Source: Rhizobiales bacterium CCH3-A5
Lineage (GTDB): Bacteria > Pseudomonadota > Alphaproteobacteria > Rhizobiales > Beijerinckiaceae
Assembly (NCBI GenBank): GCA_001556025.1
Contig: LSIB01000136.1
Coordinates: 248,001 to 312,000 of the forward strand
Direction of reading: 5' to 3'
DNA: 64,000 nt
The position numbers and the translations under genes are program-made. Below are positions 1 through 64,000 of this stretch, one piece after another. A model generated the notes under the pieces. That model had not been told where the DNA came from, did not search any database, and was given only the letters and a program-made list of their open reading frames with translations. The first letter of the stretch is position 1; each line of letters starts with the position of its first letter.

Positions 1-611
1 TCGATCTCGCGAATATTCACCACCGGGCGGGCGCCGTCCTGTTCGATCGGGCCGAAGAGGAAAGAGGAGCCGTAGGAGGAGAAGCCGAGATGCTGCGGCG
101 GCATCGGCCTGGCGCGCCAGTAGCCGTCCTGCGGATAGACCACCAGCACCTCGTAGGACTTGTCCTTGCCGAGCTTCCAGAGCTGCACGAGATGCAGCCC
201 CTTCTCGACCCTGTCGCCGACCCTGAACGTCGTGTCGGCCGGCCGCCAGAAAGTCGGAAACGTGTAGCCGACGAGCCAGTACTCGATGCTCTCGTAGAAG
301 GTGACGCGGCGCGGCGGCACCGGCGCGGCAAAGACGGGGTCGCCGGTCATGTCGCAGGCGGTCCAGTCGGCCTCCCAATTATCCTTCACCAGCCCCGCGA
401 TATAGGCCGGATGCGCGGCCTCGATCTGGAAACGCCGCACCTCCGGCGAGATCGCCTTGATCGTAACGTTGTCCTTCTCGGCGCAGAGCACCGGCTCGGA
501 TTCGTTGCGAACCTCGACCGCGACATCGCTGGCCGCGAAGCCGGGACGAGCGCATAGGACGGCCGCCAACAACAGTGCCGTAAGAACACGCGGAGCGAAG
601 CGTCGTCGCAT
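1..611 (-). CDS. Exported protein of unknown function, C-terminus beyond the window edge
   Basis: An open frame starts at ATG 611 and stays open to base 1, giving at least 203 residues, so the gene is cut by the window edge. The N-terminus (MRRRFAPRVLTALLLAAV, then an Ala-rich stretch ending ARPGFAAS) is a clear Sec-type signal peptide with cleavage near residue 27. The mature part has no motif I recognise; it is rich in aromatic residues (for example ESIEYWLVGYTFPTFW) and looks like a beta-rich periplasmic domain. It lies 5 bases after the FkbM methyltransferase and on the same strand as opgH, so it may belong to a periplasmic-glucan operon, but that is inference from position only. Confidence 0.75.
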   Translation of the reverse strand, partial: MRRRFAPRVLTALLLAAVLCARPGFAASDVAVEVRNESEPVLCAEKDNVTIKAISPEVRRFQIEAAHPAYIAGLVKDNWEADWTACDMTGDPVFAAPVPPRRVTFYESIEYWLVGYTFPTFWRPADTTFRVGDRVEKGLHLVQLWKLGKDKSYEVLVVYPQDGYWRARPMPPQHLGFSSYGSSFLFGPIEQDGARPVVNIREI

Positions 612-616
612 TGGAA

Positions 617-1378
617 TCAGCTCTCTAGAACGGCGTACACATCGCCTGAATTAGCGTCATGCGGCAAGGCGCGCAGAAATTCGCCCATGGCCTCGGCGCT
701 CGCATTGCCAGCAAGCTCGAACCTCTGGCTCTCGCCGAGCGCGACGTTGAAGCGGTAGGGACCGAGCGTGTCCAGCAAGGCGAGGCAGGCCTCGGCCACA
801 TCGCGCTGGATTGTGGTGAACTCGAAGGAGATCACCGGGATCGCCCTCGTAAGCCCAGCCAGCACATGCGCCTCGAAGCCCTCGACGTCGATCTTGGCCA
901 GCACCGGCAGGCCATGGCGCAGGATCAGCGCGTCGAGCGTGGTGCAGGGCACGACGATCTCGCGGTCCCAGACCTGTTCGGCCCAGCCCTGCGCCCCCTT
1001 CGCCGCGCCGACGAAGGCGTCCGACGCGGTCGAGACCGTCGGGTTGGCGCTGTTGATCCTGAGGGTGAGCGAGCCCTCGCTGTCGCCACAGGCGGCCTCG
1101 ATCAGCGTCACATCGGGGTCGCGGCCATGGATCAGGCGGATCGCCCGCGCCGGCCCCGGCTGCGGCTCCAGCGCGACGACGCGCGCGCCTAGCCGCCGGA
1201 AGGAGGAGATCCGGTCGCCGACATGCGAACCGATGTCGAAGGCGAGATCGCGGGGCTTGAGAAAGCGGCCATAAAGCGCGTCCATGGCGGCATTGCGCGC
1301 CGCGTCGCCGTGATAGACCCGCAAGCTGCGCGACAGCGCCTTCGCCGTCCCTTTCGGATAGGCGACCGGCGCGCTCAT
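617..1378 (-). CDS. FkbM family SAM-dependent methyltransferase
   Basis: Predicted 253-residue FkbM-type methyltransferase. The SAM-binding motif I is LAFDIGSHVGDRISSF near residues 42-57, followed by VVALEPQPG as the acidic motif II, and the family hallmark AKIDVEGFEAHVLAG lies in the C-terminal half. FkbM enzymes O-methylate sugars or polyketide hydroxyls; the acceptor here is unknown. The ATG at 1378 overlaps the opgH stop in an ATGA arrangement, so the two are almost certainly co-translated. That suggests, without proving it, that the methyl acceptor is the glucan or a lipid-linked product made by OpgH. A longer in-frame reading upstream only runs antisense-like through opgH and was not used. 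Confidence 0.88.
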   Translation of the reverse strand: MSAPVAYPKGTAKALSRSLRVYHGDAARNAAMDALYGRFLKPRDLAFDIGSHVGDRISSFRRLGARVVALEPQPGPARAIRLIHGRDPDVTLIEAACGDSEGSLTLRINSANPTVSTASDAFVGAAKGAQGWAEQVWDREIVVPCTTLDALILRHGLPVLAKIDVEGFEAHVLAGLTRAIPVISFEFTTIQRDVAEACLALLDTLGPYRFNVALGESQRFELAGNASAEAMGEFLRALPHDANSGDVYAVLES

Positions 1379-3201
1379 GCCCGCGTCCCGGCGCCGATGG
1401 CCCGCAGGACGGGCGGCGGGTCGAAATCCTCGGGGATGCCGCAGAGCCCGCTGCGAGCGAACCAGCGCCCGACGCCCGGCAGCGCGGTCAGCATGGCGAA
1501 GGGAATCGCCAGCACATAGCCCGCCGTCAACGGCAGCGACCAGAGCAGCACGGTCGGCGAGAGCCAGAGCAGCGTCCCGAAAACATAGAGACCGAACAGG
1601 AGGTGCGGCCACAGGCCCGCGAAAGCAGTGGCGAATGAGAGCGCATGGGCATCGCGCGCCTGCCCGTTCCAGCCGATCTTCGCGCGCCCGAAAGCCAGAC
1701 CGATCATGAACAGCGTGGTCCGGAAGGTCGAGACCGCGCCCTGCAGGAAGGCGAAGACCACCTCGATCACTGACGACGCGATGAAGCGCCCCGTTCCGCC
1801 ATAGCGATTGGTTCCGCCCTTGGTCAGCAGGATGTCGGCGAACCCCGCCAGCTTGGGCGAAAGATACATCGAGAAGAACAGCACATAGAGAAACGCCGCG
1901 AGCCCCGACGGATAGCCGGCGATGCCGGCGTCCTCGATCACCTTGACCGGCAGAAGCGCGATCATCAGCGTCCAGGCCGGCAGGCCAAGGAACATCAGGA
2001 TCGCCCAGACGAGCTGGAAGCGGCTCATCGGCTTGAGGCCCGGCAGATCGAGCAGCTTGAGGTACTGCAGGTTGCCGAGGCACCAGCGCAGGTCGCGCTT
2101 GGCGAAGTCGAGCATGGTCGGCGGGTTCTCTTCCCAGCTTCCCATCTCGGTCGGCAGCACGCGGACCTCGTAGCCGGCGCGGCGCATCAGCGTCGCCTCG
2201 ACCTGGTCGTGGCTCATCACCGCCCCGCCCAAAGGCGGACCGCCCGGCAGCACCGGCAGATGGCACTCGTCGCGGAAGGGCTTGATGCGGACGCAGGCAT
2301 TATGGCCCCAGAACGGCCCGCATTCGCCGATCCACCAGGCCGAGCCCATGGTGTAGGGCCGCATGCCGTGGCGCATGCCGAACTGGAAGATGCGCGCGAA
2401 GGCCGACTGGCTCGGCATACCGACGACCAGACTCTGCAGGATGCCGAGCTTCGGATGCGCCTGCATCATCCGGGTGAGCTTCACGATCGCCTCGCCCGAC
2501 ATCACACTGTCGGCGTCGAGCGGCAGCATGACCTCGTAGCGGTCGCCCCAGCGCTCGCAGAATTCGCGGACATTGCCGGCCTTGAAGCCGGCATTGTCGG
2601 TGCGGCGGCGATAGGTCAGGTGCGAGGCCTCCCCCAGTTCGCGCGCCCACTGCGCCGCCAGCACCTCCTCTGAGGCCGCCACGACCGGGTCGTTGGTGTC
2701 CGACAGCACGAAATAGTCGAACCAGGCGCCCTCGCCCGTCGCATCGACGCTTTCCTTGACGACACGCAGGCGGGCGAAGGCGCGGCCCGGGTCCTCGTTG
2801 CGCAGCGTCATCAGGATCGCGGTGCGGATCGCAACCGGCGTTTCGACATCGCCATCGGCAGAGAAGGGCGCGACCTGCTCGATGCCGTCCCTGACGCCAT
2901 GCAGCAGCCAAAGCCCGATCACGGCGTTCCAGAAGCCGAGCACCGTCCACGGCGCGCCGAACAGGAAGGCGACGAAGATCACCACGTCCGTGACGGTCCA
3001 GCCGCCCGCACCGAGCACGCGCGAGAGGCCAAGCAGCAGCGCGCCAAGCGTGACGAGGTTCACCGCCAGCACGAGCCAGCGTCTCGCGCTCAGGGTCGCG
3101 ACGGCCTGCACCGCGGCCGGCGTCAGCCCATTCTTGCCCCCTTGCGCACCCGGCTTGAACGTGGTCGGAGCGGGACGCTGGTTCATGGCGGTTTCTGTCA
3201 T
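1375..3201 (-). CDS. opgH: Glucans biosynthesis glucosyltransferase OpgH (MdoH)
   Basis: A 608-residue inner-membrane family 2 glucosyltransferase expected to polymerise UDP-glucose into osmoregulated periplasmic glucan. Two N-terminal membrane segments (about residues 40-62 and 70-100) precede the cytosolic GT domain. That domain has the acidic motif LPLDADSVM (D229, D231), the conserved stretch ending GPFWGHNACVR, and RDLRWCLGNLQY (R372, W373), which matches the Q/RxxRW acceptor motif. Several further membrane segments follow. It is shorter than the E. coli protein (about 850 residues) because it lacks the long N-terminal extension, as in many alphaproteobacteria. No opgG partner is next to it. 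The start is ATG 3201; ATG 3186 is an alternative. Only 27 bases separate it from the divergent gene. Confidence 0.93.
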   Translation of the reverse strand: MTETAMNQRPAPTTFKPGAQGGKNGLTPAAVQAVATLSARRWLVLAVNLVTLGALLLGLSRVLGAGGWTVTDVVIFVAFLFGAPWTVLGFWNAVIGLWLLHGVRDGIEQVAPFSADGDVETPVAIRTAILMTLRNEDPGRAFARLRVVKESVDATGEGAWFDYFVLSDTNDPVVAASEEVLAAQWARELGEASHLTYRRRTDNAGFKAGNVREFCERWGDRYEVMLPLDADSVMSGEAIVKLTRMMQAHPKLGILQSLVVGMPSQSAFARIFQFGMRHGMRPYTMGSAWWIGECGPFWGHNACVRIKPFRDECHLPVLPGGPPLGGAVMSHDQVEATLMRRAGYEVRVLPTEMGSWEENPPTMLDFAKRDLRWCLGNLQYLKLLDLPGLKPMSRFQLVWAILMFLGLPAWTLMIALLPVKVIEDAGIAGYPSGLAAFLYVLFFSMYLSPKLAGFADILLTKGGTNRYGGTGRFIASSVIEVVFAFLQGAVSTFRTTLFMIGLAFGRAKIGWNGQARDAHALSFATAFAGLWPHLLFGLYVFGTLLWLSPTVLLWSLPLTAGYVLAIPFAMLTALPGVGRWFARSGLCGIPEDFDPPPVLRAIGAGTRA

Positions 3202-3228
3202 GCGATCGGGTGGGATGGAGCGGTGGAG

Positions 3229-4239
3229 ATGGCGCGAAAGCTAAAGCCGGCAAGTGCCGAGGGCGCAAGGCCGCCGGCGACCGCGCTCTGGTATGCGGGG
3301 ATGCGTGAATGCGCCCTGAACGCGGTGGCGCTGCCGCAGCCCGGCCACGATGACTGCCTCGTGCGCACGCTCTGGAGCGGCATCAGCCGCGGCACGGAGC
3401 GCCTGGTTTTCGAGGGCCGCGTGCCGTTGAGCGAGCGGGAACGGATGCGCGCGCCGTTCCAGGAGGGCGATTTCCCGTTTCCGGTGAAGTACGGCTACTG
3501 CGCGGTGGGCAAGGTCGAGTCCGGCCCGGCCGACATGCTGGGCAGGACCGTGTTTTGCCTGCACCCGCATCAGGATGTCTTCGTCGCGGCCCGCGACCGG
3601 CTGACGCCCGTCCCCGATGCCGTGCCGGCGCGCCGGGCCGTGCTCGCCGCCAACATGGAAACCGCACTGAACGCGCATTGGGATGCGGGCTCGGGCCCGG
3701 CCGACCGGATCGTGGTCGTCGGCGGCGGGGTTCTGGGCCTGCTCGTCGCCTGGCTGGCGGCGCGGCTTCCTGGCGCGCAGGTGACGCTGGTCGATGTCGC
3801 GCCCGAGCGGGCCGAACTCGCGGCCACGCTGGGCATTGGCTTCGCTTTGCCGGCGAACGCCCCGACTGACGCCGATCTCGTCTTCCACGCCAGCGCCAGC
3901 GCGCCGGGGCTCGCGACCGCTATCGGCTGCGCCGGCCTCGAGGCGAGGATCGTCGAGTTGAGCTGGTATGGCGAAGGCGCGGTCGCGGCCCCACTCGGCG
4001 GCGCATTCCACGCCAGGCGTCTGCAGTTGGTCTCCTCGCAGGTCGGCATGCTCTCGCCCTCGCGCCGGCCGCGCTGGAATTATGCAAGGCGTGCCCAGGC
4101 GGCGCTGGCGTTGCTTGCCGAGGATGATCGACTCGACCGACTGATCACGCAGGACATCGCATTCGCGGATGCGCCGGCGATCCTTCCCGACGTGCTTTCG
4201 GCCCAGTGGCGTGGGCTGACCGCCGTTCTGCGCTATTGA
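3229..4239 (+). CDS. Medium-chain alcohol-dehydrogenase-like oxidoreductase (zinc-binding ADH superfamily)
   Basis: A 336-residue medium-chain dehydrogenase-like protein. The Rossmann motif IVVVGGGVLGLLVAW lies near residue 160 and is followed by VTLVDVAPERAELAATLG, typical of NAD(P) binding. The N-terminal catalytic fold is recognisable (VRTLWSGISRGTERLVFEGRVP), resembling the BchC-like branch of the superfamily. The usual catalytic-zinc Cys in that segment is replaced by Ser-Ile-Ser, and the four-Cys structural zinc lobe is absent, so zinc dependence is doubtful. The start at ATG 3229 gives the N-terminus expected before the TALWYAG beta strand. It heads the rightward set with the pterin-synthase homologue, glycosyltransferase and methyltransferase, so it probably reduces or oxidises an intermediate of that pathway. 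Confidence 0.8.
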   Translation: MARKLKPASAEGARPPATALWYAGMRECALNAVALPQPGHDDCLVRTLWSGISRGTERLVFEGRVPLSERERMRAPFQEGDFPFPVKYGYCAVGKVESGPADMLGRTVFCLHPHQDVFVAARDRLTPVPDAVPARRAVLAANMETALNAHWDAGSGPADRIVVVGGGVLGLLVAWLAARLPGAQVTLVDVAPERAELAATLGIGFALPANAPTDADLVFHASASAPGLATAIGCAGLEARIVELSWYGEGAVAAPLGGAFHARRLQLVSSQVGMLSPSRRPRWNYARRAQAALALLAEDDRLDRLITQDIAFADAPAILPDVLSAQWRGLTAVLRY

Positions 4240-4251
4240 CCTGACGCTGCG

Positions 4252-4265
4252 GTCTTGGCCAAGAC
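4252..4265. promoter_or_regulatory. 14-bp perfect palindrome in the gap before the pterin-synthase homologue
   Basis: GTCTTGGCCAAGAC is its own reverse complement. It sits in the 71-base gap between the oxidoreductase stop and the ATG at 4311. It could be an operator for an internal promoter or simply a short structured spacer. No regulator is identified. Confidence 0.35.
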
Positions 4266-4310
4266 AGGGCTCTGAGCCGGCGGCCGCCAGCGCACAGGAG
4301 CCATAAGCCC

Positions 4311-4712
4311 ATGTTTTCCGTCGAAGTCCGCGATCGCATCATGATCGGCCATTCTTTGCCCGATCCGTTCTTCGGCCCCGCCCAGAACATGCACGGCGCG
4401 ACCTTCGTGGTCGACGTCGCATTCTTTCGCGAAGAGATGACGCGCCAGAACGTGGTGGTCGATATCGGGGCGGCACTCGACGTGCTCAACAAGACCCTCA
4501 AGCCATTGAACTACCAGAATCTCGACACGCTGCCGCAGTTCAAAGGCGTGCTGACCACCACCGAATTCCTGTGCAAATACATCTTCGACGCGATGGCGCA
4601 GGCTGCCAAGTCCGGCGCGCTCGGCGCGGACGGTGCAGGCCTGGCGAAAATCCGGGTGACGCTGCACGAAACCGATCTGGCGCGTGCGAGCTATGAGGGC
4701 GCGCTCGCGTGA
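4311..4712 (+). CDS. 6-pyruvoyltetrahydropterin synthase / QueD family homologue with altered metal site
   Basis: A 133-residue COG0720-type T-fold protein. The first zinc-ligand position is kept (H14 in RIMIGHSL), and the C-terminal strand with the substrate-binding Glu is kept (VTLHETDLARASYEG). The central motif, normally CxxxHGH, reads AQNMHGA: the catalytic Cys position is Ala24 and the third zinc ligand is Ala30, with only H28 retained. The protein is therefore unlikely to be ordinary QueD or PTPS and may act differently on a pterin or may not bind zinc. The family is known to be functionally diverse. AGGAG precedes ATG 4311. It overlaps the next gene by 4 bases, so it is translationally coupled to the glycosyltransferase. 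Confidence 0.82.
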   Translation: MFSVEVRDRIMIGHSLPDPFFGPAQNMHGATFVVDVAFFREEMTRQNVVVDIGAALDVLNKTLKPLNYQNLDTLPQFKGVLTTTEFLCKYIFDAMAQAAKSGALGADGAGLAKIRVTLHETDLARASYEGALA

Positions 4713-5755
4713 GCGAGATCGTCTTCGCGATTCCAGGCGATCTCGCGCTGCCGACCGGCGGTTATGCCTACGACCGCAGGCTGCTGGCGGAATGGCGGGC
4801 TTCGGGCGTCTTGGCGCGCCATCTCGCCTTGCCCGGCTCATTCCCCGATCCGACACCTGACGACCTCATGGAGACAGGCCGCGCGATCCTGTCGCAGCCT
4901 TTCGACTGCGCCCTCCTGATCGACGGGCTGGCCTACGGCGCTTTCCCCGAGAGCATTGCAGCGGGGCTGGCAGGACGCGTCGTCGCTCTGGTCCACCACC
5001 CCCTCGGACTGGAAACGGGCCTGCCGCCGGAGCGCGCCGCCTCGCTGCTGGCGGGAGAAGCGGCCGCCTTGCGCTACGCCAGCGCCATCATCGTGACGAG
5101 CGCGACCACGAAGCGTCATCTCGTCGCCGATTTCGGCCTCGACGAAGCGCGCATCACGGTCGCTGTTCCAGGCGTGGATGCGGCTCCGAGGGCTCGCGGC
5201 AGCGGCGGTGGGGCAGTCTCGCTTCTGGCGGTCGGTTCGCTGGTGCCGCGCAAGGGCTACGACGTGCTGGTCACGGCGCTCGCGGGAATTCCCGACAGGG
5301 ATTGGCAACTCACCATCATCGGGGCCGCTGACCGGGTGCCGGCCACCACGCAGGCGCTGCGCGCGCAGATCGCGCAAGCTGGCCTCGGCGACCGGATCAC
5401 GCTCGCCGGAGCGGTCCCGGACGCGACGCTCGCCGAGACTTACGACCGCGCCGATCTCTTCGTCATGCCCTCGCTGTTCGAGGGCTATGGCATGGTGCTG
5501 ACCGAGGCGCTGGCGCGCGGACTGCCGGTCCTCTGCACCACCGGCGGAGCGGCGGCCGAGACCGTGCCGGACGGGGCGGCCGTCAAGGTCGCGCCGGGCG
5601 ATGCCGACGCCCTTGCAAAAGGGCTTGTGACGCTGATTGATGACGCGGCCCTTCGCGCGCGCCTCGGCTACGCCGCATGGGAGACCGCCGGCTCCTTGCC
5701 GCGCTGGCGCGACACGGCGGCGACCGTCGCCGAAATCTGCCGGAAGGTGATGTGA
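4709..5755 (+). CDS. Family 4 glycosyltransferase
   Basis: A 348-residue GT-B fold glycosyltransferase of the GT4/GT1 group. The C-terminal half shows the nucleotide-sugar domain: GSLVPRKGYDVLVTAL, then WQLTIIGAADR, and the EX7E donor-binding motif in EGYGMVLTEALARGLPVL. The N-terminal acceptor domain opens with FAIPGDLALPTGGYAYDRRL, which contains the Gly-rich turn usual in this family. Start is GTG 4709, overlapping the previous stop as GTGA; its own stop overlaps the next ATG. The donor and acceptor cannot be read from sequence. Tight coupling to a pterin-synthase homologue suggests glycosylation of a pterin-like molecule, comparable in principle to known bacterial pterin glycosides. Confidence 0.88.
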   Translation: MSEIVFAIPGDLALPTGGYAYDRRLLAEWRASGVLARHLALPGSFPDPTPDDLMETGRAILSQPFDCALLIDGLAYGAFPESIAAGLAGRVVALVHHPLGLETGLPPERAASLLAGEAAALRYASAIIVTSATTKRHLVADFGLDEARITVAVPGVDAAPRARGSGGGAVSLLAVGSLVPRKGYDVLVTALAGIPDRDWQLTIIGAADRVPATTQALRAQIAQAGLGDRITLAGAVPDATLAETYDRADLFVMPSLFEGYGMVLTEALARGLPVLCTTGGAAAETVPDGAAVKVAPGDADALAKGLVTLIDDAALRARLGYAAWETAGSLPRWRDTAATVAEICRKVM

Positions 5756-6594
5756 TGGGTGGCTTCTCCCCCGACTGGCTGGCCTTGCGCGAGCCTTTCG
5801 ACCACGCGGCCCGCAACCCGCAGCTGCTGGCGGCGGTCGGCGCGCAGTTCGCCGCCAAGCCGTCGATCACGGTCGTCGATCTCGGCTGCGGCGCGGGCTC
5901 CAACCTGCGCGGCACGTTCTCGGCCCTGCCACAGCGCCAGCACTGGACGCTGGTCGACTATGACGAGCGCCTGCTCGCGGCGGCGCGCGAACGCCTGACC
6001 GCGTGGGCTGACGAGTCGCGCGAGCAGGGCGAGGAACTGGTGCTGTCAAAGGCCGGCAAGGCACTCACCGTCGATTTCCGCAAGGCCGACCTGAACAAGG
6101 AGCTCGAATGGGTTCTGGGCTGGCAGCCCGACCTCGTCACCGCCGCCGCCCTGTTCGACCTTGCCTCGAAACGCTGGATCGAACGCTTCGTAGCGGCGCT
6201 GGCGAGCCAGCGCCTGCCGCTCTACACCGTGCTGACCTATGACGGTCGGGAGACCTGGAAGCCGCCGCATCCGGCCGACGCGCGCATACTGGCCGCGTTC
6301 AAGCACCATCAGCTCACCGACAAGGGGTTTGGTCCCGCAGCCGGGCCGGCCGCGACGGAGATCATGGCCGAGGCCTTCCGCAAGACGGGCTTCGCCGTCT
6401 CGACCGGCGACAGCCCGTGGCTGATCGAGGACGGCGCGGGCGCCTTCGCGAATGCGCTGACGGCAGGAATCGCCGACGCCGTGCGCGAAACCGGACATCT
6501 CGACGCCGCGACGATCGCCGACTGGCTCGAAGCGAGACGGCAATCGTCCTCGGGTCTGGTCGGCCATCACGATCTATGGGCCCGGCCGGTCTGA
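5755..6594 (+). CDS. Class I SAM-dependent methyltransferase
   Basis: A 279-residue Rossmann methyltransferase. Motif I is ITVVDLGCGAGSNLRG near residues 38-53, the acidic end of strand 2 is WTLVDYDERLLAAARERL, and the post-motif region DLVTAAALFDLASKRWIERF follows. ATG 5755 shares its first base with the glycosyltransferase stop (TGATG), so the two are coupled. The substrate is unknown. Position at the end of the oxidoreductase, pterin-synthase homologue and glycosyltransferase run suggests the last decorating step of that pathway. The 3' end stops 7 bases from the convergent cytochrome b561 gene, with no obvious terminator between them. Confidence 0.85.
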   Translation: MGGFSPDWLALREPFDHAARNPQLLAAVGAQFAAKPSITVVDLGCGAGSNLRGTFSALPQRQHWTLVDYDERLLAAARERLTAWADESREQGEELVLSKAGKALTVDFRKADLNKELEWVLGWQPDLVTAAALFDLASKRWIERFVAALASQRLPLYTVLTYDGRETWKPPHPADARILAAFKHHQLTDKGFGPAAGPAATEIMAEAFRKTGFAVSTGDSPWLIEDGAGAFANALTAGIADAVRETGHLDAATIADWLEARRQSSSGLVGHHDLWARPV

Positions 6595-6601
6595 GATCCA
6601 G

Positions 6602-7183
6602 TCAGCCCCGTTTCGGCAGCATCCGCCGCAGCACGCCGTCCTTGAGGATCAGGTGATGATGCAGCGCGGCACCTATATGGACGGCCGCGAGCGCGCCGAT
6701 CAGCCAGGCCAGCCAGCCATGCAGCGCCAGCACGCGCTTGGCGGCCGCCTCGCTGGGCGCGGCCAAGGCCGGCAAGTCGAACAGGCCGAAAATGCCGAGC
6801 GACGGATAGAGCGAGACGCCGATCCAGCCGAGCAGCGGCACGACCAGCAATAGGCCGTAGAGCAGCCAGTGGACGGTATGCGAGGCCGCCTTCTGCCACC
6901 AGAGCAGGCCGGGCTCGTCGGGCGGCGCGCCGCGCAGCAGCCGGTAGGCCAACCGCCCCGCCATCAGCCAGAGCAGCAGGAAGCCCAGGAGCTTGTGCGT
7001 GCTGTAGAGCGCGTTGGTCAGCCCGTCCCAGACATTCATGCTGTTGCCGCGATAGGTCATGGCGATGCCAAGCGGGATCATGACCAGCACGCCTGCGGCC
7101 GTAGCCCAATGCAGACGACGCGCGACCGGGCTGTAGACCCTTTGCCCAATGCCGGCTGTCGTCATCCGGTCATGGTCGTGCAT
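6602..7183 (-). CDS. Cytochrome b561 family membrane protein
   Basis: A 193-residue four-helix cytochrome b561/b-type protein. Likely haem-ligand histidines are visible in each helix region: RRLHWATAAG, LYSTHKLLGFLLLW, ASHTVHWLLYG and LALHGWLAWLIG. The C-terminal ALHHHLILKDGVLRRMLP is a typical family ending. ATG 7183 was chosen because GGGAGGATT precedes it at good spacing and the reading further upstream has no hydrophobic signal. Members transfer electrons from quinol in the inner membrane, often to periplasmic partners or superoxide. It is transcribed against the flanking genes and so splits the methyltransferase from ribA; whether it serves the neighbouring pathway is unknown. Confidence 0.88.
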   Translation of the reverse strand: MHDHDRMTTAGIGQRVYSPVARRLHWATAAGVLVMIPLGIAMTYRGNSMNVWDGLTNALYSTHKLLGFLLLWLMAGRLAYRLLRGAPPDEPGLLWWQKAASHTVHWLLYGLLLVVPLLGWIGVSLYPSLGIFGLFDLPALAAPSEAAAKRVLALHGWLAWLIGALAAVHIGAALHHHLILKDGVLRRMLPKRG

Positions 7184-7469
7184 CTGAATCCTCCCGCTTG
7201 GCTCTTCGCCGGCATCGACGGGTCCGCCGGTCGCGACCATTCATCTCGTGTTCAACGTGTCATTCCTATACGGGCCGAGGCAACAGATTGGATGGCTGCC
7301 GCTTCAGAGCCAATGCGAAGAACCGGATCGCGGTTCCACCGAGACTGGAACAGTTCCTCCGGCGATACGTTTGGTTCGGGCGGCAATCGCGCCTACATCC
7401 GGGGCGACAAGTCGCCCGTATGAGATACATTCCTCCGCCGGTTCCCGGCGCAATCTGACGGACACTGCA

Positions 7470-8597
7470 ATGCCTAAGTCGCGTACGCTGTTCGGACGCC
7501 CGGACGAGACCAGCCTTGTGACGGTCGATCGCGCGCTGGCGGAGTTCCGCTCCGGCCGCCCGGTACTGTTGCGCGACGGCGAAAAGCTGGCGCTGGCGAT
7601 GTCGGCAGAACTCGCCGACGCCGAACTCGCCGGCCGTTTGGGAGAGATTGCGGCCGGGCGTGCGCACCTCATCCTGAGCGCCGCGAGACTGCGCCGCATC
7701 GGCGCGAAGGGCCGCAGCGAAACCGGCATTTTCGCCATTCCTGTCATGGACTTGGCCCGCATCGAGATGCTGGCGCTGAAGACCGACGGCAAGATGGATG
7801 CGCCCGTTGCGCCGGCTTCCGCCATCGACGAGGCCGCGCTCGAACTGGCGCGTCTGTCGCTTGTCCTGCCGGCGATCATACTCGTGCCGGTCACGGCCGA
7901 CACCGTGGCGGGCGAGCCGCTGGTCGAGGTCGCGATCGCGGCGGTCAATGCCTTCCGTCAGGCCCAGGTCGCCTCGCTGGCGATCGTCGGCCGGGCCCCG
8001 GTTCCGCTCGAGGGCGCGCCCGAAACCGAGTTCGTCGTCTTCCGCGGCGGCGAGGGCCTGCGCGATCAGGTCGCCATCATCGTCGGCAGCCCGGACCTGT
8101 CCGAGGCGGTGCCAGTGCGCCTGCACTCGGCGTGCCTGACTGGCGATCTGTTCGGCTCGCTGAAATGTGATTGCGGCGACCAGCTCCGCGAGACGGTGCA
8201 GTGGATGGCTGAGAACCAAGGCGGCATCCTGCTCTATCTCGACCAGGAAGGTCGCGGAAACGGCATCTCGAACAAGATGCGCGCCTACAAGTTGCAGAGC
8301 CAGGGCTGGGACACTTATGACGCCGACGAGGTGCTCGGCTTTGATCTCGACCAGCGCCATTTCGACTTCGCCGCCGCGATGCTCAAGCAGCTCGGCGTCA
8401 GCCGGGTCACGGCGCTGACCAACAACCCGATCAAGGTCGGCGCCATCAAGGCCGCCGGGCTGGAGGTCGCGGCCACCCAGCGCGTGTTGGGCCGGCCCAA
8501 CGTCCACAATGTTCGCTACCTCGCCTCCAAGCGTGACCGCGCCGGCCACGCTATCGACATGGAAGCGCTGATGGCGCGGGCCGCGCCGAAGGACTGA
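7470..8597 (+). CDS. ribA: GTP cyclohydrolase II with degenerate N-terminal DHBP-synthase-like region
   Basis: A 375-residue protein. The C-terminal half is a full GTP cyclohydrolase II: the zinc Cys triad in CLTGDLFGSLKCDCG, then LYLDQEGRGNGISNKMRAYKLQ, YDADEVLGFDLDQR and TNNPIKV. It opens GTP to the pyrimidine precursor of riboflavin. The first 180 or so residues align in outline with RibB-type DHBP synthase (LRDGEKLALAMSAEL) but lack the acidic DDEDRENEGDL-type active site, so that activity is probably lost. The start ATG 7470 is supported by length. The 286-base leader shows no riboswitch I recognise. Besides flavin synthesis it could feed the adjacent pterin-like pathway with a GTP-derived pyrimidine. 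Confidence 0.9.
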   Translation: MPKSRTLFGRPDETSLVTVDRALAEFRSGRPVLLRDGEKLALAMSAELADAELAGRLGEIAAGRAHLILSAARLRRIGAKGRSETGIFAIPVMDLARIEMLALKTDGKMDAPVAPASAIDEAALELARLSLVLPAIILVPVTADTVAGEPLVEVAIAAVNAFRQAQVASLAIVGRAPVPLEGAPETEFVVFRGGEGLRDQVAIIVGSPDLSEAVPVRLHSACLTGDLFGSLKCDCGDQLRETVQWMAENQGGILLYLDQEGRGNGISNKMRAYKLQSQGWDTYDADEVLGFDLDQRHFDFAAAMLKQLGVSRVTALTNNPIKVGAIKAAGLEVAATQRVLGRPNVHNVRYLASKRDRAGHAIDMEALMARAAPKD

Positions 8598-8656
8598 CGC
8601 GAGCCGGGCGATAGCCGCCGGTTGATACGAGGCCCGGCTTCGGGCACAGCGACGGG

Positions 8657-11017
8657 ATGGCAGCGCCTTCACAGCACGGATCGACCTCGCAACGCTGGCC
8701 TCTGGCCAGCGTTTTCGCGATCGTCTTTGTCGCCTGGTTCCTGCTCTCCTGGCCCTGGCTCTCGGGCGTCGTCACCATCCCCTGGGACGCAAAGGCGCAT
8801 TTCCACCCGCAGCTCCAGTTCCTGGCCAGCAGCTTGCACAAAGGGCTCTCGCCGTTCTGGGCGCCGTTCGTCTTCGCCGGCCAGCCGCAGGTCGCCGACC
8901 CGCAATCGCTGATCTTCTCGCCCTCCTTCGCGCTGATCGCGGCGCTGAACCCGACGCCGGATTTCCGCTGGAGCGACGGCGCGGTACTGGGGACGTTGCT
9001 TGCCGGCGCTTTCGCTATCGTCGTGCTGTTCCGCGACCGCGACTGGCATCCGGCCGGGGCAGTCGTCGCGGCTTTGTGCTTCGCCTTCGGCGCGGCGGCT
9101 GCCTGGCGCATCCAGCATGTCGGGCAGGTGCTGAGCCTCGGCTATTTTGCGATTACGCTGGCGCTGGTGGCGCGCGCGCTGGAGCGCGGATCGCTGCTCT
9201 ATGGCTTCGCGGCAGGCGTTGTCGCCGGCTTCATGGTGTTGGGACGCGACCAGGTCGCGCTGATCGGCGTCTATGTACTGGCAGGGCTCGTCATCGCGGC
9301 GATCGCGATGGCGCAGCGGCCATGGCGCGCGCTGATGGGCAGCCTTCTGCCTCTGATCGCCGGAGGCGTTGGGGCCGTCCTCGTTGCGACCTTGCCGATT
9401 CTTCTGACGGCCTTCTTCGCCGGGGACTCGAACCGGCCCGTCATAGACGTGATCGAGGCCGGCAAGGGCTCGCTGCATCCCGCCGCTTTGCTGACCGGCC
9501 TCTTCGCCAATCTCTACGGCGCGGCCGGGCCGCTGGACAATTTCTGGGGCGCGCCGAGCCCGGCCTGGGAGGCGCGCTTCGGGCCGCTCCAGCTCTACCT
9601 CGCCCGCAACATGAGCCAGCTCTATCTCGGGCTGGCCCCGATGCTGCTGATCCTCGGACTGGGCATCCTGCGCGGCGCGCTGCTGCGACGCGAGATCGTG
9701 GCGTTGAGCATGGCCGCCCTGATCGTGCTCATCTTTGCGCTCGGCCGCTACACGCCGGGCTTCCGGCTGCTCTTCGAGCTGCCGGGAATCGCCTTCTACC
9801 GCCGACCAGCCGACGCGCTTTTCATCCTCGGCGCGCTGCTGGCGCTGCTGGCGGGCTATCTCACCCATCTGGTGATGAGCGACGACGCGCCCGCGATGCG
9901 TCGCGGGCACTGGCTCGCTCTGGCTGCAACGGTGCTCGGCGCGCTCGGCCTTGCCCTCTGGCTCGCCGCCACCGTCGGCCGGCTGCATGTCGCGGCGGTC
10001 CCGCTGCTGACGGCGCTGCTCTGCGGCATCCTCAGCGCCGGCGCGCTCGTCGCCGCGCGGGGACTGAGCTTGCAGGGCTCGCCGCGCGCGGCCGCCATCG
10101 TACTGGCCGCGATGCTCACGGTTGATCTCTCGGTCAACAATGGCCCCAGCGAGTCCACCGCTTTGCCGGCACAAATGTACGAGGTCCTGCGCGCCGACAG
10201 CGCCAACGAGACCATCGCGCTGCTGAAGCGCGAGACCGCCCGCACGAAATCCCCCGACCGGCGCGACCGCATCGAACTCGCCGGCATCGACTTCCACTGG
10301 CCCAATGCCAGCCTCGTCCACGAACTCGACAATACGCTCGGCTACAACCCGCTCCGGCTCGGCCTCTACAGCAAGGCCACCGGGGCAGAAGATCATGTCG
10401 CCCTGCCCGACCAGCGCAAGTTCGCACCCCTCATGCCCGGCTATCGTTCGCTGCTCGCCGACATGCTGGGCCTGCGCTTCATCGCCACAGGCGTCCTCGC
10501 CGAGCAGATCGACAAAAGCCTGAAGCCCGGCGACCTCGTCCAGATCGCCCGGACGAAGGACGCCTATGTCTACGAGAACCCGCGCGCTTTGCCCCGCGTG
10601 CTGGTCGTCACCACCGCATTGAAGGCGGATTTCGATGCGATCCTTTCGACCGGGCAATGGCCGCAGGGCTTCGACCCGCGCAAGACAGTGCTGCTCGACC
10701 GCGAACCCCAGCAACGGCCGACAGGCCCGGCCCAACCGGGTTCCGTCAGCATCTCCGACTATGGCACCACGCAGGTGACGCTGGCGGTGGACGCCCCCCA
10801 TGGCGGCTTCGTGGTGCTCAACGATGTCTGGCATCCCTGGTGGCAGGCCGAGATCGACGGTAAGCCGGTCGAACTGCTCCGGGCGAACGTGCTGTTTCGG
10901 GCCGTCATGGTTCCGCCAGGACGCTCGACGGTGCGCTTCGTCTTTCGTCCGTTCGAGGGGCTTTACGCCGATATCGGCAGGCGTCTGAGGGCGGGGCGCG
11001 TAAAGCCGGCGGGGTGA
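8657..11017 (+). CDS. YfhO-like polytopic membrane protein
   Basis: A 786-residue integral membrane protein with about a dozen hydrophobic segments across residues 15-490, then a 270-residue C-terminal domain ending in a beta-rich stretch (GGFVVLNDVWHPWWQAEIDGKPV and the following RSTVRFVFRPF). That ending and the early loop IPWDAKAHFHPQLQFLASS with FWAPFVFAGQPQVADPQ match the YfhO family of GT-C-like proteins, thought to move lipid-linked sugars or glycosylate teichoic-type polymers in Firmicutes. Its role in this organism is unknown. It follows ribA by 59 bases on the same strand and may share its transcript. A very long antisense reading across it is a GC-codon shadow. Confidence 0.8.
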   Translation: MAAPSQHGSTSQRWPLASVFAIVFVAWFLLSWPWLSGVVTIPWDAKAHFHPQLQFLASSLHKGLSPFWAPFVFAGQPQVADPQSLIFSPSFALIAALNPTPDFRWSDGAVLGTLLAGAFAIVVLFRDRDWHPAGAVVAALCFAFGAAAAWRIQHVGQVLSLGYFAITLALVARALERGSLLYGFAAGVVAGFMVLGRDQVALIGVYVLAGLVIAAIAMAQRPWRALMGSLLPLIAGGVGAVLVATLPILLTAFFAGDSNRPVIDVIEAGKGSLHPAALLTGLFANLYGAAGPLDNFWGAPSPAWEARFGPLQLYLARNMSQLYLGLAPMLLILGLGILRGALLRREIVALSMAALIVLIFALGRYTPGFRLLFELPGIAFYRRPADALFILGALLALLAGYLTHLVMSDDAPAMRRGHWLALAATVLGALGLALWLAATVGRLHVAAVPLLTALLCGILSAGALVAARGLSLQGSPRAAAIVLAAMLTVDLSVNNGPSESTALPAQMYEVLRADSANETIALLKRETARTKSPDRRDRIELAGIDFHWPNASLVHELDNTLGYNPLRLGLYSKATGAEDHVALPDQRKFAPLMPGYRSLLADMLGLRFIATGVLAEQIDKSLKPGDLVQIARTKDAYVYENPRALPRVLVVTTALKADFDAILSTGQWPQGFDPRKTVLLDREPQQRPTGPAQPGSVSISDYGTTQVTLAVDAPHGGFVVLNDVWHPWWQAEIDGKPVELLRANVLFRAVMVPPGRSTVRFVFRPFEGLYADIGRRLRAGRVKPAG

Positions 11018-11256
11018 AATACCGGCTGACAGGCGGCTGAACGGTTCGGTCAACCTTGCAGATCGGGAACTGCGCACCAGAAACGCAAGGGTGATCGAGC
11101 CCTTTCGTCCCAATCTCCAGCGTGTGTTTCCCGCAGCCAGCACATCCAGCCCCGGCGTTCGGCCCGCTGACCAAACTCCCGCGACGGTTGTATTCCTCCT
11201 GCCAGTTTCGGCCACGGGTGCGTGCAAGTAACGCCGCCTTGTCCTAGAGGCCTGCC

Positions 11257-12792
11257 ATGACGACGACGCTCTCCACCCCTGTCCCGGCCGCCGCCAAGGC
11301 GACGCGGCGCGAATGGCTTGGGCTGATCGCCATCGCCCTGCCCTGCATGATCTATTCGATGGATCTGACGGTGCTGAACCTCGCCGTGCCGACGCTGACG
11401 CGCGAGCTGAAGCCGAGCGCGAGCCAGTTGCTCTGGATCATCGACATTTACGGCTTCATGGTCGCCGCCTTCCTGATGACCATGGGTACGCTCGGAGACC
11501 GGATCGGGCGGCGAAAGCTGCTGATGACGGGGGCCGCCTTTTTCGGCCTCGCCTCGACGATCGCCGCCTTCTCGACCAGCGCCGAGATGCTGATCGTCAT
11601 GCGCGCCGTGCTCGGCGTCGCCGGCGCGACGCTTGCGCCGTCCACGCTCTCGCTCATCACCGTGATGTTCGAGGACGAGAGGGAGCGCACCTTCGCCATC
11701 TCGATGTGGATCGCGAGCTTCTCGGTCGGCGCGATCATCGGGCCGATCGTCGGCGGTCTTCTGATCGAGTATTTCTGGTGGGGCTCGGTCTTCCTGATCG
11801 CCGTGCCGCCGATGCTGCTGCTGCTCGTGATCGGGCCGTTGCTGCTGCCGGAATACAAGGCGCCGAACGCCGGCCGGATCGACCTCGCCAGCGCGCTGCT
11901 GTCGCTGTTTGCGGTGCTCGGCGTGATCTACGGCGTCAAGCGCTGGGCCGAAGCGGGCTTGGGGCTGGAGGCGGTCGCCGCGATGGCGGCGGGCGCGATC
12001 CTCGTGCTCGTCTTCATCAGGCGGCAGGCAAAACTGCCCGATCCGATGGTAGACCTCGCCATGTTCAAGATCCCCGCCTTCAGCGCGGCGCTGGCGATCA
12101 ATCTCGCCGGCATCCTGTTCATGTTCGGCAGCTTCATCTTCCTGGCGCAGTATTTCCAGCTCGTCGCCGGCCTCTCGCCGCTGCAGGCGGGACTGTGGTC
12201 GCTGCCCTCGGCCATCGCCTTCACCGCCGCGTCCTTCGTCACGCCGGCGCTGGTCGGGCGTTTCAGGCCGGCGACGCTGATGGTCGGCGGCATGGTCCTC
12301 TCGGGCCTCGGCTTCGTCTGGCTCGCGCTCGCGCCGGACCTGATCCAGATCGTCGGGGCCTCGGTGGTGTTCTCCATCGGCTTCACGCCGGTGATCACGC
12401 TGACGACCGGCATCGTCGTCGGCTCCGCCCCGCCCGAGCGCACGGGCGCGGCCTCTGCCATGTCGGAGACCGGCGCGGAGCTCGGCGGCGCGCTCGGCGT
12501 CGCGATCCTCGGCAGCCTGGGCGCTGCGCTCTACCGCGCCGGCATGGCCGATTTCGCGCTACCGGGCGTGGCGGCTGCTGCGCTGGAGCCGGCCCGCGCC
12601 ACGCTCGGCGGCGCGCTCGCCGCGGCCGCGGGCCTCGCCCCCGATCAGGCGGCGGCGCTGCTGGCACAGGCGCGCGAGGCCTTCATGACGGGTTTCCGCA
12701 CCGTCGCGGCGCTGTCGGTGCTGGGGATGCTGTTCTGCATCGCCGTGACGCTGGCCGTGCTGCGTGACGCCAAGGCGAGCGGAGGCCATTGA
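11257..12792 (+). CDS. MFS drug transporter, DHA2 (14-helix) type
   Basis: A 511-residue major facilitator protein with about 14 hydrophobic segments. DHA2-type motifs are clear: WIIDIYGFMVAAFLMTMGTL, the loop motif GDRIGRRKLL, and the antiporter-like segment IGPIVGGLLIEYFWWGSVF. The N-terminal STPVPAAAKATRREWLGL is cytosolic. It resembles SmvA/EmrB-like exporters of cationic dyes and disinfectants, but the substrate cannot be read from sequence. The 239-base gap upstream holds no gene and no strong palindrome. A 7-bp inverted repeat follows its stop and may end transcription before the protease gene. Confidence 0.88.
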   Translation: MTTTLSTPVPAAAKATRREWLGLIAIALPCMIYSMDLTVLNLAVPTLTRELKPSASQLLWIIDIYGFMVAAFLMTMGTLGDRIGRRKLLMTGAAFFGLASTIAAFSTSAEMLIVMRAVLGVAGATLAPSTLSLITVMFEDERERTFAISMWIASFSVGAIIGPIVGGLLIEYFWWGSVFLIAVPPMLLLLVIGPLLLPEYKAPNAGRIDLASALLSLFAVLGVIYGVKRWAEAGLGLEAVAAMAAGAILVLVFIRRQAKLPDPMVDLAMFKIPAFSAALAINLAGILFMFGSFIFLAQYFQLVAGLSPLQAGLWSLPSAIAFTAASFVTPALVGRFRPATLMVGGMVLSGLGFVWLALAPDLIQIVGASVVFSIGFTPVITLTTGIVVGSAPPERTGAASAMSETGAELGGALGVAILGSLGAALYRAGMADFALPGVAAAALEPARATLGGALAAAAGLAPDQAAALLAQAREAFMTGFRTVAALSVLGMLFCIAVTLAVLRDAKASGGH

Positions 12793-12815
12793 GCGTTGGT
12801 CGACGTGACGAACTG

Positions 12816-12836
12816 AACTAGGCTCGACACCTAGTT
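12816..12836. terminator. Short inverted repeat after the MFS gene
   Basis: AACTAGG at 12816-12822 and CCTAGTT at 12830-12836 are perfect complements around a 7-base loop. There is no T-run, so it is only a weak candidate terminator. It could also mark the left edge of the AT-richer protease segment. Confidence 0.3.
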
Positions 12837-12838
12837 GA

Positions 12839-13915
12839 TTGTCTCTATTGGCCTCGCAGTGGCGAAACAGCGTGATCAAGCCTCACATCGGAATTCTGAA
12901 ATCTGTCTGGTCACGTGCCGCAAACGGCCAGTGGGCTATTGCGGATTTGAAAGGGATCGAGCTCCGGCCCCAAACTGGATTCCAGTCAAATTTTTTTGCT
13001 GTAGAAAGTCAGTTGGAGTTGATGACGTCCCGACCTAGCGGGAACATTACGGAATTGATGGCGTCGTTCGGTCCGACTGATTTTTTGTTAAAGCAAAGCA
13101 TTGCCCCAGTTGTCTCATGGCGAGACGGCGATAAATATATCAGAATCATAGGAACTGCTTCTGTAATTAGCTGTACTGGCTATGCTATAACTGCGGCGCA
13201 CGTACTGATGGATCCGTTTGAAGGCGATTACAGCAGCGTGAAATTTAATAAAAATAAAAGTATAATCGATGATAAATTTAATTTTGGCGTTTTGATCCCT
13301 ACTGGGCCGGGATACGGCGTCAAAGGATTTATATACTTTCCCTTCGAAAAATACTGGGTCTGGGGAAAATGGCTAGAATCGCCCTTATTCCATGAACGAG
13401 ATCGTTTTGATTACTTGACAGACCTCGCGATCTGCAAAATGCCAAACGACGCCGCGCATCAACCCTTGAGTTTGTCTTTGAACGCATTTTTACCCAATGA
13501 AACTGCATACTCGATCGGCTACGCGGAAATGGATGACATACCTGTAGAATACGGCGAGAGGGGAATGATAATTCCCGATTTCAAAGCCGATTTATACGTT
13601 TCAGTTGGCGAAGTAATGAGAGTCTTTCCAGAGAACCATCTTGATCGAGAGGTGCCAACACCTGGACCATGCTTTGATTTTCGCGCAAAGATTCCCGGAA
13701 AAATGAGTGGTGCGCCAGTTTTTGGGGCCGAAGGCGCAGTCGTTCGCGGCGTTATCAGCCGCAGTTTCTCAGGCGAACAGCATGCTTATGGCGCCATGGT
13801 TGGGCCAGCAATGCATCTCTCGCTTAATGAGCCACAGGTTTCTGGGCGCACTTTGAAGGCGCTCATGGAATCGGGTCAGGAAGGAATTGCTCGCATTCAC
13901 GGCGCGGGGCTGTAG
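12839..13915 (+). CDS. Trypsin-like serine protease, probably horizontally acquired
   Basis: A 358-residue protein read from TTG 12839; ATG 13022 is an alternative start that would still keep the whole protease domain. The catalytic triad of a trypsin-like fold is visible: H121 in GYAITAAHVL, D195 in LTDLAICKM and S290 in GKMSGAPVFG, which has the usual GxSG. There is no signal peptide and no PDZ domain, so a cytosolic role is likely. The segment is visibly AT-richer than everything around it (runs such as aatttaataaaaataaaag) and uses many AT-ending codons, which points to recent transfer. It stands alone between two ordinary GC-rich genes. Its target is unknown; stress or defence-associated proteolysis is a guess. 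Confidence 0.75.
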   Translation: MSLLASQWRNSVIKPHIGILKSVWSRAANGQWAIADLKGIELRPQTGFQSNFFAVESQLELMTSRPSGNITELMASFGPTDFLLKQSIAPVVSWRDGDKYIRIIGTASVISCTGYAITAAHVLMDPFEGDYSSVKFNKNKSIIDDKFNFGVLIPTGPGYGVKGFIYFPFEKYWVWGKWLESPLFHERDRFDYLTDLAICKMPNDAAHQPLSLSLNAFLPNETAYSIGYAEMDDIPVEYGERGMIIPDFKADLYVSVGEVMRVFPENHLDREVPTPGPCFDFRAKIPGKMSGAPVFGAEGAVVRGVISRSFSGEQHAYGAMVGPAMHLSLNEPQVSGRTLKALMESGQEGIARIHGAGL

Positions 13916-13985
13916 CTTCAATGCCTTGCGTATTCGCAGGTTAGGCTTGTTGCGCTTAACGCCCGTAATAGCACTACTGTGACAG

Positions 13986-14846
13986 TTACCCCAACGCCGC
14001 CATCACCGCGACCGGCTGCACCGGCAGCCCGGCCAGCACCTGAGCAAGCCCGTCCTTATCGATCGCCCCATCGCGGATCGTCTCGTCGCGATGGATGCCG
14101 CCGGCGATGAACAGGCTATCGAAGCCCATCAATCGCGCGCCAGCGAGGTCGGTGCGGACCGCGTCGCCGATGACCAGCACTTTCGCGGGATCGACCGGGT
14201 GGCCGCCGCGCGCGCGGCGCGCCGCCTCCAGCGCCAGATCATAGGCCGGGCGATAGGGCTTGCCGGCCCAGGCGACCGAACCGCCGAGCTGTTCGTAGAT
14301 CGTCGCCAGCGCGCCGGCGCAGGGCAACAACCGCTCGCCGACATGGACCACGAGATCGGGGTTGCCGCAGATGAACGGCACGCCCCGCGCCGCGAAACGC
14401 TCAAGCAGCGGCCGGTACTGCTCCGGCGTCTCGGTCCTGTAGTCGTTGAGTTCGGTCGCGACGACGAGGTCCGCCTCATCTTCGTCGACCAGTTCGACGT
14501 CCGCGCCTTCGAACACGGCGCGGTCGGACTGCCAGCCGATATGAAAGACCTTCCGATGATGGCTATCGGCGATCAGGGCCTTGGTGACGTCGCCCGACGT
14601 GACAAGGGCATCCCATGAACCGCGCGGCACGCGCTTGGCGTCGATCACCTCGGCGACCTGCTCGGAGGGTCCAGGCGCGTTGGAAAGCAGGATGACCGCC
14701 CCGCCCTTCTGGCGAAACGCCGTCAGCGCGGCGCAGGCAGGCTCCAGCGCCCACAGGCCATCATGGACGACGCCCCAGACATCGCTGATCAGCACGTCGT
14801 AGCGGGCGAGCAGCGTGCCCGCCTCGGTCAGGATCGGAACGGTCAT
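13986..14846 (-). CDS. HAD-superfamily hydrolase, TIGR01459-like
   Basis: A 286-residue HAD protein with a CapC/NagD-type C2 cap. Motif I reads LISDVWGVVHDG: the nucleophile Asp is kept, but the Asp two residues later that usually acts as general acid is Trp, as in the TIGR01459 subfamily. Motif II is AVILLSNAPGPSEQV, and the C-terminal acidic motif is KVLVIGDAVRTDLAGARLMG. It is most likely a phosphatase of a small sugar or nucleotide, or has lost activity. ATG 14846 overlaps the stop of the PfkB kinase (TGATG), so kinase and HAD are co-translated and probably act on the same metabolite. A TTG one codon upstream was not preferred. Confidence 0.85.
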   Translation of the reverse strand: MTVPILTEAGTLLARYDVLISDVWGVVHDGLWALEPACAALTAFRQKGGAVILLSNAPGPSEQVAEVIDAKRVPRGSWDALVTSGDVTKALIADSHHRKVFHIGWQSDRAVFEGADVELVDEDEADLVVATELNDYRTETPEQYRPLLERFAARGVPFICGNPDLVVHVGERLLPCAGALATIYEQLGGSVAWAGKPYRPAYDLALEAARRARGGHPVDPAKVLVIGDAVRTDLAGARLMGFDSLFIAGGIHRDETIRDGAIDKDGLAQVLAGLPVQPVAVMAALG

Positions 14847-15790
14847 CAATTGGCTTTCCGCGATTCAAGCGCGATGCGCGCCTCGACCTCGGCCCGGCGC
14901 GGCACCGGCGCGACCGCGCCATAGCCTTCCGTCGAGAGCGCGGCCGCCACATTGGCGTAAGCGCCAGCGGCAAAAGCATCGCTGGTGCGGATATATTCGG
15001 CGAGGAACGCGCCGTCATAGCAGTCGCCCGCGCCGGTCGCGTCGATGCAGTCGACCGCGATCGGCACCAGCCGCGCGCGCCGCTCGGGCGTCGCCACAAG
15101 CGAGCCCTCATGGCCGAGCGTCAGCGCCACCACTTTGGCCCCCATGCGCAGATAGACATCGGCAATGGCGTCGGGGTCTTCCAGCCCGGTCAGCAGCCTT
15201 GCATCGTCCAGCCCCGGCAGCACGATGTCGGCCATGGCGCAGGCGGCATGGACGATCGCGCGCGCCCGGGTCAGCGGCCACAACTTCAGGCGCAGATTCG
15301 TGTCGTAGGCCGTCAGCACGCCGTTGTCGCGGGCAAGCGAAAAGGCCTCGAACACCGCGTCCGCCGCGCTGGCCGAGATCGCCTGGCTGATGCCCGAGGC
15401 CTGGATGATCTTTGCCGAGGCGATCGCATCGCGCGGCAGGTCGCGTGGGCCATAAAGGCTCGCGGCCGAGCCGGCGCGCAGATAGGAGAAGACATGGCCA
15501 GTCGGGCCGTGATCGACGAAATAGAGCCCGGTCGGCGCGGTAGGGTGCGTCGAGACATGGGCGTCGTCGACGCCCTCGCGCGCCCAGAGTTCGCGGATCG
15601 AGCGGCCGGCCATGTCGTCGCCGAGCGCCCCCGCATAGGCCGCGCGCGCTCCCTGCCGGGCGGCTGCCACCGCGCAATTGGAGGTGTCGCCGCCATGGCC
15701 GAACTGGAACGCGCCAGCCTCGGCCCGGGTCGCGTTGAACTCGCCCAGCGGCTCGCCGACGCAGAGCAAATCGATTGAAGTCACGGTCAC
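14846..15790 (-). CDS. PfkB family carbohydrate kinase (KdgK-like)
   Basis: A 314-residue ribokinase-fold enzyme. The N-terminal substrate motif is FQFGHGGDTSNCAVAAARQG, and the C-terminal PfkB signature is DATGAGDCYDGAFLAEY, whose Asp is the catalytic base and whose GAGD forms the anion hole. Spacing and the YDTNLRLKLW segment fit the 2-keto-3-deoxygluconate kinase branch, so phosphorylation of KDG or a related keto sugar acid is the best guess. Start is GTG 15790; no better ATG lies nearby. It is the first gene of a two-gene operon with the HAD protein and is preceded by 88 bases of non-coding DNA. Confidence 0.87.
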   Translation of the reverse strand: MTVTSIDLLCVGEPLGEFNATRAEAGAFQFGHGGDTSNCAVAAARQGARAAYAGALGDDMAGRSIRELWAREGVDDAHVSTHPTAPTGLYFVDHGPTGHVFSYLRAGSAASLYGPRDLPRDAIASAKIIQASGISQAISASAADAVFEAFSLARDNGVLTAYDTNLRLKLWPLTRARAIVHAACAMADIVLPGLDDARLLTGLEDPDAIADVYLRMGAKVVALTLGHEGSLVATPERRARLVPIAVDCIDATGAGDCYDGAFLAEYIRTSDAFAAGAYANVAAALSTEGYGAVAPVPRRAEVEARIALESRKAN

Positions 15791-15878
15791 GGGGCGTTTG
15801 CACCATCTCGGCTGGCGGGGAGGCCTTCCTAGACCATGCAGCCTCGCGGAGGAAAGCGGCTTTGCGCCGATCCTGCGG

Positions 15879-24883: not shown

Positions 24884-25773
24884 CGGAGGCCGATTTCGAT
24901 TTCCTGCGCGCTTTGCTGCATCAGCGCTCCGGGCTCTCGCTGAGCGAGGAGAAGCGCTATCTCGCCGAAAGCCGGCTCGGCATCCTGTGCCGTCGTAGCG
25001 GCATCGACGGTCTCGGCGCGCTGGTTCAGAAACTGCGCTTCAGGGCCGATCCCGCGCTGGAGAACGCCGTCGTCGAGGCGATGACCACCAACGAGACGCT
25101 GTTCTTTCGCGACCGCTCGCCCTTCGACCTGTTCCGCGACGTGATCCTGCCCGAGAAGCTCGCCGCCAACGCCACGAGCCGTTCCTTGCGCATCTGGTGC
25201 GCGGCGGTCTCCACCGGACAGGAAGCCTATTCGCTGGCGATGATACTCGACGAGATGGCCCAGCGCCTCGCCGGCTGGCGCGTCGAAATCCTCGGTACGG
25301 ACATCTCGACCGAAGTGCTCGAGCGGGCGCGCCAGGGCGTCTACAGCCAGTTCGAGGTCCAGCGCGGCCTGCCGATCCAGATGCTGCTGCGCTATTTCCG
25401 CCAGGACGGCGACAAATGGCAGGTCAACGAGCGCATCCGCGCCATGGTCGACCTCAAGCCGCACAACCTGCTGGAACCCAACGCCCATTTCGGCCAGTTC
25501 GACGTGATCTTCTGCCGCAACGTGCTGATCTATTTCGACGTCGCCACCAAGGCGAAGGTGATGGCGGCGCTAGCGCAGCGGCTGGCGCGCGACGGAGCCT
25601 TCGTGCTGGGCGCGGCCGAGACCGTGATCGGCATCACAACCACGATCGTGCCCGACCGCGAGCATCGCGGCCTCTACCGCGAAAGCAGTTCCGTCAAGGC
25701 GCAGACATCGAATTTGGGCCTGCCCTTCGACCGCACGCGCTCGCTTGCCGCAGTGGCCGGCAGGCGGTTCTAG
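24880..25773 (+). CDS. cheR: Chemotaxis methyltransferase CheR
   Basis: A 297-residue SAM-dependent glutamate methyltransferase. The N-terminal helical domain includes VVEAMTTNETLFFRDRSPFDLF. The SAM site has IWCAAVSTGQEAYSLAM, then VEILGTDISTEVLERARQG and the catalytic-region FDVIFCRNVLIYFD. It methylates chemoreceptors. It is the last gene of the che operon; no cheD follows. The stop is followed by about 65 bases and then the ctrA-side terminator, which lacks a T-run in the cheR direction. Confidence 0.94.
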   Translation: MTEADFDFLRALLHQRSGLSLSEEKRYLAESRLGILCRRSGIDGLGALVQKLRFRADPALENAVVEAMTTNETLFFRDRSPFDLFRDVILPEKLAANATSRSLRIWCAAVSTGQEAYSLAMILDEMAQRLAGWRVEILGTDISTEVLERARQGVYSQFEVQRGLPIQMLLRYFRQDGDKWQVNERIRAMVDLKPHNLLEPNAHFGQFDVIFCRNVLIYFDVATKAKVMAALAQRLARDGAFVLGAAETVIGITTTIVPDREHRGLYRESSSVKAQTSNLGLPFDRTRSLAAVAGRRF

Positions 25774-25827
25774 ACCGCCCTCGCTGCTCAAGCGGCCGAT
25801 TCGCGGCGACGCACGCAAAGCCATCCC

Positions 25828-25856
25828 CAAAACAAAAACCCCGCCTCGCGGCGGGG
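25828..25856 (-). terminator. Rho-independent terminator of ctrA
   Basis: CCCCGCC at 25839-25845 and GGCGGGG at 25850-25856 form a perfect 7-bp stem with a 4-base loop. On the minus strand the stem is followed by TTTTTGTTTT, a strong U-tract, so it ends leftward transcription from ctrA. Toward cheR the stem is not followed by T residues. Confidence 0.85.
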
Positions 25857-25961
25857 TCCCCGTCAGCCTGTCGTTTACATCCGACGATCAGGCCTCAAAC
25901 TCTATGCCGGCCGATGATGACCGCATCGTGACGCGTCTTGTCGATGCTCGGGCCGGCGAGA

Positions 25962-26663
25962 TCACGCAGGAATGCGCTCGTCGACCTCGGTCGGCTCGCG
26001 CAGCACATAACCGCGGCCCCAGACCGTCTCGATATAGTTCTTGCCGTCCGACGCGTTGGCGAGCTTCTTGCGCAGCTTGCAGATGAACACGTCGATGATC
26101 TTGAGCTCTGGCTCGTCCATGCCGCCATAGAGATGGTTGAGGAACATCTCCTTGGTCAGCGTCGTGCCCTTGCGGAGCGAAAGCAGCTCCAGCATCTGGT
26201 ATTCCTTGCCGGTGAGATGGACGCGGGCGGCATCGACTTCCACGGTCTTGGTGTCGAGATTGACGATCAGGTCGCCTGTCGTAATGACCGACTGGGCATG
26301 GCCCTTCGAGCGGCGCACGATGGCGTGGATGCGGGCGACGAGCTCGTCCTTGTGGAACGGCTTGGTCAGGTAGTCGTCCGCGCCGAAGCCCAGGCCCTTG
26401 ACCTTGTCCTCGATGCCGGCGAGACCCGACAGGATCAGGATCGGCGTCTTGACCTTGGCGACGCGCAAGGAGCGCAGAACCTCGTAGCCCGACATGTCGG
26501 GCAGGTTCAGGTCGAGCAGGATGATGTCGTAGTCGTAGAGCTTGCCGAGATCGACGCCCTCTTCGCCGAGATCCGTCGTATAGACGTTGAAGCTCTCGGA
26601 CTTGAGCATGAGCTCGATGCTTTGGGCGGTTGCGCTATCGTCTTCGATCAGCAGAACCCGCAT
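25962..26663 (-). CDS. ctrA: Cell-cycle master response regulator CtrA
   Basis: A 233-residue OmpR-type regulator. The receiver has E7-D8-D9, phospho-site D51 ([15 protein letters not shown]) and [21 protein letters not shown]. The winged helix carries [25 protein letters not shown] and the recognition helix [13 protein letters not shown] followed by VWGRGYVL, an almost exact CtrA signature. CtrA controls division, DNA methylation and flagellar genes and receives phosphate through ChpT. ATG 26663 gives the usual family size. The upstream 343 bases hold a TTAACCAT motif on the same strand and two GANTC sites, consistent with autoregulation and CcrM methylation seen in relatives. Confidence 0.96.
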
Positions 26664-26779
26664 GTCACGTCCCCAATTCAGCCCCGAGGCAAGCTGCCCG
26701 CGCTTATCGTCCGAACCCCCGCGGCTCAGGACGACGACGTGCTTGCCCGATGAAACGCCACGCGACACGCTACGGAGAA

Positions 26780-26787
26780 ATGGTTAA
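26780..26787 (-). promoter_or_regulatory. CtrA-type motif TTAACCAT upstream of ctrA
   Basis: On the minus strand the bases read TTAACCAT, the 8-mer form of the CtrA-binding motif, about 117 bases before the ctrA start. Autoregulation by CtrA is known in relatives. One 8-mer can occur by chance, so this remains a prediction. Confidence 0.45.
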
Positions 26788-26980
26788 CAAACCGTGATTC
26801 CCGTATGCAAGCGCTTCGTGGGAGCAGCCGGACGATCCTTTCCGAGGTGAGTCGAAATTGACACGGATCGGACAGTCCACTCCCGCGAAAATGCCTTTCG
26901 CGAAGGCCCGCTTCGAGGAACAGGTCGAAAAACAACCCGCGACGCGCAGCAGCCTCGACACACAGTGTTAATCAGACGCC

Positions 26981-26996
26981 TTAATGAAAGGTTTAC
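26981..26996 (+). promoter_or_regulatory. CtrA-like site before fliI
   Basis: The sequence is TTAA, 7 bases, then TTTAC, one mismatch from TTAA-N7-TTAAC. It ends 11 bases before the fliI ATG. Such a position would place it over or downstream of the promoter, so activation or repression by CtrA are both possible. Confidence 0.4.
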
Positions 26997-27006
26997 GGCC
27001 ACACTT

Positions 27007-28347
27007 ATGAACAGCCCTTCACCAGCCCGGGACAAGCTCAGCGCGCTCGCCGCCACGATCGAAGGGCTGGACGGGCTGACGATCTATGGTCGCGTCACCG
27101 CCGTGCGCGGACTTCTGGTCGAAATCTCGGGGCCGATTGGCGCGATGAGCCTGGGCGGACGGATCGAGATCGACATCGGCCAGAGTGCGCGCGTGCCCTG
27201 CGAGGTGATCGGCTTTTCGGGCGAGAAGGCGCTGGTCATGCCCTATGGCGGGCTCGACGGCGTGCGCCGGGGCTGCCCGGCCTATGTCGACAAGGCCCAG
27301 CCCGGCGTGCGCCCCAGCATGGCCTGGCTCGGCCGCGTCGTCGATGCGCTCGGCCGCCCGGTCGACAAGGGCCCTCCGCTGCCGCAGGGCGAGCAGCTCT
27401 TTCCCTACCGCGCCGACCCGCCGCCGGCCCATTCGCGCCGCCGCGTCGGCCCCCCGCTCGATCTCGGCGTGCGCGGGATGAACGCCTTCCTGACCTGTTG
27501 CCTCGGCCAGCGCATGGGCATCTTCGCCGGCTCCGGCGTCGGCAAATCGGTGCTGCTCTCCATGCTGGCGCGCTATGCCAAGGCCGACGTCAACATCATC
27601 GGCCTCGTCGGCGAGCGCGGCCGCGAGGTGCAGGAGTTCCTGCAGGACGATCTCGGCCCGACGGGCCTTGCCCGCTCGGTCGTCGTCGTCGCAACCTCCG
27701 ACGAGCCGGCGCTGATGCGCAAGCAGGCGGCGCTGACGACGCTGGCGCTGGCCGAGTATTTCCGCGACCAGGGCCTGCAGGTGATGTGCCTGATGGATTC
27801 CGTCACGCGTTTTGCCATGGCGATGCGCGAGATCGGGCTCGCCGCCGGCGAGCCGCCGACGACCAAGGGCTACACCCCGACCGTCTTCGCCGAACTGCCC
27901 CGGCTGCTCGAGCGCGCCGGGCCCGGCGTCTCGGACGGCGCGATCACGGGCCTGTTCACCGTGCTGGTCGATGGCGGCGACCATGACGAACCAGTGGCGG
28001 ACGCGGTGCGCGGTATCCTCGACGGGCATATCGTGATGGAGCGCTCGATCGCCGAGCGCGGCCGCTTCCCGGCGATCAATATTCTCAAATCGGTCTCGCG
28101 CACCATGCCGAAGGCGTGCGACCCGGCCTTCTACCCGGTCGTGCAGAAGGCGCGCGCCACGCTGGCAACCTATGCCGACATGGAGGAGCTGATCCGGCTC
28201 GGCGCCTATCGCCAGGGCGCATCCGCGGAAGTCGACGAGGCGATCCGCCTCAACCCGGCGCTGGAAAGCTTTCTCAAGCAGGCCAAGGACGAGGCGACCT
28301 CGCTGCCGGAGAGCTACGCGCGGCTGGCGGCGATCATGGCGAGCTAG
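27007..28347 (+). CDS. fliI: Flagellar type III export ATPase FliI
   Basis: A 446-residue F1-beta-like ATPase. Walker A is [11 protein letters not shown] (K180), followed by [16 protein letters not shown], Walker B in [20 protein letters not shown] and the C-terminal [11 protein letters not shown]. FliI powers and assists export of flagellar subunits with FliH (40400-40999) and FliJ (29779-30189) as partners. ATG 27007 matches family length; an upstream in-frame start at 26965 would overlap the CtrA-like site and was not used. Its partner fliJ is separated from it by a leftward MFS gene that overlaps the fliI stop. Confidence 0.95.
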
Positions 28348-29585
28348 AGCCGTCGGACCAGCACGGCGAGCGCCGCCAGCGCGAGAAGCTGCAGTACGGC
28401 CGAACCGACCAGCGTGAAATCCGTGCCGGCCCGCTCGATCCCGGCTGCATAGAGCAAGGGCGCGGCGGCGAAGATCAGGTTCTGCGGCACGGTCAGCCGA
28501 CCCGACATCACCGCATAGCCGCGCTGGCCGAAGAGCAGCAAGGGAAGCGTCGCGCGCGCGATCGAGAGCACGCCTGCTCCCGCCGAATAGAGCAGCACGA
28601 AGGCCGTACTGACCGGTGCCGAACCATGCGCGAGAAGCTGCAGCAGGCAGGCGGCGGCCCCCAGCATCAGCGCATAGAGGCTCAGGCGCTCCAGCCGGAC
28701 CCGATCGCCGGCGACGACCTCGATCAAGCGCGCGGCGATGGTCGCAGGCCCGGTCAGGCTGGCGATCGCCACCGCCGAGGCGAGCGGTAGGCCCGACGCC
28801 TCGAACAGGCCGATGAAATGCAGCGGCAGCCCCCAGGACACCAGCCCGCTCAGGCAGAAGCAGGTCGCCAGCAGCACGAAGGCGGTGCGGCGTTGCGCCT
28901 CCGGCACGCGACCGTTCAACCGGAGCGCTGCGGCCTCGTCCTGCGCCTGCACGAGCGGCTTGCGGTGGCGCGGAATGGCGAGATGGATTGGAAGCGCGAT
29001 GCAAAGATGCATCGCCGCGAAGACGAGGCAGGCGCCGCGCCAGCCGAGCCAGTCGGACAGGCCGGCCGCCAGCGGCCAAAACAGGCTGGCCGACAGCCCC
29101 GTCACCAGCATCATCACGCCGATCACGCGGCGCGCGCGCTCGTCCATGATCTGCGCCACGGTGACGCTGCCCATATTGGCGAGCGACATGGCGTGGCCGA
29201 CGCCGATGACGCACCACGCGGCGAGATAGCTGACCGGCCCTTGCGCGGCGGCAAGGCAGGCGAAACCCGCGGCGCAGATCGCCGCGCCGAGGCTCATCAG
29301 GCCGCGCGTGCCATAACGCTCGGCATGACGCCCGAGGACGGGAGCGACCGCCGCCCCGATGACCAGCAGCACCGTGATGCCGCCGAAGACGAGCTGGATC
29401 GAGAGGCCGAGGTCGCGGACGAGATAGGCCGCCAGCACGGAGGGCGCCCAGTAGTTCGCGCCCCAGCCGATCAGTCGCGTCAGCGACAGGCCGGCGATCA
29501 GCCAGGCATGCTCGGGCAAGGGTCGCAAGGCGGGCAAGGGCACGAGATCCGACAGCGGCGGCGGGATGCGCGGCGCTGTTTGCAC
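28344..29585 (-). CDS. MFS transporter inserted between fliI and fliJ
   Basis: A roughly 413-residue major facilitator protein with about 12 hydrophobic segments. It has [19 protein letters not shown] as the loop 2-3 motif and segments such as [21 protein letters not shown]. The start is uncertain: GTG 29585 leaves a short polar N-terminus before the first helix and is preferred, while ATG 29657 would add 24 residues without hydrophobic character. The substrate is unknown. It is read against the flagellar genes and overlaps the fliI stop by 4 bases, so it splits what is usually a fliI-fliJ pair. Confidence 0.82.
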
Positions 29586-29778
29586 AACGCATAACCGAGA
29601 GCCGTCAGCAGCAGCAGCCCATCCGGCGCAGCGGCAACATGCGCGCAAAGCAGCCATTTCCGGTAAGGAACGGTCAACCTCCTTGCGCCATGGTGTGTGC
29701 TGTCTCGCGGATAATAAGTTCGGTGGCGTGTCGAGGGGTCGGCGCGGCGCCAGTGCGTAACCAGGAGTTGGACACGAC

Positions 29779-30189
29779 ATGAAGTCGCGAGAGACCCTTT
29801 TGCGTCTCAAACGCTTCCAGGTCGACGAAAAGCGTCGCCGGGTAAGCCAGATCGAGATGATGATCGCCGAATTTCACCGCATGGCGACAGATCTGGATCG
29901 CGAGATCCAGAGCGAGGAAACCCGCGCCGGGATCTCGGACCCCGGCCATTTCGCCTATCCGACTTATGCCAAGGCCGCGCTCGCCCGTCGCGACAATCTC
30001 CGCCAGTCGGCCGACAATCTGAAGGGTCAGCTCGACGACGCCAAGGCCGAGCTTCAGGAAGCGTTCGAGGACATGAAGAAGGTCGAGATCCTCGACGATC
30101 GCGAACGCGCTTCGGAGCGCGCCGCCGACGCCGCCCGCGACCAGGCGATGATGGACTCGATCGGGCTGCGGGCGCGCGCCAGCGTCTGA
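29779..30189 (+). CDS. fliJ: Flagellar export chaperone FliJ
   Basis: A 136-residue, largely helical protein: two long antiparallel coiled-coil helices (about residues 5-50 and 60-125) with little hydrophobic core. SRETLLRLKRFQVDEKRRRV at the N-terminus is typical of FliJ, which inserts like a gamma-subunit stalk into the FliI ring and escorts export substrates. AGGAG precedes ATG 29779. Because an opposing gene separates it from fliI, it must have its own promoter or be read through antisense to the MFS gene; I see no clear promoter in the 193-base spacer. Confidence 0.88.
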   Translation: MKSRETLLRLKRFQVDEKRRRVSQIEMMIAEFHRMATDLDREIQSEETRAGISDPGHFAYPTYAKAALARRDNLRQSADNLKGQLDDAKAELQEAFEDMKKVEILDDRERASERAADAARDQAMMDSIGLRARASV

Positions 30190-30194
30190 GCCCG

Positions 30195-30815
30195 TCAGCG
30201 CCCGTCGATCACCGGATGATGCGGCACGCAATCGCGCCGCATCTGACCGGCGAGTCGCGGATCGTCGTCGACCTCGATCCCGCGCTTGAAGACGCGGAAA
30301 CCCGAGCGCTGGTAGAACTCCGGTGCGCCCTGGTGGTCGAGCGTGCAGGTATGGACCCAGAAGCGCGCGATCGGCCTTTGCCACGCGATCGCCAGCGCCC
30401 GGTTCATCAGCCAGCGCCCGCCCCCCTTGCCGACCACGCTCTCGTCGAGGCCGAAAAAGGCGAGTTCGCCCTCGCCTTCGACCCGAAAATCGAGTTCGAG
30501 CAGCCCGACATCGCGGCCGCCATGCATGACGGCGAAGAACAGGATCGCCTCGTCGCCCAGCAGCGCCTCGATCTCGGCCAACGGCCTGACCAGCCGGCTG
30601 AACCACATCCAGCGCTCGCCCAGCGCGCGGTAGATCGCCAGATAGCGGGCGGCGTCCCTGCGCCCGATCGGCTCGATCGAAAAGCCCTCCGTTCCGGGCG
30701 GATCGGGCCTGACCGGCGGGGCGGCGAACATCTCCAGCGACGTCACGATCGCGGCGATCTTGCCCGGAGGCAGGTCGGTTGTCCCGGTCAGGCTGATGGC
30801 GAGGGTCTCGGGCAT
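30195..30815 (-). CDS. GNAT family N-acetyltransferase
   Basis: A 206-residue acetyltransferase. The acetyl-CoA region is ELAFFGLDESVVGKGGGRWLMNRAL, with the loop GKGGGRWL in place of Q/RxxGxG/A, and the C-terminal strand is HQGAPEFYQRSGFRVFKRG. The first 45 residues are variable. The substrate is unknown; the closest look-alikes I know are unassigned alphaproteobacterial GNATs. Its 3' end lies 5 bases from fliJ. Its ATG at 30815 faces a 25-base palindrome in the divergent spacer. Confidence 0.85.
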   Translation of the reverse strand: MPETLAISLTGTTDLPPGKIAAIVTSLEMFAAPPVRPDPPGTEGFSIEPIGRRDAARYLAIYRALGERWMWFSRLVRPLAEIEALLGDEAILFFAVMHGGRDVGLLELDFRVEGEGELAFFGLDESVVGKGGGRWLMNRALAIAWQRPIARFWVHTCTLDHQGAPEFYQRSGFRVFKRGIEVDDDPRLAGQMRRDCVPHHPVIDGR

Positions 30816-30841
30816 CGTCGGGCTTGTCCCTGGGTTGCGAT

Positions 30842-30866
30842 GCCGCGATCATGACATGATCGCGGC
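30842..30866. promoter_or_regulatory. 25-bp near-perfect palindrome in a divergent spacer
   Basis: Two 12-base arms, GCCGCGATCATG at 30842-30853 and CATGATCGCGGC at 30855-30866, are exact complements around one central base. It is centred between the GNAT start (30815, leftward) and the small His/Cys-rich gene (30884, rightward), within 27 bases of each. A dimeric repressor operator is the simplest reading; a stable leader hairpin is the alternative. Confidence 0.55.
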
Positions 30867-30883
30867 GGAGAACTCACGCCAGC

Positions 30884-31294
30884 ATGTCTCATCGCCTCCA
30901 TCACGTTCGTCGATCGGTCGGGTTCGCCCGGCTGCGGCTGGTTGCGGCGCTGGCGGTGATGCTGCTGGCGGTGCTGCCGCATGCGACGCTGGCCGTCAGC
31001 GCCGGCCATGCGGCTTCACCCGCAGGATCATCGCATCACCCCGCCGGCGATCACGACGCCACCCCTGCCGGCGAGCCCTGCCACGAAAGCGCAAAACCCG
31101 AGCCGACCGGCCATGGCGCGATGCCGTCCTGCTGCATTCTCGGCTGCGGGCTGATCGCGACATCGCTAGCCCCGACGGCTCAGATCATCCCGGCGCGCTG
31201 GGAAATCGTCGGGCCGCTCGCCCCAGAGCGCGGCGACGCCTTGTCGCCCGAGCCTGCCGAGCGCCCGCCGCGGACGTTCGCCTCGCTCGCCTGA
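30884..31294 (+). CDS. Small exported His/Cys-containing protein, possibly metal-related
   Basis: A 136-residue protein of unknown function. Residues 15-38 ([20 protein letters not shown]) form a signal peptide or anchor. The rest is His-rich with clustered Cys: [27 protein letters not shown] and [11 protein letters not shown]. The pattern recalls small periplasmic copper- or metal-handling proteins but matches no family I can name with confidence. The DUF305 gene 88 bases downstream, itself His-rich, supports a metal-related guess. The start ATG 30884 follows CGGAG at about 14 bases. Confidence 0.65.
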
Positions 31295-31382
31295 TCCCGA
31301 GTCCATTACATCCGATACCAGTCGCGCGCGCAGCGGCGCAGCCCTGCCGCGCCGGCATCGGCCCTTCAACGAGGACCACCAC

Positions 31383-31781
31383 ATGACCATCATCACCAAA
31401 ACCCGTATCATCCGGACGGGCGTCGCGGCCCTGCTCGCGGCCGCCGTCGCGCTCGGCGGCGTCTCGCTCGCCCAGCAGCATCATGGCGGCCATGCCGGCC
31501 ACGGCGGGGCCGCAACCGGCAAGGACACGCCGGCCACCACCGCCTTCAAGGCCGCCAACGCGAAGATGCATGCCGATATGGACATCGCCTATAGCGGCGA
31601 TGTCGACGCCGACTTCGTGCGCGGAATGATCCCACACCATCAGGGCGCGATCGCCATGGCCCGCATCATGCTGGCCCATGGCAAGGACCCTGAACTGCGC
31701 AAGCTCGCCACGGCGGTCGTCGCGGAGCAGGAGAAGGAGATCGCGGCGATGCAGGCATGGCTCAAGGCCAACGGCAAATAG
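31383..31781 (+). CDS. DUF305 family exported protein
   Basis: A 132-residue protein. After a signal peptide ([18 protein letters not shown]) comes a His-rich linker ([12 protein letters not shown]), then the DUF305 domain with [20 protein letters not shown] and [14 protein letters not shown]. The family forms ferritin-like four-helix bundles, and relatives such as CopM bind copper in the periplasm. A role in copper or silver sequestration is plausible, especially next to another His/Cys-rich exported protein. Ribosome-binding GAGGA lies about 8 bases before ATG 31383. Confidence 0.9.
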
Positions 31782-31931
31782 GCCGCCCACGACACCGCAG
31801 GCGGCGCCGCCGCGCCGCTTGCTCTCCTTCACGCCCGCTGGCACAGAGGATGAGTCCGCCGGCCGCGCATCCACCGCATGCATAGCCAGCTTCGGACGCA
31901 TAGCTCCAATTCCCGCCAGCCCGCCGGTCCC

Positions 31932-33011
31932 ATGAAAAAATATCTCGACTATCTCTGGCCGCTGATCGGGCTCGTCGCGGTGGTCTGGTCGGTGGATCTG
32001 CTCTGGGACAAGCTGAAATCGGAAGCCGGCACCGATGCCGCGATCCAGACGCTTCTCGAACAGGGCGGCGTCTGGGACAATCTGAAGATCGTCGCCAGCC
32101 GCATCGCGCAGAAGATCGGCCTGATCTCGCCCGACGCCTTCCTCCATGCGGGGTTGGCGACGCTCGTCGCCTATGCCGCGCTCGCTTGGTATGACCGCAT
32201 CGCGCTCATCCATCTCGGCAAGGAGAAGGGCTTTTCCTGGGCCTATATCTCGGTCTGCTCGTTCGTGACCTACGCGCTCTCGCACAATATCGGCGCGTCG
32301 GTCGTCTCGGGCGGCATGGTCCGCTACCGCGCCTACACCGCCAAAGGCCTGAGCGCGGCCGAAGTCGCGGTGCTGGTCGCGCTCTGCTCCTTCACCTTCG
32401 CCTTCGGCACGATCCTGCTGATGGGGCTCGTGCTGATCTACGAGCCGGAGATCCTGCGGCCGCTGGCGCGGCTGTCCTCGAAATTCGCGATCGGAGACGG
32501 CGCAGCGACGCTGATCGGCTACGGCATGCTCGGCTTCTGTGCGCTCTACACGATCGGGGCCTGGCTCAAGTTCAAGCCTCTCAGGATCGGCAAGTTCGAG
32601 CTCATCTACCCGCGCCTTCCAATCGTCGCGCGACAATATCTGGCGGCTCCGCTCGAACTCGCAGGCGCGGCCGGCATCATCTATTTCGCCCTGCCCGACC
32701 AGGGCAATCCCGGCTTCCTGATCGTGCTCGGCGCGTTCCTGCTCTCGTTCTCGGCCGGGCTGTTGAGCCAGGTTCCGGGCGGCGTCGGCGTGATGGAGGC
32801 CGTGTTTCTCGCCGTGATGCCCGGCGTTCCCGCGCCGGCCGTGTTCGCCGCGCTCCTGGTCTGGCGGATGTTCTACCTGATCATCCCGCTGGTGATCTCA
32901 CTGCCGGTCGTCCTGCTTTTCGAGCGCATGCAGTTGCGCCAGCATGCACGCGCGGCGGCGATCGCTCAGGCGCAGGAGAAGGCGAAGACGGCCGATCCGC
33001 CGCTGGCGTGA
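31932..33011 (+). CDS. UPF0104 / lysylphosphatidylglycerol-synthase-type membrane protein
   Basis: A 359-residue integral membrane protein with about eight hydrophobic segments. Family marks include SVCSFVTYALSHNIGASVVS with GGMVRYRAY after it, and SQVPGGVGVMEAVFLAVMPG, which match the membrane half of MprF-type proteins (UPF0104, YbhN-like). There is no cytosolic aminoacyl-transferase domain, so it probably flips or moves a lipid instead of making lysyl-lipid. ATG 31932 (KKYLDYLWPLIG) is preferred to an upstream start that adds a polar Ser/Arg leader. Confidence 0.85.
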   Translation: MKKYLDYLWPLIGLVAVVWSVDLLWDKLKSEAGTDAAIQTLLEQGGVWDNLKIVASRIAQKIGLISPDAFLHAGLATLVAYAALAWYDRIALIHLGKEKGFSWAYISVCSFVTYALSHNIGASVVSGGMVRYRAYTAKGLSAAEVAVLVALCSFTFAFGTILLMGLVLIYEPEILRPLARLSSKFAIGDGAATLIGYGMLGFCALYTIGAWLKFKPLRIGKFELIYPRLPIVARQYLAAPLELAGAAGIIYFALPDQGNPGFLIVLGAFLLSFSAGLLSQVPGGVGVMEAVFLAVMPGVPAPAVFAALLVWRMFYLIIPLVISLPVVLLFERMQLRQHARAAAIAQAQEKAKTADPPLA

Positions 33012-33017
33012 CCGCGC

Positions 33018-33908
33018 TCAGCGCGATCTGAGCGCAAGCGCCGCCGCGCCGAACATCAGGAGAGCGCCCAGCCCCTCGGCCCAGCCGAACGGCTCGCTCA
33101 GCACGACGATGCCGGCCGACACAGCGATGACCGGGCTGACGAAGGCGTAAAGCCCGGCGCGAAAAGCGCCCCAGTCGCGCAGCAGCCTCAAATAGATGGT
33201 GAAGCCCATCAGCGAGCCGCCGACGACCAGCGTCAGCAGCGATGGCCAGACCGGCCATATGCCGAGCGCGCGCAGATCGGCGACATCGACCGGCTCCAGT
33301 ACGAGCGAGATCACCGTCAGGCCGGCCGCCCCGATCATCGTCTGCCAGCCCGCCAGGGTCAGCGTCGGCATGGCAGGCGCGATCGCTCGCGTCAGCACCG
33401 CGCCGACGCAATAGAGCAGCGTGCCGAAGGCGACCGAGGCCAGCCCCCAGATCTCCAGCGGATTGCCGGTCGCCGCGCTGACGCCGGCGCTGAGCCGCGT
33501 CGCGAACAGGAAGCTCAGGCCGACAGCGCCGAGCCCGATCGCCAGCACGCGCCGGCCGCTGATGCTGTGACCCTCGATGACGCGGCTGGCCAGCAGCGAC
33601 CAGACCGGGATCGTCGCGAGATTGACCACGGCCGCCAGCCCGCTCGGAGCCTGCGCCGTGCCCCAGAACAGGAAGGCGTAGTTGCCGGTGTTGACCAACA
33701 GCGCCGTCAGCAGCAGCCGCCCACGCGTTGCAGCGGGAACCTTCAAGACATCCCGCCCGGCCCAGAGCAGCATCAGCGCGCCGGCAATCCAGAACCGCAC
33801 CGCCGCCAGGAAGATCGGCGGCACATGCTCGGAGGCGATCTTCACCGGCAGGAAGGTCAGGCCCCAGACGAGGCACATGATCGCGAAGAAGATGGCGTTG
33901 CGGGACAT
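33018..33908 (-). CDS. EamA/DMT family transporter
   Basis: A 296-residue permease with ten hydrophobic helices and the internal duplication typical of the drug/metabolite transporter superfamily. The first EamA repeat starts FFAIMCLVWGLTFLPVKIA and includes FLAAVRFWIAGALMLLW; the second ends FVSPVIAVSAGIVVLSEPF. Export of a small metabolite or amino acid is likely, the substrate unknown. It is tail to tail with the UPF0104 gene, 6 bases apart. Confidence 0.88.
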   Translation of the reverse strand: MSRNAIFFAIMCLVWGLTFLPVKIASEHVPPIFLAAVRFWIAGALMLLWAGRDVLKVPAATRGRLLLTALLVNTGNYAFLFWGTAQAPSGLAAVVNLATIPVWSLLASRVIEGHSISGRRVLAIGLGAVGLSFLFATRLSAGVSAATGNPLEIWGLASVAFGTLLYCVGAVLTRAIAPAMPTLTLAGWQTMIGAAGLTVISLVLEPVDVADLRALGIWPVWPSLLTLVVGGSLMGFTIYLRLLRDWGAFRAGLYAFVSPVIAVSAGIVVLSEPFGWAEGLGALLMFGAAALALRSR

Positions 33909-33994
33909 GCGCGGGGCTTAGCGGCGGGCGCTACTCACCGCCAATGCCGGCGCTGCATGCGTGCATGGGCCGCGCGCAGGGCGCAATCGCCCAA

Positions 33995-36118
33995 TCACAC
34001 GCTCCCGACCGTCTTCAGCCGCACCCGCGGATGAATCTCCGCCTGCGACAGCACGGGCGTCTCGCGGCGGAAGCGTTCGACGATCTGGCGCACGAAGGGC
34101 CGCGCCAGCCCCGAGGTCACCAGCGCCGGCATCTCGCCGATGCGGGCCGCGTCCTCGAACTTGTCGCGAACGTGATGGACGAATTCCTGCAGCCGCGAGG
34201 GCTGCATGGCGAGGTGGCGCTCCTCGCCATTGCCGATGATCGATTCGGCGAAAATGCTCTCCCAGGCCGGCGACAGCGTGATGATCGGCAGCGAGCCCTG
34301 CCCGTTCGAGAACTGCGCGCAGATCTGGCGCGCCAGCCGCATGCGGACATGCTCGGCGATCTCGCGCGGATTCTTGATGCCGCCGGCGACTTCGGCGATG
34401 CCCTCGACGATCGTGGCGAGGTCGCGGATCGAGATGCGCTCGGACAGCAGGAGCTGCAGCACGCGCTGGATGCCGGTGGTCGAGATTTGCGCAGGCACGA
34501 TCTCCTTGACGAGTTCGGCATGGTCCTTGGGCAGCTCGCGCAGCAGCTTCTGCACTTCGCCATGCGAGAGGAGCTCCGGCATGTGCGATTTGAGCACCTC
34601 GGTGAGATGCGTCGAGATCACGGTCGCGGCGTCGACCACGGTGAAGCCGCGCAACTGCGCCTCGTCCTGCAGCGCCGCGTCGATCCAGGTCGCCGGCAGG
34701 CCGAAGGTCGGCTCCAGCACATTGTGGCCGGGCAGGTTCACCGAGCCGCCCATCGGGTCCATCGCCATGTACTGGCCGGCGTAGACGACGCCATGGCCGG
34801 CATCGATCTCCTTGATCTTGATGAAGTAGTGATTGGCCTCGAGCTGGACGTTGTCGACGATGCGCACCGCCGGCATGACGAAGCCGAGCTCGGCCGCAAG
34901 CTGGCGGCGCAGCGCCTTGACCTGGTCGGTGAGCCGGTCCTGACCGCCCGGCGCGTTGACAAGCGGCAAGAGCCCGTAGCCGATCTCGATCTTCAGCTCG
35001 TCGAGCTTGAGCAGGTCGTTGAGCGTCTCCTCCTTGGGCGTGCCGTCGGCCTGGAGCGGCGAGGCCGCCTGCGCGGTCTCCGCCTCGGCCGCCTCCCTCT
35101 CCTTGGCGATCTTGCCGAAATGGCGCGCGAGCCACGCCGCTCCGGCCGCCAGTACCAGGAACGGCAGCATCGGGATGCCAGGCAGGATGGCGATCAGCAG
35201 CATCACCGCAGCCGACATGCCGAGCGCCTTGGGATAGCCCGAGAGCTGCTTGCCGAGCGCCTTGTCGGCCGCGCCGCGCACGCCGGATTTGGAGACCAGA
35301 AGGCCCGCTGCAGTCGAGACGATCAGCGCGGGAATCTGGCTGACGAGGCCGTCGCCGACGGTGAGCTGGGTATAGGCGCGCGCCGCGTCGCCAAACCCCA
35401 TGCCCTGCTGTGCGACGCCGATGATGATGCCGCCGATGACGTTGATGAAGGTGATCAGCAGGCCGGCGATGGCGTCGCCGCGGACGAATTTCGACGCGCC
35501 ATCCATCGAGCCGAAGAAGTTCGCCTCGTCCTCCAGCGCCTTGCGGCGGGTCTTGGCGACGTCCTGGTCGATCAGCCCGGCCGAGAGATCGGCGTCGATC
35601 GCCATCTGCTTGCCGGGCATGGCGTCGAGCGCGAAGCGCGCCGCGACCTCGGCGATGCGGCCCGAACCCTTGGTGATGACGACGAAGTTGACGATCAGCA
35701 GGATGGTGAAGACGACCACCCCGATCACGAAATTGCCGCCCATCACGAAATTGCCGAAGGCTTCGATGACGTGGCCCGCCGCCGCGCTGCCTTCATGGCC
35801 ATGCGCCAGGATCAGGCGCGTCGAGGCGAGGTTGAGCGCCAGCCGCAGCATGGTGACGATCAGCAGCACGGTCGGAAAAGCGGAGAATTCCAGCGGCTCC
35901 TCGATGAACAGCGCCGTCATCAGCACCAGCACCGAGAGGATGATGGAGAGCGCCAGCAGGAGGTCGAGCAGCAGGGCCGGCAGCGGGAAGATCAGCACCA
36001 CGAGGATGCCCATCACGCCGATCGCCAGGAACAGGTCCGGCCGGTTGAGGAGTTTGCCCAACGCGCCGCGTGTCGGCATGTTGAAGCCGCCGCCCGTCCC
36101 TGCCGTCACATCGGTCAT
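33995..36118 (-). CDS. flhA: Flagellar export gate protein FlhA
   Basis: A 707-residue export gate component. About eight N-terminal membrane helices include IGVMGILVVLIFPLPALLLD; the conserved FHIPEP-type loop is represented by LNLASTRLILAHG and EVAARFALDAMPGKQMAIDA; the C-terminal 350 residues are the cytosolic ring domain that docks substrates (SHMPELLSHGEVQKLL, IRDLATIVEGIAEVA). It works with FliI, FliH and FliJ in this window; fliPQR and flhB are elsewhere. ATG 36118 is the family-typical start; a longer frame adds an arginine-rich leader. A CtrA-like site lies about 70 bases upstream. Confidence 0.95.
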   Translation of the reverse strand: MTDVTAGTGGGFNMPTRGALGKLLNRPDLFLAIGVMGILVVLIFPLPALLLDLLLALSIILSVLVLMTALFIEEPLEFSAFPTVLLIVTMLRLALNLASTRLILAHGHEGSAAAGHVIEAFGNFVMGGNFVIGVVVFTILLIVNFVVITKGSGRIAEVAARFALDAMPGKQMAIDADLSAGLIDQDVAKTRRKALEDEANFFGSMDGASKFVRGDAIAGLLITFINVIGGIIIGVAQQGMGFGDAARAYTQLTVGDGLVSQIPALIVSTAAGLLVSKSGVRGAADKALGKQLSGYPKALGMSAAVMLLIAILPGIPMLPFLVLAAGAAWLARHFGKIAKEREAAEAETAQAASPLQADGTPKEETLNDLLKLDELKIEIGYGLLPLVNAPGGQDRLTDQVKALRRQLAAELGFVMPAVRIVDNVQLEANHYFIKIKEIDAGHGVVYAGQYMAMDPMGGSVNLPGHNVLEPTFGLPATWIDAALQDEAQLRGFTVVDAATVISTHLTEVLKSHMPELLSHGEVQKLLRELPKDHAELVKEIVPAQISTTGIQRVLQLLLSERISIRDLATIVEGIAEVAGGIKNPREIAEHVRMRLARQICAQFSNGQGSLPIITLSPAWESIFAESIIGNGEERHLAMQPSRLQEFVHHVRDKFEDAARIGEMPALVTSGLARPFVRQIVERFRRETPVLSQAEIHPRVRLKTVGSV

Positions 36119-36185
36119 CGACCAGCCCGCTCCACGCCGCCAGGCCGATAGGCCGGGCACCCGGCAATTCTTGCCGGGCTTATGG

Positions 36186-36201
36186 TGAACGAGTGGTTAA
36201 G
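36186..36201. promoter_or_regulatory. CtrA-like site upstream of flhA
   Basis: On the plus strand it reads TGAA, 7 bases, TTAAG, two mismatches from TTAA-N7-TTAAC. It lies about 68-83 bases before the flhA ATG, a normal place for an activator site. CtrA control of early flagellar genes is known in relatives; for this match the support is weak. Confidence 0.3.
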
Positions 36202-36339
36202 CGGCGCGAAAAAATCCCGTGTGGAACCTTTCCCTGAACAGGCTGTTATCGAATGGCCGCGTTGTAGCCGCATTCAGCCGCACAATTCGTCGTGGGTCGA
36301 CAATACTGGTTATTAGAACCGCAATTATTGGAGGAAGAC

Positions 36340-36639
36340 GTGGATAGACGTTCTTTTGTCATGAGTCTTTTCGGGGGCGTCGCCGCTGCGAGTCTGGGCG
36401 GCACTGCCATTGCGCAGGCTGCCTCGCGCAAGCCCGATCTCGCTGCGGCGCTGCCGGCCGGCGACCAGATCGACGCCGCCACCAAGGCTGCGCTCGATGC
36501 GGCTGATGCCGACTTCAACCAGGTTTCGGTCCGCATCGGCCCGCGCCCGCGCCGCCGCCGTCCGGTCGTGGTGCGTGAGCGCGTGATCGTGCGCAGGCGT
36601 CCGCGGCGGGTCGTTCGCCGCCGCGTGATCGTGCGCTGA
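36340..36639 (+). CDS. Small Tat-type exported protein with Arg/Val-rich tail, copy 1
   Basis: A 99-residue protein of unknown function. It starts at GTG 36340 after GGAGGAAG; the N-terminus DRRSFVMSLFGGVAAASLGG carries a twin-arginine-like motif and a hydrophobic core. The middle (residues 35-60) is Ala/Asp-rich (DQIDAATKAALDAADADF). The tail is strongly basic: RPRRRRPVVVRERV then repeated R-R-V units. It is a paralogue of the gene at 38316, including the ribosome-binding site, GTG start and first codons. The tail could bind an anionic envelope polymer. A perfect terminator follows. Confidence 0.78.
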   Translation: MDRRSFVMSLFGGVAAASLGGTAIAQAASRKPDLAAALPAGDQIDAATKAALDAADADFNQVSVRIGPRPRRRRPVVVRERVIVRRRPRRVVRRRVIVR

Positions 36640-36657
36640 GACTGACCAGAACCTCGG

Positions 36658-36683
36658 AAGGCGGCGCTTCGGCGCCGCCTTTT
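36658..36683 (+). terminator. Rho-independent terminator after the first Tat-type gene
   Basis: AAGGCGGCGC at 36658-36667 and GCGCCGCCTT at 36672-36681 form a perfect 10-bp stem capped by a stable TTCG tetraloop, ending in TTTT. It stops transcription 19 bases after the small gene and before the MFS gene. Confidence 0.88.
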
Positions 36684-36732
36684 CCATGTGACGCTACCGG
36701 CCAAAATCGCGCAGCCACGGGAGGAGACCGGC

Positions 36733-38193
36733 ATGACAACGCCGGATCGGACCAGCGATGGCGTCGTCGCCACGGACATACCCGCCAGGCTCGACCGGCT
36801 GCCATGGTCGCGCTTCCACACGCTCGTCGTCGTGGCACTCGGAGTCACCTGGATTCTCGACGGGCTGGAGGTCACGCTTGCAGGCTCCGTCTCGGGCGCG
36901 CTCAAGGACAGCCCGGTCCTTCGCTTCACCAACACCGAAATCGGCATGGCCGGCGCCGCCTATCTTGCGGGCGCGGTGCTGGGCGCTCTGTTCTTCGGCT
37001 GGCTGACCGACCGCCTTGGCCGCAAGAAGCTCTTCACCATCACGCTGTTCGTCTATCTCGCCGCCACGGCGGCCACCGCCTTCTCATGGAATTTCTGGAG
37101 CTTCATCGTCTTCCGATTTTTCACCGGCATGGGTATCGGCGGCGAATACACCGCGATCAACTCGACCATCCAGGAACTCGTGCCGGCGCGCGTGCGCGGC
37201 TGGGTCGATCTCGTCATCAACGGTTCGTTCTGGGTGGGTGCGGCGCTCGGCGCGGTCGGCGCCATCGTGCTGCTGAACCCTGTCGTCGTCGATCCGGAAC
37301 TCGGCTGGCGGCTCGCCTTCTTCATCGGCTCCGCGCTGGGCCTGATCATCCTCGTCCTGCGGCAATGGATTCCCGAGAGCCCGCGCTGGCTTATCGGCCA
37401 GGGCCGCACCGCTGAGGCCGAAGCGATCGTCGCGTCGATCGAGGCGCGCTCCGGAGCAACGCCGTCCGGCGGGCCTCTGCCGCTGACCCATTTGCGTCCG
37501 CGCGCAACGACGCCTTTGCGCGAGGTCTTCACCGCGCTGTTCGTGACCTATCGGCCGCGCGCGCTGGTCGGGCTGGCGCTGATGGTCTCGCAGGCGTTCT
37601 TCTACAACGCGATCTTCTTCACCTATGCGCTGATCCTGACGGACTTCTACAAGGTGCCGTCGCAGGCGATCGGCTGGTTCATCCTGCCCTTCGCCGCAGG
37701 CAATTTCCTCGGCCCGCTGCTTCTCGGCCGGCTGTTCGACACGGTCGGCCGGCGCATCATGATCGCGGGGACCTATGCAGCCTCGGGCATCCTGTTGACC
37801 GGCACGGGCTGGCTGTTCTGGCAGGACCTTCTCACCGCGACGCAACTGACCGCCTGCTGGAGCGTAGTGTTCTTCTTCGCCTCCGCTGCGGCGAGTTCGG
37901 CCTATCTCACCGTCAGCGAAACCTTCCCCGTCGAGATGCGCGCGCTCGCCATCGCGGCCTTCTATGCGATCGGGACAGGCGCGGGCGGCGTCGCCGGGCC
38001 TTGGCTGTTCGGCGTCCTGATCGACACCGGCTCGCGCGGCAGCGTCTTCGCCGGCTACCTGTTCGGCGCGGCGCTGATGCTGGGCGCGGCCGCAATCGCG
38101 GCCCGCTTCGCGATCAGGGCCGAACGACAGCCGCTGGAGGCGATCGCGAGGCCGCTCAACGCTGTTGCCGGTCGTTCAGATTCAGCCGTTTAG
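36733..38193 (+). CDS. MFS transporter, sugar-porter / metabolite:H+ symporter type
   Basis: A 486-residue 12-helix facilitator. The key motifs are FFGWLTDRLGRKKLFTITLF (loop 2-3), RFFTGMGIGGEYTAINSTI in helix 4, the PESPRWLIGQGR sequence after helix 6, and LFDTVGRRIMIAG in the second half. These match the sugar-porter and organic-acid symporter branches; the substrate is unknown. ATG 36733 follows GGGAGGAG at good spacing. Two paralogous small Tat-type genes flank it on the same strand, suggesting the trio duplicated or moved together. Confidence 0.88.
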   Translation: MTTPDRTSDGVVATDIPARLDRLPWSRFHTLVVVALGVTWILDGLEVTLAGSVSGALKDSPVLRFTNTEIGMAGAAYLAGAVLGALFFGWLTDRLGRKKLFTITLFVYLAATAATAFSWNFWSFIVFRFFTGMGIGGEYTAINSTIQELVPARVRGWVDLVINGSFWVGAALGAVGAIVLLNPVVVDPELGWRLAFFIGSALGLIILVLRQWIPESPRWLIGQGRTAEAEAIVASIEARSGATPSGGPLPLTHLRPRATTPLREVFTALFVTYRPRALVGLALMVSQAFFYNAIFFTYALILTDFYKVPSQAIGWFILPFAAGNFLGPLLLGRLFDTVGRRIMIAGTYAASGILLTGTGWLFWQDLLTATQLTACWSVVFFFASAAASSAYLTVSETFPVEMRALAIAAFYAIGTGAGGVAGPWLFGVLIDTGSRGSVFAGYLFGAALMLGAAAIAARFAIRAERQPLEAIARPLNAVAGRSDSAV

Positions 38194-38315
38194 GTTGCTT
38201 CAAAGATTTTCGCGCGTGCGGATCACAATCGCCGAAAATGCGCTATCGTTCACTGCCTTGTTCGGCTGTGGATGCGGGCGCGAAACAATGGTGGAAACCA
38301 GTCCTGGAGGAAGTC

Positions 38316-38612
38316 GTGGATAGACGCTCATTCATCATGACCCTGATCGGCGGCATGGCCGCCGCCAGCCTCGGTGGCGTTGCCGTTGCCGAAGCGGCGC
38401 AGGCCAAGCCCGTTCCGAGCCCGGCCCCCGAGCCTGCGAGGGCCGACGACCAGATCGCCGCCGGCACGAAGGAGGCGCTCGACCAGACCGAGGCCGAGTT
38501 CAGCCAGTATTACTATTATCGCCGCCGGCCGCGCTATTATCGCCGCCCCGTCGTCGTGTATCGCCGCCCGCGCTACTATGGCCGGCCGCGCTACTATCGC
38601 CGCCGCTGGTGA
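38316..38612 (+). CDS. Small Tat-type exported protein with Arg/Tyr-rich tail, copy 2
   Basis: A 98-residue paralogue of the gene at 36340. It also starts at GTG after TGGAGGAAG, with N-terminus DRRSFIMTLIGGMAAASLGG, then a Pro/Ala spacer and the shared DQIAAGTKEALDQTEAEF. The tail differs: Tyr replaces many positions to give YYYYRRRPRYYRRPVVVYRR and further R-P-R-Y-Y units. Such Tyr/Arg repeats are low complexity and could bind nucleic acid, peptidoglycan or another polymer. No known family function. It ends 18 bases before the convergent flbD stop. Confidence 0.75.
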   Translation: MDRRSFIMTLIGGMAAASLGGVAVAEAAQAKPVPSPAPEPARADDQIAAGTKEALDQTEAEFSQYYYYRRRPRYYRRPVVVYRRPRYYGRPRYYRRRW

Positions 38613-38625
38613 TCCAGGCGCTGGA

Positions 38626-38660
38626 CCGGGTCAGGCCGCGCTGATGCGCGCCTGACCCGG
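38626..38660. terminator. Inverted repeat between the Tat-type gene and flbD
   Basis: CCGGGTCAGG at 38626-38635 and CCTGACCCGG at 38651-38660 are perfect complements around a 15-base loop that overlaps the end of flbD. There is no U-tract on either side, so a bidirectional terminator is possible but not certain. Confidence 0.45.
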
Positions 38661-39995
38661 CTCCGCCACAACGATTCCCGCCGCGCCGTATTCGCTGAGC
38701 TTGTTGCGCAGCGTCCGGATCGAGATGCCGAGGATTTTGGCCGCATGGGTGCGGTTTCCGAGGCAATGGTCGAGCGTATCGAGAATGAGGTCGCGCTCGA
38801 CATCGGACACCGTCCGGCCGACCAGGCCGCGCGTCATCGCCTCGGCCGTCTGCGCCACGCGCGAGGCGACATCACGGCCATTCGCCGGCCCGAGGCCCTC
38901 GCCTTCGGGAGTCAGCATCGCATCCGCGCCGATCTCGACTCCCTGGGACAACAGCACCGCGCGATGCACGGTGTTCTCCAGTTCGCGGACGTTGCCGCGC
39001 CATGAGTTGCCAAGCAGGATCTTGCGCGCCTCGGCCGAGACCGGCCGCAGCGGCAATCCGTTGAGTTCGGCATATTTGCGGGCGAAATGATCGGCAAGCG
39101 CCAGGATGTCGCCCGGCCGCTCGCGCAGCGCCGGCAGGCGCAGATGCACCACGTTGAGCCGGTAGAACAGATCCTCGCGGAAGGAGCCGTCGCGCACCGC
39201 ATCGCTCAAGTTGCGGTTCGAGGTCGCGATGATGCGCAGGTCGACCTTGACGGCCTGCGTGCCGCCGACGCGGTCGATCATCCGCTCCTGCAAGGCGCGC
39301 AGAAGCTTGGCCTGCAGCCGGACATCCATTTCGGAAATCTCGTCGAGCAGCAGCGTCCCGCCGCTCGCCTCCTCGAACTTGCCGATTCGCCGCGCGATCG
39401 CGCCGGTAAACGCGCCCTTCTCGTGCCCGAACAGCTCCGATTCGAGCAAATTGTCGGGGATCGCGGCGCAATTGACCGCCACGAAGGGCTTGTCCTTGCG
39501 CAGCGACTTCTGGTGCAGGTGCCGGGCGATAACCTCCTTACCGGTGCCGCTTTCGCCGGTGACGAGCACGGGCGCGTCCGAGCGGGCGATCTGGGCTGCG
39601 AGCGCCACCACGCGCTCCATGGCCGGGTCGCGCCAGATCAGGCTCTGGCTGTCGGCGGCGACCGCCTGCAGCACGGCGGCGATCAGTTCGGGATCGGGCG
39701 GGAGCGGCACATATTCACGCGCGCCGGCCTGGATCGCGGCCACAGCCGCGCGCGCATCAGTCGAGGTGCCGCAGGCGACGATCGGCGTGCGGATGCGCTC
39801 GGCCTCCAGCGCCGCGACGTAAGCGCTGATCGGCTGGGCGACGTCGATCATCAGCAGATCGGCGCCCTTGGCCCGCAGCACGGCGAGCGTCTGGTCGAGG
39901 CTTTCGGTATGGGTGACGGCCGCGCCTTGCGAGACCGCGATGCGGGCCGCCGCGATGAGCTGTCCCTTGAGACCTCCGACGATGATGAGGCGCAT
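38631..39995 (-). CDS. flbD: Sigma-54-dependent flagellar regulator FlbD
   Basis: A 454-residue NtrC-type activator. The N-terminal receiver-like domain keeps D51 but has no acidic pair near its start (RLIIVGGLK), so it is probably not phosphorylated normally, as in FlbD of Caulobacter. The AAA+ domain has Walker [10 protein letters not shown] (147-154), the sigma-54 contact loop GAFTGA (194-199) and [10 protein letters not shown]. The C-terminal Fis-like helix-turn-helix is [17 protein letters not shown]. It activates late flagellar genes with sigma-54. Last gene of the leftward fliF-fliG-fliH-fliN-flbD run. Confidence 0.93.
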
Positions 39996-40036
39996 GGTTC
40001 AGGTCTTTCCGCTTGAGATGTCGAGAGGCCGGCGGA

Positions 40037-40390
40037 TCATCCCCGGTCGGCCTTGATGATTTCGGTCATGGTCACGCCGAGCCGGTCCTCGACCACGACG
40101 ACTTCGCCGCGCGCAACCAGCCGCTCGTTGACGAAAATGTCGATCGCCTCGCCGACGCGGCGGTCGAGTTCGATCACGGCGCCGGGCACGATCTGGAGCA
40201 GGTCGCCGACCGCGATCTTGGACGAGCCCAGCACGGCCGAGACGGTGACCGGCACGTCGAAGACCTGTTCGAGGTCTTCCGCCGTCTTGACCGGAACCGG
40301 GCCCGAGCGCGCGACCGAACCCTGGTCATTGTCGAAGGACAGGTCTGCCGGGTTCAGCGGCGGCAGGTTGAGGTCGTTTTCGGAGCTCAT
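40037..40390 (-). CDS. fliN: Flagellar switch protein FliN
   Basis: A 117-residue protein with the SpoA/FliN fold in its C-terminal 80 residues: VFDVPVTVSAVLGSSKIAVGDLLQIVPGAVIELDRRVGEAIDIFVN and the ending VEDRLGVTMTEIIKAD. FliN forms the outer C-ring and receives CheY-P signals. The first 35 residues are acidic and variable. It lies 9 bases from fliH. No fliM is adjacent here. Confidence 0.93.
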   Translation of the reverse strand: MSSENDLNLPPLNPADLSFDNDQGSVARSGPVPVKTAEDLEQVFDVPVTVSAVLGSSKIAVGDLLQIVPGAVIELDRRVGEAIDIFVNERLVARGEVVVVEDRLGVTMTEIIKADRG

Positions 40391-40399
40391 GGCTTTTCC

Positions 40400-40999
40400 C
40401 TATTCGACGATGCCGCGGAAACGGCCGGCCCCGAATGCGCTTTCGACCGCCTGGTCGATCAGCTGTCCGAGCTTCGCCTGGTCGACGACGAAGCCGCCAT
40501 CGGCCCATTCGATGCGCCCGTCGCCGGGGCCGATATCGGGCTCGCCGAGCACGACCAGCTTTCCTGCAAATCCCGTCTCGCGCGTCAGCCGGGCCAGCAT
40601 CCCCTCGACGGTCTCGACAGAAGCCTCGTTGACGCGGACCACGAGATGCGGCGCGAGCCGGGCATGGCCGAGGCATTCGCGCACCGCGTTCTCGAGCCCA
40701 GCCATCGGTTTGTCGGCGAGCGCCGCGCCCGCCAGCCGGCGGGCCGTGCTGATCGCGACCTGAGCGGCCTGCCATTCGACCTCGTCGAGGCGCGCATGCT
40801 CCTGCGACGCCAGCCGCTCGATCGACTGCAGCAGCCGCGCAACGAGACCGCCGGTCTGGTCCTGCGCCTCCGCGCGCGCCTGCGCCAGCCCGGCCTGAAA
40901 GCCTTCGCTGCGGGCTTTCGCGACATCCGCTTCGCCGGCGGCGCGACGGCTGCCTTCGCGAAAATCGGTCCCGAACATGAATTTCGTCGCGGCCGCCAT
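40400..40999 (-). CDS. fliH: Flagellar assembly protein FliH
   Basis: A 199-residue FliH. The N-terminal third is a helical region with Ala-rich heptads (RSEGFQAGLAQARAEAQ) that contacts FliI, and the C-terminal domain (AQVAISTARRLAGAALADKP, LVVRVNEASVETVEGML, GDGRIEWADGGFVVD) is the V-ATPase-E-like fold. FliH holds the ATPase FliI inactive and targets it to the export gate. One base separates its ATG from the fliG stop, so they are co-translated. Confidence 0.85.
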   Translation of the reverse strand: MAAATKFMFGTDFREGSRRAAGEADVAKARSEGFQAGLAQARAEAQDQTGGLVARLLQSIERLASQEHARLDEVEWQAAQVAISTARRLAGAALADKPMAGLENAVRECLGHARLAPHLVVRVNEASVETVEGMLARLTRETGFAGKLVVLGEPDIGPGDGRIEWADGGFVVDQAKLGQLIDQAVESAFGAGRFRGIVE

Positions 41000-41000
41000 C

Positions 41001-42077
41001 TCAGTAAACCAGCTCGTCTTCCGCGTTGCCCTTGGACAGGATGATCTCGCCCTTGTCAGCGAGCTCCTTGCAGAGCGCGACCATCTTGGCCTGCGCCTCG
41101 TCGATCTCCTTGAGACGCAAGGGGCCGAGCCCCTGTATGTCGTCGGTCATGTTCTTGGCGGCGCGCTGCGACATCGCGCCCATGAAGAAGGTCCGCATCT
41201 CCGCGCTCGCGCCCTTGAGCGAGCGGGTGAGCGTGTCCTTGTCGACCTGGCGCATCAGCGTCTGCAGGCCGGCCGGATCGAGCTTGGAGAGATCCTCGAA
41301 GGTGAACATCAGCGCACGGATCTTTGCGGCGGAGTCCTGGTTCGAGGCGTCGAGCGCCGAGAGGAAGCGGATTTCCGTCTGCCGGTCGAAGCCGTTGAAA
41401 ATCTCGGCCATCATCTCGTGGGGATCGCGCCGCCGCGTCTGGGTCAGCGTCGCGACGAACTCGGTGCGCAGCGTGTTCTCGATATGGTCGAGCGCTTCCT
41501 TCTGCACCGACTCCATCCGCAGCATGCGGCTGACCACCTCGATCGAGAGGTCGTTGGGCAGATGCCGCAGCACATTGGCGGCGTGCTCGGCCCTGATCTT
41601 GGACAGCACGACCGCGATGGTCTGCGGGTATTCGTTCTTGAGGAAATTCGCCAGCACGACCGCGTCGATATTGCCGAGCTTCTGCCACATGTTGCGGCCG
41701 GCCGGACCCCGGATTTCCTCCATGATGAGCGCGACCTGATCGGTCGGAAGGATCTTCTCCAGCAGCGAGATCGTCCGGTCGAAGGAACCCGTCACCGCGC
41801 CCGCGCTCGAGAGCTTGCCGACGAAATCCAGCATCAGCCGCTCGACCTCGTCGGCATCGACCGTGCCCAGCTCGGCCATGGCGCGGGTGATGATGCGGAT
41901 CTCTTCGTCGTCGAACTCGCTCCAGATGGTGCGGCCGTGCTCCTCCCCGAGCACGAGCAGGATCACCGCCGCGCGCTGCGGGCCGGTCATCTCCGAGACC
42001 ATGGTCACGCCGCGGCCATAGCCGGCCTCGGCCTCCCGCCCCTGATTGCGCGTCGCGATGGATCGTTCGGCGTCCAT
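41001..42077 (-). CDS. fliG: Flagellar motor switch protein FliG
   Basis: A 358-residue FliG. The N-terminal domain (TGPQRAAVILLVLGEEHG) binds FliF, the middle domain includes NEYPQTIAVVLSKIRAEHAANVLRHLP with the EHPQT-like motif reading EYPQT, and the C-terminal torque helix region has LTRSLKGASAEMRTFFMG and MSQRAAKNMTDDIQGLG. Charged residues for stator contact are retained. It begins 15 bases after fliF on the same strand. Confidence 0.95.
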   Translation of the reverse strand: MDAERSIATRNQGREAEAGYGRGVTMVSEMTGPQRAAVILLVLGEEHGRTIWSEFDDEEIRIITRAMAELGTVDADEVERLMLDFVGKLSSAGAVTGSFDRTISLLEKILPTDQVALIMEEIRGPAGRNMWQKLGNIDAVVLANFLKNEYPQTIAVVLSKIRAEHAANVLRHLPNDLSIEVVSRMLRMESVQKEALDHIENTLRTEFVATLTQTRRRDPHEMMAEIFNGFDRQTEIRFLSALDASNQDSAAKIRALMFTFEDLSKLDPAGLQTLMRQVDKDTLTRSLKGASAEMRTFFMGAMSQRAAKNMTDDIQGLGPLRLKEIDEAQAKMVALCKELADKGEIILSKGNAEDELVY

Positions 42078-42091
42078 GGCTCAGATCCCGC

Positions 42092-43774
42092 TCATGCCGG
42101 TGCTTTTTCGTGGATCCAGCCGCGCAGCACCGCGACCGAGTCAGCCGGGTTCTGCGCGACCAGCCCGCCGATCTTCTCGACCGACTGGGCCTTGAGCTGG
42201 CCTTTGATCTGGGCGACGGCGAGCATCCGCTCGGAAGGAGCGTCCGCACTCAACTGAGCGATTTCGGCCGCGCTGGCGCCACCGCTGACGGAGGAAAAGC
42301 CGGCCGGATCGCCGGTGCCGCGCTCCTCGATCACCACCCGGCCCTCACGCATGAAGGACGGCATCGCCCGCGCCGGGACATCGCTGGCGAGCACCTGCTT
42401 GAGCAGCGGGCGCACCACGACCATCAGAACGATCAGGGTCAGGAGCGAGATGACGCCGAGTTCGGCGAAGCGGACGATATCCTCCTTGGTGAAGGACAAG
42501 AGCCGCTGCATCAGGCTCTGCTCGACGAGATCGGAAACGGCGGGCGGAGCTTCCGCGAAGCGCAGATTGACCACCTCGACCTTGTCGCCGCGCGCCTCGT
42601 CGAAGCCCATGGCGGTGCGCACGAGCTGGCCGATCCGCTCCAGCTCCTCGGGCGGACGGGGCGCATAGGCCATCTCGCCAGCCGGCGACCGGGTGTAGGC
42701 GCCGTCGACGAGCACGGCGACGGAGAGCTTCTTGATCCGCCCGCCTTCCAGCACCTCGGTGCGGGTCGTGCGCGAGATCTCGTAGTTCACCACTTCCTCG
42801 TTCTTGTTGGACGCGTCGCGGGGCGGCGTTGCGCCGCCCTGGCCGCCTTGCGCGCCCGGCAGCTCGTTGCCGACCGTAACCGCACCGTTCTGCTCAGTGG
42901 TGGTGGCGGCCTCGGTGCGGTTCTGGCTGGAGCGGACGACCCTGCTTTCGGGATCGAAGGTTTCCGAGCGGCTTTCGACCCGATTGGTGTCGAGCGCCGC
43001 CGACACCTGCACGCGCGCCCGGCCATGGCCGACCACGCTCGCGACGATGTCCTCGACCTGGGCCTTGACGCGCTTCTCGATCGCCTGCTGGCGCTCCTCG
43101 ACGCCAAGCCCTGCCATGCCCTGCTCGGCCTGCGCGCCGTCGGCCAGCAGCCGGCCGCGCTCATCGACGATCGAGACGCGCTCGGGCTTAAGCCCATCCA
43201 CCGCCGAGGCCACGAGGTGGCGCACGGCGCGAACCTGGGTCGCGTCCAGTTCGCCGGCCAGCTTGAGCGCGATCGAGGCGCGCGGCGGCTCGCGGTCGCG
43301 CTCGAACAGGCGCTTCTCCGGGATGACGAGATGGACGCGCGCCGCCTGCACCCGGCTGATCGAGCGGATGGTGCGCGAAAGCTCGCCCTCGAGCGCGCGC
43401 AGGTGGTTGATGTTCTGGACGAAGGATGTCGACGAGAAGGCGTCGCCCTTGTCGAAGATCTCGTAGCCGACGCCGCCGCCGGCCGGGATCCCCTTGCTGG
43501 CGAGGTCGAGCCGCAGGCGCGGCACCACGGTCTTGTCGACGAGGATGGTCTGGCCGTCGCCGCGCAGTTCGTATTTCACGCCGCGCGTATCGAGGTCCTT
43601 GAGAATCGCGCTGACGTCCTGATTGGACAATTCCGAGAACAGCACGCTCATCGAAGGCTTGGACATCTGCAGCATGACGAAGCCGAAGAAGCCGACGAGC
43701 GCGAGCGTCACCGCCAGCATGGCCGCCAGCCGGGCCGCGCCGAACTTACTGAACTGGTCGATGATGCCGCTCAC
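42092..43774 (-). CDS. fliF: Flagellar MS-ring protein FliF
   Basis: A 560-residue MS-ring protein. One helix near the N-terminus (AAMLAVTLALVGFFGFVML) leads to the ring-building motifs SVLFSELSNQDVSAILKDLD and QNINHLRALEGELSRTIRSI with VQAARVHLVIPE. A second helix (FAELGVISLLTLIVLMVVVRP) and a C-terminal FliG-binding tail (KIGGLVAQNPADSVAVLRGW) complete it. GTG 43774 gives the compact N-terminus of the family; ATG 43801 is possible. It is the first gene of the fliF-fliG-fliH-fliN-flbD operon, with a CtrA-like site upstream. Confidence 0.95.
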   Translation of the reverse strand: MSGIIDQFSKFGAARLAAMLAVTLALVGFFGFVMLQMSKPSMSVLFSELSNQDVSAILKDLDTRGVKYELRGDGQTILVDKTVVPRLRLDLASKGIPAGGGVGYEIFDKGDAFSSTSFVQNINHLRALEGELSRTIRSISRVQAARVHLVIPEKRLFERDREPPRASIALKLAGELDATQVRAVRHLVASAVDGLKPERVSIVDERGRLLADGAQAEQGMAGLGVEERQQAIEKRVKAQVEDIVASVVGHGRARVQVSAALDTNRVESRSETFDPESRVVRSSQNRTEAATTTEQNGAVTVGNELPGAQGGQGGATPPRDASNKNEEVVNYEISRTTRTEVLEGGRIKKLSVAVLVDGAYTRSPAGEMAYAPRPPEELERIGQLVRTAMGFDEARGDKVEVVNLRFAEAPPAVSDLVEQSLMQRLLSFTKEDIVRFAELGVISLLTLIVLMVVVRPLLKQVLASDVPARAMPSFMREGRVVIEERGTGDPAGFSSVSGGASAAEIAQLSADAPSERMLAVAQIKGQLKAQSVEKIGGLVAQNPADSVAVLRGWIHEKAPA

Positions 43775-43851
43775 GCCGCCATCCGTTCCACAAGACCGCA
43801 TGCGCCGCGCCGAGAGGCGGGCTCACTAGGCAAGTTTTTCCCGGTGCATGG

Positions 43852-43867
43852 TTAGCGTGGGGTTAAC
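43852..43867. promoter_or_regulatory. CtrA-like site upstream of fliF
   Basis: The plus strand reads TTAG, 7 bases, TTAAC: one mismatch from the TTAA-N7-TTAAC consensus. It lies 78-93 bases before the fliF start and after the sciP terminator, so it can act only on fliF. This is the best CtrA match in the window. Confidence 0.55.
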
Positions 43868-43903
43868 GAATTCGGGATTGGCCGAAATCAGGCGCGCAAA
43901 CGC

Positions 43904-43934
43904 AAAAAAGACGCCGGTCGGCATGACCGGCGTC
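43904..43934 (-). terminator. Rho-independent terminator of sciP
   Basis: GACGCCGGTC at 43910-43919 and GACCGGCGTC at 43925-43934 form a perfect 10-bp stem with a 5-base loop. On the minus strand it is followed by TTTTTT. It ends leftward transcription 27 bases after sciP. Confidence 0.9.
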
Positions 43935-43961
43935 TCGATGACGGCGAGAGATGGCGGCAGC

Positions 43962-44237
43962 CTACTGCCTGTAGTGCTGGATCCGGGTCGTGCGCAGGCC
44001 GGCCAGCCCGTGCTGGTCGATCGACATCTGCCAGCTCAGGAATTCATCGACCGTCAGCGTGTAGCGCTGGCAGGCCTCCTCCAGGCTGAGCAGCCCGCCG
44101 CGAACGGCGGCGACAACCTCGGCCTTGCGCCGGATGACCCAGCGGCGCGTATTCATAGGCGGCAGATCGGCGATCGTCAGCGGACTTCCGTCCGGACCGA
44201 TCACATACTTCACCCGCGGTCGCAAAGGCTCGGTCAT
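43962..44237 (-). CDS. sciP: CtrA inhibitor SciP (DUF1153)
   Basis: A 91-residue protein matching DUF1153/SciP throughout: VKYVIGPDGSPLTIADLPP, RRWVIRRKAEVVAAVRGG and the helix-turn-helix stretch LLSLEEACQRYTLTVDEF. SciP binds CtrA and blocks transcription activation of CtrA targets, including flagellar genes, late in the cell cycle of relatives. ATG 44237 is the family start. Its own terminator follows and a GANTC site lies about 75 bases upstream. Placement between flgD and fliF puts the inhibitor inside the regulon it controls. Confidence 0.93.
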   Translation of the reverse strand: MTEPLRPRVKYVIGPDGSPLTIADLPPMNTRRWVIRRKAEVVAAVRGGLLSLEEACQRYTLTVDEFLSWQMSIDQHGLAGLRTTRIQHYRQ

Positions 44238-44335
44238 GGTACACTCACACAACTCAACAGAGCTACTGAAAGTGAGCATAGGGACGGCGCTTTAAGATTT
44301 GGCTAAAACGAATCGGATGGCTGTCTGCATCGCGC

Positions 44336-45052
44336 TCAGAGGCTCGTCTGCGGGCGGACGACCGTCTTGACCTTGTCGATCGCGACGCTGATGCCGCCGA
44401 TCTTCAGGAACGGCGTCGAACCGGAGAGATCGACGCCGTCGACCACGCCCTTGATCTCGGTCTGGGCCGTGACCGCCGTGCCCGACACGTCCCTGGCGTC
44501 GATCGTGATCGTGTACTCGCCATCGGCAGCCTTGGTGCCGACCGAGGTGGTGCCGTCCCAGCGATAGGTCTGCTCGCCGGCGGCAAGCGTCGCGCCGGAA
44601 TAGGTCTGCACGACCGTGCCGGCCGCGTTCTTGATCGTGACATTGGCCGTCGCGCCGCGCGGCACGGTGACCTTCCATTCCGCCGCGCCGCCCTTGAGCT
44701 GGGCCGCCGCACCGTCGGCCGTGATGGTCGAGCCGATGAAGCTGACGGCGTTTGTCGTGGTCGTCGCCTTGTTGAGCGTCAGCAGCGAGGCCAGCGTATC
44801 GTTCGTCTTGAGCTGCTGCTCGACGCCGGCGAACTGCACGAGCTGCGCGGTGAACTGGTTGGTGTCGAGCGGATCGAGCGGGCTCTGGTTCTTGAGCTGC
44901 GTCGTTAGCAGGGTCAGGAACTGGTCGAAATTGTTCGCGATCGAGGTCGTGGTGCCCGAGACGGTCGTGCTGTTCGTCGTCGAAGCCGAACTGCCCGCAT
45001 TCTGGAAGCCCGCGACATTGGCGGTGCTGGATGTGGTGGTGGAAACGGCCAT
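44336..45052 (-). CDS. flgD: Flagellar hook assembly scaffold FlgD
   Basis: A 238-residue FlgD. The N-terminal export and capping region has FDQFLTLLTTQLKNQSPLDPLDTNQFTAQLVQFAGVEQQ, the family hallmark. The C-terminal half is the tudor/Fn3-like part with YRWDGTTSVGTKAADGEYTI. FlgD caps the growing hook and is not in the final structure. ATG 45052 follows CAGGAG. It lies 16 bases after fliK on the same strand. Confidence 0.94.
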   Translation of the reverse strand: MAVSTTTSSTANVAGFQNAGSSASTTNSTTVSGTTTSIANNFDQFLTLLTTQLKNQSPLDPLDTNQFTAQLVQFAGVEQQLKTNDTLASLLTLNKATTTTNAVSFIGSTITADGAAAQLKGGAAEWKVTVPRGATANVTIKNAAGTVVQTYSGATLAAGEQTYRWDGTTSVGTKAADGEYTITIDARDVSGTAVTAQTEIKGVVDGVDLSGSTPFLKIGGISVAIDKVKTVVRPQTSL

Positions 45053-45068
45053 GGCGTGCTCCTGCCCG

Positions 45069-46574
45069 TCAGATGCTGAGATCGACGCCGCCGAGCCTGA
45101 GCAGGCGGCGTGCGGGCGCGGCTTGCGCGGAGATGGCGATGTCCTCGCCGCCATCGGTGTCCTTGGGCTGGCGGGAGCGGCGCGGCGCGTCCTCGTCGTG
45201 CCGGCTCTGCCGGAAGCTGGACTGGTCAGACGGATCGCGCAGGCTGATCTCGACGCCGGCGTCGGACGGCTTCAGGCCTGCCTGCTCGAAGGCCCGCTCC
45301 AGCGTGCGCGCGTCGCGCTGCAGCATGTGCAGCGTCTCGACACGGTCGACGACGAGTTTTGCGGTGACCTCGCCCTTGTCGGAAATCTCCAGATTGACAT
45401 CGACGCGGCCCAATTCGGCAGGATCGAGCCGGATATCGAAGCGCTTCGAGCCCGCCAGCGCCTGCAGGCCGATCTCGAGCGGCACGACATGGATCGGCGT
45501 CGCCGGCCCGCTGGACTGGGTCTGCGCTCCGGTCGGCGTGCCTGGCGCGCCTTCTGTCGAAGCGGGAATGACGATGGCCGTCTCGGGCCGCGCCGCGCGC
45601 GTCTGCGCCAGGAAGGACAGGTCGATCGGCGCTTGCGGGCCCTGCGGCGCTTCGGCCGGCTTGCCCTCGCTGGGAGCCGCTTTCGCGGCCTCGGGAGCAT
45701 CCTTGGCCTTGGCGGCGGCGGCGACGATCTCGCCGAATTTGACGTCCGGCGTCGCGTCCTGCGCAGCGCTGGCGCGTGCGGCGAACGCAATCGAAACCTC
45801 TCCGGCGCGGGCGAGCCCGGGCGGCGGGGTCGCCGGGGCTGGCGCATTGGCCGGCTTGAGGCCTGCCGGCGTCTCCAGCGAGGTTTCATCACCCTTCGCC
45901 TCGCCCGTCGTCTCGGCAAAAGCCGGCGAGACGGCGGCGGCTGCGATCAGGATCGCGGCATCGAGCTGGGGAACGGCCTGCGAAACCGCGACAGGCGCAG
46001 GCTGAACCTCGGCCACGATGAGGGCCGTCGGATCAGGCTTGGCGGCATCCTGCGCGGGTTTATCGCCTGCGACGACGGGTTGGGCTTCGCCCTTCGCGGA
46101 TGCCTCGACGGACGCGCCGTCCGTCAGCGTCGTCACCGTACCCTCGACCGCTGCCGCAAGCGCTGCGAATACGCCGATCTCCGGCTTGGCTACCGTGATC
46201 GCAGTGGAGGCCGGGCCTGCGGCCTCGGAGCCGGCCGGCCTTGCTTCGGCCGTCGGCGCGTCGGTTTTGGCGACCCTGTCGTCCTTCGCCGGCTTGTCGG
46301 TCTTGTCGGTCGCGGTCGCCTCCACCCTTTCGGGTGAAGCGGTCTCGTCGGTCCGACGCGCCTCGCGGGTGCTGCGCGGATCGTCAGGCCGCTGTGTTTC
46401 GTCAGACCGCACGCGCTGCCTGTCGTCGCTTTCGCGCCGTGCCTGCGGCTCTCGAGCCGGCTCGGGCAGCGTGAACTCTTCGCTCGGGCGGCCACGATCG
46501 AACTCGGCCCGTCCGCGCCGGATCGGCGAAGGGTCGAGTGTGGCGGAGGCGAACGAGGAAGACTGAACCGACAT
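45069..46574 (-). CDS. fliK: Flagellar hook-length control protein FliK
   Basis: A 501-residue FliK. The first 340 residues are a Pro/Ala/Glu-rich, low-complexity ruler region, and the conserved C-terminal domain has PLEIGLQALAGSKRFDIRLDPAELGRVDVNLEI, VDRVETLHMLQRDARTLERAFEQAGL and a C-terminal polar tail. It measures hook length and switches export specificity. ATG 46574 is used; a possible sigma-54 promoter lies about 60 bases upstream. Confidence 0.88.
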   Translation of the reverse strand: MSVQSSSFASATLDPSPIRRGRAEFDRGRPSEEFTLPEPAREPQARRESDDRQRVRSDETQRPDDPRSTREARRTDETASPERVEATATDKTDKPAKDDRVAKTDAPTAEARPAGSEAAGPASTAITVAKPEIGVFAALAAAVEGTVTTLTDGASVEASAKGEAQPVVAGDKPAQDAAKPDPTALIVAEVQPAPVAVSQAVPQLDAAILIAAAAVSPAFAETTGEAKGDETSLETPAGLKPANAPAPATPPPGLARAGEVSIAFAARASAAQDATPDVKFGEIVAAAAKAKDAPEAAKAAPSEGKPAEAPQGPQAPIDLSFLAQTRAARPETAIVIPASTEGAPGTPTGAQTQSSGPATPIHVVPLEIGLQALAGSKRFDIRLDPAELGRVDVNLEISDKGEVTAKLVVDRVETLHMLQRDARTLERAFEQAGLKPSDAGVEISLRDPSDQSSFRQSRHDEDAPRRSRQPKDTDGGEDIAISAQAAPARRLLRLGGVDLSI

Positions 46575-46633
46575 CGTGCAATTCCGGAACGCGGGCGAAA
46601 CAAGACGGGCAAGACCGAGCCCTCACCGTGGCG

Positions 46634-46649
46634 AGCAAGTCCCACGCCA
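46634..46649 (-). promoter_or_regulatory. Possible sigma-54 promoter of fliK-flgD
   Basis: On the minus strand it reads TGGCGTGGGACTTGCT, close to TGGCACG-N4-TTGC with the essential GG and GC at the right spacing. It would start transcription about 50 bases before fliK. A sigma-54 activator (FlbD) is encoded 7 kb away, which makes the site plausible, but two positions deviate. Confidence 0.35.
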
Positions 46650-46820
46650 GCCGCAGAACGCCATGAATTCAGATGCTTGCCTTGATTTCGGCCATCGACG
46701 CACCGGCAAGATCGGCCGTTCCGGGCTGGCCCCCGGCAGGATTTGCCCAGCGCGCTGGCAGGCAGGCGGCAAAGCCGGTATAGAGCCGCGTCACACGCAG
46801 CCTGCGAACCCCACGCCACC

Positions 46821-48005
46821 ATGACCACAGCTCTCAACTCGCTCGACATCGCCAAGCCGCCATCGGCGACGCGCGTCGTCGCGGCGATGTCGGGCGGCGT
46901 CGATTCCTCGGTGGTGGCGGCGCTGCTGAAGCGCGAGGGCTACGACGTCGTCGGCGTCACGCTGCAGCTCTACGACCATGGCGCGGCGGTTCACCGAGCT
47001 GGAGCCTGCTGCGCCGGCCAGGACATTCACGATGCGCGCCGCGTCGCCGAGGCGATCGGCATCCCCCATTACGTGCTCGACTATGAGAGCCGCTTCCGAA
47101 ACGCCGTCATCGAGCGCTTCGCCGAGAGCTATCTCGCCGGCGAGACGCCGATCCCCTGCGTCGAGTGCAACCGCACCGTGAAGTTCCGCGATCTGCTCGG
47201 CATGGCGCAGGAACTCGGCGCGGATGCGCTGGCGACCGGGCATTACGTTGTCAGCAAGCCGGTCGAAAACGGCCGGCGCGGCCTGTTCCGCGCCGCAGAC
47301 CCCGCCCGCGACCAGAGCTATTTCCTCTATGCGACGACGCAGGCGCAGCTTGATCTGTTGCGCTTCCCGCTGGGCGGCATCGAGAAGGCAGAGACCCGCG
47401 CGCTCGCGGCCGAACTCGGCCTTGGCGTCGCCGACAAGCCCGACAGCCAGGACATCTGCTTCGTGCCGAACGGACGCTATGCCGATGTGATCGAGCGGCT
47501 GAAGCCCGGCGCTTCGCGCCCCGGCGAGATCGTCCATCTCGACGGCCGGGTGCTCGGCCGCCATGACGGCGTCCTGCGCTACACGGTTGGCCAGCGCAAG
47601 GGACTGGGCGTCAGCACGCCCGAGCCGCTTTATGTGCTGCGCCTCGACGCCGACATGGCCCGCGTCATCGTCGGCCCGCGCGAGGCGCTCGCCGTCCGCG
47701 AGGTCCGGCTACGCGACGTCAACTGGCTCGGCGACAACGAGCTCGACGCGCTCCCGGAGGCGGGGCTCGACGTTGCCGTGCGGGTGCGCTCGACACGGGC
47801 TCCGCGCGAGGCCCGGCTTTACCGCGACAGCGAGGGCCTGCGCATCGAGCTTGCCGGCGACGAGGAGGGCGTCTCGCCCGGCCAGGCCTGCGTGATCTAT
47901 GCCGATGCCACGGCCGGCGCGCGCGTGCTCGGCGGCGGCACCATCCTTCGCCCTGCCCTGCGCGGCGACGCGCTCCGCGCCGAGCCGGCTTTCGCTCCCC
48001 TCTAG
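46821..48005 (+). CDS. mnmA: tRNA 2-thiouridylase MnmA
   Basis: A 394-residue MnmA. The PP-loop is [16 protein letters not shown], the catalytic Cys residues are in [14 protein letters not shown] and [10 protein letters not shown], and [23 protein letters not shown] and RDQSYFLYA are typical. It thiolates U34 of tRNA-Lys, Glu and Gln using sulfur relayed from a desulfurase. ATG 46821 removes an upstream Ala/Arg reading that has no family match. The 246-base upstream spacer belongs to the divergent fliK control region. Confidence 0.95.
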
Positions 48006-48035
48006 ACATTACGCACCGAGCCCGAGAGTCCCCCG

Positions 48036-48671
48036 ATGCCGGTCACCTATGATCTCGACGGCCAGAAGCGCGTCTATGCGACCTGGGCGAAGTTCTATGA
48101 CCGGATCTATCAGGGCCTGCTGGCGCGGCCGCAGCGCGAGGCGGTTGCCGCGGCCTGCGCCTGCGGCGACGACATCCTCGAGATCGGCGTCGGCACAGGG
48201 CTGACCCTGCCCTATTTCACGGCCGGAACACGCGTGCTCGGAGCCGACCTGTCCCTCGACATGCTGAAGGTCGCCAGCCGCAAGGTCGTCGCGCAGGGCT
48301 TGAGCCATGTGCGCGGCCTGATGGTGATGGACGCCTGCCGGCTCGGCTTCGAGCCCGAGCGTTTCGATGCGGTGACCGCGCAGTTCGTCATCACATTGGT
48401 GCCGGACCCCGAGCAGGCACTGGCAGAGATGGACCGCGTGCTCAAGCCCGGCGGCGAAATCGTCATCTCCAGCCGCCTCGTCGACGATGGCGGCATGCTC
48501 GCGCCGTTCTGGGCCGCCGTCGCGCCTCTCGCCAAGGCAGTTGGCTGGAGTTCGGACTTCAAGGTCTCGCGCCTGACCGGCTGGGCGGCGCAGACCGGCC
48601 GCTACGAGACGGTTCATGTCGGGCGCGGCTATTTCAAGGTGGTGCGGCTGAAAAAGCTCAGCTCAGCCTGA
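48036..48671 (+). CDS. pmtA: Phosphatidylethanolamine N-methyltransferase, PmtA type
   Basis: A 211-residue SAM methyltransferase. Motif I is ILEIGVGTGLTLPYF, followed by VLGADLSLDMLKVASRKV, FDAVTAQFVITLVPDPEQAL and LKPGGEIVISSRLVDDGG. The pattern and length match the Rhodobacter-like PmtA enzymes that methylate phosphatidylethanolamine to phosphatidylcholine. An assignment to ubiquinone-type methyltransferases is less likely. It follows mnmA by 30 bases and may be cotranscribed. Confidence 0.8.
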   Translation: MPVTYDLDGQKRVYATWAKFYDRIYQGLLARPQREAVAAACACGDDILEIGVGTGLTLPYFTAGTRVLGADLSLDMLKVASRKVVAQGLSHVRGLMVMDACRLGFEPERFDAVTAQFVITLVPDPEQALAEMDRVLKPGGEIVISSRLVDDGGMLAPFWAAVAPLAKAVGWSSDFKVSRLTGWAAQTGRYETVHVGRGYFKVVRLKKLSSA

Positions 48672-48741
48672 CGCGAAGCGACCAGCGCAACGCCGAGGCT
48701 TGACGAGCTAGCACCCCTCCCCCTATACCGCGCGCTCACGA

Positions 48742-48766
48742 CGGAACGCCGTTTTGCGGTGTTCCG
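48742..48766 (+). terminator. Hairpin between pmtA and the tRNA gene
   Basis: CGGAACGCCG at 48742-48751 and CGGTGTTCCG at 48757-48766 pair over 10 bp with one G-T, loop TTTTG. No U-run follows, so it is only a candidate terminator for pmtA. It ends 8 bases before the tRNA. Confidence 0.35.
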
Positions 48767-48774
48767 GTTGGTGG

Positions 48775-48851
48775 GGCGGGGTAGCTCAGTTGGTTAGAGC
48801 AGCGGAATCATAATCCGCGTGTCGGGGGTTCAAATCCCTCTCCCGCTACCA
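48775..48851 (+). tRNA. tRNA-Met (anticodon CAT), elongator type
   Basis: A 77-base cloverleaf with encoded CCA. The acceptor stem is GGCGGGG/TCCCGCT with G-T at both ends, the D arm contains AGTTGGTTA, the anticodon stem GCGGA/TCCGC encloses loop ATCATAA (CAT), and the T-arm has GGTTCAAAT. It lacks the initiator features, so elongator Met is preferred; a CAT-anticodon isoleucine tRNA cannot be fully excluded without identity elements. A TTTTTT run starts 3 bases after CCA. Confidence 0.93.
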
Positions 48852-48859
48852 GCCTTTTT

Positions 48860-50434
48860 TCAGCCGTTCACCACCTGCCGAGAGAAGCGCGCGACCGACT
48901 GGTCGAGCCGGCGCGCCGACGCGTCGACGCCGGCGGCTGCGTCCGAAACCTGCGCACTGTTCTCCATCGTTCGGGCCGTATCGCCGGCGACGAGGTCGAT
49001 CGCGGCCGCGACCTGCTCGGCTTCGCCGACCGCCCGGCCCAGCGACGCCAGCATCTGGCCGATGGCGGCGCTCTGCTGATCGACCGCGACGACGATGCCT
49101 TCGGCTGCGGCGACGATCGCCTCGGTCGATTTGCTGATGTTCATCACGGCACCGAGCGAACGCTCGGTCGCCCCGCGCACCTCCTCGATGCCGCGAGCGA
49201 TATCCTCTGTCGCCGCGCCGGTGCGCGCCGCCAGGCTCTTGACCTCGTTGGCGACGACGGCGAAGCCGCGCCCGGCCGGGCCTGCGCGGGCCGCCTCGAT
49301 GGTCGCATTCAGGGCCAGCAGATTGGTCTGCGCGGCGATCTCGCTGATCAGGTTGGAGACCTGCCCGATATCGCGAACGGCATCGGAGAGCTCGCCCTTG
49401 ATCATGATCGAGGCCTGGACGTCAGCTGCCGCCGTCTGCACAAGGCCCGTGGTCTTCTCGGCTTCACGCCGGATCAGCAGGATCGAATCGGTCAGCCCAA
49501 GCGAGCCGGCTTCGACCGAGGCGATGTCGGTCTTGGCCGCGGCCACCTTGGTCAGCACGCCGGCGAGATTGCCCTGCGAGCTGTCCGCGATCGACCGCAA
49601 CTGCTCTGCCGCGCTGTTCATCCGCGCGACCGAATCGGAGACCGATTGCAGAATGACGCCGACCTCGGAGCGGAACCCGTCAGCCTGTCTTTCGACCTCC
49701 TCGCGCCGTTGCTCCTCGTGCCTGGCCTGCGCCTGAGCCTCCGAGCCGAGCGACCGGGCGCTGATGATCGCCTGCACGCGATCGCGCACGAGTTGCGCCA
49801 TGTTGCGCAGCGAAACCAGCATCACCGAGCCGAGGATCGCCTGAAACAGCAGGTTCTCGACCACATGGTCCAGCGGCATGAAGCCGAACTGGACGATGCG
49901 CCCGAACAGGATCAGGCCGGCGAAAACAAGGGCCGCCGACGGCATGCTCGCCATCGTGAACGTGCCGGCGCAAATGAGGCCCGCCAGGATGCTGGCGATC
50001 AACACCTCCAGCTGCGGCGCGACGCCTGGATTGATCACGATCGGCAGGATCATCCATGGCAGCGCCAGCAGGCCTGAATCGATCAGGACGCGATCGACGA
50101 AGCGCGGCGGCGGCGGCTTGTTCCACCGGCGGGAGCGGGCCTGCCGCATCCGCACCGCGCCGAGCAGGCCGGTTGCGCCGACATAGGCGACCCAGAGCAG
50201 GGGAAACCACAGCCAGCCGTGAAAGATCGAAACGATGGCGATGACGAAGGCGGAGAGCACGTTGGCGATCAGGATCGGCGGCAGCACGCGCGCGAACATT
50301 TCGGCCTGGGCCGTTCGCAGATGCGCCGCGAGATCGGGCTCCAGAACCGGCAGGCCAAGCCTTCGGTTGACCCAGGCGTCGTAGCGCGACAGCAGGCTGG
50401 CGTGTGGCGTCGTCATATCGCCCGGATTCGTCAT
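48860..50434 (-). CDS. Methyl-accepting chemotaxis protein
   Basis: A 524-residue receptor. It has about five to six N-terminal hydrophobic helices (residues 50-215) and no large periplasmic sensor, so sensing is probably in the membrane or cytosol. The C-terminal signalling hairpin has the tip [40 protein letters not shown], which contacts CheA and CheW. No C-terminal pentapeptide for CheR docking is seen. Start ATG 50434 is used, with ATG 50416 as an alternative. It is not part of the che operon. Confidence 0.9.
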
Positions 50435-50524
50435 GCCGGCGTCGGGCCTGTCCTGCTGAATAACAAGGCAGGGACGATGCGCCAGCCGCGTTACGTCGCG
50501 GTTAATGCTGCGTGCGGCGCACTC

Positions 50525-51238
50525 TCACGACCAGCCCGGCCGCCAATTCGCGAACTCGGCCTTGGTCTCGGCGTTGGCTGGATAGAGCCCGAAAATGCCC
50601 TGCCCCGCCCTGACGCGCTCGGCGACGAAGTCCTCATAGGCCGTCTGCTCATAGGCCTCTTCGGCGACCTCGTTGGCGATATGGGCCGGCACGCAGCAGA
50701 CGCCCTCGCCGTCACCCACCATGATGTCGCCGGGATAGACCGCGACGTCCCCGCAGGCGATCGGCGCATTGATGTCGAGCGCATGGTGGCGGATCAGGTT
50801 GGTCGGCGCGCTCGGCCGCTGGTGATAGGCCGGGATGGCGAGAGCGGCGATCTCGGGTGAATCGCGAAAACCGCCATCGGTGACGATGCCGGCGACGCCG
50901 CGCTGCATCAGCCGCGTCACCAGGATGCCGCCGGCCGAGGCCGCGCGCGCGTCCTTGCGTGAATCGATCACCATCACATGGCCGGGCGGGCAATCCTCGA
51001 CCGCGCGCCGCTGCGGGTGCTGCGTGCCCTCGAACATCCCCAGATGATCGAGGTCCTCCCGCGCCGGGATGTAGCGCAGGGTGAAGGCCTCGCCGACCAT
51101 GCTCTCGTCCTTCAGGCTCAGCGGCCGCACATCCTGGATGAAGACGTTGCGGAAACCGCGCTTGAACAGGGCCGTGGTCAGCGTCGCGGTCGAAACCCGC
51201 TTGAGTTTCTGGCGATTTTCGGGGGTGAGGATTGTCAT
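50525..51238 (-). CDS. RraA-like protein / 4-hydroxy-4-methyl-2-oxoglutarate-type aldolase
   Basis: A 237-residue protein of the RraA/aldolase fold. The conserved substrate region is GHVMVIDSRKDARAASAGGILVTRLMQRGVAGIVTDGGFRD, whose Gly-rich loop and final Arg-Asp match class II HMG/CHA aldolases, and the DIMVGDGEGVCCVPAHIANEV ending is typical. It probably cleaves a 4-hydroxy-2-oxo acid and is not a true RNase regulator, given its size and setting. ATG 51238 is preferred. It follows the Bug gene on the same strand. Confidence 0.85.
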   Translation of the reverse strand: MTILTPENRQKLKRVSTATLTTALFKRGFRNVFIQDVRPLSLKDESMVGEAFTLRYIPAREDLDHLGMFEGTQHPQRRAVEDCPPGHVMVIDSRKDARAASAGGILVTRLMQRGVAGIVTDGGFRDSPEIAALAIPAYHQRPSAPTNLIRHHALDINAPIACGDVAVYPGDIMVGDGEGVCCVPAHIANEVAEEAYEQTAYEDFVAERVRAGQGIFGLYPANAETKAEFANWRPGWS

Positions 51239-51321
51239 GATTTTGGGCGAGGCTCCTGCGAAGGGGCGAGCATGTCGTCGGCGTGAGACGGATGGCGTGG
51301 TGGTCGAGAACCGGAGCGGAG

Positions 51322-51335
51322 CGTACTCAAGTACG
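51322..51335. repeat. Short palindromic core inside the tctC-rraA spacer
   Basis: CGTACT and AGTACG flank CA in the 161-base spacer between the binding-protein gene and the RraA-like gene. The surrounding sequence looks like dispersed intergenic repeats that I recall from related genomes, but I could find no second copy in this window. Confidence 0.25.
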
Positions 51336-51399
51336 TGAGCACCGGAAGCGCAGACCGCCGCGTCAGGCGGCCGCGCTGGCGGCATGATCGATCCTTCGA

Positions 51400-52380
51400 T
51401 CACTCGATCTTGACGCCTGCCTTCTGCGCCACCTCGGCCCAGCGCTTGGTCTCGGCTGCAATATGAGCCGCGAACTGCTCCTGCGTCGAGCCCACGGGAT
51501 CGACGCCGAGCTTCTTCAATTGTTCGATCACGGCCGGCTCTTTCAGGATCGCCTGCACCTCGGTGGAGAGCTTGGCGACGATCTCCTTGGGCACGCCCGC
51601 CGGCGCGAAGAAGCCATGCCAGGAGGCGGCTTCGTAACCGGGAATGAACTCGGCCACGGTCGGCAGGTCCTTGGCGACGGGGAGTCGTTGGGCGGTCGCG
51701 GTGGCGAGCGCACGGATTTTGCCGGCTTCGACATGGGGCCAGGCGATGGTGATATTGTCGAAGGACAATTGGATCTGGCCCGACAGCAGATCCTGGGTCA
51801 CCTGCCCGCTCGACCGATAGGGCACATGCGCCATGTCGGTTCCGGTCGCGACCTTGAACAATTCGGCCGCCATATGCGTCGAGGTTCCGGCGCCTGACGA
51901 CCCGAACGAATATTTGCCGGGGTTCTTCTTGAGCAGGTCGATCAATTCCGGGACGGTTTTGGCAGGCAGGTCAACATTGACCATCAGGATGTTGGGCACG
52001 CTGGCGACCTGCGAGATTGGCGCGAAATCCTTGACATGGTCGAAGGGCAGCCGGGCATAGACCGCCGGGTTGATCGCATGGGTCGAAACCGTGCCCATGG
52101 TCAGCATCGTGCCGTCCTGCGGGCCGCGCGCCACGGCCGCGACGCCGGTGTTGCCGCCGGCTCCCGCCCTGTTCTCGACGATGAACCGGCCGTTCAGCCT
52201 GGCGCCGAGACGCTCGGCGAGAATGCGGCCGAGCAGATCGGTGGTGCCGCCGGCCGCGAAGGGCACAACGATCGTGACCACCTTCGAGCCGGGATAGTCG
52301 GGCTGCGCCCAGGCGGGCGAACCCAGCATCAGCCCAGCGCTCGCAAACAGCGCCACCCTGCGTGTCATGGTCATGATCAT
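51400..52380 (-). CDS. Tripartite tricarboxylate transporter substrate-binding protein (Bug/TctC)
   Basis: A 326-residue periplasmic receptor. The signal peptide RRVALFASAGLMLGSPAWA precedes the Bug domain: VVTIVVPFAAGGTTDLLGRILAERL, VENRAGAGGNTGVAAVARG and HVPYRSSGQVTQDLLSGQIQ. It captures a small carboxylate for TctAB. ATG 52380 follows GAGGAAAC; ATGs at 52374 and 52368 are alternatives. It is divergent from the GntR gene, with two inverted repeats between them, and precedes the RraA-like gene. Confidence 0.9.
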   Translation of the reverse strand: MIMTMTRRVALFASAGLMLGSPAWAQPDYPGSKVVTIVVPFAAGGTTDLLGRILAERLGARLNGRFIVENRAGAGGNTGVAAVARGPQDGTMLTMGTVSTHAINPAVYARLPFDHVKDFAPISQVASVPNILMVNVDLPAKTVPELIDLLKKNPGKYSFGSSGAGTSTHMAAELFKVATGTDMAHVPYRSSGQVTQDLLSGQIQLSFDNITIAWPHVEAGKIRALATATAQRLPVAKDLPTVAEFIPGYEAASWHGFFAPAGVPKEIVAKLSTEVQAILKEPAVIEQLKKLGVDPVGSTQEQFAAHIAAETKRWAEVAQKAGVKIE

Positions 52381-52449
52381 CGATGTGTTTCCTCTGCTTG
52401 CACCCGTCTGCTGGCGGGCCTTGGCAGAGGGATCTAGCACATGATTCCG

Positions 52450-52472
52450 GATTTGAAATCTGAAATTTCAGA
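52450..52472. promoter_or_regulatory. Two adjacent inverted repeats, probable GntR operator
   Basis: GATTT-G-AAATC at 52450-52460 abuts the perfect 14-bp palindrome TCTGAAATTTCAGA at 52459-52472. They lie in the divergent spacer between the Bug gene and the GntR gene, the usual place for autoregulation and control of the target operon. Confidence 0.55.
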
Positions 52473-52564
52473 GTTGCGCCGATTGACCGCTTGTGATGAA
52501 TAGAGTCGGCATGGATGCTATCGGGCGGCGCAGTCGCGCGCCGGCAGCCTGCAAATGGACCCAC

Positions 52565-53269
52565 ATGACCGCCCTGAGCCCCATCGAACCCGTCGCGCCT
52601 CACCTGCTGCGATCGCTGCGCGAGCATGTGCATGAGCGCCTGCGCCGGGCGATCGTGGCCGGGCGCTTCCGCAATGGCGAGCGCCTGAACGAGCGCGCAC
52701 TCGCGGAGATGCTCGGCGTCAGCACGACGCCGGTGAAGGATGCGATCCGCAAGCTCGAGAGCGAAGGCCTTGTGCGGACGGAGGCGCGGCGCGGCGTCTT
52801 CGTCGAGTTTTCCGTCGGCCAGGCGCTTCAGATGGCGCTGGGGCGTGCGGCTCTGGAAAGCGTGATGGCTCATATCGCCGCAAACCACGTCACTCCGGCG
52901 GACATTGCCGAACTGGCGCGGCTCATCGAGGAGATGGAGCACGCCACGGCCCATAGCGCACTGGAAGACCTGGTCACCCTGAACGAGGCCTATCACGGCA
53001 TGATCCACCGGATCTCCGGCTGCTCCTATCTGGAGCGCCGGCTCGACGGGCAGCGCATGTACGACCACGCCCAGCGCATTGCGCTGCTGTCGGAGCCGAT
53101 GGAGCGCGGCCAGGGTTTCGATGAACACAGCGCGATTTTCCAGGCGCTGAAAGCCCGCGACGCCGGGCTGGCCGAACAGAGAATGCGCCGCCACATCGTC
53201 CGCTCGGCGAAAGCCCATGTGCGGCAGGTGTTCGGCGCCGATGCGGAAGGACTGGCCTATGACGAGTGA
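52565..53269 (+). CDS. GntR/FadR family transcriptional regulator (FCD domain)
   Basis: A 234-residue regulator. The winged helix has VHERLRRAIVAGRFRNGERL followed by NERALAEMLGVSTTPVKDAIRKLESEGLV. The C-terminal FCD helical domain carries His and Asp/Glu residues of a metal-ligand pocket (LVTLNEAYHGMIHRISG, HSAIFQALKARD, RRHIVRSAK). FCD regulators sense organic acids. ATG 52565 gives the normal length; upstream ATGs add an arginine-rich stretch. It overlaps the DHDPS-family gene by 11 bases, so that enzyme is probably its target as well as the divergent Bug gene. Confidence 0.9.
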   Translation: MTALSPIEPVAPHLLRSLREHVHERLRRAIVAGRFRNGERLNERALAEMLGVSTTPVKDAIRKLESEGLVRTEARRGVFVEFSVGQALQMALGRAALESVMAHIAANHVTPADIAELARLIEEMEHATAHSALEDLVTLNEAYHGMIHRISGCSYLERRLDGQRMYDHAQRIALLSEPMERGQGFDEHSAIFQALKARDAGLAEQRMRRHIVRSAKAHVRQVFGADAEGLAYDE

Positions 53270-54176
53270 TAACGTAAGGCGCGCCCTGCGCGGTATCTCC
53301 GGCGTTCATGTCACCGCCTGGAAAGCCGATGGCGAAGCCGACTGGACCCTGACAGGCAAGATCGTCGCCCGCATCGCGGCCGCCGGCATCCACAACATCG
53401 TCTCGGCCGGCAACACCGGCGAATTCTACCCGATGACGACCGAGGAGGTGGTGCGCAGCCATGCGGTCGCGGCGGAAAGCGCCGCCGGCAAGGCGCTGGT
53501 CACAGCCGGCATCGGCCGTTCGCTGCGCGAGGCCATCGCCACCGGGAAACTGGCTGCGACAGCCGGCTGCGACGCTGTGATGGTGCATCACCCGCTCGAC
53601 CCCTTTGCCGCCCCGCAATCGCAGGCTGACTACATCATTGCGATCGCGGAGGCGCTGGAGCTGCCACTCGTCGCCTATATCCGCTCCGACGCGATCGGCG
53701 TGAAGGACCTGGTCCGCGTCGCGACGCATCCCAACGTCGCCGGCGTCAAGTTCGCATCGAGCAACATGATGCTGTTGGCGGAATGCGTGCGCGCCACCCA
53801 GGGTACATCGGCCAACTGGATTTGCGGCCTCGCCGAAGGCTGGGCCGCGCCGTTTTATGCACTGGGCGCACGTGGCTTCACCTCGGGCCTAATCAATGTC
53901 GCGCCCGAGCGCTCGCTCGCGGTCTGGCGCACTCTTGAGGCCGGCGACTACGCGGCCGCCCGCGCCGAGGTCGACGCCATCGCCGGCTTCGAGACGCTCC
54001 GCACGAAATACGGCAACGGCGCGAATGTCACCGTCGTCAAGGAAGCGCTCGGCATGCTGGGCACGAATGTCGGCCCGGTGCGTGTGCCCGGCCTGCCGGA
54101 GCTGAACGCGGCGGAACGGGCGGAGCTCAGCGCCATCGTCGCCGGCTGGAGCGCGGTGCGCGTCGCGGCGGAATAG
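53259..54176 (+). CDS. Dihydrodipicolinate-synthase family enzyme
   Basis: A 305-residue TIM barrel of the DapA/NAL family. The motif VSAGNTGEFYPMTTEE forms the carboxylate site, the catalytic Tyr is in LPLVAYIRSD and the Schiff-base Lys in NVAGVKFASSN. It is not a clear lysine-biosynthesis enzyme. Together with a sugar-acid dehydratase next door it fits a 2-keto-3-deoxy acid aldolase or a 5-dehydro-4-deoxyglucarate-type dehydratase. ATG 53259 lies inside the GntR stop region, so the two are coupled. Confidence 0.85.
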   Translation: MTSDNVRRALRGISGVHVTAWKADGEADWTLTGKIVARIAAAGIHNIVSAGNTGEFYPMTTEEVVRSHAVAAESAAGKALVTAGIGRSLREAIATGKLAATAGCDAVMVHHPLDPFAAPQSQADYIIAIAEALELPLVAYIRSDAIGVKDLVRVATHPNVAGVKFASSNMMLLAECVRATQGTSANWICGLAEGWAAPFYALGARGFTSGLINVAPERSLAVWRTLEAGDYAAARAEVDAIAGFETLRTKYGNGANVTVVKEALGMLGTNVGPVRVPGLPELNAAERAELSAIVAGWSAVRVAAE

Positions 54177-54202
54177 GTCGCCACACTACACCCTCCCTCG
54201 TC

Positions 54203-54287
54203 ATGGTCGGGCTTGCCCCGACCATCCACGTCCTCCCCCGCCGAGCGCTACGACCACGACGCGGATGCTCGGCACGACGCCGAGCAT
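54203..54287. repeat. Pair of perfect hairpins between catabolic genes
   Basis: The first is ATGGTCGGG (54203-54211) paired with CCCGACCAT (54217-54225); the second is ATGCTCGGC (54265-54273) paired with GCCGAGCAT (54279-54287). Each has 9-bp arms and a 5-base loop. The first resembles dispersed intergenic palindromes of related genomes; together they could also act as an mRNA processing or termination structure. Confidence 0.5.
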
Positions 54288-54337
54288 GACGACCGGGTGC
54301 AAGACCTGGAAAATAGAAACCGCCCGAGGAAACGCCC

Positions 54338-56068
54338 ATGACCCATCCCCGCAAGACGCCCGACACCTTGCGCTCGAAGCGTTGGTTCGGCGCGTCCGAC
54401 CTGCGCTCCTTCGGCCATCGCTCGCGGGCGCTGCAGATGGGGCTCGGCCATGACGAGTTCATGGGCAAGCCCGTCATCGGCATCCTCAACACCTGGTCCG
54501 AGATCAACCCCTGCCACACCCATCTGCGCGACCGCGCCGAGGCGGTGAAACGCGCGGTCTGGGCGGCGGGAGGGTTCCCGGTCGAAATTCCGGTGATGTC
54601 GGTTTCGGAGCAGTACCAGAAGCCGACCACCATGCTCTATCGCAACTTCCTGGCGATGGAGGCCGAGGAGTCGATCCGCTCCCACCCGCTCGATGGCGCG
54701 GTGCTGCTGGGCGGCTGCGACAAGTCCACGCCGGCCCTGATCATGGGGGGCTGCAGCGCCGGCCTGCCCTTCATCTTCGTGCCGGCCGGGCCGATGCTGC
54801 GCGGCAACTGGGCCGGCAAGGTGCTCGGTTCGGGCGCGGATGTCTGGAAGTACTGGGCCGAGAAGGAAGCCGGCAACATCACCGACGGGCAGTGGAAGGA
54901 CATGGAAAGCGGCATCGCCCGCTCGCACGGCACCTGCATGGTGATGGGAACGGCCGCCACCATGATGAGCCATGCCGAAGTGCTGGGGCTGACGCTTCCC
55001 GGCGCATCCGCCATTCCCGCCGCCGACGCCGCCCATCCGCGCATGGCGGCAGCGGCCGGCAAGCGCATCGTCGAGATGGTCTGGGAGGATTTGACGCCAG
55101 ACCGCATCCTGACGCGGAAAAGCTTCGAGAACGCGCTGACAGTGCATATGGCGGTGGCGGGCTCGACCAACGCGATCATCCATCTCATCGCCATGGCGGG
55201 GCGCGCCGGCGTCTCGCTGACGCCCGACGATTTCGATGCCTTCTCGCGCAAGATCCCGGTGATCGCAAACCTGCGCCCCTCGGGCGAGTTCCTGATGGAG
55301 GACTTCTTCTATGCCGGCGGCCTGCCGGCCCTGCTGAAGCAGCTCGAAAGCAAGCTCCACACCGACGCCATGACCGTCACCGGCAAGCCGCTCGCCGAGA
55401 CGATCGCGCTCGCCACCGTCTATGACGACAACGTCATCCGCCCGCTCGACAGGGCGGTCTCGACCGCCAATGGGCTCGCCGTGCTGAAAGGCAACATCGC
55501 GCCCGATGGCTGCGTCATCAAGCCGTCGGCCGCCGAGCCGCATCTCTTGAAGCATTCCGGCCCGGCGCTGGTCTTCGAGGATTACGACGCGATGATGCGG
55601 GCGGTGAACGACGAGAGCCTCGACGTCACCAAGGACCACATCATGGTGCTGAAGAACTGCGGCCCGGTCGGCGGGCCGGGCATGCCGGAATGGGGCATGA
55701 TGCCGATCCCCAAGAAGCTCCTGAAGCAGGGTGTGCGCGACATGCTGCGCATCTCCGACGCGCGCATGTCGGGCACCAGCTACGGCGCCTGCGTGCTCCA
55801 TGTCGCGCCCGAGGCTTATATCAGGGGGCCGCTTGCGGCGGTCAGGACCGGCGACGTGATCAGCGTCGATGTCGAGGCGCGAACGATTTCGGTGAACCTG
55901 ACGGACGCCGAGATCGTCTCGCGCCTCGCCGCCTGGACCCCTCCCGACCGCGATTATCCGCGAGGCTGGGGCAAGATGTCGGCGGCCCATATCCGCCAGG
56001 CCGACAAGGGCTGCGACTTCGACTATCTCGAGGGCACGGCGAAAATCCCCGAGCCGGAAATTCACTGA
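54338..56068 (+). CDS. IlvD/Edd family dehydratase, L-arabinonate-dehydratase-like
   Basis: A 576-residue iron-sulfur dehydratase. The cluster ligands are in WSEINPCHTHL, LLGGCDKSTPA and SHGTCMVMGTAATM, and the catalytic Ser is in SDARMSGTSYGACVLH. Length and the WFGASDLRSFGHRSRALQMG N-terminus fit the sugar-acid branch (arabinonate, galactonate, fuconate) more than dihydroxyacid dehydratase of branched-chain amino acids. The product would be a 2-keto-3-deoxy acid, a natural substrate for the DHDPS-family enzyme upstream. The 161-base gap before it holds the hairpin pair. Confidence 0.9.
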   Translation: MTHPRKTPDTLRSKRWFGASDLRSFGHRSRALQMGLGHDEFMGKPVIGILNTWSEINPCHTHLRDRAEAVKRAVWAAGGFPVEIPVMSVSEQYQKPTTMLYRNFLAMEAEESIRSHPLDGAVLLGGCDKSTPALIMGGCSAGLPFIFVPAGPMLRGNWAGKVLGSGADVWKYWAEKEAGNITDGQWKDMESGIARSHGTCMVMGTAATMMSHAEVLGLTLPGASAIPAADAAHPRMAAAAGKRIVEMVWEDLTPDRILTRKSFENALTVHMAVAGSTNAIIHLIAMAGRAGVSLTPDDFDAFSRKIPVIANLRPSGEFLMEDFFYAGGLPALLKQLESKLHTDAMTVTGKPLAETIALATVYDDNVIRPLDRAVSTANGLAVLKGNIAPDGCVIKPSAAEPHLLKHSGPALVFEDYDAMMRAVNDESLDVTKDHIMVLKNCGPVGGPGMPEWGMMPIPKKLLKQGVRDMLRISDARMSGTSYGACVLHVAPEAYIRGPLAAVRTGDVISVDVEARTISVNLTDAEIVSRLAAWTPPDRDYPRGWGKMSAAHIRQADKGCDFDYLEGTAKIPEPEIH

Positions 56069-56180
56069 CCGCGCAATCCCAACGGGGATGCGCGGGCCAC
56101 CAATCCCCGCCCCCCATGACCTGGCGGATAATGCCTTGCAGCTGGCGCGCGCTCCGCGTGCCGATTCCGCGAGGCTTGCC

Positions 56181-57578
56181 ATGACCGATACGCCGAGACT
56201 GACCCTGCCCCTGCTTGCCGCAGGCCAGGCGCAGAAGCATGTCACCCATAACGATGCGCTGACGCGGCTCGACGCGCTCGTCCATCTCGCCGTGCAGAGC
56301 CGCAGCCAGACGACGCCGCCATCCTCGCCCGGTGCGCTGGCAGCCTTTATCGTGCCGACGGGCGGTACCGGCGTTTTCGCCGGCCGCACAGACGATCTTG
56401 CGATCTTCGAGGATGGCGGTTGGAGCTTCCTCGAACCGCGTCCCGGCTGGCAGGCCTGGATCGAGGACGAGGCCGAGCACCATGTCTGGACCGGCACGCA
56501 ATGGCGGCGATCCCAGCCGAGCAGCGCCATCGGCGCCAGCCTCTGGGGCGTCAACATGACAGCCGACACTTCGAACCGGCTGGCCGTCTCCTCCTCCGCC
56601 ACCCTGCTGAGCCATGCCGGCAGCGACCACCGGCTGACCGTGAACAAGGCCGCCGCCGCCAACACCGCGAGCCTGATCCTGCAGGACGGCTTTTCAGGCC
56701 GCGCCGAGATCGGGCTCTCGGGAGACGACGACCTCCACTTGAAGGTCAGCCCCGACGGCACGGCCTGGACGGACGCGCTGACGATCGACCGGGCGACCGG
56801 CCTCGTCGCCCTGCCCGCCTCGCCCTGGGCGCGCGAGACCGCCCGACAGAACCTGCTGATCAATGGCGACATGCAGGTCAACCAGCGCGGCTTCGCAGGC
56901 GGTGCTCTGGCGGCCGGCATCTACGGCTTCGACCGCTGGAAGGCCGACACCGGCGGTGCGAACCTCTCACGCAGCGGCTTCGACCTGACGCTGACCTCCG
57001 GAGCCATCGTCCAGCCGGTCGAGCCGGCGCTCTGGGGCGTCGGCTCCTTCGCGCTGACGCCGCTGACGCTCTCGGTCGAGGACCTGGCGGGCGGCAACCT
57101 CACGGTCGGCATCGGCAGCGTCAGCGGCGCGATCACGCCCGGCGCCGGCCGCCGCTCCGCGACCCTGACGCCGGCCGCGGGCGACAGCGGGACGCTCGCG
57201 ATCCGCCTCGCCCCGGCTTCGGGCGCTGTCACCTTGCGCCGGATCAAGCTGGAGCGGGGCAGCAGCGCAAGCCCCTGGGACGAACGCCCGCTGGCGCTGA
57301 GCCAGACCTTGTGCCGGCGCTACTACTGCCGGCTCGAAGGCTCGATGCTGCTCGACGCCTATCAGGGCACGGGCGGCACCTGCCAATCGCCGCTGCCGCT
57401 GCCGACGCCGATGCGCAGCACACCTGGCGTCAGCGTCACGATCGGAGCCGAAGCCAATTGCTCGGACCGCGGGGTCACGACGGTCTCGCCGACATTGGCC
57501 CATCTGCGCATGACGGCAGCCGCCACCGGCCGCTTCTACGCCGTGTTCAACGACATCGCATTCAGCGCCGAACTGTGA
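56181..57578 (+). CDS. DUF2793 phage-tail / gene-transfer-agent-like protein
   Basis: A 465-residue protein. The N-terminal 100 residues match DUF2793: PLLAAGQAQKHVTHNDALTRLDALVHL, then GWQAWIEDEAEHHVWTGTQW. The rest is beta-rich, with the tail-fibre-like NLLINGDMQVNQRG and ITPGAGRRSATLTPA, ending in a Cys-rich region (LCRRYYCRLEG). DUF2793 proteins occur in prophages and gene transfer agents. No other phage gene is near, so this is an isolated remnant or a captured adhesin. ATG 56181 is the start fitting the family. No signal peptide. Confidence 0.8.
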   Translation: MTDTPRLTLPLLAAGQAQKHVTHNDALTRLDALVHLAVQSRSQTTPPSSPGALAAFIVPTGGTGVFAGRTDDLAIFEDGGWSFLEPRPGWQAWIEDEAEHHVWTGTQWRRSQPSSAIGASLWGVNMTADTSNRLAVSSSATLLSHAGSDHRLTVNKAAAANTASLILQDGFSGRAEIGLSGDDDLHLKVSPDGTAWTDALTIDRATGLVALPASPWARETARQNLLINGDMQVNQRGFAGGALAAGIYGFDRWKADTGGANLSRSGFDLTLTSGAIVQPVEPALWGVGSFALTPLTLSVEDLAGGNLTVGIGSVSGAITPGAGRRSATLTPAAGDSGTLAIRLAPASGAVTLRRIKLERGSSASPWDERPLALSQTLCRRYYCRLEGSMLLDAYQGTGGTCQSPLPLPTPMRSTPGVSVTIGAEANCSDRGVTTVSPTLAHLRMTAAATGRFYAVFNDIAFSAEL

Positions 57579-57582
57579 CGCG

Positions 57583-58500
57583 TCATTCGACGACGAGCCT
57601 GCGCGCCTTCAGCAGGGCGAGCAGGCCCTCGTCGCGGCGCGCCTCCAACTGCGCGATCGTCAGGCCGCCTGCCTCGTCGGCGACGCCGGCCACGATGGCG
57701 CGTATGACAGGCCCATCGAGCGCAGGGCTGCCGAGCGAGGCCCAGCGCCGCTCCTGGCTCGGCCCGAGATGGGCGAGATAGCCACTGATGCCGCCCTCGC
57801 CCCCGCCGAGATGATAGGTCATGTGCGGACCCATCAGCGCCCAGCGCAGGCCGGGGCCGTTGCAGAGCGCCGCATCAATCTCGGCGACGCTGGCGACGCC
57901 CTGCTCAACCAGGAAGACCGCCTCGCGATAGAGCGCCGAGGCGAGCCGGTTGGCGATATGGCCCGGCATCTCGCGGTTCAGCACCACGGGGCGGCGACCC
58001 TGCGCGCGGTAGTAGGCGCAGGCCCGCGCGACCACATCGGCGTCATCGCCGACGATCTCCACAAGCGGCACGAGATGGGGCGGGTTGAACGGATGGGCGA
58101 CGATGATCCGCTCGGGAGTCGCGCAGTCGGCGACGATCGCGCTGCGCACCAGCGCCGAGGTGCTGCTGGCGATGATCGCCTCCGGCGCGGCCAGCGCATC
58201 GATCTGGCGCAGCAGTCCGCGCTTGACCGCCTCGTTCTCCGGCCCGTTCTCCTGCACGAACTGCGCGCCGGTGAGCGCCACAGCCAGATCCGTGGTGACA
58301 TCGAACCGGCCCGCGCCGACGATTCCGAGTTCGTCGAGCTGCGCCCGGGCGCGCGCGACATAGGCCCTGAACTTCGCTTCCGCACCGGGCGATGGATCGT
58401 AAGCCGCCACGTCGAGGCCATGCGCCATGGCGAGCGCGGCCCAGCTCGCGCCGATCATGCCGGCGCCGACGACGGCGATGCGCGAAATCCCGGTCGTCAT
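57583..58500 (-). CDS. 3-hydroxyacyl-CoA dehydrogenase family (carnitine / gulonate dehydrogenase-like)
   Basis: A 305-residue NAD enzyme. The Rossmann motif is IAVVGAGMIGASWAALAMAHG, the catalytic His and substrate loop are in ERIIVAHPFNPPHLVPLVEIVG, and SSTSALVRS holds the conserved Ser. The C-terminal domain has GHIANRLASALYREAVFLVEQG. The short single-domain length fits L-carnitine or L-gulonate 3-dehydrogenase more than fatty-acid beta-oxidation. Substrate is therefore probably a hydroxy acid. It stops 4 bases from the DUF2793 gene and precedes nothing on its 3' side. Confidence 0.87.
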   Translation of the reverse strand: MTTGISRIAVVGAGMIGASWAALAMAHGLDVAAYDPSPGAEAKFRAYVARARAQLDELGIVGAGRFDVTTDLAVALTGAQFVQENGPENEAVKRGLLRQIDALAAPEAIIASSTSALVRSAIVADCATPERIIVAHPFNPPHLVPLVEIVGDDADVVARACAYYRAQGRRPVVLNREMPGHIANRLASALYREAVFLVEQGVASVAEIDAALCNGPGLRWALMGPHMTYHLGGGEGGISGYLAHLGPSQERRWASLGSPALDGPVIRAIVAGVADEAGGLTIAQLEARRDEGLLALLKARRLVVE

Positions 58501-58507
58501 CGCCGCA

Positions 58508-59482
58508 TCACTCCGGCTTCAGGCCGGTCGCCTTGATCACCGTGCTCCATTTCGTCATCTCGCTGTCGATCAGGGCCGCGGCGTCGGCCGGCGTGCCGGG
58601 CCTGGGCGTCACGCCCTGCAGCTTCATCGCCTCCAGAGCCTTGGGCGAGTTCAGCGCCTTGACGATCTCGGCGTTGAGCTTGTCGATGATCGGCTGCGGC
58701 GTGCCTGCGGGCGCGAGCACGCCGAACCAGGAGCCGATCTCGAAATCGGCCAGCCCCTGCGAGATCGCGGTCGGATAGGTCGGCATGAAAGGCGAAGGCT
58801 CGCGGCCGGTGGTGGCGATCGCCTTGAGCGAGCCGGCGTTCACATGCTGGAGCACGGAGGGAATGGTGTCGAACATCACCTTGACCTGCCCGCCGATCAT
58901 GTCCGTCATCGCCGGCCCCGAGCCGCGATAGGGGACATGGCCGAGCTTGGTGCCGGCGCGCGCATTGAACATCTCGCCGGCGAGATGCTGCGGCGAGCCG
59001 TTGCCTGATGAGGCGTAGTTGAACTCGTCGGGCTTCGCCTTGGCGAGCGCGATCAGTTCGGGGATCGTCTTGGCCTGCACGGACGGATGCACGACGAGCG
59101 CCAGCCCCACCGTGCCAGCGATGCTGACGGGCGAAAAATCCTTCTTCAGGTCGAAGCCCGGTTTGGCCTGCAGCCCCATATTGATGGAGTGGCTGGTGAG
59201 CGCGCCCATCAGCAGCAGGTAGCCGTCCGGCGTGGCACGGGCGACGGCGGCGGCCCCGACGCTACCGGCTGCGCCGGCGCGGTTCTCGACCACAACGCGC
59301 TGGCCCAAAGTCTGCGACAGTTCCTCGGCGATGACGCGGCCGATGATGTCGGTCGCCCCGCCCGGCGCATAGGGCACCAGCAGCGTGACCGGCTTGTTGG
59401 GATAGGCCTGCGCAAAGGCCGGCGCAGCAGTGGCGAGCGACAGCGCGGCGAGCGCACCGGTCAGGAGATGGCGTTTCAGCAT
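58508..59482 (-). CDS. Tripartite tricarboxylate transporter substrate-binding protein (Bug/TctC), second copy
   Basis: A 324-residue periplasmic receptor. Signal peptide KRHLLTGALAALSLATAAPAFA, then VTLLVPYAPGGATDIIGRVIAEEL, VVENRAGAAGSVGAAAVARATP and HVPYRGSGPAMTDMIGGQV. It differs clearly from the copy at 51400 and so binds a different ligand or came independently. It lies between the dehydrogenase and the second IlvD/Edd gene on the same strand and probably shares their transcript. Confidence 0.9.
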   Translation of the reverse strand: MLKRHLLTGALAALSLATAAPAFAQAYPNKPVTLLVPYAPGGATDIIGRVIAEELSQTLGQRVVVENRAGAAGSVGAAAVARATPDGYLLLMGALTSHSINMGLQAKPGFDLKKDFSPVSIAGTVGLALVVHPSVQAKTIPELIALAKAKPDEFNYASSGNGSPQHLAGEMFNARAGTKLGHVPYRGSGPAMTDMIGGQVKVMFDTIPSVLQHVNAGSLKAIATTGREPSPFMPTYPTAISQGLADFEIGSWFGVLAPAGTPQPIIDKLNAEIVKALNSPKALEAMKLQGVTPRPGTPADAAALIDSEMTKWSTVIKATGLKPE

Positions 59483-59539
59483 GGGGTGTTCCTCCGATTG
59501 GGACAGCGGGCCGGTTGATCCGGCCTCGCCAGATGGGCG

Positions 59540-61255
59540 TCAGCAGAAGTCGAAATCGCAGCCTTCGTCGGCCTGCAGAACGGTCGTCAGATAGAGCCCA
59601 CGATAGCCGCGCGAGGGTTCGGCCAGATGGGCCGGCGGCTGCCACTCGCCCTTGCGGCGCTCGAGTTCGGCGGCGTCCACCAGCAATTCGATGCGTCGCG
59701 CCGGCACGTCGAGGCTGATCATGTCGCCGTCGCGCACCAGCCCGAGCGGTCCGCCCACGGCCGATTCAGGCGTGATGTGGAGCACGATCGTGCCGAAGGC
59801 CGTGCCGCTCATACGGGCGTCCGAGATGCGGACCATGTCCTTGACGCCGGCCTGCGCCAGCTTTTTCGGGATCGGCAGATAGCCGGCCTCCGGCATGCCG
59901 GGCGCGCCTTTCGGCCCGGCGTTGCGCAGCACCAGCACGTCGTCCGCCTTCACGTCGAGCGCGGGATCGTCCATCCGCCGCACCATGTCCTCGACGGAAT
60001 CGAACACCACCGCCCTGCCCTTATGCGTCAACAGTGCCGGCGAGGCGGCCGAATGCTTGATCACCGCCCCGCCCGGTGCGAGGTTGCCGCGCAGCACCGC
60101 CATGCCGCCGGTCTGCTTCAGCGGCGCGGAAGCACTGCGGATGATCGTCTGGTTGGGAACCTCCTCAGCGGCGTCAGCGATCTCGCCGATGGTCTGGCCG
60201 GAGATCGTCACGGCGTCCAGATCGAGATGGCGGCGCAGTTCCTTCATGAGCTTGGGCATGCCGCCGGCCCAGTGGAAATGCTCCATGTAATGGTCGCCCG
60301 ACGGCTTCAGGTCGATCAGCACCGGCACCTCCCGGCCGATCGCGTCGAACTCTTCGAGATCGATCGTCATGCCGGCGCGGCGCGCGATCGCGGAAAGATG
60401 CACCAGCCCATTGGTCGAGCCGCCGATCGCCTGCAGCACCACCATCGCGTTCCGGAAGGCGGCCTTTGTGAGGAGTTGCGTCGGCCTCAGCCCGCTTTTG
60501 GCCAGCGCCACGGCCTGCCTGCCGCTGGCCTCGGCCGCGCGGATGCGGTCGGCATGGGTGGCGGGAATGGTGCCCGAGCCCGGCAGCGCGATGCCCAGGG
60601 CCTCGACGAGGCAGCCCATCGTGCTCGCCGTGCCCATCACCATGCATGTCCCTTGTGTCGGCGCGAGCCGCCCGCTCAGAACCTCGATCTCGGCCTCGTC
60701 GATTGCGCCCGCGCGATGCTGGCCCCAGAGCCGGCGGCAATCGGTGCATGCGCCGAGCACCTCGCCCTTGTGATGGCCGACCAGCATCGGCCCGGTGATG
60801 AGCTGGATCGCCGGGACATCGGCCGAAACCGCGCCCATCAACTGCGCCGGCACGGTCTTGTCGCAGCCGCCGATCAGCACGACGGCGTCCATCGGCTGCG
60901 CCCGGATCATCTCCTCGGTGTCGATGGACATCAGGTTGCGCAGGAACATCGAGGTCGGGTTCGAGAAGCTCTCGTGGATCGAGACCGTCGGGAATTCCAT
61001 CGGCAGGCCGCCCGCCAGCATGATTCCGCGCTTGGCCGCCTCGATCAGGCGCGGGACATTGCCATGGCAGGGGTTGAAGTCGCTGAAGGTGTTGGTCAGG
61101 CCGATGATCGGCCGGTCGAGCGCGTCGTCGGAAAAGCCCGCCGCCTTGATGAAGGCCTTGCGCAGGAACAGCGAGAAGCCGGGGTCGCCATAGCTGGCGA
61201 GGTTGCGGCGCATGCCGCTGGCGGCGGGCTTTCCGGTGTCGTCTTCGGTCGTCAT
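59540..61255 (-). CDS. IlvD/Edd family dehydratase, second copy
   Basis: A 571-residue iron-sulfur dehydratase. Ligands are in SDFNPCHGNVP, LIGGCDKTVPA and TQGTCMVMGTASTM; the catalytic Ser is in SDARMSGTAFG. It is only distantly similar to the copy at 54338, as the N-terminus (LASYGDPGFSLFLRKAFIKAAG) shows, so the two likely act on different acids. It starts the leftward operon with the Bug and dehydrogenase genes. A GntR-type palindrome lies 28-39 bases upstream. Confidence 0.9.
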   Translation of the reverse strand: MTTEDDTGKPAASGMRRNLASYGDPGFSLFLRKAFIKAAGFSDDALDRPIIGLTNTFSDFNPCHGNVPRLIEAAKRGIMLAGGLPMEFPTVSIHESFSNPTSMFLRNLMSIDTEEMIRAQPMDAVVLIGGCDKTVPAQLMGAVSADVPAIQLITGPMLVGHHKGEVLGACTDCRRLWGQHRAGAIDEAEIEVLSGRLAPTQGTCMVMGTASTMGCLVEALGIALPGSGTIPATHADRIRAAEASGRQAVALAKSGLRPTQLLTKAAFRNAMVVLQAIGGSTNGLVHLSAIARRAGMTIDLEEFDAIGREVPVLIDLKPSGDHYMEHFHWAGGMPKLMKELRRHLDLDAVTISGQTIGEIADAAEEVPNQTIIRSASAPLKQTGGMAVLRGNLAPGGAVIKHSAASPALLTHKGRAVVFDSVEDMVRRMDDPALDVKADDVLVLRNAGPKGAPGMPEAGYLPIPKKLAQAGVKDMVRISDARMSGTAFGTIVLHITPESAVGGPLGLVRDGDMISLDVPARRIELLVDAAELERRKGEWQPPAHLAEPSRGYRGLYLTTVLQADEGCDFDFC

Positions 61256-61282
61256 CGCGAGAACAGACTTGCTGCCTCATCG

Positions 61283-61294
61283 ATTGTCAACAAT
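61283..61294. promoter_or_regulatory. GntR-type palindrome between ilvD-like gene and gntR
   Basis: ATTGT-CA-ACAAT is a 12-base inverted repeat of the form seen in FCD-type GntR operators. It is centred in the 62-base divergent spacer between the dehydratase ATG (61255) and the regulator ATG (61318). A regulator here could control both directions. Confidence 0.6.
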
Positions 61295-61317
61295 CATGTT
61301 GCCGAACTGGAGGCATC

Positions 61318-62007
61318 ATGAGCGTCGTCCCGCTGAAAGCCGCCGCGCCCGACCGGATGCGCCTGATCGCGGACGCGATCGAGGAGGAGATCGTGCTTGG
61401 CTGGCTTTTGCCGCGCGAGCGCCTGATCGAGGAGGAACTGGCGGCGCGCTTTGCCGTGAAGCGCCATGTCGTGCGCGAGGCGCTGGCCGAACTGGAGCGC
61501 GACGGGCTGATCGAGCGCGTGCCCAACAAGGGCGCGGCGGTGAAGCGGCTCGACCCCGAGGAGGTGCGCCAGATCTATTCGGTGCGCGAGGCGATTGAGA
61601 CGCTCGCGGCCGCGCAGATCCCGCTGCCGGCCGACCCTGCGGTCGTCACGGAACTCCGAACCGTGCAGCAGCGACATGCATCGGCTGTCGCCGCTGGCGA
61701 CGCGCGCGCGGCCTTCCGCGCCAACATGGCCTTCCACGAGGCGCTCTTCGCCGCCTGCGGCAACCGGCACCTCGTCGAGCTGATCCAGATGATGGCGCAG
61801 AAGGTCCACGGCGCGCGTTCGATTACGGCGGCCAGCCCACCGCATCTTGCGCTCGCCCGCGACGAGCACGCGGCGATGGTCGCTGCGATGGAGCACGGCG
61901 ATCGCGAGCGGCTGGTCACGCTCTGCCGCGACCACCTGATCCCCTCGCGCGACGCCTATATCGCGACGGTGGAAGGCCGGCCCAGACCGCCGGTTCAGTC
62001 CGCGTAG
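61318..62007 (+). CDS. GntR family regulator (FCD domain), second copy
   Basis: A 229-residue regulator. The DNA-binding domain has IEEEIVLGWLLPRERLIEEELAARFAVKRHVVREALAELERDGLIERV, and the FCD domain keeps the metal-type residues in RANMAFHEALFAACGNRHL and DEHAAMVAAMEHGD. It is divergent from the second dehydratase operon, which it probably represses through the palindrome upstream. Its last 13 bases overlap the convergent FkbM gene. Confidence 0.9.
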   Translation: MSVVPLKAAAPDRMRLIADAIEEEIVLGWLLPRERLIEEELAARFAVKRHVVREALAELERDGLIERVPNKGAAVKRLDPEEVRQIYSVREAIETLAAAQIPLPADPAVVTELRTVQQRHASAVAAGDARAAFRANMAFHEALFAACGNRHLVELIQMMAQKVHGARSITAASPPHLALARDEHAAMVAAMEHGDRERLVTLCRDHLIPSRDAYIATVEGRPRPPVQSA

Positions 62008-62738
62008 ACGCTCTTCACATGGGCATTGATCGCCGCGACGTCGGGCAGCGCGCCGCCGTTGCGGGCGGCCAGATGGCCCTCATGCCAGTACCAGTCGTCG
62101 AAGCCGACATTCAGCCTCTGGTAGCAGGCCTCGCTCAGCAGCGTGCGCATCTGCTCGCGGCGCGGTTCGACGAAATTATGTTCGATGGTGAAGAGCGCGA
62201 TGGCGTGACGGGACAGATCGATGGTGCGCAGGATGTCGAGTTCCGAGCCTTCGGTGTCGAGCGAGACATAGTCGAAGCCGGACCCACCCTGCCCGTCCGC
62301 CGCGTCCATCTCGTCGAAGGTGATCGTCGAGACCGTGATCAACCCGTTCTCGCTGATCGCCTGCCGGCGATGCTCGGCATAGGCGTCGGCCTCGGCGTAT
62401 TCGGCCAGCGTGCCGATCTCCTGCGAGGCGACGAAGGACAGCAACTGGCCGCCCTCGCGATGGACTGCTTTCTCGAGACAGATCGCGCTGCGGCTCGCCG
62501 CGAGTTGGGCAAAAAGCAGCGGATTGGGCTCCACCAGCACGCCGCTCCAGCCATGGTCGCGCTCCAGGAACAGGGTGTTGGAGTGCAGCACACCGTCGAA
62601 TGCGCCGATCTCGGCGAAGCGCCCGCCCTGGCGGCCGAGGCACATCGCCAGCACCCAGCGCTCCTGCTCGATCTGCGAATGGGTCGGAGCATCGAAAGCC
62701 TGCTGCCAGGACAGACGGCGCGAGGATGATATCGGCAT
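61995..62738 (-). CDS. FkbM family methyltransferase, second copy
   Basis: A 247-residue SAM methyltransferase. Motif I is RFAEIGAFDGVLHSNTLFLE, then GVLVEPNPLLFAQLAA, and the family hallmark is FDYVSLDTEGSELDILRTID. The C-terminal half has DWYWHEGHLAARNGG. The acceptor is unknown; such genes often modify surface sugars. It is not closely similar to the copy at 617 and is not part of an obvious glycan operon, which makes its role in this catabolic region unclear. Confidence 0.85.
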   Translation of the reverse strand: MPISSSRRLSWQQAFDAPTHSQIEQERWVLAMCLGRQGGRFAEIGAFDGVLHSNTLFLERDHGWSGVLVEPNPLLFAQLAASRSAICLEKAVHREGGQLLSFVASQEIGTLAEYAEADAYAEHRRQAISENGLITVSTITFDEMDAADGQGGSGFDYVSLDTEGSELDILRTIDLSRHAIALFTIEHNFVEPRREQMRTLLSEACYQRLNVGFDDWYWHEGHLAARNGGALPDVAAINAHVKSVYAD

Positions 62739-62825
62739 GGGATGTCGGGGTTCCGCTCGGCGGCGGGATCGCCGTGCCGCGATTGGTAGCCCGGCAGAAC
62801 CGCCAAGGGAACCGCCGCGCGATGT

Positions 62826-63572
62826 TCAGCCGAAGCGGCGTGGCCGCAGACCGGCATGAAACCACGAGATCATCGAATAGATGTCATGCACCGGCAGCCC
62901 CGTCGCCGCCTGCACGGCTGCCGCGTAGGGCGGCATGTTGGTGCATTCGAGCACGATAGCGCCGACATCGGGGTGTCGGGCGACGAGCGCCAGCGCCGCA
63001 TCGACAACGTCCTGCCGGGCGAGATCGACATCCATATCGTCCTTCTCGGCTCCGATCAGCACGCGGAAGAACTCGCGGCCATGCTCCGTCCCGGCGATCG
63101 GCGTATCGAGCGGTACGCCCGCGCCCGTCAGATGCGCCGGCGTCAGGCTCCGGGCCGAGACCGTGACGATGCCGACGCGCTTGGCCGGCGGCAGGGTCGC
63201 CTGCACCCACGGAACCTGCATCAGCGACGAGGTTGCGACCGGCACGTCGAGCGCCGCCGAAAGCTCGCGCTGGAACAGCGCCAGGAAGCCGCAATTGGTG
63301 GTGATCGCCTCGGCCCCGAGCGAAATCAGCTCCCGGCCCGCCGCGATGAAGTCCGGCAGCAGCCCCTGCGCGCCCTGCATCACGACGCGGTCGGGGCTCG
63401 CTCCCGACACGACGCGGTAGAGCACAGGAAACGGCCACGTACCCGCATTGCCCATATCGCCGGGAATGCGCGGAAACCGCGCCTGCAGCATCAATATGCC
63501 CAGCGGCGCGCCATAGATCGCCTTGCCGCCGCGCGCGATCCGGCTGGTGGTCTCGTCGCCGCTCATCGTCAT
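62826..63572 (-). CDS. Aspartate/glutamate racemase superfamily protein
   Basis: A roughly 248-residue protein of the Asp/Glu/hydantoin racemase superfamily. Two putative catalytic Cys lie in EAITTNCGFLALFQREL and VGAIVLECTNMPPYAAAVQ, each at the end of a half-domain, as in two-Cys racemases and maleate isomerases. Actual activity could be racemase, isomerase or decarboxylase. ATG 63572 or 63566 fits best; GTG 63596 is possible. It precedes no gene on its 3' side and lies 78 bases after the TctA fragment. Confidence 0.82.
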   Translation of the reverse strand: MTMSGDETTSRIARGGKAIYGAPLGILMLQARFPRIPGDMGNAGTWPFPVLYRVVSGASPDRVVMQGAQGLLPDFIAAGRELISLGAEAITTNCGFLALFQRELSAALDVPVATSSLMQVPWVQATLPPAKRVGIVTVSARSLTPAHLTGAGVPLDTPIAGTEHGREFFRVLIGAEKDDMDVDLARQDVVDAALALVARHPDVGAIVLECTNMPPYAAAVQAATGLPVHDIYSMISWFHAGLRPRRFG

Positions 63573-63650
63573 CGCCAAATTCGCCCTGCCGCTCACGAAT
63601 GCTGCGTATAGGGCCTGCGGCGACGCAGCGGAAGCATCGACTCAGGCGTG

Positions 63651-64000
63651 TCAGACCGCCGCGATCCGCGGTCTGAACATCCTCAGCAGCACAGGCGCGA
63701 GCACCGCGGCAGCCGCGCAAGCGAGCAGCACGGCCGAGATCGGACGGGTGAAGAAGATCTCGATGCTGCCGTGAGAGAGCGTCATCGACTGGCGCAGCGA
63801 GTTTTCGAAGATGGTGCCGAGCACCAGACCAAGGATCAGCGGCGCCGGCGGCCAGTCATAGCGCATCATCGCCCAGCCGAGCGCGCCGAACCCGACCAGC
63901 ATCCAGACATCCTCGATCGAGTTCGCTTGCGAATAGACGCCGGCCACGCACAGCGCCAGGATCGGAGGATAGAGCCAGGCATAAGGCACCCGCAGGAGCT
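63651..64000 (-). CDS. Tripartite tricarboxylate transporter permease TctA, C-terminal part
   Basis: The last 115 or so residues of a large membrane protein that continues beyond base 64000. The region LYPPILALCVAGVYSQANSIEDVW, GFGALGWAMMRYDWPPAPLILGLVLGTIFENSLRQSM is the C-terminal signature of TctA, the large permease of the Bug-dependent carboxylate transporter. Ends with a further helix (AVLLACAAAAVLAPVLLRMF). It could work with either binding protein in the window or with one outside; gene order favours a partner to the right. Confidence 0.88.
   Translation of the reverse strand, partial: LLRVPYAWLYPPILALCVAGVYSQANSIEDVWMLVGFGALGWAMMRYDWPPAPLILGLVLGTIFENSLRQSMTLSHGSIEIFFTRPISAVLLACAAAAVLAPVLLRMFRPRIAAV

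Follow-up and report, generated by a model that had tools for sequence, protein, structure and literature searches.

What is made by five co-directional bacterial genes that bring together a dehydrogenase, a T-fold PTPS homologue with an altered active site, a GT4 glycosyltransferase, a methyltransferase and a GTP cyclohydrolase II? The question arises in the window (the whole 64,000-nt stretch of Rhizobiales bacterium CCH3-A5 analysed here), where a first-pass annotation had proposed a pathway for a decorated pterin-like compound. On balance we favour a two-part envelope system in which the block carries out the biosynthesis of a glycosylated, methylated, GTP-derived pyrimidine or pterin-like compound. 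We found no description of this system in the open-licence literature; an older or subscription paper could exist.

The gene block and its neighbours

The five genes are all on the + strand, opposed by a cytochrome gene, as first annotated (Table 1), and the short overlaps reported for the middle genes are there: 4 bases between PTPS and GT4, and 4 or 1 between GT4 and the methyltransferase, depending on whether the latter starts at GTG or ATG. A gap of 71 bases separates the dehydrogenase (ADH) from the PTPS homologue. On the opposite strand, the ATG of the FkbM gene overlaps the stop of MdoH by 4 bases.

Table 1. Genes of the block and its surroundings in the window.
Feature	Positions	Strand	Score or remark
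FkbM-family methyltransferase	617-1378	-	TIGR01444 73.5 bits, cut-off 37.7
MdoH periplasmic-glucan glucosyltransferase	1375-3201	-	NF003963 915 bits, cut-off 884; divergent from ADH
Medium-chain dehydrogenase (ADH)	3229-4239	+	distantly BchC-like; partner of PTPS homologue
T-fold PTPS homologue, SCO6650 type	4311-4712	+	137 bits to 3d7j
GT4 glycosyltransferase	4709-5755	+	PF00534 112 bits
Class I SAM methyltransferase	5752 (GTG) or 5755 (ATG) to 6594	+	
Cytochrome b561	6602-7240	-	PF01292 94.8 bits
GTP cyclohydrolase II RibA, extra N-terminal domain	7470-8597	+	PRK08815 495 bits, cut-off 464
Large membrane protein, weakly YfhO-like; possible member	8657-11017	+	PF09586 25.5 bits, below cut-off 28.5

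The block (ADH, PTPS homologue, GT4, methyltransferase and RibA) is a genuine, widely conserved unit, with the gene set conserved in Alphaproteobacteria, in other classes of Pseudomonadota and in Actinomycetota. The PTPS subfamily occurs in 32 of 397 Pseudomonadota genomes and the ADH subfamily in the identical 32; these searches scored the best 5 to 10 first-look candidates per genome, so that calls of absence are only that good. Fisher and permutation values in this analysis take no account of how the genomes are related. The first-pass annotation had offered as a refutation that the genes rarely travel together. They travel together widely, far beyond Bosea, so that refutation fails. Its limits of the block are too narrow: among 81 loci (the best 80 of 253 matches and one from genome G001; mostly Bosea kin, some ending at contig ends), the neighbours of PTPS include MdoH in 69, FkbM in 64, b561 in 55 and the YfhO-like gene in 44, while the local counts among 31 loci (the 32 PTPS-positive genomes minus G001) are 13, 10, 7 and 2. 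Structure comparison of the methyltransferase and the dehydrogenase yields general folds only, and BchC itself is rejected as an identity for the dehydrogenase (54 bits of a curated score of 291, far below the cut-off).

The GT4, the membrane genes and the importer

The placing of the GT4 among the block genes holds in part. Among the 31 loci the GT4 is found in 30 and the methyltransferase in 29, and the two, which are fused in 6, are supported as belonging together; a GT4 exclusive to the block is ruled out, since some loci have it next to an importer and membrane genes and lack the block. The genes that recur with the block are cytochrome b561, a CDP-alcohol phosphatidyltransferase, a flippase, a sulfatase-fold protein, FkbM and MdoH. 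The opposing cytochrome gene is probably part of the system; it is present in 29 of 42 loci of f17, a single alphaproteobacterial family whose loci were fetched by their CDP-alcohol transferase, so that loci without that gene are uncounted.

Of the 31 f17 loci with GT4 and the membrane module, 21 have an ABC importer, 8 have the block, none has both and two have neither (one has its block on another contig, and the other covers 12 kb close to the end of its contig). Ten of the 42 loci are without GT4, block and importer alike. Where the importer is present it takes the place of the block, next to the same GT4 and membrane genes. Because importer and block are mutually exclusive in these loci, the GT4 probably uses a substance that the cell either makes with the block or takes up, and its presence beside importer and membrane genes without the block points to the envelope. 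On the tree of the sulfatase-fold protein the block label needs 5 changes, every one forced by well-supported branches; on the GT4 tree such branches force 1 change only. The better-supported swaps between block and importer depend on the sulfatase-fold tree.

Because the GT4 is also found without the block, its substrate may be something other than what the block makes. The product of the GT4 and membrane genes may instead be inositol- or ribitol-like, either a glycosylated polyol-phosphate lipid or a decoration on a glucan, with the block supplying a helper molecule or head group and no pterin being glycosylated. The 21 importer loci that have GT4 and membrane genes without the block accord with this, as do the PDB entries nearest to the GT4 profile (6kih at 136 bits, then the MshA-type 3c4q and 3c48 at 121), MshA-type enzymes being users of inositol phosphate. 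The CDP-alcohol transferase weakly resembles enzymes that use polyol phosphates, MdoH and FkbM adjoin the block, and a gene of the inositol-monophosphatase family is present in 5 of the 8 f17 block loci. None of the 21 GT4-bearing importer loci, however, was found to contain that gene, the PTPS-negative f17 loci L200-L203 yielded no block methyltransferase, and the fusions tie the GT4 to the block methyltransferase. We consider this account unlikely, while granting it some weight. A further likeness is to the synthesis of osmoregulated periplasmic glucans, in which lipid enzymes and a sulfatase-fold protein transfer the phospho-head group of a lipid to the glucan: the window has a true MdoH, and other loci have lipid enzymes and a sulfatase-fold gene. 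We know of no counterpart in glucan synthesis for the GTP-related block or for the importer that replaces it. Neighbourhood suggests a role for MdoH with the block.

Probable GTP origin and the PTPS homologue

The GTP-derived skeleton of the first proposal is likely, since RibA tracks the block and a reductase of the type that takes the RibA product is present in 27 of the 31 loci. By its curated score and by its intact motifs, CDCG (zinc cysteines) and RAY (switch Tyr), RibA is predicted to be a GTP cyclohydrolase II. The long form of RibA is found, within the window's order, in 9 of 11 PTPS-positive versus 1 of 23 PTPS-negative genomes. Of the 32 PTPS-positive genomes 20 were covered by the RibA copy counts, and 5 of these, all from other classes, have a second copy. 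By local counts RibA is near PTPS in 13 of the 31 loci. Genome G329 has RibA 14.5 kb from PTPS, beyond the stretch counted among those loci, and canonical RibA was not found in G347 and G339, where the block is present.

RibA might be there simply for riboflavin in Bosea, with the remaining four genes making a product not derived from GTP: it is the sole canonical GTP cyclohydrolase II of the nearest genome and could serve riboflavin there, b561 sits between it and the other block genes, and it is near PTPS in fewer than half of the 31 loci. Against this, a RibA match above 36 bits is lacking in 20 of the order's 23 block-negative genomes, the five genomes of other classes have RibA as a second copy within the block, and the RibD-type reductase indicates the same intermediate. 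These comparisons of copy number and presence weaken the idea of a mere riboflavin neighbour, which we judge quite improbable.

The reductase that argues for a GTP-derived precursor is a RibD protein without the deaminase domain. Its subfamily is found in 28 of the 397 Pseudomonadota genomes, all among the 32 that are PTPS-positive; it scores 109 bits to the archaeal reductase model, below the cut-off of 186, and the PDB entry nearest to its profile is the diaminopyrimidine ribosyl phosphate reductase 6p8c (147 bits). Both this RibD protein and the CDP-alcohol transferase are absent from Bosea kin, so two steps are missing in the window itself. Riboflavin synthesis shares with the block RibA, a RibD-type reductase and, in some block loci, a creatininase-family gene (compare the FAPy formamidase). 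It differs in that the block reductase has no deaminase domain and that five genomes have a second RibA elsewhere; no riboflavin synthase or lumazine synthase was seen in the annotated block neighbourhoods. According to PMC9478397, Sinorhizobium uses a creatininase-family protein to take off the formyl group once GTP has been opened. Covariation of a Tyr/Met switch in RibA with the creatininase is seen in S. fungicidicus only, and Tyr and creatininase are together in five other loci (L139, L142, L144, L147 and L148), so we do not use this covariation as proof.

The PTPS homologue is altered in its active site, as the first-pass annotation had noted; the alteration is that of an already known orphan type, SCO6650, with a solved structure (PDB 3d7j). 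The protein belongs to the T-fold family (PF01242 75.9 bits, cut-off 22.4), and its match to 3d7j spans the whole length (residues 1-132, 2.9e-39) and scores 137 bits, against 22 bits to human PTPS 1b66. The zinc-site motif reads HGA where 1b66 has HGH, in all 15 aligned rows, and the catalytic Asp-His pair is changed to Asn-Tyr (LNY in the window, LDH in 1b66). Glu120, which we take to be the residue anchoring the pterin or 2-amino-4-oxo ring, is retained and invariant in the same 15 rows. Lost catalytic residues rule out an ordinary QueD or biopterin PTPS, and neither curated score is reached (QueD 31.9 of 89.25 bits; 6PTHBS 29 of 125.5). SCO6650 of Streptomyces coelicolor is of the same subfamily, similar over its full length and identical in its residue losses, which recur in the Streptomyces rows of the alignment; a related S. 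fungicidicus gene sits inside the same block. To our knowledge no pathway has been assigned to SCO6650. SCO6655 is named once in PMC2853524. Two Streptomyces plasmids have the PTPS gene alone, without the rest of the block, and on one of them it is beside MEKHLA/PAS, cupin and metallo-beta-lactamase-fold genes. We set 7-deazapurine synthesis aside, as QueE and QueC product names are absent from the annotated neighbourhoods (the plasmid annotation being incomplete).

That the PTPS homologue is a non-enzyme that binds or carries a pterin, in a block that makes or senses its ligand, would suit the lost catalytic residues, the retained anchor and the solitary plasmid copies with their neighbours, but in all 32 genomes it is accompanied by the same dehydrogenase, and it goes with transferases, as expected of a biosynthetic enzyme; we hold the non-enzyme reading to be very unlikely. 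The biosynthetic reading invites comparison with the bacterial pterin glycosides (biopterin, cyanopterin), whose making involves a PTPS homologue, a glycosyltransferase and an origin from GTP. The block has a PTPS homologue and a glycosyltransferase too, and shares the theme of GTP; it differs in the lost catalytic residues of its PTPS, which set it apart from active PTPS, and in having RibA in place of GTP cyclohydrolase I.

The proposed compound and its meaning

We infer every reaction of the pathway, together with the pteridine nature, envelope location, redox role and identity of the product; the functions suggested by the first-pass annotation (cofactor, photoreceptor ligand or signal) are conjectural, as is a pterin glycoside. 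RibA would open GTP to 2,5-diaminopyrimidine ribosyl phosphate, and in most lineages, Bosea excepted, the reductase-only RibD protein would convert the ribosyl to a ribityl group. The T-fold PTPS homologue, with its PTPS chemistry lost and its ring anchor kept, would then act with the dehydrogenase to give a pterin-like compound, which the GT4 may glycosylate and the methyltransferase may methylate. From there it would pass to the membrane module of b561, CDP-alcohol phosphatidyltransferase, flippase, sulfatase-fold protein, FkbM and MdoH. Going further, the compound might be a glycosylated ribityl-pteridine, produced by many bacteria and taken up by others. Attached to a lipid or periplasmic glucan through the CDP-alcohol transferase, the flippase and the sulfatase-fold protein, and trading electrons with the membrane via b561, it would be an anchored, shared envelope redox cofactor of an undescribed kind; we offer this extension as speculative and rather doubtful.

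A conserved gene set with a specific importer in its place in some genomes means that a real, valuable compound is made and probably exchanged. The proposed scheme offers a pathway for the orphan PTPS of the SCO6650 type and would explain the extra RibA of several genomes. The importer's binding protein and the natural GT4-methyltransferase fusion provide handles for catching the compound directly.

Layout and spread of the block

The first-pass annotation read five co-directional genes as a candidate pathway for a decorated pterin-like compound, and their positions are borne out in the window (see table). The genes for the PTPS homologue and GT4 overlap by 4 bases, those for GT4 and the methyltransferase by 4 or 1 (set by the choice of methyltransferase start codon), and 71 bases separate the end of ADH from the PTPS homologue. 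The cytochrome b561 gene lies on the opposite strand between methyltransferase and RibA, and MdoH and FkbM lie upstream of the block and divergent from it, with the FkbM ATG overlapping the MdoH stop.

Coordinates of features in the window and in other fetched loci
Sequence	Feature	Positions	Strand	Remark
Window	ADH	3229-4239	+	
Window	PTPS homologue	4311-4712	+	
Window	GT4	4709-5755	+	
Window	Methyltransferase	5752 or 5755 to 6594	+	
Window	RibA	7470-8597	+	starts with ATG
Window	Trypsin-like peptidase-domain protein (PF13365)	12839-13915		no evident tie to block
L197 (genome G364)	Long RibA	9075-10142		61% identical
L087 (Streptomyces plasmid)	SCO6650-type PTPS	9001-9426		
L088 (Streptomyces plasmid)	SCO6650-type PTPS	9001-9399		

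The closest named records to the window PTPS homologue come from a Beijerinckiaceae MAG (98%) and from Bosea species, and the source is a Bosea-like alphaproteobacterium. Using the PTPS protein as sole bait, we fetched 81 loci (the best 80 of 253 genome-contig matches, plus one from G001, the genome nearest to the window), which contain GT4 (80), the methyltransferase (77), ADH (74) and RibA (48), and also MdoH (69), FkbM (64), b561 (55) and a YfhO-like gene (44). Many of these loci are close kin, and therefore we searched 397 genomes spread evenly over the phylum. A PTPS-subfamily profile splits them cleanly, 32 genomes scoring 182-228 bits and the rest at most 46. The 31 loci other than that of G001 span 12.5 to 19.5 kb each and include ADH (31), GT4 (30), the methyltransferase (29), a RibD-type protein (27) and RibA (13); CDP-alcohol phosphatidyltransferase (15), flippase (14), MdoH (13), FkbM (10), b561 (7) and a sulfatase-fold gene (6); and a creatininase (7).

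The ADH subfamily (at least 346 bits) is found in exactly the 32 PTPS-positive genomes of the 397, the next match having 153 bits. The RibD subfamily (at least 272 bits) occurs in 28 of the 397, all within those 32; it is missing from G001 and G329, which are Bosea kin, from G339, and from G087, where the contig stops shortly past the block. The CDP-alcohol transferase subfamily (at least 175 bits) occurs in 22 of the 397, 17 of them PTPS-positive. Fisher values computed for co-occurrence take no account of relatedness. Across 39 loci, PTPS, ADH, GT4 and methyltransferase have correlated pairwise distances (rho 0.49-0.69, with 0 of 300 permutations as high); this indicates joint inheritance, from which the effect of species history cannot be told apart. 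GT4 and methyltransferase are fused in 6 of the 31 loci (L142, L147, L148, L149, L151 and L153) into one open frame of 633-655 residues. The block is also present in Actinomycetota (Streptomyces fungicidicus and Microbacterium records) and in Thiodictyon, and it is plasmid-borne in Methylosinus, Agrobacterium and Palleronia, the Palleronia plasmid having GT4 about 4 kb from the rest. The genes can also be divided between two sites, as in G017 (L199), where RibD, FkbM, CDP-alcohol transferase and MdoH form a group some 60 kb away from the block. Bosea kin retain b561, MdoH, FkbM and a protein with weak likeness to YfhO; they have neither the cluster RibD nor the CDP-alcohol transferase, which may give them a different product or a different mode of attachment.

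RibA, the RibD-type protein and the PTPS homologue

The window RibA scores above the PRK08815 cut-off and has both the CDCG and the RAY motif. RibA of this type is the only canonical copy in G001, where the cyclohydrolase domain of a RibB-type gene is degenerate and lacks CxCG, and two further matches reach 25 and 21 bits; taken alone, this would suggest a riboflavin gene. The RibA copy test took in 20 of the 32 PTPS-positive genomes, and in five of these (G342, G051, G261, G255 and G375) the block holds a long RibA and a short one lies at another site. Within the window's order, a long RibA is present in 9 of 11 tested PTPS-positive genomes (G347 and G339 are without), whereas 20 of 23 PTPS-negative genomes have no match above 36 bits, the other three being G364 with a long RibA and G316 and G204 with about 130 bits. 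Given the second copies and this contrast within the order, RibA tracks the block more than riboflavin need. The long RibA of G364 has no other block genes nearby.

In the S. fungicidicus block, RibA has Met in place of the RAY tyrosine found in the others, and a creatininase-family gene adjoins it. SCO6655, also with Met at this position, is reported to halt at a formylated intermediate. A Sinorhizobium creatininase-family protein takes off exactly that formyl group (PMC9478397). The pairing of Met-type RibA with creatininase is not strict, because five other loci combine creatininase with a Tyr-type RibA.

The RibD-type protein matches the reductase domain alone (PF01872). Among PDB entries, its profile scores best with 6p8c (147 bits), by name a diaminopyrimidine ribosyl phosphate reductase, followed by 2azn (141), with bifunctional bacterial RibD entries at 125 bits or less; against the curated reductase model the protein scores 109 bits for a cut-off of 186. 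Reduction ahead of deamination would retain the 2-amino group of a pterin.

The best solved relative of the window PTPS homologue is SCO6650 (3d7j, 137 bits), human PTPS (1b66) scoring 22. Compared with 1b66, HGH becomes HGA and an Asp-His pair becomes Asn-Tyr; all 15 rows of the subfamily alignment A1 retain Glu120 and Thr84-Glu85. SCO6650 reportedly has a T-fold but lacks zinc, the catalytic triad and PTPS activity; an altered active site of this type was thus already known. For the pathway, we found no description in the open-licence literature searched. The COG0720 annotation paper gives functions for PTPS-I to III and defines class IV by motif, and the words "riboflavin" and "glycosyl" are absent from its main text (PMC5041015). 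In G001, the block's PTPS homologue is the sole PTPS/QueD-family gene found, with no separate QueD seen. The PTPS genes of L087 and L088 have no ADH, GT4 or methyltransferase beside them; their neighbours include MEKHLA, cupin and metallo-beta-lactamase-fold genes, and the protein may have a second use here.

Block and importer beside one membrane module

The five PTPS-negative genomes having the CDP-alcohol transferase all fall in one alphaproteobacterial family, f17, by inference Rhodobacterales. The transferase retains the family-motif residues, the flippase-like gene has its match in the membrane region of lysylphosphatidylglycerol synthase, and in L200 and L204 the sulfatase-fold gene is a PF00884 match. 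A transferase profile scan of 296 f17 genomes gives 39 positives. The 42 f17 loci, all fetched by the transferase (36 new, G180 and five earlier), contain the transferase (42), sulfatase-fold gene (38), flippase (35), GT4 (31), b561 (29), MdoH (11) and FkbM (10). The GT4 of the first five belongs to the block's family, with 333-387 bits to the block-GT4 profile, whose best PDB match is 136.

Set within the membrane module of block-free f17 genomes is an ABC importer, an NMT1/THI5-like binding protein (assigned by Pfam in four loci, by similarity in the rest) plus permease. The importer is in 22 of the 42 loci (L200-L203, L210-L212, L214, L215, L217, L220, L222, L226, L227, L231, L234, L235, L238-L240, L242 and L243), the PTPS block in 8, both in 0 and neither in 12. 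Among the 31 loci with GT4 these counts are 21, 8, 0 and 2, the last two being L204 (genome G288), with the block on another contig, and L218, a 12-kb stretch from a contig of 12.8 kb. The binding protein (at least 508 bits) is found in 5 of 5 PTPS-negative genomes and, at that level, in 0 of the 32 PTPS-positive, three of which have matches of at most 110 bits. An inositol-monophosphatase-family gene occurs in 5 of the 8 block-positive f17 loci and in none of the 21 loci that have importer and GT4; L211, an importer locus without GT4, has one. Eight loci (L219, L221, L223, L225, L228, L230, L236 and L241) have transferase and sulfatase-fold gene, mostly with flippase, without GT4, block or importer, and may represent an earlier or otherwise different version of the module.

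On the sulfatase-fold tree (38 rows, L204 scored as block), 5 changes are needed to explain the block label and 9 to explain the importer label, and well-supported branches force 5 in each case. The GT4 tree, which is less resolved, needs 4 and 5, with 1 forced each. Repeated replacement of block and importer is thus supported by the sulfatase-fold tree and left undecided by the GT4 tree.

What the system may make

Block and importer exclude each other next to one and the same set of GT4 and membrane genes, which suggests that both provide the same thing, the block by making it and the importer by bringing it in, and that GT4 uses it. Since the block includes RibA together with a reductase that would act on what RibA makes, this thing would most simply be a GTP-derived diaminopyrimidine or pterin. 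The distribution of the inositol-monophosphatase-family gene would fit a protein that strips a phosphate absent from the imported compound. In glucan synthesis, lipid enzymes of this kind shift a phospho-head group from lipid to an MdoH-made periplasmic glucan. With MdoH common to that system and the window, the analogy makes a product attached to the envelope plausible, and b561 may point to redox chemistry. We keep this bolder envelope-cofactor reading separate, and regard the system as a variant within GTP-derived pteridine- or flavin-like biosynthesis.
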